Shown here: one piece after another, positions 1-39,688 of the stretch
Layout: the number at the start of each line of letters is the position of its first letter
Numbering within the stretch: position 1 is the first letter of the stretch
Origin: an uncultured Chlorobiaceae bacterium
GTDB lineage: Bacteria > Bacteroidota > Chlorobiia > Chlorobiales > Chlorobiaceae
Assembly (NCBI GenBank): GCA_903843305.1
Contig: CAIMPI010000017.1
Span: 1 to 39,688 of the forward strand
Direction of reading: 5' to 3'
Length of the DNA stretch: 39,688 nucleotides
Position numbers and translations under genes: made by a program
Notes under the pieces: generated by a model
The model's database searches: none
What the model saw: the letters and a program-made list of their open reading frames with translations, nothing else
What the model was told of the DNA's origin: nothing

Positions 1-110
1 GGTTTTCTATACTGCTTTATAATATATAAAAAAACCTTTTATAAACAAATAAATTAGTGACTACATTTTTCTCGCATTTTCGCCTTAAAAGTACTGCCTA
101 TAAGGAGTTA

Positions 111-215
111 ATGAAAAATGGGGCTGGAACTTCCGTTTCAAAATCATTCGAGAGTGTTACCTCTATGAAATCGGGGCAAAAAACACCCTCCGGCTTTACG
201 GAGGATGTTTATTGA
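111..215 (+). CDS. possible 34-residue small ORF (weak)
   Basis: An ATG preceded by TAAGGAG, with only three bases between, opens a 34-codon frame ending in TGA at 213-215. The predicted peptide is hydrophilic, rich in Ser, Lys and Gly, and has no membrane segment or motif I recognise. The frame runs through the hairpin that I read as the terminator of the opposite-strand hsp20 gene, so its 3' end may be open by chance. A TATAAT-like hexamer at 18-23 could be a -10 element, but its -35 region lies outside the window. I list it only because the ribosome binding site is good. It is more likely non-coding than coding. Confidence 0.15.
   Translation: MKNGAGTSVSKSFESVTSMKSGQKTPSGFTEDVY
178..210 (-). 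terminator. rho-independent terminator of the hsp20 gene
   Basis: The inverted repeat has arms CCTCCG (187-192) and CGGAGG (199-204) around a 6-base loop. It extends past one mismatch by five more A/T-rich pairs (181-185 with 206-210). Read on the minus strand it is followed by a run of six T (plus-strand A178-183). It lies about 20 bases past the hsp20 stop codon. Confidence 0.85.
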
Positions 216-228
216 GATGGCGTTGTGG

Positions 229-648
229 TTAGTTTACAGGAATTTCTTTCTCGGTTTTTTTTGTTGGCTCGACTTTCGGCACCATAACTTTGAGCACACC
301 ATTATCGTACTTTGCTTCAATTTTTTCAGCATCGACATTCTCACCCAAAGTAAAACTTCTGCTAAGGCTTCCCCTTGAACGCTCAATACGATGATATCCT
401 TTTTTCTTCTCCTCCTCACTCTGTGTTCTCTCTGCGCTGATGGAAAGAAGATCACCATCCATTGATACCTTGATGTCCTCTTTTTTCACGCCGGGCATGT
501 CGGCTTCAATGAAAATTGTATTCTCATCCTCGCTGATATCAACCTTAAAAGCTGGTGCCACCATTGAAGAGAAAAAAGGGGATACTTTGTCATTAAAGAC
601 ATCCTCAAACATTTTCAGGGGATCCTTTTTGTACAATGACAGTGACAT
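229..648 (-). CDS. small heat shock protein, Hsp20/alpha-crystallin family
   Basis: This 139-residue protein belongs to the Hsp20 family of ATP-independent holdase chaperones, which bind unfolding cytoplasmic proteins and assemble as large oligomers. The N-terminal 35 residues are the variable arm. The alpha-crystallin domain spans about residues 35-125 and shows the typical segments ADMPGVKKEDIKV and GVLKVMVPK. The C-terminal tail ends KEIPVN, which contains the I-x-V motif used for oligomer assembly. The length is normal for a bacterial class A protein. The ATG at 646-648 is preceded on the minus strand by an AGGAG ribosome binding site. The gene appears to be monocistronic and ends at a strong terminator. 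Upstream, the minus strand reads TATTATACT, a possible -10 region, but I found no convincing -35 and no CIRCE element. Confidence 0.93.
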   Translation of the reverse strand: MSLSLYKKDPLKMFEDVFNDKVSPFFSSMVAPAFKVDISEDENTIFIEADMPGVKKEDIKVSMDGDLLSISAERTQSEEEKKKGYHRIERSRGSLSRSFTLGENVDAEKIEAKYDNGVLKVMVPKVEPTKKTEKEIPVN

Positions 649-842
649 GGCTGCATCTCCTGTTTAAAATATTGTTCAAACCGAAGTATAATACAGAGTA
701 AATCTTAACACGTTTGTGGGAAAAAAAATTCCCAATTTACTGTATCGTCGTAATAAGTTTTGGAAAAAATCTGTTTATCAGGACCTTGCAGTAACAGCTC
801 CTTATTGGAGATGCTCAGCAGGAAAAGAATTGGTTTCATGTG

Positions 843-887
843 TTACCGGCACAACTACATTTACTGTGGCATGCGTTGCGCCGGTAA
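843..887. repeat. 13-bp imperfect inverted repeat (stem-loop)
   Basis: The arms TTACCGGC-A-CAAC (843-855) and GTTG-C-GCCGGTAA (875-887) pair at 12 of 13 positions, around a 19-base loop (856-874). There is no T-run on either side, so it is not a standard intrinsic terminator. It lies just past the 3' end of the NTF2-like gene, in a stretch (649-900) where I recognise no gene. It could be an mRNA 3' stabiliser, a T-less terminator or a REP-like repeat, of which I see only this copy. Confidence 0.6.
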
Positions 888-900
888 AATGTGGAGAGTT

Positions 901-1296
901 TTATGAGAGATTTCTTGGTACTTGTGAGGAGTGATGGTGTAAAATTGGTTTGTCAAGGGAGATGTCCATCACAAAAGTAAAACGGGATGGAAAGGAGAGC
1001 AATACCTGGTCGACCTCAAATTCAAAAGAATATATACCGCTCAGGGTATGCAGTGTCTCGCTTTGAGAATGCTTTCTGAGTGCCTTGCTGTGCAGGCGCA
1101 CTCCAAGCCCGTCTCTTGATGCGAGCTGTCCGAAGTAGTTTCTTATACCTTCACGAGTTATGACAGTGTGGGGAGAAAATGTGGGAATAAGAACCGCTGA
1201 TTCATGATAAAGAGCTGTAATGTCGTCTGCATTTCCGCTGCAGACCCTTGAAACCCATTGAAAAAGAACCTCTTCGGCAGTTTTAAAATACATCAT
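901..1296 (-). CDS. NTF2-like / CaMKII-association-domain-like protein
   Basis: A 131-residue protein that fits the cone-shaped NTF2-like/SnoaL-type fold. It has an N-terminal helix (residues 5-28), a segment typical of DUF4440/CaMKII-association proteins (ITALYHESAVLIPTFS), a 'TREGIRNYF' helix, and a C-terminal strand ending HHHSSQVP, which resembles the HHSS-x-x-P signature of the calmodulin-kinase-II association domain. Bacterial members are small pocket proteins, mostly of unknown substrate, often called steroid isomerase-like or SgcJ/EcaC-like. No signal peptide is visible. Two ATG codons in tandem can start it (1296 or 1293), and neither has a clear ribosome binding site. It stands alone between hsp20 and the OmpA lipoprotein gene, so context gives no function. 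Confidence 0.72.
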   Translation of the reverse strand: MMYFKTAEEVLFQWVSRVCSGNADDITALYHESAVLIPTFSPHTVITREGIRNYFGQLASRDGLGVRLHSKALRKHSQSETLHTLSGIYSFEFEVDQVLLSFPSRFTFVMDISLDKPILHHHSSQVPRNLS

Positions 1297-1383
1297 GACA
1301 TGTATATTTTGTTTTCAATAAAGTAGCACTATAAGCCATGCAAGGCCAGCGTATGTGGAGCGAAAGGTAAATAAAATAAATGT

Positions 1384-1413
1384 AAAAGCCTGAACAGGAA
1401 GTGTTCAGGCTTT
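1384..1413 (-). terminator. rho-independent terminator of the OmpA-family lipoprotein gene
   Basis: A perfect 12-bp stem has arms AAAGCCTGAACA (1385-1396) and TGTTCAGGCTTT (1402-1413) around the 5-base loop GGAAG. On the minus strand it is followed by a T-rich tract. It begins about 30 bases beyond the stop codon of the lipoprotein gene. Confidence 0.88.
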
Positions 1414-1443
1414 GCTTACAGAAGAGATGTTCCTGAGAAAAAA

Positions 1444-2133
1444 TTACAATTTCAGCTCACCTGATTCTGCCTGGCGCTTGAGTTCGTCGTTTGCATAGAT
1501 CAGCACCTCAACGCGACGGTTCAGTCTGCGGCCGGCTTCGGTTTCATTGGTTGAAACAGGCCGTGTTTTGCCGTATCCTACCGGAGAAACCCTGTTGCCT
1601 GAAACGCCATAAACATTCAGGAGAGTAGCTACCGATTCAGCCCGTCTTTCAGAGAGCGACTGGTTCATGGCCTCACTGCCAATATTGTCGGTATGGCCTT
1701 CGATGACAATGTTGGTGTCATGGTACCGATTGAGAATTCTGGCCAGTTGTTCAATATTATATCTGCTGTTGGATGTAATGGTTGCAGAGCCTGTCGAGAA
1801 GAGGATGCCGGAGTCAAAAACAACTTTGATGCTTTCGCCTACGCGTACAACTTTTGCGTCTTTAACATTACGGTCGATTTCAGCCGCCTGCTTGTCCATA
1901 TAATTGCCGATAATCGCTCCACCCGCTCCACCGATGACGGCACCGATAATTGCGCCTTTAGCAAAGTTGCCTGAGCGGCTGCCGATAATACCGCCAATAA
2001 TGCCACCAGCGGCCGCTCCGATTTGGGCGTCTCGTCCAGTATTGGTCGTCGTCTGGCAACCCCAGGTCAGGATTGTCATTACAACAATGAGCAACGACGC
2101 TACAGGTTTGGAAAACTTTTGAAAAAGAGTCAT
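1444..2133 (-). CDS. OmpA-family peptidoglycan-binding lipoprotein with glycine zipper
   Basis: Probable outer-membrane lipoprotein that anchors the envelope to peptidoglycan. With the start chosen here it has 229 residues. The N-terminus MTLFQKFSKPVAS plus a hydrophobic stretch ends in a lipobox-like LTWGC. Next comes a glycine-zipper region (GAAAGGIIGGIIG, then GAIIGAVIGGAGGAIIG), and then an OmpA-like domain over the last ~130 residues. That domain carries the diagnostic 'EGHTDNIGS' and 'LSERRAESVATLL' segments and the 'GRRLNRRVEV' end. This order is that of the YiaD/Pal-like family. An upstream in-frame ATG at 2164-2166 would add 11 residues including an acidic one. I prefer the internal start because it gives a clean lipoprotein signal, although neither start has a well-spaced ribosome binding site. 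It is a single-gene unit with its own terminator. Confidence 0.9.
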   Translation of the reverse strand: MTLFQKFSKPVASLLIVVMTILTWGCQTTTNTGRDAQIGAAAGGIIGGIIGSRSGNFAKGAIIGAVIGGAGGAIIGNYMDKQAAEIDRNVKDAKVVRVGESIKVVFDSGILFSTGSATITSNSRYNIEQLARILNRYHDTNIVIEGHTDNIGSEAMNQSLSERRAESVATLLNVYGVSGNRVSPVGYGKTRPVSTNETEAGRRLNRRVEVLIYANDELKRQAESGELKL

Positions 2134-2240
2134 AGCTGTAAAATTTATGAGTTCAAATACATACAAAGATAGTTATTTCCTCCCTTTTTTCTGTGCAAAA
2201 GTGAAAGGTGCATAGAAAAATACCAAATACTAACAAATAT

Positions 2241-2273
2241 AGTATAAGCCACTATAAGTTTCCCGTCTGTCAA
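2241..2273 (-). promoter_or_regulatory. possible promoter of the OmpA-family lipoprotein gene
   Basis: On the minus strand a perfect TTGACA (plus positions 2268-2273) and a TATACT (2241-2246) lie upstream of the lipoprotein gene. The spacing is 21 bases, longer than the usual 16-18, so the two hexamers may not work as a pair. A GGGAGG purine run lies further downstream. Weak call. Confidence 0.3.
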
Positions 2274-2297
2274 AGAAAATATGACGGTTATGGGTAT

Positions 2298-3539
2298 TTA
2301 TTTGGGTCTCAGCGCTTCCACCGGATTGAGATTTGCGGCTTTCCAGGCAGGAAAAAGTCCAAAAATCATCCCGATGCCAGAACATACAAAAAGGGAAACG
2401 GTTACCCATAGCCAGGGAAATATTGGCGGCAGATTAAATTGCAATGCCACGACATTGCCGATCAATATGCCAATCGTAATGCCTATCAGGCCACCAGCGA
2501 GTGAAAGAAAGAGCGATTCGAGGAGGAACTGGAGCAGAATTATTCCGCGAGGTGCCCCAATTGATTTTCTTATTCCAATCTCTCTGGTTCTTTCGGTTAC
2601 GCTGACCAGCATTATGTTCATGATACCCACTCCTGCAGTCAGGAGAGCCATAAAGCTGATGATAAAAGCCCCGGTACCAATTGCCTGCTGGATATCTCTA
2701 AAGGAGTCGATGAGAGATTCGTTGGTTCTGATCTCAAAATCATTAGGATCCTTGACCGTCAGTCCTCTCGCAAGTCTCATTGTTCCGATCGCACGGTCAA
2801 TGGCAAGTGGGTAGTCTTTGCGTGAGAGGGCTTCGATGGTGATGGAAAGGCTGCTTTTTTCGTTGATATGACTAAGATATCGGGTAATAGGAATAAGTAC
2901 AAAGTTGTCCTGGCTTTGACCGAATGCGGCACCTTTCTTGTTTAATACACCAGCAATAGTATAGACCTCCCCATTAATTTTGATAAGTTTGTTCTGCGGA
3001 TTTTCGCCTGAAGGAAAGAGGGTTGCTGCAACTTCGCTGCCAAGGACGACGGTGTTTCTTGCCGATCGAATATCTCCTTCTGAAAGATTACGTCCAGATG
3101 CCACAGTATAACCGCTTGAGGCGGAAAAGTTCTCATCACCGCCGGTTATGGTAACATCGGGGTTGGTGGTCAGGTTTGCAAATTTTGCCTGATTGGCCAT
3201 ACTGGAGATAATGAAGCCGATAGTACGGGCTTGTCCCGTCATGCCTTTTCTGAACATGAGGGCCTGCTGGTAGGTGATATCCTTTCGATTTGCATAGAAG
3301 TTCCGGCTGTGCCCGCTTCCAAAAGTGGTTGCAGGATTTTTCTGTATCTGGAAAGTGTTGGCTCCAAGGCTTGTCAGACCAGACTCGACGCTTTTGTCAA
3401 TTGCATCAAGGGCTGTCATGACGGCAATGATGGAAAACACCCCAACAGCAACACCCATGATGGTGAGCCATGACCGGAGCTTGTTGATGGCGAGAGAGTA
3501 GATCGCCTGGGTGATTGTTTCACGCAGCAGCATAAGCAA
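2298..3539 (-). CDS. MacB/FtsX-type ABC transporter permease, second copy
   Basis: A 413-residue inner-membrane permease of the MacB family. It has one N-terminal membrane segment (about 20-45, 'LRSWLTIMGVAVGVFSIIAVMTAL'), a ~230-residue periplasmic MacB_PCD domain, and a C-terminal FtsX domain with three membrane segments (about 285-310, 335-365, 380-400). The conserved cytoplasmic coupling segment 'VTERTREIGIRKSIGAPRG' precedes the last two. It has no ATPase domain. The ATPase is a separate gene in the operon, so this half-transporter probably pairs with the related permease encoded immediately upstream (3-base gap). The family exports macrolides, peptides, lipoproteins or siderophores by a mechanotransmission cycle; the substrate here is unknown. 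It is the last gene of the five-gene operon. Confidence 0.92.
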   Translation of the reverse strand: MLMLLRETITQAIYSLAINKLRSWLTIMGVAVGVFSIIAVMTALDAIDKSVESGLTSLGANTFQIQKNPATTFGSGHSRNFYANRKDITYQQALMFRKGMTGQARTIGFIISSMANQAKFANLTTNPDVTITGGDENFSASSGYTVASGRNLSEGDIRSARNTVVLGSEVAATLFPSGENPQNKLIKINGEVYTIAGVLNKKGAAFGQSQDNFVLIPITRYLSHINEKSSLSITIEALSRKDYPLAIDRAIGTMRLARGLTVKDPNDFEIRTNESLIDSFRDIQQAIGTGAFIISFMALLTAGVGIMNIMLVSVTERTREIGIRKSIGAPRGIILLQFLLESLFLSLAGGLIGITIGILIGNVVALQFNLPPIFPWLWVTVSLFVCSGIGMIFGLFPAWKAANLNPVEALRPK

Positions 3540-3542
3540 ATT

Positions 3543-4811
3543 CTATTCATAACGCAGCGAGTCGGCTGGGTCAAGTTTTGAAGCGGTAACAGCCGGAGCA
3601 AGGCCTGAAATAATACCGGTAATAACAGAAACTGCAAGACTTGCAAAAACAAGATCAGGCGAAAACTGTACAGGGAAATCAGGAACAATTATCTCAATCG
3701 CAAAGGTAGTAATGAGCGTTATTGCCAGTCCGATAACCCCGCCGATAAGGCATATCATTACCGATTCGATAAGAAACTGCAATAAAATGGTTTGTCGTCT
3801 TGCACCAAGCGCCTTGCGCAGTCCTATCTCCTTGGTGCGTTCCTTCACGCTGACAAAGGTGATGTTCATGATGCCGATAGCGCCTACAAAGAGTGACATG
3901 CCGGTAATGAAAATTCCCGCGATGGCAATGCCGTTTTTGATAGGGTCAAGCTGGCTTTTAAAAGCTTTCTGTTCGTTAATCGAAAAATCCTCCTCCCTCC
4001 CTGGTGGAATTCTTCTGATTCTTCTCATCATTCCGAGCAATTCCTCCTTCGCCTCTTCAATATGCTCCTGATGTTTGATTTTTACCCTCATGGTTATGAA
4101 CATATTCTTTCCATAGACCCTTTCAAAGGCTCCGAGCGGCATGATGATCTGGTTATCAAAACTGAAAAGACCCAGAAATTTCCCCTGTTTTCTGAAAATT
4201 CCGATAATTCGAAAATTATGGTTTTTGATTTGGATTGATTTGCCGAGAGCAGGTTCATCAGGAAAGAGGCCAACGGCAATATCATCGCCGATGACGCAGA
4301 CCATTGCGCTGCTGGCTGATTCTCCTGGTGTAAAGAAGCGGCCGGCGGAGAGATTGCCGGATGCGGTCTGAAGGTAGTTATTGGTAGTACCGAGAGAGAA
4401 GACCTGTTCAAGGTTTCGTTCCCTGTATTTTGCCGAGGCCTGGTAGGTGGACATTTGCGGTACTGCAATACTCAGCTCCGAACGAGGATTATCGGCAATA
4501 ATTCTGTTAAGCTGATCGGCATACTCCGTTTTTAGATCGGGACGGTTCCTGTAGCGCCACCATTGGCCCATGGTGCTCCATGATGATTTTTGCACATAAA
4601 TAACGTCATAACCAAGCATTGCAAGGCTCTTGTCAAATCCACGATCGATACCGTTGATCGCCGTACCCATCATGGTAATGGCAACAATGCCGATAATGAC
4701 ACCGAGCGCAGTAAGAAACGACCGTATTTTATTTGCCTTGATCTGGAAGAAAGCCATTTTAAAACTCTCTGTCGTTTCATAGCGAAATTGTCTGAAGGTC
4801 TGCTTCATCAT
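3543..4811 (-). CDS. MacB/FtsX-type ABC transporter permease, first copy
   Basis: A 422-residue permease paralogous to the next gene. It has an N-terminal membrane segment (about 28-50), a periplasmic MacB_PCD domain (about 50-285) and a C-terminal FtsX domain with the coupling segment '[20 protein letters not shown]'. It carries about 15 more residues at its N-terminus than its partner, and its periplasmic part differs strongly, as expected for subunits of a heterodimer rather than a recent duplication. The ATG overlaps the ATPase stop codon (ATGA, 4808-4811), so the two are probably translationally coupled. With the ATPase, adaptor and channel it should form a periplasm-to-outside exporter. 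Confidence 0.92.
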
Positions 4812-5500
4812 TGCATGGTATCGCTTTCGATTTTTCCATCACGGAGACGGATGACACGGCGGGTGTAAGTGGCGATATCCTCTTCATGGGTAATCAGAAT
4901 GATGGTATTGCCCGCATCAGAAAGGGCACCAAAAATATCCATGATGTCGTGGCTGGTTGCAGTATCAAGGTTACCCGTTGGCTCATCGGCCAGAATGATT
5001 GATGGTTTGTTGATAAGCGCCCTTGCAATAGCAACCCGCTGGATCTGGCCGCCGGAAAGTTCGGATGGCTTATGCGTGATCCTGTCACCAAGTCCTACTT
5101 TTACAAGGGCTTCTGCCGCACGCTGCTCACGTTCTTCAGGTTCAACTCCAGCATAGATCAGCGGTAGTTCGACATTACGCAGACAGTTCAGGCGAGGGAG
5201 CAGGTTGAAGGTCTGAAATACGAACCCGATCTCTTTGTTTCTGATACGAGCCAGCTCATCGTCATCCACTTCAGCGACATTCTGACCGTTGAGCTCATAA
5301 ATGCCAGAAGTGGGGGTATCAAGACAGCCAATAATATTCATGAGCGTTGATTTCCCGCTTCCGGATGGCCCCATGATTGCCGTATAGTCGTTCAATCTGA
5401 AAACAAGATTGATCGAGTCGAGAGCCCGAACAATCTGATCGCCCATTTCATAAAATTTACAGAGCGATTGCATCGTAATGACCACTGGAGTCTGCTTCAC
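4808..5500 (-). CDS. ABC transporter ATP-binding protein, MacB/LolD type
   Basis: A 230-residue nucleotide-binding subunit that energises the two permeases downstream. Visible motifs are Walker [10 protein letters not shown] (about 44-52), Q-loop '[21 protein letters not shown]', ABC signature [15 protein letters not shown], Walker B '[11 protein letters not shown]' and switch 'LITHEE'. The Q-loop and 'GNLDT' spelling are typical of the MacB/LolD/FtsE subfamily. Its start overlaps the adaptor's stop (ATGA at 5497-5500) and its stop overlaps the next start in the same way, so ATPase and permeases should be made in a fixed ratio. The C-terminus ends soon after the H-loop, with no fused permease. 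Confidence 0.95.
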
Positions 5501-6750
5501 GGTGCTATTGTTTGTTGTTGCTTGACTTTGCAGCCATCCTTGAGTTGGCTGGTAATGGCGGTGTAACTTCCTGAAACAACTTCTTCTCCTTTTTTAACTC
5601 CTTCTGTGACAATAATATGAGTATTATCGGTGGTGCCAGTTGTAACCGGACGGAACCAGGCTCTGTCCGACTTGACGACAAAGACTCCCTGTTTGCCCGA
5701 GGATGCCTTGTTTTTTGATACAATGGTTACAGTGTTTTTATCGCTCTTTTCAGGTTCAGCTCCACCTCTTACGGTCACACTTTGAATGGGTATGACAAGG
5801 GCATTTTTTACGCGTATTGACTCAATATCCGCAGTGGCGCTCATACCGGGTTTCAGCAGCCGTTCGTGGTTGAAGATGTGGATTTTTACTGAAAAATTGG
5901 TGACCTCTTCCTGGGTACCTGCTGCCTTGACAATGGCTGAATTGGAAATTTCATGGACAATTCCCCTGAAGATTCGATCTCCAAAAGCATCAACGGTGAT
6001 GGAGACAGGGTTTCCAACGTTGACATTGACAATGTCATTTTCATTGACTTCCACCCTGACCTGCATGCTGTCCAGGTTTGCCAGACGCAGCACTTCAGTG
6101 CCTGGAAACTGGCCAGTGCCGACAACCCGCTCACCAGGTTTACTGTTCAGTGCAATGATGGAGCCGCTGATTGGCGCACGGACAATGGTTTTTTTCATTC
6201 GGTCCTGATTCTGTTCAAGCAGGCTCTTGTTCTGTGCAATTGCAAAGACAGAGGCCTGGAATGATGCCAGTGCTGCTTTGGCATTGGTTTTCGAGGTCAG
6301 ATAATCAGATTCCGAGATCAGTTTTTCCTTATAAAGCAGTGATGCTTTTCTAAAATCATCCTCTGCCTTCAGCTTTCTGGCCCCTGCTTCTGTGCTTTGT
6401 GATTTAGTTGAATTAAGCTGGGCAAGGCTCTGTTCAACCTGGTTGATATAGAGGTCAGGCTGAATTTTAAACAGGAGATCTCCTTGTTGAACGTTTTGTC
6501 CATCCCTGACGGGTAGTTCAATAATTTCACCTGAAACGTCAGGCGACATCGCCACGACAAGTTCCGGCTCAATTTTTCCTGTTGCAGTAACAATATGAAC
6601 TACCTCTTTGAAAAAAGCCTTTTCAGTTGTTATCTCAATGGGCTTTTCCTGAAATCTGAACCAGGTAAAAAGCATCCCGCCTGCAAGCAGGATTACTGCA
6701 AGGCTGATCAAGAGCGTTTTTTGTTTCAATAAAGATTTTTGTTTGCTCAT
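5497..6750 (-). CDS. MacA-like periplasmic adaptor (HlyD/RND family)
   Basis: A 417-residue membrane-fusion protein linking the inner-membrane ABC complex to the outer-membrane channel. Residues 10-32 form a single N-terminal membrane anchor. Next is a split biotinyl-lipoyl-like domain ('[17 protein letters not shown]' and '[21 protein letters not shown]'). These halves flank a helical hairpin of about 100 residues rich in Gln, Ser and Ala, including '[17 protein letters not shown]'. The beta-barrel and membrane-proximal domains follow, with '[11 protein letters not shown]' and '[12 protein letters not shown]'. This is the order found in MacA. A low-complexity Lys/Ser/Asn insert lies at about 338-355. 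It begins 25 bases after the channel gene and overlaps the ATPase start by four bases. Confidence 0.92.
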
Positions 6751-6775
6751 CTGATGATTCTCTGGATTCAGGTTG

Positions 6776-8143
6776 CTATGGTATGGCTATGTTGCCCGTT
6801 GAGAAATCAAGCACACTTTTCTGGAGCGCCAGATTATAGGTAGCTTGCGAAAGGTTTGATTGGGCATTGAAAAGGGTTGCTCGTGCAGTGCTGATTTCAA
6901 CAAAACTCGCTGCTCCAAGCTCATATTTTCTCTTGATGGCTTCATAAGCCGAGCGAGCTGCCGTAAAGCTGACTTTGGCAGTTTCTATTTGTATGAATGC
7001 TGAGGCATATTCTTCAGCAGCCTGGTGAATATCAATAACGATATCTTTTTTGAGATCGTCATAATCAAGTTGCTGGTTTATCAGGTTGATTTTGGCCGCT
7101 TGAACCGCATAGTGAGTCTGAAAGCCATCAAAGAGGCTCCAATTGAGGGAGAGCGCCACCGAGTACCCGATTGCATGTCCAAGTTGTTCTGATAGAGAGG
7201 GATAGGAGTATTCTTGACGAAGATATTCGACGCCCCCTGTACTGATGTTGGCATTAAGATCAAGGCTTGGATACCATGAGGCACGAGATCCAGTGAGCTC
7301 CCATTTTGCCGCATTTTTTTCAAGCGACCTGCTTTTCAGGTCATAGCGTCGTTCAAGGGCAATGGCGACAAGAGAATCGATATCAGGTTTGGATGCAGGC
7401 ATTTTCATCTCTTTTATATCCTGAACAAGAGAAAGCTTTGTTTGGGGGTCGATCCGCAATCGGCGTACCAGCTCAAACATGCTTCCATACAGACGGGTTT
7501 CAGCTTTATTTACCGAAAGACGACTTTGCTCTACATCAGCCTGCTGTTGGTAAAGATCAGTCAGCGATTTCAGGCCAACTTTGAATTGCCGGTCAGTGAG
7601 AATCAGTTGATCTTGGATAGCGAGGAGATTTTCACGCGAAATATCAAGGATCTCCTGGTTCAGGAGTACTTGGTAGTAGCTCTGGGTAACATCGTAGACG
7701 ACACTCTCCAATGCACGGGCAAGGGTATACTCAGCGGAGTGCTCTTTATTGAGCGATGCTTGCAGGGAAGCGTAGTCCCTGAAACCGTTAAAAAGATTAA
7801 GCGAAGTAGTGAGGGTAAGGTTTACCGATTTTTGGGTTGTTTTGAATATTTGTGCAGTGGTATAGGGGTAGGGGACACTATAGGTACGGTTTAGCGTGTA
7901 TGGTGAATATCCCGCCGACACTGAAAGTCGGGGAAGAAAACTCCCGTAATTTCTCAAAACATCAGCCCCCCGAAGCTTCATGTTGTATTCAGCCTTTTTT
8001 GGGGAAGTCGAGTTGTTGAGGGCTATCTCAATGCAGTTGGCAAGAGAAAGTTTTTTTTCAGCAATTTCAGCGCATGTACCAGTCAAGGGGTACACAAGAA
8101 AAACCGCAGCTATGCAGAGCGATAATAAAAACCTGAAAACCAA
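6776..8143 (-). CDS. TolC-family outer-membrane efflux protein
   Basis: A 455-residue outer-membrane factor that supplies the exit channel for the exporter. Residues 1-25 look like a Sec signal peptide ending 'TGTCAEIAEKK'. Two homologous OEP repeats follow (about 35-235 and 245-450). Each has long amphipathic helices with Ala/Gln/Leu heptads, including 'YASLQASLNKEHSAEYTLARAL' in the first repeat. The start read here is a TTG (8141-8143). No in-frame ATG lies between it and the upstream in-frame stop, so a non-ATG start is required unless the sequence is in error. The only nearby ribosome-binding-like bases are a weak CAGG. A strong AGGAG instead serves a 7-codon ORF directly upstream. First structural gene of the efflux operon. 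Confidence 0.92.
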   Translation of the reverse strand: MVFRFLLSLCIAAVFLVYPLTGTCAEIAEKKLSLANCIEIALNNSTSPKKAEYNMKLRGADVLRNYGSFLPRLSVSAGYSPYTLNRTYSVPYPYTTAQIFKTTQKSVNLTLTTSLNLFNGFRDYASLQASLNKEHSAEYTLARALESVVYDVTQSYYQVLLNQEILDISRENLLAIQDQLILTDRQFKVGLKSLTDLYQQQADVEQSRLSVNKAETRLYGSMFELVRRLRIDPQTKLSLVQDIKEMKMPASKPDIDSLVAIALERRYDLKSRSLEKNAAKWELTGSRASWYPSLDLNANISTGGVEYLRQEYSYPSLSEQLGHAIGYSVALSLNWSLFDGFQTHYAVQAAKINLINQQLDYDDLKKDIVIDIHQAAEEYASAFIQIETAKVSFTAARSAYEAIKRKYELGAASFVEISTARATLFNAQSNLSQATYNLALQKSVLDFSTGNIAIP

Positions 8144-8153
8144 AATACCTGAG

Positions 8154-8177
8154 CTAACCGTTTAGAGTGTCAATCAT
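8154..8177 (-). CDS. 7-codon leader ORF upstream of the efflux operon
   Basis: On the minus strand, GTAGGAGAAGCA precedes an ATG that opens a frame encoding MIDTLNG and ending at TAG (8154-8156). The stop lies 10 bases before the TTG start of the TolC-like gene, in a different frame. The spacing from AGGAG to ATG is close to ideal, much better than for the TolC-like start itself. It could be a translationally coupled leader, or the remnant of a frameshifted native start. See findings. Confidence 0.35.
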   Translation of the reverse strand: MIDTLNG

Positions 8178-8204
8178 TGCTTCTCCTACATGTGTAATAT
8201 ACTT

Positions 8205-8210
8205 ATTATA
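8205..8210 (-). promoter_or_regulatory. candidate -10 element for the efflux operon
   Basis: A perfect TATAAT occurs on the minus strand about 30 bases upstream of the leader ORF. I do not see a matching TTGACA at 16-18 bases, so the site is either an activator-dependent promoter or a chance match in AT-rich DNA. Position and lack of other genes in 8178-8266 favour a promoter here. Confidence 0.4.
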
Positions 8211-8266
8211 CAATCTTCAGGTCGGCTAAATCGTTTCATTTCATGGTGTCTCTTTTCGTTGAGGTT

Positions 8267-8842
8267 TTATAGCAGATCAAGGAGTGAATCGATCTCTTGC
8301 TGGTACTGCTCAGCGTTTTGCGGCTTGAGCTGGATAAGAAGTGTATAAATTTTGATTGCTTTTTTGTAGGCACCCTGCGCGGTGAAAAGATTGGCAAGGG
8401 TTTCAGTAGGAACAGCAATGGCTGTATCGTCAGAAAACGGTTGTTTTTGTTCGAAGATCGGGGTCGGATCAGCGTTTTCCGTTGTTTTTGCTGGTGCGAA
8501 GTTCATCAGCGCTGCAGAAAGCTGTTCAAGCTCATCGGTGACGGGATCGAATATTGCCGATGTTCTATCCGGCTCATCTATGCTTGTGAAAGCCTGAAGA
8601 TCAGCAAGTTCTTTCCATGCTATCTGGTTCGCTGGAGCTATTGCACAGCATTTTCGCAAGTATTCTCCGGCAAGATCGCGGCGATTGAGACCAAGAAGCG
8701 CTTTTGCATAGAGCAGATGAAAAAGATATGAACCAGCAAAAAAGTCAGAAAATGGTTCAAGTTTCTTAATGCTTGACTCAAACTCTCTCCTCGAAATATC
8801 AAGCGAAATTTCCGCAAAAAAAAGATACGGGTTGCTGATCAT
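8267..8842 (-). CDS. TPR-like protein of unknown function
   Basis: A 191-residue soluble protein without signal peptide. Two helical-repeat regions are visible: residues about 35-85 ('[43 protein letters not shown]' reads as TPR helices) and 150-185 ('[29 protein letters not shown]'). Between them is an acidic, Pro/Thr-rich linker of about 60 residues that is probably disordered. I infer a scaffold or assembly role from TPRs. Its ATG overlaps the ddl stop codon (ATGA, 8839-8842), so it is translated with D-alanine ligase, and a cell-envelope connection is possible but not shown. I know no specific function. Confidence 0.75.
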
Positions 8843-9921
8843 GGGCGTATGGTTTCCATCGCAAGCTGAATCAGGCGTTCCACAAGTTTTGGAAAAGTGA
8901 ACCCGACAGCCTCCATGAGCCTTGGATACATGCTGATATCGGTGAAACCAGGAATGGTATTGACTTCATTCAGGATTATGGCATCGTCCTTTTCATCAAC
9001 AAAAAAATCAACTCGCGACATTCCCCTGCACCCCAGAGCCTTGTACGCCTTGATTGCTGAAGCTCTGACTTTTTCCTGAAGGTCTGCGGGAATACGTGCT
9101 GGTATAAAAAACTTTGCGGTATTGAAAATGTATTTATCCTGATAATCATAAAACTCCTTGCCGGGCACTATTTCACCGCAGAGTGAAGCTTGTGGTTGTT
9201 CATTGCCAAGCACAGCAACCTCAATTTCCTTTCCTGTTATTGTTTTTTCAACAAGAACTTTCCAGTCAAGCGAGCAGGCGTTTTGAAGCGCTTGAGGCAG
9301 TTCTTCTCTGTGATGCACTTTTGAAATTCCTACTGAAGAACCGAGATTGGCGGGTTTGATAAACAGCGGATAGGCAAACTGTTTTTCAATCAGGGAGTGA
9401 GTTGTTTCAGGATCTGCCTGATAATCTGAGCGGAAGAGTGTTATGTATGGAGCAACAGCAATGCCCGCATCTGCAACACAGAGTTTGGTGAGTGCCTTGT
9501 CCATGGTGAGCGCTGAAGCTAAAACTCCACACCCTGTATACGGAATTCCACAGGTATCCAGGAAACCCTGGATACGTCCATCTTCTCCATAAGTACCATG
9601 CAGTGCAAGAAATGCCACAGCAATTCCCTCAGTCCTGAAATCAAGGTCAAAAAGCTTCTGAGCGGCCTTTTCAACCATTTCCTGCAGAGTTGCTGTTGCG
9701 GCTTCAAGTGACGATGTTCTCAAAATAGAAGAGAGATCAAGGTTCAGTATGTCGCGTGCAATGCCATCACAAAGCCAGTGTCCTTCATGCGTGATATAGA
9801 TTGGAAGAACCCTGAAGTGTTCTGTATTGATATTTGCCGCAATTGATTGTGCTGAGATGATCGATATTTCGTGTTCAGCGGATCTGCCTCCAAAAATGAG
9901 AGCAATAGTATTTGGTAACAT
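8839..9921 (-). CDS. ddl: D-alanine--D-alanine ligase
   Basis: ATP-grasp enzyme that joins two D-alanines for the peptidoglycan stem peptide, in the cytoplasm. With the start at [18 protein letters not shown] it has 360 residues, normal for DdlA-type enzymes. '[14 protein letters not shown]' is the N-terminal serine/histidine motif. '[26 protein letters not shown]' is the substrate-binding region. '[16 protein letters not shown]' and '[16 protein letters not shown]' belong to the ATP-grasp core, and '[18 protein letters not shown]' carries the metal-binding Glu/Asn. The frame is open to 10011, but the extra 30 residues do not look like Ddl, so I placed the start at the ATG ending at 9921. The gene is divergent from the LipM-like gene and overlaps the TPR gene downstream. 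Confidence 0.95.
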
Positions 9922-10047
9922 GAGGGCTTTTATGACGGTTAACCAAGGAAGTGCATTTTTCAGAAAAATACCCGTATGGAAGAACATTTCCGTACACTTT
10001 TTTTGTTGCAATATCCTTTTCAGCTATCTTGATCGAAATTTGCAATA

Positions 10048-10845
10048 ATGAAGACACTTTTTTCCAGAGTTTATTGTCTGGATTCCGGTTTGCATACCGG
10101 TGAAGAAAATATGGAGATCGACCGGCGTCTTATGGCCTCATTTCTTGATGGCCGGTTTCAGCAGCAGTATGGCAATGATAGTTGTCTCTGGCGGTTTTAT
10201 GCCTGGCGCCCTTATGCTGTTACTTTGGGGTACAATCAGGATGTTTCGGGTATTGATGCTGATAAATGTCGCTCAGCAGGGGTTGATATTGTCAGAAGGC
10301 CTACTGGCGGGAGGGCGGTCTTTCATGCTGAGGAATTTACCTACAGTTTTTTTACTGAATCATCGGAGCAGAATTCCGTGATTTACCGGATGGTACATGA
10401 GGTAATAAAGCTTGCTCTTGAAAGTTTTGGCATTCATGCAGCATTTTGCCGTTCCACTCTTGCCCGCCCGCAGGAAGGAGCATCTTCCGAAGCCGTGAGC
10501 TGTTTTACAGCCTCAGCCAGGTATGAGCTTCAGGTAGATGGCAGGAAATTGGTTGGATCCGCACAAAGGAGAACCCGCAACGTTCTTTTGCAGCACGGAT
10601 CACTTCCCCTCTCATCACGCCATAAAGAACTTTGCACCTTTGTTACGTTGTCAGAAGAGGATGCTTTTGAGGAGATCAAGAGTGAAATGCAGCGGAAAAC
10701 CACCTCTCTTGAAGAGATTCTCGGCTATATTCCAGAATACACCAGTCTTGTGGAGTTCATGCGGAGTGCGTCCGAAAAACTGCACGGCGTCGAAGTTGTG
10801 GAGCTTCAGCCTGACGAATTGTCAACGCTTATTGAAAGGTTATGA
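10048..10845 (+). CDS. lipM: lipoate/octanoate transferase, LipM-like
   Basis: A 265-residue member of the biotin/lipoyl ligase superfamily that transfers octanoyl or lipoyl groups to lipoyl-domain proteins. 'DIVRRPTGGRAVFH' (80-93) is the carboxylate-binding motif. 'CFTASARYELQVDGRKLVGSAQRR' (152-175) has Cys152, then the tyrosine-glutamate pair, then Lys167. The Cys in this place matches octanoyltransferase LipM, which forms a thioester intermediate, rather than ATP-dependent LplA, which relies on the Lys alone and usually has an extra C-terminal domain. I therefore favour LipM (octanoyl-ACP to GcvH-type acceptor). No acceptor or lipoate synthase gene is in the window. The ATG has no clear ribosome binding site. 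It begins about 125 bases from the divergent ddl. Confidence 0.8.
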   Translation: MKTLFSRVYCLDSGLHTGEENMEIDRRLMASFLDGRFQQQYGNDSCLWRFYAWRPYAVTLGYNQDVSGIDADKCRSAGVDIVRRPTGGRAVFHAEEFTYSFFTESSEQNSVIYRMVHEVIKLALESFGIHAAFCRSTLARPQEGASSEAVSCFTASARYELQVDGRKLVGSAQRRTRNVLLQHGSLPLSSRHKELCTFVTLSEEDAFEEIKSEMQRKTTSLEEILGYIPEYTSLVEFMRSASEKLHGVEVVELQPDELSTLIERL

Positions 10846-10888
10846 AGATTAGTTATGTAACAATCAATTCATCAAGAGGTAAAACACA

Positions 10889-11722
10889 ATGAACAGCAGC
10901 ATTCAGCAGAAAGCCGCCCATGTTACGACACGAAGGTTGCTTGACATGAAACAGAACGGCGAAAAAATATCAATGCTGACAGCTTATGACTACACCATTG
11001 CGCGAATTCTCGATCGAGCCGGTGTTGACGTTCTTCTCGTCGGGGATTCTGCGAGCAACGTCTTTTCCGGTCACAGTACAACATTGCCGATCACGATTGA
11101 GGAGATGATCTACCATGCAAAGGCCGTTGTCAGTGGTGTACATGCCGAGAGTGGTCGAGCTATGGTGGTAACCGACATGCCTTTCATGAGTTATCAGCTT
11201 TCTGGAGAAGAGGCATTGCGAAATGCGGGCAAAATCATGAAAGAGCACGAGTGTGATGCCGTAAAGTTGGAGGGAGGCAGGGTTATTGCAGATACTGTCA
11301 AGAGAATTACCGACGTAGGGATTCCCGTCATGGGGCATCTCGGCCTCATGCCTCAGTCTATCTACAAATACGGCAGTTACCGGGTCCGGGCACAGGAGGA
11401 GAGGGAAGCTGAACAACTCCTCGAAGATGCCATTATTCTTGAAAAGTCAGGAGCATTTGCGGTTGTGCTCGAAAAAATTCCATCAACGCTTGCTGCTCAG
11501 GTTACTCAATCACTTACCATTCCAACCATTGGTATCGGCGCAGGGGTTGCATGCGATGGTCAGGTACTTGTTATCAACGATATTCTGGGTCTTAACAGGG
11601 AGTTTCATCCTCGTTTTGTCAGGCAGTATGCCGACTTGAACACAGTAATCGAACATGCTGCCAGGCAGTATGTTGACGATGTCAGAAAGGGAGGCTTTCC
11701 GTCGGTTGATGAAAGTTACTGA
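10889..11722 (+). CDS. panB: 3-methyl-2-oxobutanoate hydroxymethyltransferase
   Basis: First enzyme of pantothenate synthesis: it adds a hydroxymethyl group from methylene-tetrahydrofolate to alpha-ketoisovalerate, giving ketopantoate. It has 277 residues, slightly longer than the usual 263-275. Signature segments include '[20 protein letters not shown]', the metal-binding '[20 protein letters not shown]', 'AVKLEGG', '[14 protein letters not shown]', and the C-terminal '[23 protein letters not shown]'. The ATG follows AAGAGGT at good spacing. A 43-base gap separates it from the LipM-like gene and a hairpin follows it, so it may be co-transcribed with lipM. Both serve cofactor supply. Confidence 0.97.
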
Positions 11723-11747
11723 TAGAGGGGAGGTTCTTTTCTTTAGT

Positions 11748-11775
11748 TACAATCTTGATAAAAGATTGTACTTTT
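11748..11775 (+). terminator. probable terminator after panB
   Basis: A perfect 9-bp inverted repeat has arms TACAATCTT (11748-11756) and AAGATTGTA (11762-11770) around a 5-base loop, followed by CTTTT. The stem is AT-rich and the T-run short, so it may be leaky. It sits about 25 bases past the panB stop. Confidence 0.5.
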
Positions 11776-11855
11776 AAAGCCATATCATTTAGGGTAATTT
11801 TATTTCCGTTACGGATAATTTTTCTTGGATAGTTGGATACTCTTTTTTATAAAAT

Positions 11856-12659
11856 ATGCCTGAAACTGGTCAACAAAAACCTCAGAAGCGTTATCCACCG
11901 TTTCTGAAAAATAGTTCTGATGAGCGGTCGCGGCGCTTTCCGTCCGTGTCGCGATCATTCGTGCCCTCCGTTTTTACGGTTATGAACATGGTTTCGGGTT
12001 ATATCTCAATTGTCATGTCGGGTGAGGGGAGTTTTGTGGCAGCATGCTGGTTTATTATTCTGGCCTCTTTTTTTGATACTATTGATGGATTTGTTGCCAG
12101 GGTAACCAATGGCACCTCTGATTTTGGTGTGGAGCTTGACTCTCTTTCCGATCTTGTCTCTTTCGGAGCTGCACCAGCTTACCTTGTATACAAGTTTGGT
12201 CTTGAAGGTTTGCCGGGTATGACAGGTATTTGTGTCAGTTCTCTCGTGATGATAGGGAGCGGGTTGAGGCTTGCCCGCTTTAATATTAGTATGATCGGTT
12301 ATCAAAAGGACTCTTTTTCCGGCCTTCCCACACCGGCTCAGGCGTTGACTATTGTCGGGTTTGTGCTTTGGATGAGTGCGACACCGGTTTTTCCTGTAAA
12401 ATTAATGCAAATGGTTTTGGCGGGGCTTTCAACCGCTCTTGCCCTGCTTATGGTCAGCAAGGTGAACTACGATGCACTGCCCAAGCCAACGGTTGACTCG
12501 TTCAGGCGTCAGCCGTTGCAAATGGCTCTCTATATTACTGCGATGTTCTGTGTGCTGCTCTTTCATTCTAAGGCTTTTTTTCTTGCCATGTTGTTGTATA
12601 TTCTGGTCGGAATTGTGAGGTCAATTACTCTGCTGTGGCGTCGTCAGTGGCAGGCCTGA
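11856..12659 (+). CDS. pssA: CDP-diacylglycerol--serine O-phosphatidyltransferase
   Basis: Membrane enzyme that makes phosphatidylserine, the precursor of phosphatidylethanolamine. It has 267 residues. The CDP-alcohol phosphotransferase signature DG-x2-AR-x8-G-x3-D-x3-D is complete: D77, G78, A81, R82, G91, D95, D99. The first 35 residues are a charged cytoplasmic extension. About eight hydrophobic segments follow, and the 'SLVMIGSGLRLARFNI' segment after the active site is typical of the PssA subfamily rather than PgsA. The ATG has no obvious Shine-Dalgarno sequence and follows an AT-rich 133-base gap. The purS gene begins 29 bases downstream. Confidence 0.93.
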   Translation: MPETGQQKPQKRYPPFLKNSSDERSRRFPSVSRSFVPSVFTVMNMVSGYISIVMSGEGSFVAACWFIILASFFDTIDGFVARVTNGTSDFGVELDSLSDLVSFGAAPAYLVYKFGLEGLPGMTGICVSSLVMIGSGLRLARFNISMIGYQKDSFSGLPTPAQALTIVGFVLWMSATPVFPVKLMQMVLAGLSTALALLMVSKVNYDALPKPTVDSFRRQPLQMALYITAMFCVLLFHSKAFFLAMLLYILVGIVRSITLLWRRQWQA

Positions 12660-12688
12660 TTTTTTTTGTTCATCCATTACTTGTGATC

Positions 12689-12943
12689 ATGCCATATATC
12701 GCAAAAATAAAGGTTACCCTGCGCCAGTCAATTCTTGATGTTCAGGGAAAAGCGGTCGATCATGCCCTGAAAAATCTTGGGTATCGAACTGTGGAATCGG
12801 CAAGAATTGGCAAATATATTGAGGTAACAATTAATGAAAAAGAGTTTGCCGAGGCTGAGCGTATTGGCAACGAGATTTCAAGAAAGCTGTTATCGAATCC
12901 GGTCATGGAAAATTATTCTATTGAGCTGGAACAGGTTAATTAA
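12689..12943 (+). CDS. purS: phosphoribosylformylglycinamidine synthase subunit PurS
   Basis: Small (84-residue) structural subunit of the three-part FGAM synthase, step four of purine synthesis. PurS bridges the PurQ glutaminase and the small PurL synthetase. The sequence 'AKIKVTLRQSILDVQGKAVDHALKNLGY' and 'IGKYIEVTINEKE' are typical. I chose the ATG at 12689, which gives the usual 80-84 residues. An earlier in-frame ATG inside the pssA end would add 18 residues that are hydrophobic and unlike PurS. The next gene is purQ, and purL is not in the window. Confidence 0.95.
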   Translation: MPYIAKIKVTLRQSILDVQGKAVDHALKNLGYRTVESARIGKYIEVTINEKEFAEAERIGNEISRKLLSNPVMENYSIELEQVN

Positions 12944-13016
12944 TCGAGTGCTACTGGCATGCCGCCCCTGCAGGGCTTATACTTAAAACGCTCTCGACAA
13001 TGAAAGAGGTGCCTTT

Positions 13017-13721
13017 ATGTCTGAAATAACCATTGGGGTTGTTGTTTTTCCCGGTTCAAACTGTGATCATGATACTGAACATGCTGTTGCATCATTCAGC
13101 GGCGTCAAGCCTGTTATGCTTTGGCACAATGACCACGATCTCCAGGGCGTAAAGGCAATCATTCTGCCCGGAGGGTTTTCTTATGGCGACTATCTGCGAG
13201 CGGGCTCTATAGCCCGTTTTTCTCCAATTATGCAGGAGGTTATCGAATTTGCACACAAAGGATTTCCGGTGCTTGGTATCTGCAATGGCTTTCAGGTGTT
13301 GCTTGAGAGTGGACTGCTTGAAGGTGCTCTTTCCCGAAACCGTGATAAAAAGTTTCTTTGTTGCCAGACCAGCATCAGGGCGGTGAATGGCTCGACAATC
13401 TTTACCAGCCTCTACCCGGAGGATGAAATACTCCGCATACCTATTGCGCATGGTGAGGGTAACTACTTTGCCCCTCCGGAAGTGATCGAAAGCCTTGAGG
13501 AGCATGAGCAAATTGTCTTTAAATATACTGATGCACAAGGCAGAGTGACAGACGAAGCCAATCCGAATGGTTCGCTCAATAATATTGCAGGTATTATCAA
13601 TCGGCAGGGGAATGTGCTCGGTTTGATGCCCCATCCCGAAAGGGCGAATGAAAAACAGCTTGGTTCTCTTGATGGAAGAGGGCTTTTTGAGTCGCTTTTT
13701 CGTTATCTGGAAGGTGTGTAA
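13017..13721 (+). CDS. purQ: phosphoribosylformylglycinamidine synthase subunit PurQ
   Basis: Class I glutamine amidotransferase subunit (234 residues) that makes ammonia for FGAM synthesis and passes it to PurL. The nucleophile is Cys89 in '[12 protein letters not shown]', and the other triad members are His206 and Glu208 in 'LMPHPERA'. The oxyanion segment '[20 protein letters not shown]' is typical. The ATG follows GAAAGAGGT at suitable spacing. It lies 73 bases after purS, so the two are probably one unit. Its stop codon lies inside the 5' end of the next reading frame. Confidence 0.97.
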
Positions 13722-13728
13722 GGCGTTA

Positions 13729-14985
13729 TTGCAAAACAAGCAGAAGTATAAGGTTTTTTTATGGCTGCTTTTTGATTTTGCAAACACCTCCTTCAGCGTG
13801 ATGATGGTGACGTTTGCTTTTCCCCTTTACTTTAAAAATGTTATTTGTAAAGGGGAGCCTTCAGGTGATGCTTTGTGGGGTTTCAGTGTCAGCCTTTCCA
13901 TGCTTCTCGTTGCGGTGATATCACCTGTTCTTGGAGCAGCGGCAGATTATTCCGGCAAACGTAAGCGCTTTCTTCTTTTTTTTACCCTCATATCGGTTAT
14001 CGCTACGGCTCTGCTTTCATTTTCCGGGCCAGGAATGGTGGTGGCTGCTATCATTCTTTTTATTCTTGCCAACATGGGTTTTGAGGGTGGCATTGTTTTT
14101 TATGATGCCTACCTCAAGGAACTCGCATCAGACAAAAGTATCGGCAGGGTTTCCGGTTATGGTTTTGCTATGGGGTATCTGGGGGCACTTGCTATTTTGC
14201 TTCTTGTGCAGCCGTTGTTGAGTAAGGGAATTGTTCTTTCCAATATGTCAAATGTGCAGTCAAGTTTTTTTGTGGCAGCAATTTTTTTTGCTCTTTTTGC
14301 CGCGCCGCTTTTTCTTGTGCTGCGGGATGAAAAAAAAGAGAAGAGGGCACCGTTCTCTTTGGCCTTACTCAGTCGTTCCATCAGGGAAGTGAAGTTTACG
14401 GTGCAGCATATCATGCACTACCCTGATCTTGCCCGCTTTCTTTTAGCCTATTTTTTTTATAATGACGCTATTTTGACTGTTATAGCGTTCTCCTCAATAT
14501 ATGCACAGAACACTCTTGGCTTTACTACAGAAGAACTGATCTTCTTTTTTATGCTTGTTCAGACGACAGCTATTGCCGGTTCGATTATTTTTGGTTTTGT
14601 AACTGATAAAATTGGACCGAAAAGAACCATAGTGATTACTCTCATAATCTGGTTTGTCGTTGTTGTTTCGGCGATTTTTGCTGACAGTAAAGAGCTGTTT
14701 TTTTATACAGGAATGCTTGCTGGCATGTCAATGGGCTCATCCCAGGCGGCCTCCCGATCGATGATGACCCGCCTCACACCGCAGGAACATGTCACAGAGT
14801 TTTTTGGCTTTTACGATGGTACCTTCGGCAAAGCATCGGCGGTAGTCGGTCCTTTTTTGTTCGGATTGGTATCGTCACAGGCAGGGAGTCAAAAAACGGC
14901 TCTTGCATCGCTTTTGCTTTTTTTCATTGTCGGGTTGCTGCTGATGACCAGAGTCAAATCTGTTGGAACAGGGTATTCAGTTTGA
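13729..14985 (+). CDS. MFS transporter, Atg22/UMF1-like family
   Basis: A 12-helix major facilitator protein of about 418 residues. The opening 'VFLWLLFDFANTSFSVMM' is the hallmark of bacterial Atg22-like (UMF1) transporters. The helix 2-3 loop 'AAADYSGKRKRFLL' and the later 'FGFVTDKIGPKRTIV' are the two MFS loop motifs. Eukaryotic Atg22 exports amino acids from vacuoles, but bacterial substrates are not established. The frame is open back to 13648 inside purQ. The best start is TTG 13729, six bases after the AAGG that overlaps the purQ stop codon; GTG 13714 is an alternative. This suggests translational coupling to purQ, although a purine role is only a guess. Confidence 0.85.
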   Translation: MQNKQKYKVFLWLLFDFANTSFSVMMVTFAFPLYFKNVICKGEPSGDALWGFSVSLSMLLVAVISPVLGAAADYSGKRKRFLLFFTLISVIATALLSFSGPGMVVAAIILFILANMGFEGGIVFYDAYLKELASDKSIGRVSGYGFAMGYLGALAILLLVQPLLSKGIVLSNMSNVQSSFFVAAIFFALFAAPLFLVLRDEKKEKRAPFSLALLSRSIREVKFTVQHIMHYPDLARFLLAYFFYNDAILTVIAFSSIYAQNTLGFTTEELIFFFMLVQTTAIAGSIIFGFVTDKIGPKRTIVITLIIWFVVVVSAIFADSKELFFYTGMLAGMSMGSSQAASRSMMTRLTPQEHVTEFFGFYDGTFGKASAVVGPFLFGLVSSQAGSQKTALASLLLFFIVGLLLMTRVKSVGTGYSV

Positions 14986-15030
14986 AAAATAAAAAGTTTT
15001 TTGCAATGCGTTGAAGTAAAAAAGAGGGAG

Positions 15031-16311
15031 ATGGAAGAAGAAAAAATACAGAAGAAGTCGATTGCTCGTGAACACACCTTTTTTACAGAGTATGTCAGGG
15101 TATTTCTTCCTTTTTTCTGGAAAAATTTTATTCACGACAGGATTTTTCTCGGCGCCGGTTCTATGGCTTTTCAGACGTTGCTTTCGATTGTGCCTGTTCT
15201 TGCTGTAATTCTCTCAATACTGAATGTTTTTGTGGTTTTCGCACCATTCAAGCGTTCTCTTGAGGATTTTCTTGTTCAGAATTTCATGCCCGGCGTTGGT
15301 TCCGTGCTTAATCACTATTTTTCGGATTTTATAGGTAAAACCACCACTGTTCCGCTGTTGGGAGGAGTTTTTCTGTTTATTATCGCCCTTTCGCTTATTT
15401 CGACGGTCGATCATACCCTTAATGAAATATGGGAGGTGCACTCTCCCCGCAAGGCCCTGCAGGGATTTACCCTTTACTGGACAGTGCTCACGCTTGGGCC
15501 AGTATTGATCGCAAGCAGTCTTGCTGCAAGCTCTTACGTCTGGTACACTGTGTTCACCGAGGGACCTTTGCTTGAAGTAAAAACACGGCTTCTGTCGTAT
15601 TTTCCCTTCATTAATTCGATTCTTGCCTTTTTTCTGCTCTACATGCTTGTGCCTAACCGCAGGGTCAGGTTTGTTCATGCTTTTTCAGGTGCCCTTCTTG
15701 CCGCAATTCTCCTCGAACTATCCAAGAAATGGTTTGCCTTTTATGTAACCCATGTGTCAACGTTTGAGCATATTTACGGGGCGTTGTCGGTTATACCTAT
15801 GCTTTTTTTCTGGATTTATCTCGCATGGGTTGTAGTGCTGACTGGCGCTGAGTTTGTTTTTTGTCTCGGAGCGCTGACACCAGGAAGCCGTGTTGTCGAA
15901 CAGTTCAATCCTTTGCGGGGTGTTCCGGTGATTCTTTCGGTTCTCGGTTCCATCTGGAATGGTCAGAATAATGGCTATCCCATGAATATGAAGAAAATAG
16001 TCAAGTCTGTTTCGTCAGTAAATCCTTCGAGGTTAAGAAAAATTGTTGATATTCTGTTGGAGAACGATTTGATCCATGGTACCGCAAATGGTGATCTTGC
16101 GATCAGTCGTGATCTTTATGTTTTGACACTTTACGATCTCTACATGATAATTCCTCCATGGTTTACCGGAGATGAAAACGGTTTGCTGATTTCAGAGAGT
16201 AAAAACGTACATTTAAGTACAATCAGCAGAGGAGTTGCGGAGTGCCTTAAAAGCAGAATGGATATGCCCCTTGCGACTTTGTTAGATGAGGTTAATCAAC
16301 AGCATTCATGA
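15031..16311 (+). CDS. YihY/UPF0761-family inner-membrane protein
   Basis: A 426-residue protein with six membrane segments in the N-terminal ~290 residues, followed by a soluble C-terminal domain of about 130 residues that looks like a winged-helix ('MKKIVKSVSSVNPSRLRKIVDILLENDLIHG'). The core motifs 'GAGSMAFQTLLSIVPVLAV', 'HVSTFEHIYGALSVIPMLFFWIYLAWVVVLTGAEF' are diagnostic of the YihY/BrkB family. Older 'ribonuclease BN' labels for this family come from a mistaken assignment, and no nuclease residues are visible. The function is unknown; envelope or export roles have been proposed. I prefer ATG 15031, directly after AGAGGGAG, over TTG 15001. The stop overlaps the dnaX start (ATGA, 16308-16311). 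Confidence 0.88.
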   Translation: MEEEKIQKKSIAREHTFFTEYVRVFLPFFWKNFIHDRIFLGAGSMAFQTLLSIVPVLAVILSILNVFVVFAPFKRSLEDFLVQNFMPGVGSVLNHYFSDFIGKTTTVPLLGGVFLFIIALSLISTVDHTLNEIWEVHSPRKALQGFTLYWTVLTLGPVLIASSLAASSYVWYTVFTEGPLLEVKTRLLSYFPFINSILAFFLLYMLVPNRRVRFVHAFSGALLAAILLELSKKWFAFYVTHVSTFEHIYGALSVIPMLFFWIYLAWVVVLTGAEFVFCLGALTPGSRVVEQFNPLRGVPVILSVLGSIWNGQNNGYPMNMKKIVKSVSSVNPSRLRKIVDILLENDLIHGTANGDLAISRDLYVLTLYDLYMIIPPWFTGDENGLLISESKNVHLSTISRGVAECLKSRMDMPLATLLDEVNQQHS

Positions 16312-17504
16312 GTTACCAGGTTATAGCCCGGAAATACAGACCGGCAAAATTTTCTGATATTACTGCACAAGAGCATGTTACCCGTACGATCCAGAATTCG
16401 CTCCGAATGGGGCGGATCGGGCATGGCTATATTTTTTCGGGGTTGCGCGGAGTAGGCAAGACCACTGCGGCAAGAATTTTTGCCAAAGCTCTCAACTGCC
16501 AGAAACTGATGGATGATCCGGATTACTTGCAGCAGGTAACCGAGCCTTGTGGCGAGTGCGAAAGTTGCCGTGACTTCGATTCGGGTACCAGCTTCAACAT
16601 TTCAGAATTCGATGCCGCGTCCAATAATAGTGTTGACGATATACGGGCACTTCGGGAGAACGTCAGGTATGGTCCGCAGAAAGGGAAGTACCGCGTCTAT
16701 ATCATTGATGAGGTGCACATGCTCTCCATTGCTGCCTTCAATGCGTTTTTGAAAACGCTGGAGGAGCCCCCACCTCATGCTATCTTTATTTTTGCAACCA
16801 CAGAACTGCACAAGATTCCGGCTACCATTTCTTCACGCTGTCAACGCTTCAACTTCAAAAGGATTCCACTGGAGGATATCCAGAAGCAGCTTCAGTCGAT
16901 CTGTGATGCCGAACATATTTCTGTTGAGGGAGATGCCCTTCAGCTTATCGGGCGAAAGGCACAGGGTTCAATGCGAGATGCACAGAGTATTCTTGATCAG
17001 GTTATTGCCTTTTCAGCCGAAAATGACCATGAGGGCGCCATCAGTTACCAGGGTGTTGCCGAGCTCCTGAACTACATTGATGACGATACCATGTTCGATG
17101 TTACCGATGCGGTTGCAGCGCAAAACCCGGCAAAGATGCTTGATGTTGCGCAGTTTGTGATCAGGAATGGATATGATGAGCAGGATTTTCTTGAGAAACT
17201 GGTCGAGCATCTGAGAAATTTTCTGGTGGTGCAGAATCTTTCTTCCACCCGACTTGTCGAGCGTCCGGATGCCGTTCGTGACCGCTATCAGCGTGATGCA
17301 GGCAATTTTTCACCATTAGCGGTTATGCAGATGGTCGATTTTATCCTGCAGACGCAGAAAGAGCTGAAGTTCCTGTTTGAGTACCAGTTCCGTTTTGAGC
17401 TTGCACTGCTGAAGCTGATTGATATTGTACACTTGGTTTCTTCAGTGACTCTGCCATCAGCGGTGCCATCGCCTCAAAAAAAAAAGCACCTGACCAATCA
17501 CTGA
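16308..17504 (+). CDS. dnaX: DnaX short form (gamma-like), zero-frame product
   Basis: Zero-frame product of 398 residues containing DnaX domains I-III, the clamp-loader ATPase. Walker A is GLRGVGKT (45-52). The zinc cysteines are C64, C81, C84 and C87. Walker B is 'IIDEVHMLS', sensor I 'FIFATTELHKIPATISSRCQRF', and the domain III helices run to about 375. The frame ends QKKKHLTNH-stop only six codons after a run of ten A. The C-terminal tau-specific domains are thus absent, and the product resembles E. coli gamma. As the unshifted product it should be the default. It can load the clamp but should not bind the polymerase alpha subunit or DnaB, which needs the tau tail. Confidence 0.85.
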   Translation: MSYQVIARKYRPAKFSDITAQEHVTRTIQNSLRMGRIGHGYIFSGLRGVGKTTAARIFAKALNCQKLMDDPDYLQQVTEPCGECESCRDFDSGTSFNISEFDAASNNSVDDIRALRENVRYGPQKGKYRVYIIDEVHMLSIAAFNAFLKTLEEPPPHAIFIFATTELHKIPATISSRCQRFNFKRIPLEDIQKQLQSICDAEHISVEGDALQLIGRKAQGSMRDAQSILDQVIAFSAENDHEGAISYQGVAELLNYIDDDTMFDVTDAVAAQNPAKMLDVAQFVIRNGYDEQDFLEKLVEHLRNFLVVQNLSSTRLVERPDAVRDRYQRDAGNFSPLAVMQMVDFILQTQKELKFLFEYQFRFELALLKLIDIVHLVSSVTLPSAVPSPQKKKHLTNH

Positions 17505-18073
17505 AGGGAACAGAACGGCCGTTAGCGCCTGTTTCTGTCTCAACTCCTTCACCCGAAAAGAAACCGGCAACTTCAGGAGATATTGATCTTGGTTCATGGC
17601 AGAAAAAGCTGTCAAGTTTTGCCTCAAATCCTGCCTCAAAGCCGCTTCGTGTACATCCAGTACCAAAAATTCTCACTTCAGATGACACTGAAGGGCTTGA
17701 AAAAGTTGCGAATCTTGACGTTCTGAAGGTTGAATGGCACCAGTTTCTGGATCATCTGGCCAAGAAAACCCACAACTTTATGGCTACGCATCTTCAGTCC
17801 TGTGAACTGGTCTCATGCAGCCCGTCCGGAGTACTTGAAATTGCCTGTTGCAGAAAGTTTTCCTATGAAGAGCTTGTGCAAGAAAGGGCAACTCTTCAGC
17901 AGGAACTTTCAGAATTTTATGTACTGCCCCTCCAGGTTCGTATTCTCTATGATGCCGAAAAAGATGCTTGTACGAAAGAGAAGACTGTTTTTACCCTTTT
18001 TCAGGAACTTTCACAGAGTAATGAGGTCGTCAGGTTTCTCATAACGGAGTTTGGGGGCGAACTTGTCTACTGA
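16308..18073 (+). CDS. dnaX: DNA polymerase III subunit tau, via -1 shift at A10-G
   Basis: Full-length DnaX is obtained only if the reading frame moves by -1 within A17476-A17485. After the shift the frame continues with Ala-Pro-Asp-Gln from 17486 and stays open to TGA at 18071-18073, giving about 588 residues, a normal tau length. The added ~196 residues are a Ser/Pro/Thr-rich linker (about 80 residues, including 'PSPEKKPATSGDIDLGSWQKK') and a folded domain ('VEWHQFLDHLAKKTHNFMATHLQSC' through 'FGGELVY') that matches the alpha-binding region of tau. No stop codon occurs and the codons look normal, so this is a maintained coding region rather than decay. Either ribosomal slippage at A-AAA-AAG or polymerase slippage adding one A would produce it. 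Confidence 0.8.
17476..17486 (+). promoter_or_regulatory. slippery A10-G site in dnaX (candidate recoding signal)
   Basis: Ten consecutive A (17476-17485) followed by G are read in zero frame as CAA-AAA-AAA-AAG and so contain the heptamer A-AAA-AAG, the same slippery sequence used in E. coli dnaX. A possible 7-bp stem with one G-U pair (17507-17513 with 17529-17535, 15-base loop) starts 21 bases downstream, farther than a usual stimulatory hairpin. I see no upstream Shine-Dalgarno-like stimulator. The run length also suits transcriptional slippage. Confidence 0.7.
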
Positions 18074-18116
18074 ACAACCTGTCTGTTGTTTCATAAATTA
18101 TTAAAAATTCTTCATA

Positions 18117-18145
18117 TTGGCAGTTTTAACGTTTACTCCAATTAT
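18117..18145 (+). promoter_or_regulatory. weak candidate promoter for aspS
   Basis: TTGGCA (18117-18122) and AATTAT (18140-18145) are 17 bases apart in the 97-base AT-rich gap before aspS. The -35 differs from consensus at one base; the -10 is poor. A small AT-rich hairpin (18073-18090) just past dnaX might end upstream transcripts. Confidence 0.28.
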
Positions 18146-18170
18146 TAATACCAAAGGACTATAGAGATAT

Positions 18171-19985
18171 ATGGGTAACGCAGGCAGCACGCAGGCTCTG
18201 AACAACCGGTTCCGCTCCGACTATTGCGGATTTTTGAACTCGGAACGTGAGCATAGCCATGTCAGGCTGGCTGGCTGGGTTCACAGAAAACGGGATCATG
18301 GCGGACTGATTTTTATTGATCTGAGAGATCATACCGGTATCAGCCAGCTTGTCATTCAGCCAGAGTTGCAGGAGCTTTTTGCACTGTCCGAGCAGCTACA
18401 TGTAGAATCAGTTATCTGTATAGAGGGGGTTGTTGTTCGTCGAGCTGAAGGAGCCGTCAACCCGCGACTGGCATCAGGCGAGATTGAGGTTGTTGTCCGT
18501 CAGATGACTATCGAGAGTAACGCGCACCCATTGCCTTTTCCGGTGGCCGATGAGGTGCCGACGTCAGAGGAACTTCGGCTGAAATATCGTTTTATTGATT
18601 TGCGTCGGGAGAAAATTCACGACAATATTATTTTTCGCAGTCGTCTGACCGCTGCAATCCGTCACTACCTCGAAGAGAAAGAGTTCATCGAGATACAGAC
18701 CCCGATTCTTACCTCCAGTTCGCCTGAAGGTGCTCGTGATTTTCTTGTGCCAAGTCGCCTGCATCCAGGAAAATTCTATGCCTTGCCCCAGGCTCCCCAG
18801 CAGTTTAAGCAGCTCCTTATGGTATCGGGCTTTCCCCGCTATTTCCAGATTGCACCCTGTTTCCGTGATGAAGATGCCCGTGCCGATCGCAGTCCGGGCG
18901 AGTTTTATCAGCTCGATATGGAGATGGCTTTTATTGAGCAGGATGACCTGTTTACTATCCTTGAAGGGATGATTGACCATCTTACCCGGACCATGTCACA
19001 CAAGTATATTACCCAGTATCCTTTTCCACGGATCAGCTATAAAGAGGTGATGAACCGTTATGGCACCGATAAACCCGATTTGAGAATTCCGATTGAGATC
19101 AGCGATGTTACTCCACTCTTCGTCGGTTCAGGGTTCAAGGTTTTTGCAAATAATACCGTTGCAGGTTCCTGTGTCAAGGCGCTTGTTCTCAAGGCACGTG
19201 GCAACGAATCGAGACTCTTTTATGACAAGGCTGAAAAACGGGCGAAAGAGCTCGGTTCAGGAGGTCTTGCTTATATTCAGTTTAAAGAAGAGGGCCCGAA
19301 AGGCCCTGTCGTGAAGTTTCTCACGGAAGATGATCTTTTAACTCTCAAAAACCATCTTGGTCTTGAAATCGGCGATGTGGTCTTTTTTGGTGCAGGGAAG
19401 TGGGAAACCACCTGCAAGATCATGGGTGGTATGAGAACTTACTTCGGTGATCTCTTTACACTTGATCAGGACGAGCTCTCTTTCTGCTGGATTGTGGACT
19501 TCCCCATGTACGAATACAATGAGGAGGCTAAAAAGATTGATTTCTCTCACAATCCCTTCTCCATGCCTCAGGGAGAGATGGATGCGCTTGAAACGATGCC
19601 TCCGCTCGATATTCTTGCCTACCAGTACGATATTGTCTGTAATGGTATTGAACTCTCAAGCGGCGCTATCCGCAACCACAAGCCGGATATCATGTACAAG
19701 GCTTTCGGTATTGCTGGCTACTCTCGTGAAGAGGTTGACCAGCGCTTTGGCCACATGATCGAAGCCTTCAAACTTGGCGCACCTCCGCACGGCGGCATTG
19801 CTCCAGGCCTTGACCGGCTTGTCATGATTCTCTGCGACGAACAGAACATTCGCGAGGTCATCGCTTTCCCGATGAATCAGCAGGCGCAGGATTTGATGAT
19901 GTGCTCTCCTTCTGAAGTAACGCCCGTACAGCTTCGTGAGTTGCATCTTAAGGTCGATCTGCCGAAGAAGGATGAGAAGAGGTAG
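18171..19985 (+). CDS. aspS: aspartyl-tRNA synthetase, bacterial type
   Basis: A 604-residue class IIb synthetase that charges tRNA-Asp (and possibly tRNA-Asn) in the cytoplasm. The N-terminal OB-fold anticodon-binding domain covers residues 18-125 ('[26 protein letters not shown]'). Catalytic motif 1 is near '[17 protein letters not shown]'. Motif 2 is '[20 protein letters not shown]'. The bacteria-specific GAD insertion domain is at about 300-410, and motif 3 is '[14 protein letters not shown]'. Length and GAD domain mark the bacterial form. I cannot tell from sequence alone whether it is discriminating; that depends on asnS or gatCAB elsewhere. Its 3' end converges on the radical SAM gene with a 35-base gap and no evident terminator. 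Confidence 0.97.
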
Positions 19986-20020
19986 TGCGGGGCAACTGAA
20001 ACCCGGAATTCTGAATGGCC

Positions 20021-21430
20021 TCAGTAATAATACTCCGGCGAAAGCTTGCTGGTAAAGCGGTTCATTGCGTAGTTGGCGAGCCAGATCCAGTTCAGCGGCT
20101 TGCCAGTCATGCGCTGCATGATGGCTCGTCCCTTATAGACCTCTTTCTGGAGTTTAACAAAATTTGAGAGCAGTCTTTCGCCGCTCATGTTGGTCGGTTC
20201 AAACATGTAGTGGTAGGTGTCGTACTTGTCCCAGTCGAAATGGCGAATGCGGGGCTTCATCTCATCGAAATAGGGTGTTCCCGGAAAAGGGGTTACCAGC
20301 GAAAAGACTGGAAACTCAATCTTGTTTTTCATGATAAAGTCGTAGGTGAGCTGGAAGCTCTCCTCGGTGTCGTTGTCGAAGCCGAACATGAAGTAGCCCT
20401 GGATGGCAACACCGTTTTTATGCAGGTTGCCAACAACTTGTTCATAGTTGCCCAGTCGGTTTGACCCTTTGTGCAGGGTTTTAAGGGTTTCGGGGTTGAG
20501 CGATTCAAACCCTATGCTTAGGAGGTCACAACCAGAGCGGCCAGCCAGTTCGGCAACTTCGGGTTTGTCAAGAAAGTTCATGGAGATATTGGCGTTCCAG
20601 TGTACGCCGAGCTTGGCCATCTCCTCAAGCAAGGTCATGAAATACTTGGGACGGAAACTGATGTTGTCGTCCATGAAGGAAAAATTAACATTTTGCTTTC
20701 CGAGCCGTTGCTGATGGTAGCGCATCTCATCGAGCACCAGATCAAGCTCACGGTAGCGGTAGTTTTTTCCGTAAATGGTTGGAGTGGTGCAGAAGTTGCA
20801 TCCTACCGGGCATCCTTTTGTAGCAAGAAGAGGAATACGAGAGCTGTATTTTTTTGAGCTTTTCGATGAGAGTGCATAGTCGAAGTCCGGGCGGTGCATG
20901 GCACTCATTGGCTTCAGTTCTTTTGCTCGGTATACCTGCTGCATTTTACCTTTCAGCACATCGGTGGCCAGTTCAGTCCAGATCGACTCGATTTCGCCAT
21001 AGACCACACTAGTGCAGTGCTGGGATGCTTCATCATGCAGCATGGTGGGATGAACTCCTCCGAGGATTACTGTCTTTCCCTGTTTCAGGGCGCGATCACC
21101 AATCAGATATGCTTTTGAAGCATTGAGTGTCCGCGAGGTGATGGCGATCACATCATATCCTGAAAAATCTTCAGGTATCTTGTCGCCGAGCCGTTCATCG
21201 ATAAAAGTAACATCAAACAATTTTCCGACCAGGGTTGCAACCATAATCAGGTTTAACGGCATACTCACCGTGCCGGAATCCACCATCATGCTGGTATTGC
21301 TTATTGGCTGAATAAGCAGCCATTTCCTGCGTGATTTTTGCTGTTTGGCCAGTTGATGAAGGAGTTCCTCTGAAATATCGGAGGGGGATCCAAGAGGGGA
21401 AACGACAGTGTTGGATGGTGAAGTCTGCAT
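20021..21430 (-). CDS. B12-binding-domain radical SAM protein, BchQ/BchR-like
   Basis: A 469-residue protein with an N-terminal cobalamin-binding-like Rossmann domain (about 35-165) that lacks a DxHxxG motif. The radical SAM domain begins at about 200, and its cluster ligands are C207, C211 and C214 in 'TKGCPVGCNFC'. 'FSFMDDNISFRPKYF' and 'LLSIGFESLNPETLKTLHKGSNR' are typical barrel segments, and the last 90 residues form a helical tail. This is the BchE/P-methylase architecture. In green sulfur bacteria, members of this group methylate C-8 and C-12 of bacteriochlorophyll c/d/e (BchQ, BchR). The length fits, but hopanoid and other methyltransferases share the layout, so the assignment is a hypothesis. 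Its promoter faces the thioesterase gene's 3' end. Confidence 0.85.
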   Translation of the reverse strand: MQTSPSNTVVSPLGSPSDISEELLHQLAKQQKSRRKWLLIQPISNTSMMVDSGTVSMPLNLIMVATLVGKLFDVTFIDERLGDKIPEDFSGYDVIAITSRTLNASKAYLIGDRALKQGKTVILGGVHPTMLHDEASQHCTSVVYGEIESIWTELATDVLKGKMQQVYRAKELKPMSAMHRPDFDYALSSKSSKKYSSRIPLLATKGCPVGCNFCTTPTIYGKNYRYRELDLVLDEMRYHQQRLGKQNVNFSFMDDNISFRPKYFMTLLEEMAKLGVHWNANISMNFLDKPEVAELAGRSGCDLLSIGFESLNPETLKTLHKGSNRLGNYEQVVGNLHKNGVAIQGYFMFGFDNDTEESFQLTYDFIMKNKIEFPVFSLVTPFPGTPYFDEMKPRIRHFDWDKYDTYHYMFEPTNMSGERLLSNFVKLQKEVYKGRAIMQRMTGKPLNWIWLANYAMNRFTSKLSPEYYY

Positions 21431-21539
21431 GCCCTAAAATATGCAATAAATGTAAAAAACCGTTGCTGCGAAAGGAACAAGGTATGAAAAGTTTTTTTAA
21501 AAAATCACCTGCCTTTCCAAAAAAACACAATGTCTCTTT

Positions 21540-21992
21540 TTATTCAGAAACAGGGGATTTTTTCAGCACGGCAACCGTAAAGCGACTGACACAGGTAAGC
21601 TTACCCGCTTCATTTTTTATCCTGATATCCCAAACCTGTGAGCTTTTTCCAAGATGGAGGGGAGTTGCAGTTGCATGGACAAAGCCGCTTCTTACCGGAC
21701 GAATATGGTTGGCATTGATCTCTTGGCCAACAATGTAGAACTGATCACGGTCAACACAGTACGATGCGGCAATACTTCCGACAGTTTCAGCCAGAGCAAG
21801 TGAAGCGCCTCCATGCAGAATACCGATGCGCTGAATGGTACGATGGTCGACGGGCATTTTTGCCGTCATGTAATCCAGGCCGATCTCAGTCATTTCTATG
21901 CCGAGGTGACGGGCCATCTGACCGTCTATAATTTGTGTAGTATTGATTTCCTCAATGGTGACCGGACCCCAAAAAACAGAAGATTGTGTCAT
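21540..21992 (-). CDS. hotdog-fold acyl-CoA thioesterase (PaaI/YdiI/MenI type)
   Basis: A 150-residue hotdog thioesterase. 'GILHGGASLALAETVGSIAA' is the helix motif of the YdiI/MenI/EntH group, with the catalytic Glu in 'LAET'. The strand segments 'QEINANHIRPVRSGFVHATATPLHLG' follow. YdiI-type enzymes release 1,4-dihydroxy-2-naphthoate from its CoA ester in menaquinone synthesis, which fits a menaquinone-using green sulfur bacterium, but other acyl-CoA substrates are possible. The frame is open to 22067, yet its first 25 codons lie partly inside the tRNA-Gly gene, so I use the ATG ending at 21992. Confidence 0.85.
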   Translation of the reverse strand: MTQSSVFWGPVTIEEINTTQIIDGQMARHLGIEMTEIGLDYMTAKMPVDHRTIQRIGILHGGASLALAETVGSIAASYCVDRDQFYIVGQEINANHIRPVRSGFVHATATPLHLGKSSQVWDIRIKNEAGKLTCVSRFTVAVLKKSPVSE

Positions 21993-22038
21993 AAATAGCA
22001 ACAGGTCAAATGATAGGGGATTATTCCACTGAAGTGGA

Positions 22039-22110
22039 GCGGGTGACGAGATTCGAACTCGCGACATTTTGCTTGGGAAGCAAACACTCTACCAACTGAG
22101 TTACACCCGC
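22039..22110 (-). tRNA. tRNA-Gly, anticodon CCC
   Basis: The minus strand folds into a full cloverleaf of 72 bases. The acceptor pairs GCGGGTG with CACCCGC, the D stem is ACTC/GAGT, and the anticodon arm is TTTGC-TTCCCAA-GCAAA. The T arm is GCGAG-TTCGAAT-CTCGT with one G-T pair. The loop places CCC at positions 34-36, reading codon GGG. No CCA is encoded directly after the acceptor. Confidence 0.93.
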
Positions 22111-22121
22111 TTTTCAATGGT

Positions 22122-22194
22122 GGTGAGAGAGGGAGTTGAACCCTCGACCTCAGGGTTATGAATCCTGTGCTCTAACCAACTGAGCTACCTCACC
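22122..22194 (-). tRNA. tRNA-Met, anticodon CAT (elongator type likely)
   Basis: A 73-base cloverleaf on the minus strand. The acceptor pairs GGTGAGG with TCTCACC (last pair G-T), the D arm is GCTC-AGTTGGTTA-GAGC, the anticodon loop is TTCATAA, and the T arm is GAGGG-TTCAACT-CCCTC. The first acceptor pair is G-C, so it is not an initiator tRNA. A CAT tRNA modified to read Ile AUA cannot be fully excluded. The anticodon stem CAGGA/CCCTG has an A-C mismatch at 31-39. It lies 11 bases from the tRNA-Gly gene. Confidence 0.9.
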
Positions 22195-22260
22195 ATTTTG
22201 TATGGCTGTGAATATACGACAGGCTTCAGGAATAAACAAAACTAATTTATTTCACATCTC

Positions 22261-22995
22261 TTACGATTCAGAAGACACTTTTTGTTGATATATTGCCTCG
22301 GCAACAGGAATATCCTCCGGAGTAGTGATCTTAATATTGTGATACCCGGTTTCAAAAATCCTGATGAGCTGTTCCGGGAAAAAACGTTCGACAAGAGCAG
22401 CGTCATCCGTGGCATACCAGCCTTCAAGTTCAGCTTGTTCATGTGCCTGAATCAGAAGTTCACTTCTGAAACCTTGTGGTGTCTGTACCTGAAGAAGCTG
22501 GTTGCGGTCAAGTGTTTCACCGAAAAATCCCTGCTCGCTCCCTATGTATTTAATCGTATCTTTTGGTCTGGTTGCCGGAACACAGGCGCCGAAGAGCATG
22601 GAGAGGTGTGAAATTTTATCGATCTCAGCAGGAGTTACAAGCGGGCGGGCACCATCATGAACCAGAATCGCATCCGGCACATAGCCCGTCAGGTGTCTTT
22701 CCTGTTCAATGGCCTTGATGCAGTTATTGACAGAATCCTGTCTCTCCTTTCCTCCTTCAATAATGGCTTTCAGCTTGCTGAAGCCTGAAGATGCAGCCAT
22801 CTCTTCAAGCGTAGACCTATTTTCTTCCTTTGTGGCGATATAGAAGTTTTTTATCGACGAAGCCCTTTGAAATGCCTTCAAGGTATGATAAATAACCGGA
22901 AACCCGCCGATTTCAAGCATCTGCTTACTTTGTCCCTCATTGAGGCGCATTCTTTTTCCTATACCGCTTGCGGCTATAATAGCTGTTGCATTCAT
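22261..22995 (-). CDS. ispD: 2-C-methyl-D-erythritol 4-phosphate cytidylyltransferase
   Basis: Third enzyme of the MEP isoprenoid pathway, joining CTP and MEP into CDP-ME. With the start at MNATAIIAASGIGKRM it has 244 residues. 'AASGIGKRM...SKQMLEIGG' is the nucleotide-binding loop with its Arg and Lys, 'VHDGARPLVT' is the diagnostic CTP/MEP motif, and 'QTPQGFRSELL' and 'YHNIKITTPEDI' are the other conserved blocks. The open frame extends 61 codons further into queA sequence on the same strand, but those residues are out-of-frame queA codons. The gene is 25 bases downstream of queA, probably one operon. The MEP pathway feeds carotenoids, quinones and chlorophyll side chains. Confidence 0.95.
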   Translation of the reverse strand: MNATAIIAASGIGKRMRLNEGQSKQMLEIGGFPVIYHTLKAFQRASSIKNFYIATKEENRSTLEEMAASSGFSKLKAIIEGGKERQDSVNNCIKAIEQERHLTGYVPDAILVHDGARPLVTPAEIDKISHLSMLFGACVPATRPKDTIKYIGSEQGFFGETLDRNQLLQVQTPQGFRSELLIQAHEQAELEGWYATDDAALVERFFPEQLIRIFETGYHNIKITTPEDIPVAEAIYQQKVSSES

Positions 22996-23020
22996 GATGA
23001 AAAGGTCAATCACTCTGTGG

Positions 23021-24061
23021 TTAATGAATGAACATGGCATCTCCATAAGCCAGAAACTGATAATCCTCTTTGAGTGCGGATTTATAAGCTTCCATAAGAA
23101 GGCGGTGTTCGGCAAATGCGCTGACAGCCATGAGAAGGGTGGTTTCAGGTTGCTGAAAATTGGTGAGGAGCGCATCAACCACCTTAAACTGATAGGGAGG
23201 GTAGATAAACTTGTCAGTCCAGCCCCTGCCGAATTTTATTTTTCCATCGACAGTGGCATTGGCTTCCAGTACACGAAGGGTCGTTGTTCCGACCGCAAAA
23301 ACACGGCCTGTTTTGTTGACCTTGGTTTCATTGATCTCCATGGCCGTCTGGTAGGGAATATTGAAATATTCAGAATCCATTTTATGCTTTGAGACATCTT
23401 CAACCTCAATGGCATTAAAGGTACTCAAACTTGGATGCAGTGTAATTGGAAGTATTTTAACTCCAATCTTCTGGATTTTCTGCAAAATCGGAATGGTAAA
23501 ATGCAATCCAGCCATTGGGGCAACAACAGCCCCGGTTTCTTTAGCGTAGACGGTCTGGTAATTTTCCCTGTCCAATTCACGAGGGGAGCGGATGAAGTAA
23601 GGCGGAAGAGGAATACTGCCGATTCTATCGACAAGGCTGAATACATCAATATCCGGATTGAGGAATCTGATAGTTCTGCCTCGTGACGTCGTGTTATCAA
23701 CAACTTCAGCAACCACATCCTCCTCAAAGTAAATCTTGTTGCCAACCCTTACCTTACGAGCAGGATCAACCAGTACATCCCACAAACCAGCCTCTTGATT
23801 GAGTACCCGAAGCAGGAATACTTCGATTTTAGCGTCAGTTTTTTCTTTCTGACCGAATATCTTGGCAGGAAAAACCTTGCTGTTGTTTAACACAAGCAAG
23901 TCTCCTTTTTTAAAGTAAGAGACGATATCATCAAAGACTTTATGCTCAAAATCTTTTTTTCGCCGGTTCAGAACCATCATTCTGCACTTGTCTCTGGGCG
24001 AGGCCAGCTCATCAGCTATTTTGGATTTAGGTAAAGTGTATCGAAAATTTGAAAGGCGCAT
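23021..24061 (-). CDS. queA: S-adenosylmethionine:tRNA ribosyltransferase-isomerase
   Basis: A 346-residue enzyme that transfers and isomerises the ribose of S-adenosylmethionine onto preQ1-modified tRNA, giving epoxyqueuosine. Conserved blocks are 'ELASPRDKCRMMVLNRRKKDFEH', 'GDLLVLNNSKVFPAKIFGQK', 'AVVAPMAGLHFTIPIL', 'VFAVGTTTLRVLEA' and 'LLTNFQQPETTLLMAVSAFA'. The length is standard. The gene is followed after 25 bases by ispD. Upstream is the terminator of the GH65 fusion gene, so queA must have its own promoter in the AT-rich gap at 24062-24115. Confidence 0.97.
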   Translation of the reverse strand: MRLSNFRYTLPKSKIADELASPRDKCRMMVLNRRKKDFEHKVFDDIVSYFKKGDLLVLNNSKVFPAKIFGQKEKTDAKIEVFLLRVLNQEAGLWDVLVDPARKVRVGNKIYFEEDVVAEVVDNTTSRGRTIRFLNPDIDVFSLVDRIGSIPLPPYFIRSPRELDRENYQTVYAKETGAVVAPMAGLHFTIPILQKIQKIGVKILPITLHPSLSTFNAIEVEDVSKHKMDSEYFNIPYQTAMEINETKVNKTGRVFAVGTTTLRVLEANATVDGKIKFGRGWTDKFIYPPYQFKVVDALLTNFQQPETTLLMAVSAFAEHRLLMEAYKSALKEDYQFLAYGDAMFIH

Positions 24062-24115
24062 AGGAAGTTCAGTAGGTCAACATGATAAACTAAAAGTATA
24101 GCAAAGCTTAATAGT

Positions 24116-24148
24116 AAAAAAACGGGGGCTGGCTTCATGCTTGCCCCC
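24116..24148 (-). terminator. rho-independent terminator of the GH65 fusion gene
   Basis: Arms GGGGGC (24124-24129) and GCCCCC (24143-24148) pair perfectly around a 13-base loop. On the minus strand the stem is followed by G and six T (plus-strand A24117-24122). It starts seven bases past the stop codon of the phosphorylase gene. Confidence 0.88.
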
Positions 24149-24155
24149 TGAATGT

Positions 24156-27100
24156 TCAGATTGAGGCGGAATGATAGGGTACCTCTTTTTTCAGAGTGAG
24201 ATGCTGACCCGCAATACATGCGAGAGCTTCATCTTCCTCTGCTTCGATCAGGGTTACCACAATATCATTTTTATCGATAGTAATACCATAACGATTATTT
24301 CTGAAACAGACACTCAACGATAGCTTTTTCCATTGAGATGGCAGGTTTGGATGCACATTGAGTTTTTCATTATAGAACGAAATTCCGGCAAAATAACGGA
24401 TAACCGTGTCGAGGGTTCCCGCCATGACACCACAGTGAATACCTTCCTGTGTTGTGCCACCCTGGGTATCATGAATATCGCTTTTAAGTGCCTCGGAAAA
24501 CCACTTCCAGGCCATATCATGGCCATCATACAGATAACTTGATATAATACTGTGAACTACCTTGCTCAAGGTTGAACCATGACTGGTTCTTGGTTCATAA
24601 TAGGCATAATTGTTTCTCACCAGACTGAGCGCATCAGGTACCGCATACCCGATTTTGTGCAGTAGTTCAGCAACCTCTCCGGGTGAGAGTGTATAAAAAG
24701 TCATCAAAACATCAGGTTGTTTGGCAACCTTGTACATATCGGGAGAATCATCCTCAGCTTTAAGGATTCTGTCCATGCGATGAATATTGCCGTACATGGT
24801 GCGGTAGTGTTTCCAGTCAAGCTCCTTCAGGCTTTTGTAGCCTTCGAATTGCTCGATAATGCCCTCATTATCAATCAGAATATTCATGTGGAGACTTATA
24901 TTTCTCCACTGCAGAAGTTCCTCAGAGTTGAGCTTGATTTTTGACATCAGGCGCTTGAGGACAACAGGGTCAATCTTATCTCCGATTTCAGCAGCCTTGT
25001 CAAACAGCCAGACTGCCATGATATTTGTGTAGGCATTATCTTTCAGTCCTTCCTTTCCACTTCCCGGAAGTGTTTCATGAAATTCGTCAGGGCCCATCAC
25101 ACCCTCGATGTGATACTTGTTTGTGTCAGGAGAAAACGTGGCGATCGAAGCCCAAAACCTGGCAATTTCAAACATCAGTTCAGCTCCATACTCGTTCAGG
25201 AACTTGGCGTCGTCAGTGTCATAGATATAGCGCCACACATTATAGAAAACTGCTATCGAAACGTGCCGTTGCAAACGACTGAGATCAGGTCCCCAGGTAC
25301 CACTCTTCGGATTGAAGTGGATGACTTGTGTATCCTCACGGCCATCATCTGCGGTCTGCCAGGGGAACATGGCGCCCTTGTAACCGTTTTCACGAGCATA
25401 CTCCCTGGCCGCATCAAGCCTGCGATAGCGGTACATCAGCAATGCCTTTGAAATTTCAGGGAAGAGACGGTTGAAAAATGGCAGGATAAAAATTTCATCC
25501 CAGAAGATGTGTCCACGGTAAGCTTCACCGTTCAAACCACGAGCTGGCATTCCTGCGTCAATGGATGGATTGTGAGGCGATGCCGTGCACATCATGTGAT
25601 AGGTGTGCAGTCTGAGCAATTTTTGGCTGAATCGGTCGCCTTCAACAAGCATATCGCCTTTTTTCCATATTTTTTCCCATGCTTCAGCATGTTTCCTGAA
25701 CAGCGAGTCAAAAGAGTCCTCGCTTTCAAGTGAAAGTCTGGCCGCCTTTACCGGATTGCTGCACTTCGGGTCAAGTGATGTGTGGATGGATGCAAGCTTT
25801 TCAATGGTACAGCTTTTATTCGGACTCAATGACAGTGAAAACAATTCACCGATATAGCGATTATCGCTTATGGTTGCGCGCTCAATAACAACAGGTTTTC
25901 CATGACTTAAAATTCTTGTCCTGGTTCCCGTTACAATATCGTAATGCGACACATTGGTTCGTACATGCAAAAGAATAATCTGCTCTTCGCTGAAGCCCTC
26001 CACATGTTCCAGATGATCGCTTGTGAGCCCACTGTAACGCGCAACATTTTTGTTTTGTATCCGGCCGTCTATTCCAGATCGGAACTCGACTTCTGCACTG
26101 TAATTGACTGGCTTGAGCGTGAACTTCAATGCGCAGCGATGTGGGTCGTCCATACTTGCAAACCTGCTGCTGCTGATGCTCGTTATTCGTCCGAGATTGT
26201 CCTGAATTACGATTTCCCGCTCCATAAGGCCATTGCGCAGGTTCAGGTTCTGGCGGTAGCTGAGTATTTTCTGCTCAAATGGATCAATAAACATTCCTCC
26301 ACCAATCCTGAACTCTACGGGAAGCCAGTTCGGAGTATTGACAAAGTCATTATTGAAAACGGTCTGGCCGTGAACCTCCGAGGGCACTCGGTTGAAAACT
26401 CCGGCAATATAGGTGCCGGGATAGTGGTGCTGAGAACTGGAAAAACCTTCATAAGAACCTCTTACGCCAAGATATCCGTTGCCGGAGGATGTCAGTGTTT
26501 CGCGAACTTTTTCCTCTTTTGCAGAAAAATCGGTATAAGTCAAATTCCATCCCTCATAATCAATGCCTTTACTGAACCACTCTTCAATCTCTTTAATCGT
26601 GATTTCCCCGAGGTCACTGACAACAATATCAGCACCCTGTTCCCTCAGTTTTGATCCTTCGATGTCACGGGCAATCCCGAGCACCATACCGAAATTACCA
26701 CGGAAACCTGCCTGAACTCCGGAAATAGCATCCTCAACAACCACGCATTCGTGAGGTTCCAATCCGAGGTTTCTGGCTGCCATAATAAAAATATCGGGAT
26801 TTGGCTTTCCCTTCAGCCCAAGCTCAATAGAAACTTCGCCGTCAACACGGGTCTCAAAAAGATGTTCAAGATGGGCAAGCTTCAGAATCAGCTTGCAGTT
26901 ACAACTTGATGAAGCGATTCCAATCCTGATTCCTTTTGCTATAAGTTCATTGATGAGATCGACCGATGAGGTATATACCTCAGGGCCTTCCTTGATCAGG
27001 ATTTCAGTAAAGAGGCTGTTTTTGCGGTTTCCCAGACCGCACACGGTCTCTTGTTCCGGAATATCGTCCAGTTCTCCAAAGGGTAATTCAATATCTCTCG

Positions 27101-27320
27101 ACAAAAGAAAGCTTTTGACACCTTCCATGCGCGGTTTCCCGTCTACATACTTGTGGTAGTCATGAGCAGGGTCAAATGGAACGTAAGGTTCGTTGTTGTT
27201 TTCTGCATAATTTTTGAGAAAGGAATTAAACATTGACTCCCAGGCCAGGCTGTGTACTTTTGCTGTGCCGGTGATGACGCCGTCGAGATCGAATATTGCT
27301 CCTTTAAAAATGTTGCTCAT
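24156..27320 (-). CDS. beta-phosphoglucomutase / GH65 disaccharide phosphorylase fusion
   Basis: A 1054-residue two-domain enzyme. Residues 1-245 are a HAD-family beta-phosphoglucomutase-like domain: nucleophile D11 and acid/base D13 in 'IFDLDGVI', '[10 protein letters not shown]', and '[12 protein letters not shown]'. Residues 255-1040 are a glycoside hydrolase family 65 phosphorylase, with the N-terminal beta-sandwich, then the (alpha/alpha)6 barrel. The catalytic acid is E746 in '[10 protein letters not shown]'; phosphate-binding segments are 'RTSHGSTLS' and '[16 protein letters not shown]'. Family 65 cleaves an alpha-glucoside with phosphate to glucose and beta-glucose-1-phosphate, which the mutase turns into glucose-6-phosphate. 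Linking both in one chain suggests direct hand-over. The disaccharide (trehalose, maltose, kojibiose or other) cannot be read safely. The HAD gene lies 37 bases upstream. Confidence 0.93.
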
Positions 27321-27357
27321 ACTGGTATTTAAAGATTATGATGATGCAAAATCGGTG

Positions 27358-28620
27358 TTACAGAGAGAGTAGTCCAAGAATGGTCAGAAGAATGTCCGGG
27401 TAAGGAACCGTATAGCTGTTCGGGCAAATTTCTTTAACCTGTTTTTTAAGATTCTCATCCCTTGTTACAAAAACTGCCCAGACGTCTTCACACATTTCCA
27501 TAGCCTTTTTCAGCATAGGAATGTCCGAAGGGGTATCGCCGCACACAAGAGTAGAGCCTTCCGAGCCATTTATGCCCAGTTTGTTGTAGATAAAAGAGAG
27601 TCCGTCACCTTTGTCAAAATCCTTGATTGGAGAGTCTTTTGATGCGCTATCAATGGTTAAAATAATTTCAATATCAAGACCGGTATCTTCAATTCTGAAA
27701 TTTCTGCCGCTCGGGTCTATTTCCTGGACAACGTCTTTAACCTTTTCAAGAAAAGCAACAGATTCGTCATCTCTGATGGAGTTTGTGATATCCTGACGGG
27801 CAACTGTTGTCTGGCCAAATTTTATCTGGAGTGCAGAGCCGATAAAGTTAAATTTCTCAAAATCCTGTTCCTGGAGAAGTACCAGTATTCTTTCGTTTAA
27901 AAGCTGAATCAATTTCTGTTTTTGTTCATCAATGGGAAAGCTGTTGAACTCGCCATTGATATCGATAAACTCCCTTCCTTTGGAACCTGCGTAAATGAAG
28001 GTGTGGCTCGGATTGATTGACACGTTCAGAATGCCGAAATCTTTCAGTGGTGCCGAGGTAATGATAATGGGATGATTACAGCAGTTCCTGGCAAAACGGG
28101 TGAGAAATACCGAATTGTAGATAGGTTGCACTGATGAACGATAGCGGCCGCAGTAGTTGTTCGTTGTTCCGTCACGATCAGTGATAAAAGCGTTAAAATG
28201 TTTTCCCTGAAGTGAGATAACACCTTTATTGACATAGGCGCGAAAATCGGGAATGAATTTTGCCAAATAATCGATGAACTTGTCCTCACCGTATTCAAGG
28301 TAGTAGATGTCTTTCTGGAGTTCACGGATTTCATAAGTGAGATCTACCTCAATCTGTTTCATTCCATCAAGGCGCAGCAGACGTTGCCCTGTATCATCAT
28401 CAATGTAAATGGTTTCCAGTGAGTAGAGAGCGTTTTTAAGCGATTCTACACACGATTGCCCCACAACCCTCTGTTTGATGATGTTTTTGACCACCGGTTC
28501 TCTAAGCTCACGTGTTTCTGCCTTCAGTTGATAGAGTTCTTTCAGGGTACGAATATCCTGTAACGTGATCGAATTCGGGGATGTGTTCAGGTTGCGTTCT
28601 TTAAGAATACTCTCGTGCAT
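27358..28620 (-). CDS. HAD phosphatase, trehalose-6-phosphate phosphatase-like
   Basis: A 420-residue protein. Residues 1-140 are mostly helical and match nothing I recognise. A HAD phosphatase domain follows: nucleophile D148 and acid D150 in '[16 protein letters not shown]', motif II 'IIITSAPL', Lys337 in 'DKGDG', and motif IV '[12 protein letters not shown]' with D362 and D366. The motif IV spacing and 'DKGDGLSFI' resemble trehalose-6-phosphate and sucrose-phosphate phosphatases (cap type C2B). Its position directly before the GH65/mutase fusion suggests a sugar-phosphate substrate. No trehalose-phosphate synthase is in the window. It is therefore a sugar phosphatase of unproven specificity. 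A 133-base AT-rich gap precedes it and may hold the promoter of the pair. Confidence 0.75.
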
Positions 28621-28753
28621 GCGTTACTCGTAAGGAAGTGATGATGGTGTAGTATGTCTTGTAATATAATGAAAATCTTTCAAAAATCGGTAGAAAACTT
28701 TAACAAAAAATCTCAACAAAACAACAGGTATTTTTACGGCATTTTTACTTTTT

Positions 28754-29440
28754 TTAGGGGGAGATGTGCAGAGTGTGTTTCGATAGAGGAGCGTGTGTGT
28801 GAAAAGCTGGAAATCGATTCTTCAGAAACGTGATAATGTGGTTGTGTATCATATTTACCGACTCAAGGGCATTGATGCAGACAAAGCGTTCATTATTCAG
28901 CCTCATGATCTCCCGATATCCCTGCTGGACGTGGCGGTAAAACTCAATTCCTGATTGTTCCATACGGTCAAGCTCGTCGCTGTCAAATTTCAGGGGGATT
29001 GATTTTTTTGAAAATTTTCTCTTCAAAGCCTCTTCTGGCTCAATATCAAGATAGAAGGTGATATCTGGAGTTATGTTGCAGGTTGAAATAGAGATAATTG
29101 ATCGGAGCAGCTCAAGATCAATGCCGCGTCCATAACCCTGGTAGGCGGTCGTAGAGTCAAAAAAACGGTCAAGAATAACCGTTTTGCCACTTGCAAGCGC
29201 TGGTATGATAACATCCTGAACAAGCTCCGCTCTGCTTGCCGAAAAAAGGAGCAATTCACCAATGGGGCTGATTTTGTGTTGGTTTTCAAGAAGGATAAGA
29301 CGAATTTTTTCGGCGACGGCCGTGCCGCCGGGTTCCCTCAGGGTTACAACATCTTCTCCCAGACCAGTCATATAGTTGACAAGTTTATTTATCTGGGTTG
29401 ATTTGCCTGCACCATCAATTCCTTCAAATGTTATCAGCAT
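28754..29440 (-). CDS. tmk: thymidylate kinase
   Basis: Phosphorylates dTMP to dTDP. It has 228 residues, about 15-20 more than usual because of a C-terminal tail ('[17 protein letters not shown]'). The P-loop is '[11 protein letters not shown]' (about 4-14), the DRX-type motif '[21 protein letters not shown]', and the substrate loop '[14 protein letters not shown]'. The LID region '[22 protein letters not shown]' carries several basic residues, as expected for type II (E. coli-like) enzymes. It lies 47 bases downstream of the dehydrogenase gene and could be cotranscribed with it. Confidence 0.95.
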
Positions 29441-29487
29441 GAATTCTGCTTGGCATTACGTTCCGGATACCTTTCCAGCGTCGTCGG

Positions 29488-30186
29488 TTAATGTGGCTGG
29501 CCCGTCGGCCGGATCAAAATATCGTTAACATCAACATGCGAAGGCTGACTGACCGCGAACATTACCCCGCGGGCAATATCATCGGGATGTAATTCTGAAG
29601 AAGCAGGTTTCTGCAGATGATCCCAGAACGGAGTATCAACGATACCCGGTTCAATCAGGGTGACACGGATTCCTGTGCCTGTCATCTCATTGCGGATAGC
29701 CTGAGCCATACCGGTAACTGCCCATTTAGTTGCCGAATAAAGATTCCTGATAGAGGTAACTCGTCCTACAACAGAACCCGTTATTAGAAAATGACCACCA
29801 GTTTTTACAAGTTCAGGCAAGGTCAGGCGAGCAGTAACCGCAGCGCCATACACATTGACCATCACCATCTCCCGCCACTCGTCTGGTTTATCCTCACCAC
29901 CGTAAAACGTTGAACCTTTCGAAAAACCTGCATTGGCAAAAACAACATCAATTCTGCCATAGCGCAGTAAACTCTTTTCAACCATCTCCTGCTGCGATTT
30001 CCATTCCGCAACATCACAAGTCACCGCAAGCGCATTTTCAGCTCCCAACTCAGTTACTAATTGCTCAAGCTTTTCTGTAGATCGTGCAGCAAGCACAACC
30101 TTGAATCCTGCCTCAACCGCACGCCTTGCTGTTGCTTCCCCAATACCAGTTGATGCTCCGGTAATCAGAAATACCTTTTCATTCAT
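29488..30186 (-). CDS. short-chain dehydrogenase/reductase
   Basis: A 232-residue classical SDR, cytoplasmic, NAD(P)-dependent. The cofactor motif is TGASTGIG (10-17). 'ANAG' stabilises the central sheet. The catalytic set is Ser in 'LITGSVVGR' and Tyr-x3-Lys in 'LYSATKWAV'. 'IEPGIVDTPFWDHL' follows in the usual place. The Arg in 'AARSTEKLEQL' after strand two suggests NADPH preference. The substrate cannot be predicted; serine/3-hydroxy acid dehydrogenases of the YdfG type are the nearest general match. It is 14 bases downstream of the amino-acid permease, so probably in one operon. Confidence 0.88.
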   Translation of the reverse strand: MNEKVFLITGASTGIGEATARRAVEAGFKVVLAARSTEKLEQLVTELGAENALAVTCDVAEWKSQQEMVEKSLLRYGRIDVVFANAGFSKGSTFYGGEDKPDEWREMVMVNVYGAAVTARLTLPELVKTGGHFLITGSVVGRVTSIRNLYSATKWAVTGMAQAIRNEMTGTGIRVTLIEPGIVDTPFWDHLQKPASSELHPDDIARGVMFAVSQPSHVDVNDILIRPTGQPH

Positions 30187-30200
30187 CGTCTCTTGTTTGG

Positions 30201-31688
30201 TTAAGGTTTGTAAGTGTTAAGTGCGCTATGCTTGCGGCCATAAAAAAAATAAATGACAATACCTATAAAGAGCCATCCGAAGAGTCTGATCCAGTTTTCC
30301 ACCGGAAGGGAAAACATCAGCATCAGGCAAGTGAGAATGCCCGCAATTGGCACAAAAGGCACCAGGGGCGCCCTGAAAGGACGATTGGCATCAGGGTTAG
30401 TTTTTCTCATAATAAGCACTGCGGTGCAGACTACCACAAAGGCGAAAAGTGTGCCGATATTGACCAATTCTGCCAGTAGCCGCAAAGGGAGCATGCCGCC
30501 AAGTACGGCAACAAAAACACCAGTCAAAATAGTTGATTTCCAGGGAGTCCTGAACTTTTCATGTATTGCTCCGAAAAACGATTTCGGTAACAGACCGTCA
30601 CGTGCCATAGCAAGAAAAATCCTCGGCTGGCTGAGCATCATGACAAGCAGTACAGAGGTAATGCCCGTAATAGCACCAAGCGAAATTACAAACTGTGCCC
30701 ATCCAATGCCCACCTGCATAAAGGCATTGGAAACAGGAGCATCAATACTGATCTTGTTGAAGGGAACCATGCCGGTAATCACTGCGGCAACGGCAATATA
30801 AAGAAGGGTGCAGACCACAAGGGAACCGATCAGAGCTATCGGAATATCCCGCTGTGGATTCTTAGCCTCCTCAGCATGCGTTGAAATAGAATCAAAACCG
30901 ATATAGGCAAAAAAAATCATTGCCGCTCCAGCAAGCACCCCGACAGGGGCGCCGCCAGTGCCTGCTTCACCGAGAACAGTGTGGCCGAAAATACTGAGTC
31001 CGGAAAACCCAAATGGAGCAAATGGTACCCAGTTGGCAGGTTTGACATACATCGCGCCAAGCACAATCACCAGCAGAACGATTGCAACCTTGACAATCAC
31101 CATTCCAGCATTAAAGTTAGCGCTCTCCTTGATCCCTTTGACAAGTACAACCGTAACCGCAAAGGTGATGAGAACTGCCGGAAGATCAACCCATGCACCA
31201 GTAGAGCTCAACAGTCCATTGGCTGGATCGAAATCAAACGGAGCATTGGCAAAAAGTGCAGGAACCCCGAGCCCGAAGATGCTGATAAAATCTTGAAAAT
31301 ATTTCGACCATCCATGTGCAACCGTTGCCGAAGCGACGCCATACTCAAGAATCAGATCCCAGCCGATTATCCAGGCCATCAACTCTCCAAGCGTGGCATA
31401 AGCATAGGTGTAGGCTGAACCTGCAACCGGTACCATAGACGCAAACTCTGCATAACAAAGAGCCGCAAAAATACATGCAATACCCGCAACAGCAAAAGAG
31501 AGCGTTACTGCAGGGCCAGCCTTGTCGTGCGCAGCAACACCGATAAGCACAAAAATCCCCGTGCCAATAATGGCACCAACACCAAGGCTTGTAAGGGCAA
31601 CCGGCCCGAGAATCCTGTTCAACCGATGTTCACTGTTCACCTCTTTCAAGAGAAGTGAGAGAGGTTTTCTCCGAAAGGTTTTCTGCAT
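30201..31688 (-). CDS. amino-acid permease, APC superfamily (cationic amino acid transporter type)
   Basis: A 495-residue inner-membrane transporter with 12 or more predicted helices. The opening 'ALTSLGVGAIIGTGIFVLIGVAAH' is the unwound helix 1 substrate site (GxGIF-like) of the CAT/YfnA group, preceded by a ~30-residue charged N-terminus. 'FFAYIGFDSISTHAEEAKNPQRDIPIALIGSL' is the helix 6 region with the conserved EE-x-NP-R-x-P sequence. Such carriers take up amino acids with protons. Specificity is not readable. The gene starts one base after the zinc metallopeptidase stop, so the two are almost certainly cotranscribed. Confidence 0.93.
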   Translation of the reverse strand: MQKTFRRKPLSLLLKEVNSEHRLNRILGPVALTSLGVGAIIGTGIFVLIGVAAHDKAGPAVTLSFAVAGIACIFAALCYAEFASMVPVAGSAYTYAYATLGELMAWIIGWDLILEYGVASATVAHGWSKYFQDFISIFGLGVPALFANAPFDFDPANGLLSSTGAWVDLPAVLITFAVTVVLVKGIKESANFNAGMVIVKVAIVLLVIVLGAMYVKPANWVPFAPFGFSGLSIFGHTVLGEAGTGGAPVGVLAGAAMIFFAYIGFDSISTHAEEAKNPQRDIPIALIGSLVVCTLLYIAVAAVITGMVPFNKISIDAPVSNAFMQVGIGWAQFVISLGAITGITSVLLVMMLSQPRIFLAMARDGLLPKSFFGAIHEKFRTPWKSTILTGVFVAVLGGMLPLRLLAELVNIGTLFAFVVVCTAVLIMRKTNPDANRPFRAPLVPFVPIAGILTCLMLMFSLPVENWIRLFGWLFIGIVIYFFYGRKHSALNTYKP

Positions 31689-31689
31689 G

Positions 31690-32382
31690 CTATGAGTTTC
31701 TGCGGTTCATGATGGAAAGAAAATAGACCAACTGCATAATCGCCTGGGCAGCCGCAGCAACATAAGTGAGCGCCGCAGCGTCCAGTACGGCGTTAACCCC
31801 TTTCATTTCAGCACTCGAAACAATTCCCTGCGACACCAGTAACTCCTTTGCCCGACGACTTGCATCAAACTCCACCGGAAGCGTGACAAGAGCAAAAAGA
31901 GCTGTGGCTCCAAAGAGGATAATCCCCGCCCATGCCAGCGTCGTACCGATTGTTCCGGCAAGGAACATGCCGGCTATAAAGAGAATCGGACCGATATTGC
32001 TGCCGATTGAGACAGCAGGTACCATAAAAGAGCGCAACTGGAGTGGCGCATAGCCCATCTTGTCCTGGAAGGCATGGCCCGCTTCGTGGGCAGCAACGCC
32101 AACTGAGGCAATACTCGGCAGGCTGTACACCTGTTCGCTCAACCGCAACGTCTTATGGCCGGGATCATAGTGGTCAGAGAGCATCCCCTGGGCGGTCTCA
32201 ATCGTCACATTTCCGAGCCCGCCACGCTGAAGAATACGCCGTGCGGCCTCTGCGCCATTCATTCCACTCTGGGTACGTACCTGCGAATATTTATTAAACG
32301 CCGACTTTACCTTGAACTGAGCCCATAACCCAAGCAGCATGGGGGGCATGGCAAATACAAAATACATAGGATCAAAAAACAT
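31690..32382 (-). CDS. neutral zinc metallopeptidase, YugP family
   Basis: A 230-residue membrane protein of the Zn-peptidase_2 family. An N-terminal hydrophobic segment (about 7-22) is followed by a soluble catalytic region containing 'GVAAHEAGHAFQDKMGY', an HExGH-type zinc site with two His ligands and the Glu base. Two or three hydrophobic segments follow (about 135-180 and 205-225) and include 'LPVEFDASRRAKELL', whose Glu is the likely third ligand. The substrates of YugP-like peptidases are not known. The gene is the first of a likely operon with the permease, and is divergent from sbcD across a 237-base gap. Confidence 0.9.
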   Translation of the reverse strand: MFFDPMYFVFAMPPMLLGLWAQFKVKSAFNKYSQVRTQSGMNGAEAARRILQRGGLGNVTIETAQGMLSDHYDPGHKTLRLSEQVYSLPSIASVGVAAHEAGHAFQDKMGYAPLQLRSFMVPAVSIGSNIGPILFIAGMFLAGTIGTTLAWAGIILFGATALFALVTLPVEFDASRRAKELLVSQGIVSSAEMKGVNAVLDAAALTYVAAAAQAIMQLVYFLSIMNRRNS

Positions 32383-32413
32383 TGCAGTAATAATTATCGT
32401 TTATCAATTTGAT

Positions 32414-32428
32414 AGTGCACAGAGCACT
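32414..32428. promoter_or_regulatory. short palindrome in the divergent peptidase-sbcD gap
   Basis: Arms AGTGC (32414-32418) and GCACT (32424-32428) flank ACAGA. It lies 30-45 bases upstream of the peptidase gene and 190 bases before sbcD. It might be an operator, but five-base arms are easily found by chance. The rest of the gap (32383-32619) is AT-rich and holds no gene I recognise; AAGGT before sbcD is its ribosome binding site. Confidence 0.2.
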
Positions 32429-32619
32429 TGTCTAACTTAAAAGAGGATACAAACAATACAAAATGCAGACAAGTTCCAAAAAAGGGCACATCTTCACTAA
32501 GATCATCATGAACTGTAATTTAGATAAAAAAAAGGGAAATAGTTATCATGAGCCCATGGCAAAATCTAATCAAGCAAGCCAGAGTGTACTATCGCCAGAA
32601 TCAGTTCTAAAGGTCAACC

Positions 32620-33867
32620 ATGAAATTTCTCCATACCTCCGACTGGCATTTGGGCAAAACCCTTTATGGCAGAAACCGTTACACTGAGTTTTCCGCTTTT
32701 CTGGAGTGGCTTGCCGAGCTGATTGAAAAGGAAGAGGTCGATGCCCTTCTTGTTGCCGGTGATGTCTTCGACACCTCAGTTCCGGGCACCCGTGCACAGG
32801 AACTTTACTACCGGTTTCTCCACAAGGTTGCCCGTTCCACGCTCTGCCGCCATGTCGTGATTACCTCAGGAAACCATGATTCCGCTTCATTTCTCGATGC
32901 TCCCAAAGCGCTTTTGCAGGTTCTTGATGTGCATGTGATTGGCTCGGTGAGTGACAGGCCTGTTGACGAGGTGGTAGCGCTTCGCGACAGCCGGGGATGT
33001 TTGGAAGCCGTAGTCTGCGCCGTACCGCATCTGCGTGACCGCGACATCCGAAGCGTTGAGGCAGGGGAGAGTATGGACGACAAGAACCGCAAGCTGCTTG
33101 AAGGGATAGAGCGACATTACCGGGAGGTCTGCCAGGCAGGAGAGATGCTGCGGCAGCAGGAGAATAGTGTAGCGCCAATGATAGCGATGGGTCATCTTTT
33201 CACGGCTGGAGGCACTACGGTTGATGGCGATGGGGTGCGCGAAATCTATGTTGGCTCGCTTGCCCATGTGAGTCGTTCGATTTTTCCGGCAGGGATCGAC
33301 TATCTTGCCCTCGGTCATCTGCATGTTCCGCAGAGGGTGGGAGGCGAGGAGCATCTGCGCTACAGCGGTTCGCCACTTCCGATGGGGTTCGGTGAGGCAC
33401 TCCAGCAGAAACAGGTAGTGCTTGTCGAGTTTGCGGATAATGAGCGGAGAATCAGTGAAATGGCTGTGCCCTCGTTTCAACATCTTGTACGAATCAGCGG
33501 AGATATCGAAGCCATTACTTCGCGTATTTTAAGGCTCAAGGCAGAAGGAAGCAGTGCCTGGCTCGAAATCGAATACTCCGGCAGTGATCTGCCTGGTAAT
33601 CTGAGGGAGCCGTTTGATGAGGCTGTGAGTGGTTCCATGCTCGAAATCCGCAGAATTAAAAATAACCGCATGGCGGCTCTTGTCCTGCAGCAGCTTGCAG
33701 AGCATGAATCACTCGATGAACTTAGTGAACTTGATGTCTTCCATCGCTGTCTCAATGCAGGGAAGGTTTCTGAAGATCAGCGACCAGCACTTGTGCAGGC
33801 CTATCAGGAGATACTGGTTTCGCTTCACGATGATGAAGAACCGCCTGGAGACGAGAACCACTCCTGA
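32620..33867 (+). CDS. sbcD: nuclease SbcCD subunit D
   Basis: A 415-residue Mre11-type nuclease that, with SbcC, cuts hairpins and blocked DNA ends. The metal-binding motifs of the calcineurin-like phosphoesterase fold are D8-W-H10, GDVFD (47-51), GNHD (84-87), 'MGHLF' and 'LGHLHVPQ'. A capping domain follows at about 270-405. It ends with acidic 'DDEEPPGDENHS', probably flexible. The ATG has AAGGT in good position. The next gene is sbcC after 30 bases, and the two subunits should be made together. Confidence 0.96.
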   Translation: MKFLHTSDWHLGKTLYGRNRYTEFSAFLEWLAELIEKEEVDALLVAGDVFDTSVPGTRAQELYYRFLHKVARSTLCRHVVITSGNHDSASFLDAPKALLQVLDVHVIGSVSDRPVDEVVALRDSRGCLEAVVCAVPHLRDRDIRSVEAGESMDDKNRKLLEGIERHYREVCQAGEMLRQQENSVAPMIAMGHLFTAGGTTVDGDGVREIYVGSLAHVSRSIFPAGIDYLALGHLHVPQRVGGEEHLRYSGSPLPMGFGEALQQKQVVLVEFADNERRISEMAVPSFQHLVRISGDIEAITSRILRLKAEGSSAWLEIEYSGSDLPGNLREPFDEAVSGSMLEIRRIKNNRMAALVLQQLAEHESLDELSELDVFHRCLNAGKVSEDQRPALVQAYQEILVSLHDDEEPPGDENHS

Positions 33868-33897
33868 ATGCTATTTTTTATTGAGTAAAGTCACGTC

Positions 33898-36800
33898 ATG
33901 AAAATTATTTCGCTGCGATTCAAAAACCTGAACTCTCTTGCCGGAGAGTGGCATATCGATTTTACCGCTCCAGAATATGTTATGGACGGCATATTTGCTA
34001 TTACCGGACCGACCGGTTCAGGAAAAAGCACTATTCTTGATGCGCTTTCGCTTGCCCTCTACGGCCAGACACCGCGTCTCGGCAGGATAACAAAGAGCAG
34101 CAATGAAATCATGTCGCGTCAAACCGGGGAGTGTTTTTCTGAAGTGGTTTTTGAAACTCTCACGGGCAGATACCGTTGCCACTGGTCGCAGCATCGATCG
34201 CGGCGGCAATCCGGAGGAGAGTTACAAACTCAGAAGCATGAGATTGCTGAGGATGCATCCGGCAAAATTATCGAATCGAAACTGCAGGATACCCTTGCCG
34301 CAGTGGTGACACGAACGGGAATGGATTTCCAGCAGTTCACCCGATCCATGCTGCTGGCCCAGGGAGGATTTGCAGCTTTTCTTCAGGCTCCTTCCGACGA
34401 ACGGGCACCCGTGCTTGAACAGATCACTGGAACAGAGATTTACTCGGTCATCTCCATGAGAGTGCATGAGCGCAACCGTTTTGAGCAGCAGAAGCTGAAA
34501 GCACTCAGGGAAGAGTGCACCGGTATCCAGTTGCTTGATGATGAGAGGCTTGCGGCAACAGATAAGGAACTGCAGGCAAGGCTGAATGAAGAGTCCGACA
34601 TCATCAGCAGACAGAACAAAGCGGAAACAGCGCTCCGTTGGCTCAAGCAGATTGCTGCCATGAAGGGCGAGCTTGAAGGTATGGAAGAAAGTTTCCGCGA
34701 GCTGAGAATCTATGAGGATCGTTTCATTCCTGATCGTCGAAGGATGGAGCAGGCTCGCCTGGCAGCAGCATTTGAACCCGCATACACGACTCTTCACCAT
34801 CTGCAGGAGCTTCAAAAAAGTGAGCTGCAGGAAAAAACTATTTTGGAGAGTACCCTGGAGGATGCCAAAACAGCTCTTGCGGAGCGTACAGAGGCATTCA
34901 GCGAAGCGGTGCAAAGGCAGCAGAACTTGAAAGTAGAGGAGAAAAAACTTTCGGTGGTTGTTCGGGAAGTGAGGGCGCTGGACTTGCAGATATCCGTGAA
35001 GCAGGAGCAGTGCCGAGAGCAGGAAGAGGCAATAACGCTTCTTTGTGATCAAATAGCATCATTGGAGAAGCTGATTGGCAGCATTGAGGGTGAGATGCAG
35101 CAGGAGAGAAAAAAGATTGACGAATCGGCTGCATATCTTGACCAGCATGAAGCCGACAACACTCTCCTCTCTTCGATGAGCGGTATTGAAGCCGCAGTGC
35201 GGCAGCAGCATGAAGCGCAAGAGGAGGAATGTACGACCAGAACGACGCTGGAACAGAGGCGAAAAGAGCTTGGAGAGGCAGAAGCGCTTCTCCAGAAGTT
35301 GCAACCGGAAACAGCAGAAGCCCGTGCGGCTCTTGATGCATCCCATACCCGTCGGGAGGAGCTTACGGGAGAACTGGCGTCCCTGCTTGCAGGAGTGGAT
35401 ATTTCGCAACTGCGCCGAGAGTCCGAAAGCCTGCATGAGCGCATGAGAGCACTGGAAACCCTTGCTGCAAGAGTTGCCGCTGCAGGTGAAATCGGGGAGC
35501 GTATCTCTTTATTAAAACAAGCTCTTGCGGATAGTGATGCCCGCCACTCCCGAACTGTTGAAGAGATTGAGAGACACACTCAGCTTCAGCAGAAAGAGGT
35601 GCAGATTGTCGAGGGGCTTGAACGGCAGGCAGAGCTGCTGTCTAAAATCCTCTCGCTTGACGAAGAGCGGAGGCTGCTGCAGGACGGCTCTCCCTGCCCC
35701 CTCTGCGGATCGGTTAACCATCCCTGGGCTGAAGAAAGCCCGGAAATGGTCGTTGAAGGTGATGAACTCCGTCTTTCCAAAGTGTCGCTGCAGGAGACTA
35801 CCGACAAGATCACTGCGTTGCGTGTTGAAGCGGCCAAAACCTCAAACGATCGGGAACACCATGAGAGGCAGATCATCGCTGAAGAGAAAGCCCTGGCGGG
35901 AGAACGTGCTGCATGGAATAATCTTGCAGCAGAGCTTGGGATTGCCGGAGAACTGAACCATGAACGAGCAGTTGCAATCTTTCTGGCGATCCGGAGTCAG
36001 GCTGCAGAGCGTGCAGAAGCGCTTGCCGGTGCGGAGCAGCTTGAAACACGCCAGAAGCTTGCTGAGAGAGAAGAGCAGCAATTGCGTCAGCAACTAACGG
36101 ATGCGGTACAACGTGAGGAAGCGGCAGTTTACAGCAAGAAAACTTCCGAACTTGAGGTCAGGAGGGGAAAAGAATCACTCGGAAAAAGCAGTGATCGGCG
36201 AACGACTCTCCAGGAGAGCCTCAACAGGCAACTTGCAGGGTACGGCATCACTTCTGAAAAAGAGACCTCTTATCGTAATGCGCTGCTTGTGCTGCACACT
36301 CGCGCTGAAGAGTGGCAGCGTGCTATCGACCGTAAAACGGCGGCGTTCCGCCAGATTGGCGCTCTTGAAGGCAACCTCAAGGCTCAGAAGGAGTTACTGT
36401 TGACGAGAACGCACGACCATGGTGAAAGGGTAAGGCAGCATGTTGCCGGAAAAACGACATGCACCCTGCTTCAGGAGCAGCGGCAGGAACTCTTTGGAGA
36501 AAAAAATCCTGATAAGACAGAAGAGATACTTGCAGAGAGATTAAAAATCGGTGAAGCTTCTCTTGAACTTGCCCGAAGCAGTCGTGATGCATCATCGCAG
36601 CAGATCGGTGAACTTTCGGCACGTATTGGCATGCTTGCCACCTCATCAGCCGGAAGGGCTCTTGATATAGCAGAGACACACTCTCTGCTCATCCAGGAAC
36701 TCGCTCGTGTCGGGTTCGAGAGCATTGAATGCTTTATTGCCGCACGGCTGGAGCGCCATGTGCAGGAAAAGCTTGAAGAGCGGGCACAGAAGCTTGCGGC

Positions 36801-37560
36801 ACGTCGGCTTGAGCTTGAAACCCTGCAGAGCGAACGCAAGAGCAAGCTCATGCACGAGGAGAAGATGGCACTTACCGAGGAATCTCCCCAAGCGTTACAG
36901 GATGAGCTCGAAAGGCTCTCTGTCAGCTTCAGCGCTGTGCGTTCCGATATTGAAGCACTGAAACACCAGCTCTTCGAGCACGAAAAGGCTGCCGCTCTTT
37001 TGCGTGAAAAAACAGCCGCTCTTGCTGTTCAGCAAATTGAAGGCTCACGGTGGGCAACCCTCTACGAGCTTATCGGGTCTGCCGACGGTAAGAAATATCG
37101 CAATTTTGCCCAGGGGCTTACCTTCGACATTATGATTGGTCATGCCAATCGTCAACTGGTAAACATGAGCGATCGTTATCTCCTTGTACGCTCGGCAGAT
37201 CATCCTCTCGGTCTCAATGTTATCGATAACTATCAGGCGGGGGAGGTGCGCTCCACTCTCAATCTTTCGGGAGGAGAGAGCTTCATCGTCAGTCTTGCAC
37301 TTGCCCTGGGCCTGTCGCAGATGTCGAGCCGGAACGTCCGTGTTGACTCACTCTTTCTTGACGAAGGTTTCGGAACCCTTGATGAAGATGCCCTTGATAC
37401 TGCTCTGCAGACCCTCGCAGCGCTTCAACAGAACGGCAAGATTATCGGAATTATCTCTCACGTTCCGGCGCTCAAAGAACGGATCAGCACACAGATCAGA
37501 GTCCATCCCATCTCTGGAGGCCGCAGCCGCCTGTCGGGGCCTGCGGTAAGTGAAATTTGA
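33898..37560 (+). CDS. sbcC: nuclease SbcCD subunit C, Rad50-like ATPase
   Basis: A 1220-residue SMC-type ATPase that controls SbcD. The head halves are at both ends: Walker A GPTGSGKST (about 38-46) and Q-loop region 'MDFQQFTRSMLLAQGGFAAFL', then C-terminal signature 'NLSGGESFIVSLALALGLSQ' and Walker B 'DSLFLDEGFGTLDEDAL'. Two long coiled-coil arms (about 190-590 and 615-1060) meet at the zinc hook C600-P-L-C603, almost exactly in mid-protein, flanked by 'DGSP' and 'GSVNHPW'. The size is above E. coli SbcC (about 1050) owing to longer arms. Dense Glu/Ala/Leu/Arg content is typical. Confidence 0.96.
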   Translation: MKIISLRFKNLNSLAGEWHIDFTAPEYVMDGIFAITGPTGSGKSTILDALSLALYGQTPRLGRITKSSNEIMSRQTGECFSEVVFETLTGRYRCHWSQHRSRRQSGGELQTQKHEIAEDASGKIIESKLQDTLAAVVTRTGMDFQQFTRSMLLAQGGFAAFLQAPSDERAPVLEQITGTEIYSVISMRVHERNRFEQQKLKALREECTGIQLLDDERLAATDKELQARLNEESDIISRQNKAETALRWLKQIAAMKGELEGMEESFRELRIYEDRFIPDRRRMEQARLAAAFEPAYTTLHHLQELQKSELQEKTILESTLEDAKTALAERTEAFSEAVQRQQNLKVEEKKLSVVVREVRALDLQISVKQEQCREQEEAITLLCDQIASLEKLIGSIEGEMQQERKKIDESAAYLDQHEADNTLLSSMSGIEAAVRQQHEAQEEECTTRTTLEQRRKELGEAEALLQKLQPETAEARAALDASHTRREELTGELASLLAGVDISQLRRESESLHERMRALETLAARVAAAGEIGERISLLKQALADSDARHSRTVEEIERHTQLQQKEVQIVEGLERQAELLSKILSLDEERRLLQDGSPCPLCGSVNHPWAEESPEMVVEGDELRLSKVSLQETTDKITALRVEAAKTSNDREHHERQIIAEEKALAGERAAWNNLAAELGIAGELNHERAVAIFLAIRSQAAERAEALAGAEQLETRQKLAEREEQQLRQQLTDAVQREEAAVYSKKTSELEVRRGKESLGKSSDRRTTLQESLNRQLAGYGITSEKETSYRNALLVLHTRAEEWQRAIDRKTAAFRQIGALEGNLKAQKELLLTRTHDHGERVRQHVAGKTTCTLLQEQRQELFGEKNPDKTEEILAERLKIGEASLELARSSRDASSQQIGELSARIGMLATSSAGRALDIAETHSLLIQELARVGFESIECFIAARLERHVQEKLEERAQKLAARRLELETLQSERKSKLMHEEKMALTEESPQALQDELERLSVSFSAVRSDIEALKHQLFEHEKAAALLREKTAALAVQQIEGSRWATLYELIGSADGKKYRNFAQGLTFDIMIGHANRQLVNMSDRYLLVRSADHPLGLNVIDNYQAGEVRSTLNLSGGESFIVSLALALGLSQMSSRNVRVDSLFLDEGFGTLDEDALDTALQTLAALQQNGKIIGIISHVPALKERISTQIRVHPISGGRSRLSGPAVSEI

Positions 37561-37600
37561 ACCAATAATTATTTCCATCCTCTTCCTCTCATCGTATATT

Positions 37601-37638
37601 GCAAAGCAAAACAATACGTTGCTGTTTGCACTATTTTT
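37601..37638 (+). terminator. possible terminator after sbcC
   Basis: GCAAAGCAA (37601-37609) can pair with TTGCTGTTTGC (37619-37629) as a bulged stem, followed by ACTATTTTT. It starts 40 bases past the sbcC stop. The stem is imperfect, so the call is tentative. The rest of the 169-base gap before the restriction gene has no feature I can name. Confidence 0.35.
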
Positions 37639-37729
37639 CTGACGTTCAACGCTGAGTTGCCTTTGTTGGCAGGTAATATTGGCTAACGTCCTCTTTTACC
37701 CCTCTTTAACCAGAACCGTTACAGTTTCC

Positions 37730-39688
37730 ATGAACCCCATGACCCTCAACGAATCTGATACCAGGGCCAAGCTCATCGACCCGGCCATACACAAACGAGG
37801 CTGGTCCGAAGAGTTCATCAAGCGCGAAGAGACCGCCGGAGCCGTTGAGATAATTAACGGCAAGGCTCGCCGTCGCTCACGCGGAAAGATCGATTATGTA
37901 CTTCGCCTGAAAGTCAACGTCCACACCCAGCCAGTTGCTCTTGCTCTTCTTGAAGCAAAAAAAGAGAGCTTTCCCCCCGGTCACGGACTCGATCAAGCCA
38001 AAGGCTACGCCGAATGCCGCCGCCACAACGTCAAATTCGTCTTCTCCTCCAACGGTCATCTTTTCGTTGAGTTCGACTGCTTCACCGGCCTGACCACAAC
38101 GCCAAAGCCAATCAGCCAGTTTCCCGCTCCTGATGAACTCCGTACCCGGTATGAACAAGGCATGGGCTTCACCCTCAACTCACCAGCAGCAAGCCCGCTG
38201 CTCCAGCAATACCCCGGTGGGGAGGGGACCCGTCGATATTACCAGGATGCCGCCATCCGTGCCGTCATGGAAAAAATTGCCCAGTGCGCCGAAACCGGAC
38301 AATCCAAACGAGCCCTTCTTTCGCTTGCTACAGGTGCAGGCAAAACCTTCATTGCCGTCAACCTGCTCAAACGCCTCTCAGATGCCGGGCAGCTTACCCG
38401 TGCGCTTTTCGTCTGCGACCGTGACGAACTTCGTTCCCAGGCACTCACCGCCTTCCAGAACGTTTTCGGCTCCGATGCGGCAGAGGTCTATCGCAACGCA
38501 GACGGCGTGAACAATGCCAGGAACGCACGAATCCATATTGCCACCTACCAGACCCTTGGCATAGAGACTGAAAATGGTGATGCCTCCTTTCTCACCACCT
38601 TTTACCCTGAAAACCATTTTACCCATATCGTCATTGACGAATGCCACCGCTCTGCTTGGGGAAAATGGTCACAGGTACTCACCCGAAACAGTACCGCCAC
38701 CCAGATAGGCCTCACCGCAACACCGCGACAGCTCAAGAGCAAAGAAGAGAGCCGCGAGGCCATCAAAGACAATGAAATCAACGCCAACAATATTGCCTAC
38801 TTCGGCGAACCGGTGTACGAATACGAAATAGCACAAGCCATCGAAGACGGCTACCTCGCAGCCTGCGAAATCCGGAAGGGGCGAGTCAATCTCGACGATA
38901 CCGGCATCACGAAAGAGCAAATCATTGCCCGTTCGCCAGTGGACGCTCTCACCGGTCAACCTATATTGGAAGAGGAGATTGATGAACTCTACCAGAAAAC
39001 TCAGTACGAACAGCAGCTTCTTTTGCCTGATCGGGTTCAGGCAATGTGTCAGGACCTCTTCCGCTACCTGCTCGACAGTGGAGGCCCCGAACAAAAGAGC
39101 ATTATTTTCTGTGCACGCGACAGCCATGCCGATGATGTTGCCGTCTGCATGAACAACCTTTATGCCCAGTGGTGTACCTCGAATGGGCGGCAGAGGCTTG
39201 AAAATTACGCCTTCAAATGCACCGCCGCCAGCAGTGGTAACGACCAGCTCCCCGATCTGCGCGCCTCATCCCGCAGCCACTTTATCGCCACAACGGTCGA
39301 TCTCCTCTCCACCGGCGTTGATGTTCCCTGTGTGCGTAACATCGTTTTCTTCAAATACCTCAAAAGCCCTATCAGTTTCTACCAGATGATCGGACGCGGC
39401 ACCCGCATTGATGTGCTCACAGCAAAACTGATGTTCTGCGTCTACGACTATACCGATGCCTCGCGCCTCTTTGGCGAAGAGTTCATCATCAAACCACCCC
39501 GCACCAGTAGTGGGGGAGAAGGCCCCCAGCCACCTCCTCCGCCAGAACCGACCATTGTTGTCGAAGGCTTTGACGTGCATATCACCGATGCCGGGCGTTT
39601 TATTGTGGTCGATGTTGATGGCCGGGCAATGCCTGTCCCGCTCGAAGAATACAAAGCCAGCCTCGCCGCCCGTCTGGTGCAGGAGGTA
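37730..39688 (+). CDS. hsdR: type I restriction enzyme R subunit HsdR, 3' end outside window
   Basis: Frame open to the last base (653 codons seen; HsdR is normally 800-1100). Order: an N-terminal PD-(D/E)xK nuclease domain with D55 and E75-A-K77, and 'QAKGYAECRRHNVKFVFSSNG' after it. A superfamily 2 helicase motor follows, with motif I ATGAGKT (200-206), motif II DECH (303-306) in 'IDECHRSAWG', motif III 'GLTATPR', and motif VI 'MIGRGTRID'. The motor translocates DNA toward the enzyme and the nuclease cuts at a distance when hemimethylated sites are absent. It needs HsdM and HsdS, which are not in the window and may lie downstream. Its codons strongly favour C in third position (AAC, TTC, ACC, GCC, CTC), unlike most earlier genes, consistent with transfer. 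No clear ribosome binding site; ATG 37739 is an alternative. Confidence 0.88.
   Translation, partial: MNPMTLNESDTRAKLIDPAIHKRGWSEEFIKREETAGAVEIINGKARRRSRGKIDYVLRLKVNVHTQPVALALLEAKKESFPPGHGLDQAKGYAECRRHNVKFVFSSNGHLFVEFDCFTGLTTTPKPISQFPAPDELRTRYEQGMGFTLNSPAASPLLQQYPGGEGTRRYYQDAAIRAVMEKIAQCAETGQSKRALLSLATGAGKTFIAVNLLKRLSDAGQLTRALFVCDRDELRSQALTAFQNVFGSDAAEVYRNADGVNNARNARIHIATYQTLGIETENGDASFLTTFYPENHFTHIVIDECHRSAWGKWSQVLTRNSTATQIGLTATPRQLKSKEESREAIKDNEINANNIAYFGEPVYEYEIAQAIEDGYLAACEIRKGRVNLDDTGITKEQIIARSPVDALTGQPILEEEIDELYQKTQYEQQLLLPDRVQAMCQDLFRYLLDSGGPEQKSIIFCARDSHADDVAVCMNNLYAQWCTSNGRQRLENYAFKCTAASSGNDQLPDLRASSRSHFIATTVDLLSTGVDVPCVRNIVFFKYLKSPISFYQMIGRGTRIDVLTAKLMFCVYDYTDASRLFGEEFIIKPPRTSSGGEGPQPPPPPEPTIVVEGFDVHITDAGRFIVVDVDGRAMPVPLEEYKASLAARLVQEV

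Follow-up and report, generated by a model that had tools for sequence, protein, structure and literature searches.

The dnaX gene of an uncultured Chlorobiaceae bacterium, located in the 39,688-nucleotide stretch of DNA analysed here (the window), raises the question of how gamma and tau can both be made when the tau C-terminal part lies in the -1 frame relative to gamma and the two parts meet at a pure run of ten A. A first-pass annotation had proposed programmed recoding, in which the zero frame gives gamma and the -1 frame gives tau, and this proposal is supported by the conservation of the run and of the frame relation across the class. In our reading, the single dnaX probably yields both proteins by RNA polymerase slippage, i.e. 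programmed transcriptional realignment, on the A10 tract, as comparative sequence analysis would suggest.

The two reading frames of dnaX

Read from the ATG at 16308, the zero frame ends with CAA AAA AAA AAG CAC CTG ACC AAT CAC TGA, which confirms the uninterrupted A10 followed by G (17476-17486), its division into codons and the zero-frame stop as initially described. Across the run the tau frame reads TCA AAA AAA AAA GCA, and it remains open from the run to the TGA at 18071-18073; the end point of 18073 given before is the last base of this stop. With the exception of the tau frame, every frame leaving the run closes within about 20 nt (Table 1). The immediate closure of the third frame had been absent from the first-pass annotation.

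Table 1. Features of the dnaX locus in the window
Feature	Positions	Strand	Remarks
dnaX, both frames together	16308-18073	+	From reading of the run and the frames
dnaX zero-frame ORF, gamma, 398 aa	16308-17504	+	AAA+ ATPase, lid and domain III; QKKKHLTNH precedes the TGA
A10 slippage tract (putative), followed by G at 17486	17476-17485	+	Uninterrupted run
TGA ending the third (+1) frame	17491-17493	+	5 nt past the run
TGA ending the zero frame (gamma end)	17502-17504	+	16 nt past the run
-1-frame continuation, linker plus tau C-terminal part	17486-18073	+	195 codons and stop

The gamma encoded in the zero frame is complete; it contains the Pfam domains PF13177, PF22608 and PF12169 and matches NCBIfam PRK14955, the gamma-length DnaX of 397 aa, at 2e-249. 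The product of the -1 frame matches residues 429-620 of PRK14954, a single-ORF DnaX of 620 aa, at 1e-65, in agreement with the tau C-terminal domain noticed earlier in this frame; the same part had no Pfam match. For the window its dN/dS is about 0.12-0.25 against near relatives; between close relatives it is about 0.1-0.3, while that of gamma is about 0.01-0.06. Because these values are low between close relatives, the -1-frame part was counted as real, and as judged from substitution rates the tau C-terminus is under purifying selection, which bears out the initial impression that the downstream frame shows no decay. The possibility that tau comes from elsewhere, either from another complete dnaX or from a separate tau gene, was rejected, since the search of the 99.9% complete genome found neither a second dnaX nor any other tau C-terminus. 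At its start, the gene overlaps the stop of an upstream ORF for a YihY/BrkB-family membrane protein (ATGA at 16308-16311), which suggests translational coupling, and aspS is found downstream.

The A run and its flanking stops among relatives

As the first-pass annotation had suggested, the dnaX genes of relatives were aligned. A class-wide search returned 90 genomes with a match above threshold, from which 88 junctions were read, one per species and the window included; the isolate Chlorobium ferrooxidans DSM 13031 is among them, while neither C. phaeobacteroides (A7) nor C. chlorochromatii (A8) could be identified in this set. An uninterrupted run of at least nine A is present at all 88 junctions (A10 in 79, A9 in 8 and A11 in 1), and tau is encoded in the -1 frame in 73 genes and in the zero frame in the other 15, so that no gene of the class has it in the +1 frame.

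The idea that the window simply contains a miscounted run, with a true A11 (or A8) and tau as one ORF, or that the gene is a pseudogene, has to be considered because homopolymers are error-prone; the run lengths of L015 (A11), L061 (A9) and L064 (A9) could indeed be assembly miscounts of this kind. However, the reversed relation occurs in 73/88 species, including several single-contig genomes and the Chlorobium isolate, and the tau part is under selection, which makes such an error barely credible for the gene described here. Neither a mistaken A11 or A8 nor a lone exception, which had been named as the outcomes that would speak against recoding, emerged from the 88 class junctions. Equally hard to believe is the proposal that the -1-frame part is a small protein with its own start that is not fused to gamma. 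A TTG-started ORF of 104 aa exists at 17730-18044, though in a different frame, and a search for a start codon of the tau frame itself found none: some genes have no ATG in this frame, in the others the position of the first one ranges between codons 24 and 134, and none is conserved. Furthermore, tau is a single ORF in 15 relatives, and NCBIfam PRK14954 represents a fusion.

The run itself, to judge from its homologues, is kept far beyond chance, because nine or more A are found in all 88 of them despite the fact that CAA is rare, accounting for 8% of the Gln codons in the genus of the window, and AAA accounts for 45% of the Lys codons (3% and 12%, respectively, in a second genus). GAA makes up 37% and 26% of the Glu codons in these two genera, and all phase-1 genomes begin the run with one of the two codons CAA and GAA. 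On the tree of 78 Chlorobiaceae, which comprises 12.6 substitutions per site, columns 1-9 of the run show 0 parsimony changes, compared with 15.7 changes per gamma third codon position and 7-27 changes in nearly all of the 24 upstream flanking columns; the run length changed 3 times. The RNA:DNA hybrid of RNA polymerase measures 9-10 bp (PMC5009743). Retention of the full run and of CAA or GAA at its beginning is expected for polymerase slippage, whereas it is not explained by a ribosomal shift that needs the last six A and the G. The G after the run (17486) is invariant in 78/78 Chlorobiaceae, regardless of the phase in which the run is read, and polymerase slippage alone has no obvious need of it. 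The length of the tau part varies between about 195 and 233 codons after the run, with a difference of about 30 codons or more between L053, L054 and L055 and, on the other side, L001; the run and the adjoining stops are kept despite these differences.

In 97% of the genes, neither of the non-tau frames stays open for more than 25 nt past the run, compared with 4% of random positions. In all 63 Chlorobiaceae of the reversed type the third frame meets a stop no more than 8 nt past the run, where 13% would be expected; these third-frame stops lie at three different distances and use two stop codons. This conservation counts for polymerase slippage, because slippage by +2 or -1 enters the third frame, which a ribosomal -1 shift out of the zero frame never does.

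Slippage by the polymerase or by the ribosome

Under transcriptional slippage, transcripts with exactly 10 A (or 10+3n) would be translated into gamma, ending 16 nt past the run, while transcripts with 11 A (or 8 or 14) would bring the tau C-terminus into frame. Transcripts with 9 or 12 A would meet the third-frame stop 5 nt past the run and give another gamma-length protein. That the slippage takes place at transcription is inferred, as are its efficiency and the gamma:tau ratio. The first-pass annotation had left both ribosomal and transcriptional slippage open, and of the two the transcriptional variant fits better.

The main competing explanation is programmed -1 ribosomal frameshifting at A_AAA_AAG within the run, a mechanism known from E. 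coli dnaX, where the two products are the other way round. Several observations agree with it and at the same time count against transcriptional slippage: the zero frame CAA AAA AAA AAG presents the heptamer in the correct phase, as do most of the genes (61 reversed genes and 9 with zero-frame tau share the phase of the window), tau is never in the +1 frame among the 88 class genes, which is also predicted by -1 frameshifting, and the G after the run does not vary in the Chlorobiaceae. Moreover, the literature names a candidate in C. phaeobacteroides, which has A7 and stimulators resembling those of E. coli. However, the run comprises A10 where only A6G is needed, CAA is retained where CAG would suffice, the third-frame stop is conserved and several genes have the weaker A_AAA_AAA phase.

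Stimulatory signals of the kind used by E. coli were likewise not apparent. When windows of 60 and 41 nt downstream of the run were folded, no excess of structure appeared, with mean z-scores near 0 in every group, although this test is weak, because E. coli dnaX itself reaches only z = -1.7. For the interval +6 to +46, the class has a median MFE of -6.3 and a lowest value of -13.5 kcal/mol and the dnaX of the window reaches -4.7 kcal/mol, compared with -19.1 kcal/mol for the stem-loop of E. coli K-12 dnaX in the same interval. Shine-Dalgarno-like matches were no commoner near the run than in the rest of gamma. In addition, the genome of the window encodes both tRNA-Lys UUU and tRNA-Lys CUU, and the CUU-type anticodon-arm pattern was found in 69/74 near-complete class genomes. 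The latter tRNA is a dedicated reader of AAG and should hence lessen slipping at this codon; such a tRNA may be the reason why Thermus uses RNA polymerase slippage (PMC5009743). Taken with the features of the run and its stops, these findings make a ribosomal shift an unlikely explanation for the window, though the strongest of the competing ones.

Polymerase slippage would also be favoured by one gene from outside the class. Another 40 dnaX genes were taken from the Bacteroidota, with a deliberate excess of short zero frames; among these, A9-A11 runs recur at the junction in both layouts and other genes have no run. In L274 (G164:C2:28200-31237), which belongs to the same phylum, TAG comes immediately after the A10 and the tau part occupies the +1 frame, the only such layout seen; its tau would need A9 or A12 transcripts, which a -1 ribosomal shift cannot serve. 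At least one lineage may nevertheless be using the ribosome, given the A8 of Chlorobium chlorochromatii and the A7 plus stimulators of C. phaeobacteroides in the literature (PMC3711429, PMC5009743).

Frame switches and comparison with known systems

The description of the recoding as reversed applies to the layout of the window, but not to a fixed type of gene, since relatives switch repeatedly between it and a layout like that of E. coli and Thermus with the same run. On the tree of gamma DNA (88 rows), 11 layout switches were counted, 9 of them forced by well-supported branches. The three run-length singletons mentioned above account for 3 switches, and 8 are left when these are discounted. 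These 8 come from indels that leave the A10 intact, just before the run in L039, L047, L055 and the L060/L062 pair, and just after it in L065 and its group, L068, L069 and L078; both layouts persist in clades. If the polymerase slips on the run, unslipped and +1 transcripts would both be produced in large numbers and it would matter little which product is in frame in the genome. Because both populations would be large, indels beside the run could flip the reversed layout, in which tau needs slippage, into the Thermus-like one, in which gamma needs it, and vice versa, while the run and the stops are kept.

It might be that in green sulfur bacteria the frame relation of dnaX is effectively free to drift, that unslipped and +1 transcripts arise from A10 slippage in similar amounts, that selection acts only on the run and the stops on its two sides, and that 8 or more flips of the genomic frame have occurred with neither protein lost; we regard the chances for and against this wider reading as evenly balanced. 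The slippage assumed here must be directional, with unslipped and +1-A transcripts both abundant, because the +1 tau layout is absent from the class. The chance that 8-11 switches would all avoid this layout is roughly 0.004 to 0.0005 by our own estimate, assuming symmetric indels and equal chances. A full scrambling of the frames, with one third of the transcripts in each, was set aside in favour of a strong bias to 0 and +1 A in view of the 0/88 class genes with +1 tau, although the outgroup gene L274 has this layout.

The switches could also be taken as a sign of phase variation, in which DNA replication slippage in A10 toggles cells or strains between tau-on and tau-off. A-runs are mutable, and A9 and A11 singletons as well as 11 frame switches were recorded. 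Yet tau is expected to be necessary in every replicating cell, the run length is nearly constant with 3 changes on the tree, 8 switches stem from indels outside the run and both layouts persist in clades, which makes phase variation very improbable.

The reversed layout itself is already known, and the gene described here adds another example. Antonov et al. (2013) described the two-ORF dnaX as a novel structural type with 17 genes from 12 genera in the GeneTack dnaX cluster, with A10 in 9/17 and A7-A9 in the others and with Chlorobium and Chloroherpeton (A9) included, and inferred transcriptional realignment (PMC3711429). The layout was repeated by Atkins et al. (2016), who mention, from unpublished work, that C. 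phaeobacteroides may be a case with stimulators like those of E. coli (PMC5009743). The present gene, whose zero frame encodes gamma and whose tau depends on a -1 transition at poly-A, is no different from those of Antonov et al. (2013); what differs is that 88 class members were compared and the flips mapped. No later experimental paper was found in the literature searched. As far as could be found, the present comparison adds the number of flips, the test of the third-frame stop and the finding that the run is invariant throughout the class.

Thermus thermophilus dnaX, which uses transcriptional slippage on A9, has in common with this gene the long pure A-run at the gamma/tau junction, near stops in both non-tau frames and two tRNA-Lys, whereas its tau is in the zero frame and here the slipped transcript would be needed for tau. 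The dnaX of Escherichia coli, in which the ribosome shifts by -1 at A_AAA_AAG, shares the heptamer in phase and the two products from one gene, but here the products are reversed, the run is longer than needed, neither stem-loop nor Shine-Dalgarno enrichment is seen and two tRNA-Lys are present. Slippage also restores the frame for a longer product in Shigella mxiE and in IS elements, although mxiE is an unrelated gene that slips on a U-run (PMC1088944) and the IS elements are likewise unrelated.

A recoding layout earlier known from few genomes is thus confirmed by comparison, and its mechanism is made testable: the A-run, the third-frame stop and the repeated flips are predicted by transcriptional slippage and not required by a -1 ribosomal shift. 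The case is also one of an essential gene whose frame in the genome appears nearly neutral. Furthermore, in most green sulfur bacteria, gene callers that work frame by frame would cut dnaX short and report only gamma.

Apart from dnaX, the window contains a 1054-aa ORF (24156-27320) with a beta-phosphoglucomutase-like HAD domain and a family 65 glycosyl hydrolase, which looks like a bifunctional disaccharide phosphorylase/mutase. It is adjoined on the minus strand by a 420-aa ORF (27358-28620) with no NCBIfam match at 1e-5. The exonuclease genes sbcD and sbcC are arranged in tandem at 32620-37560, and tRNA-Gly(CCC) and tRNA-Met(CAT) lie side by side on the minus strand at 22035-22194.
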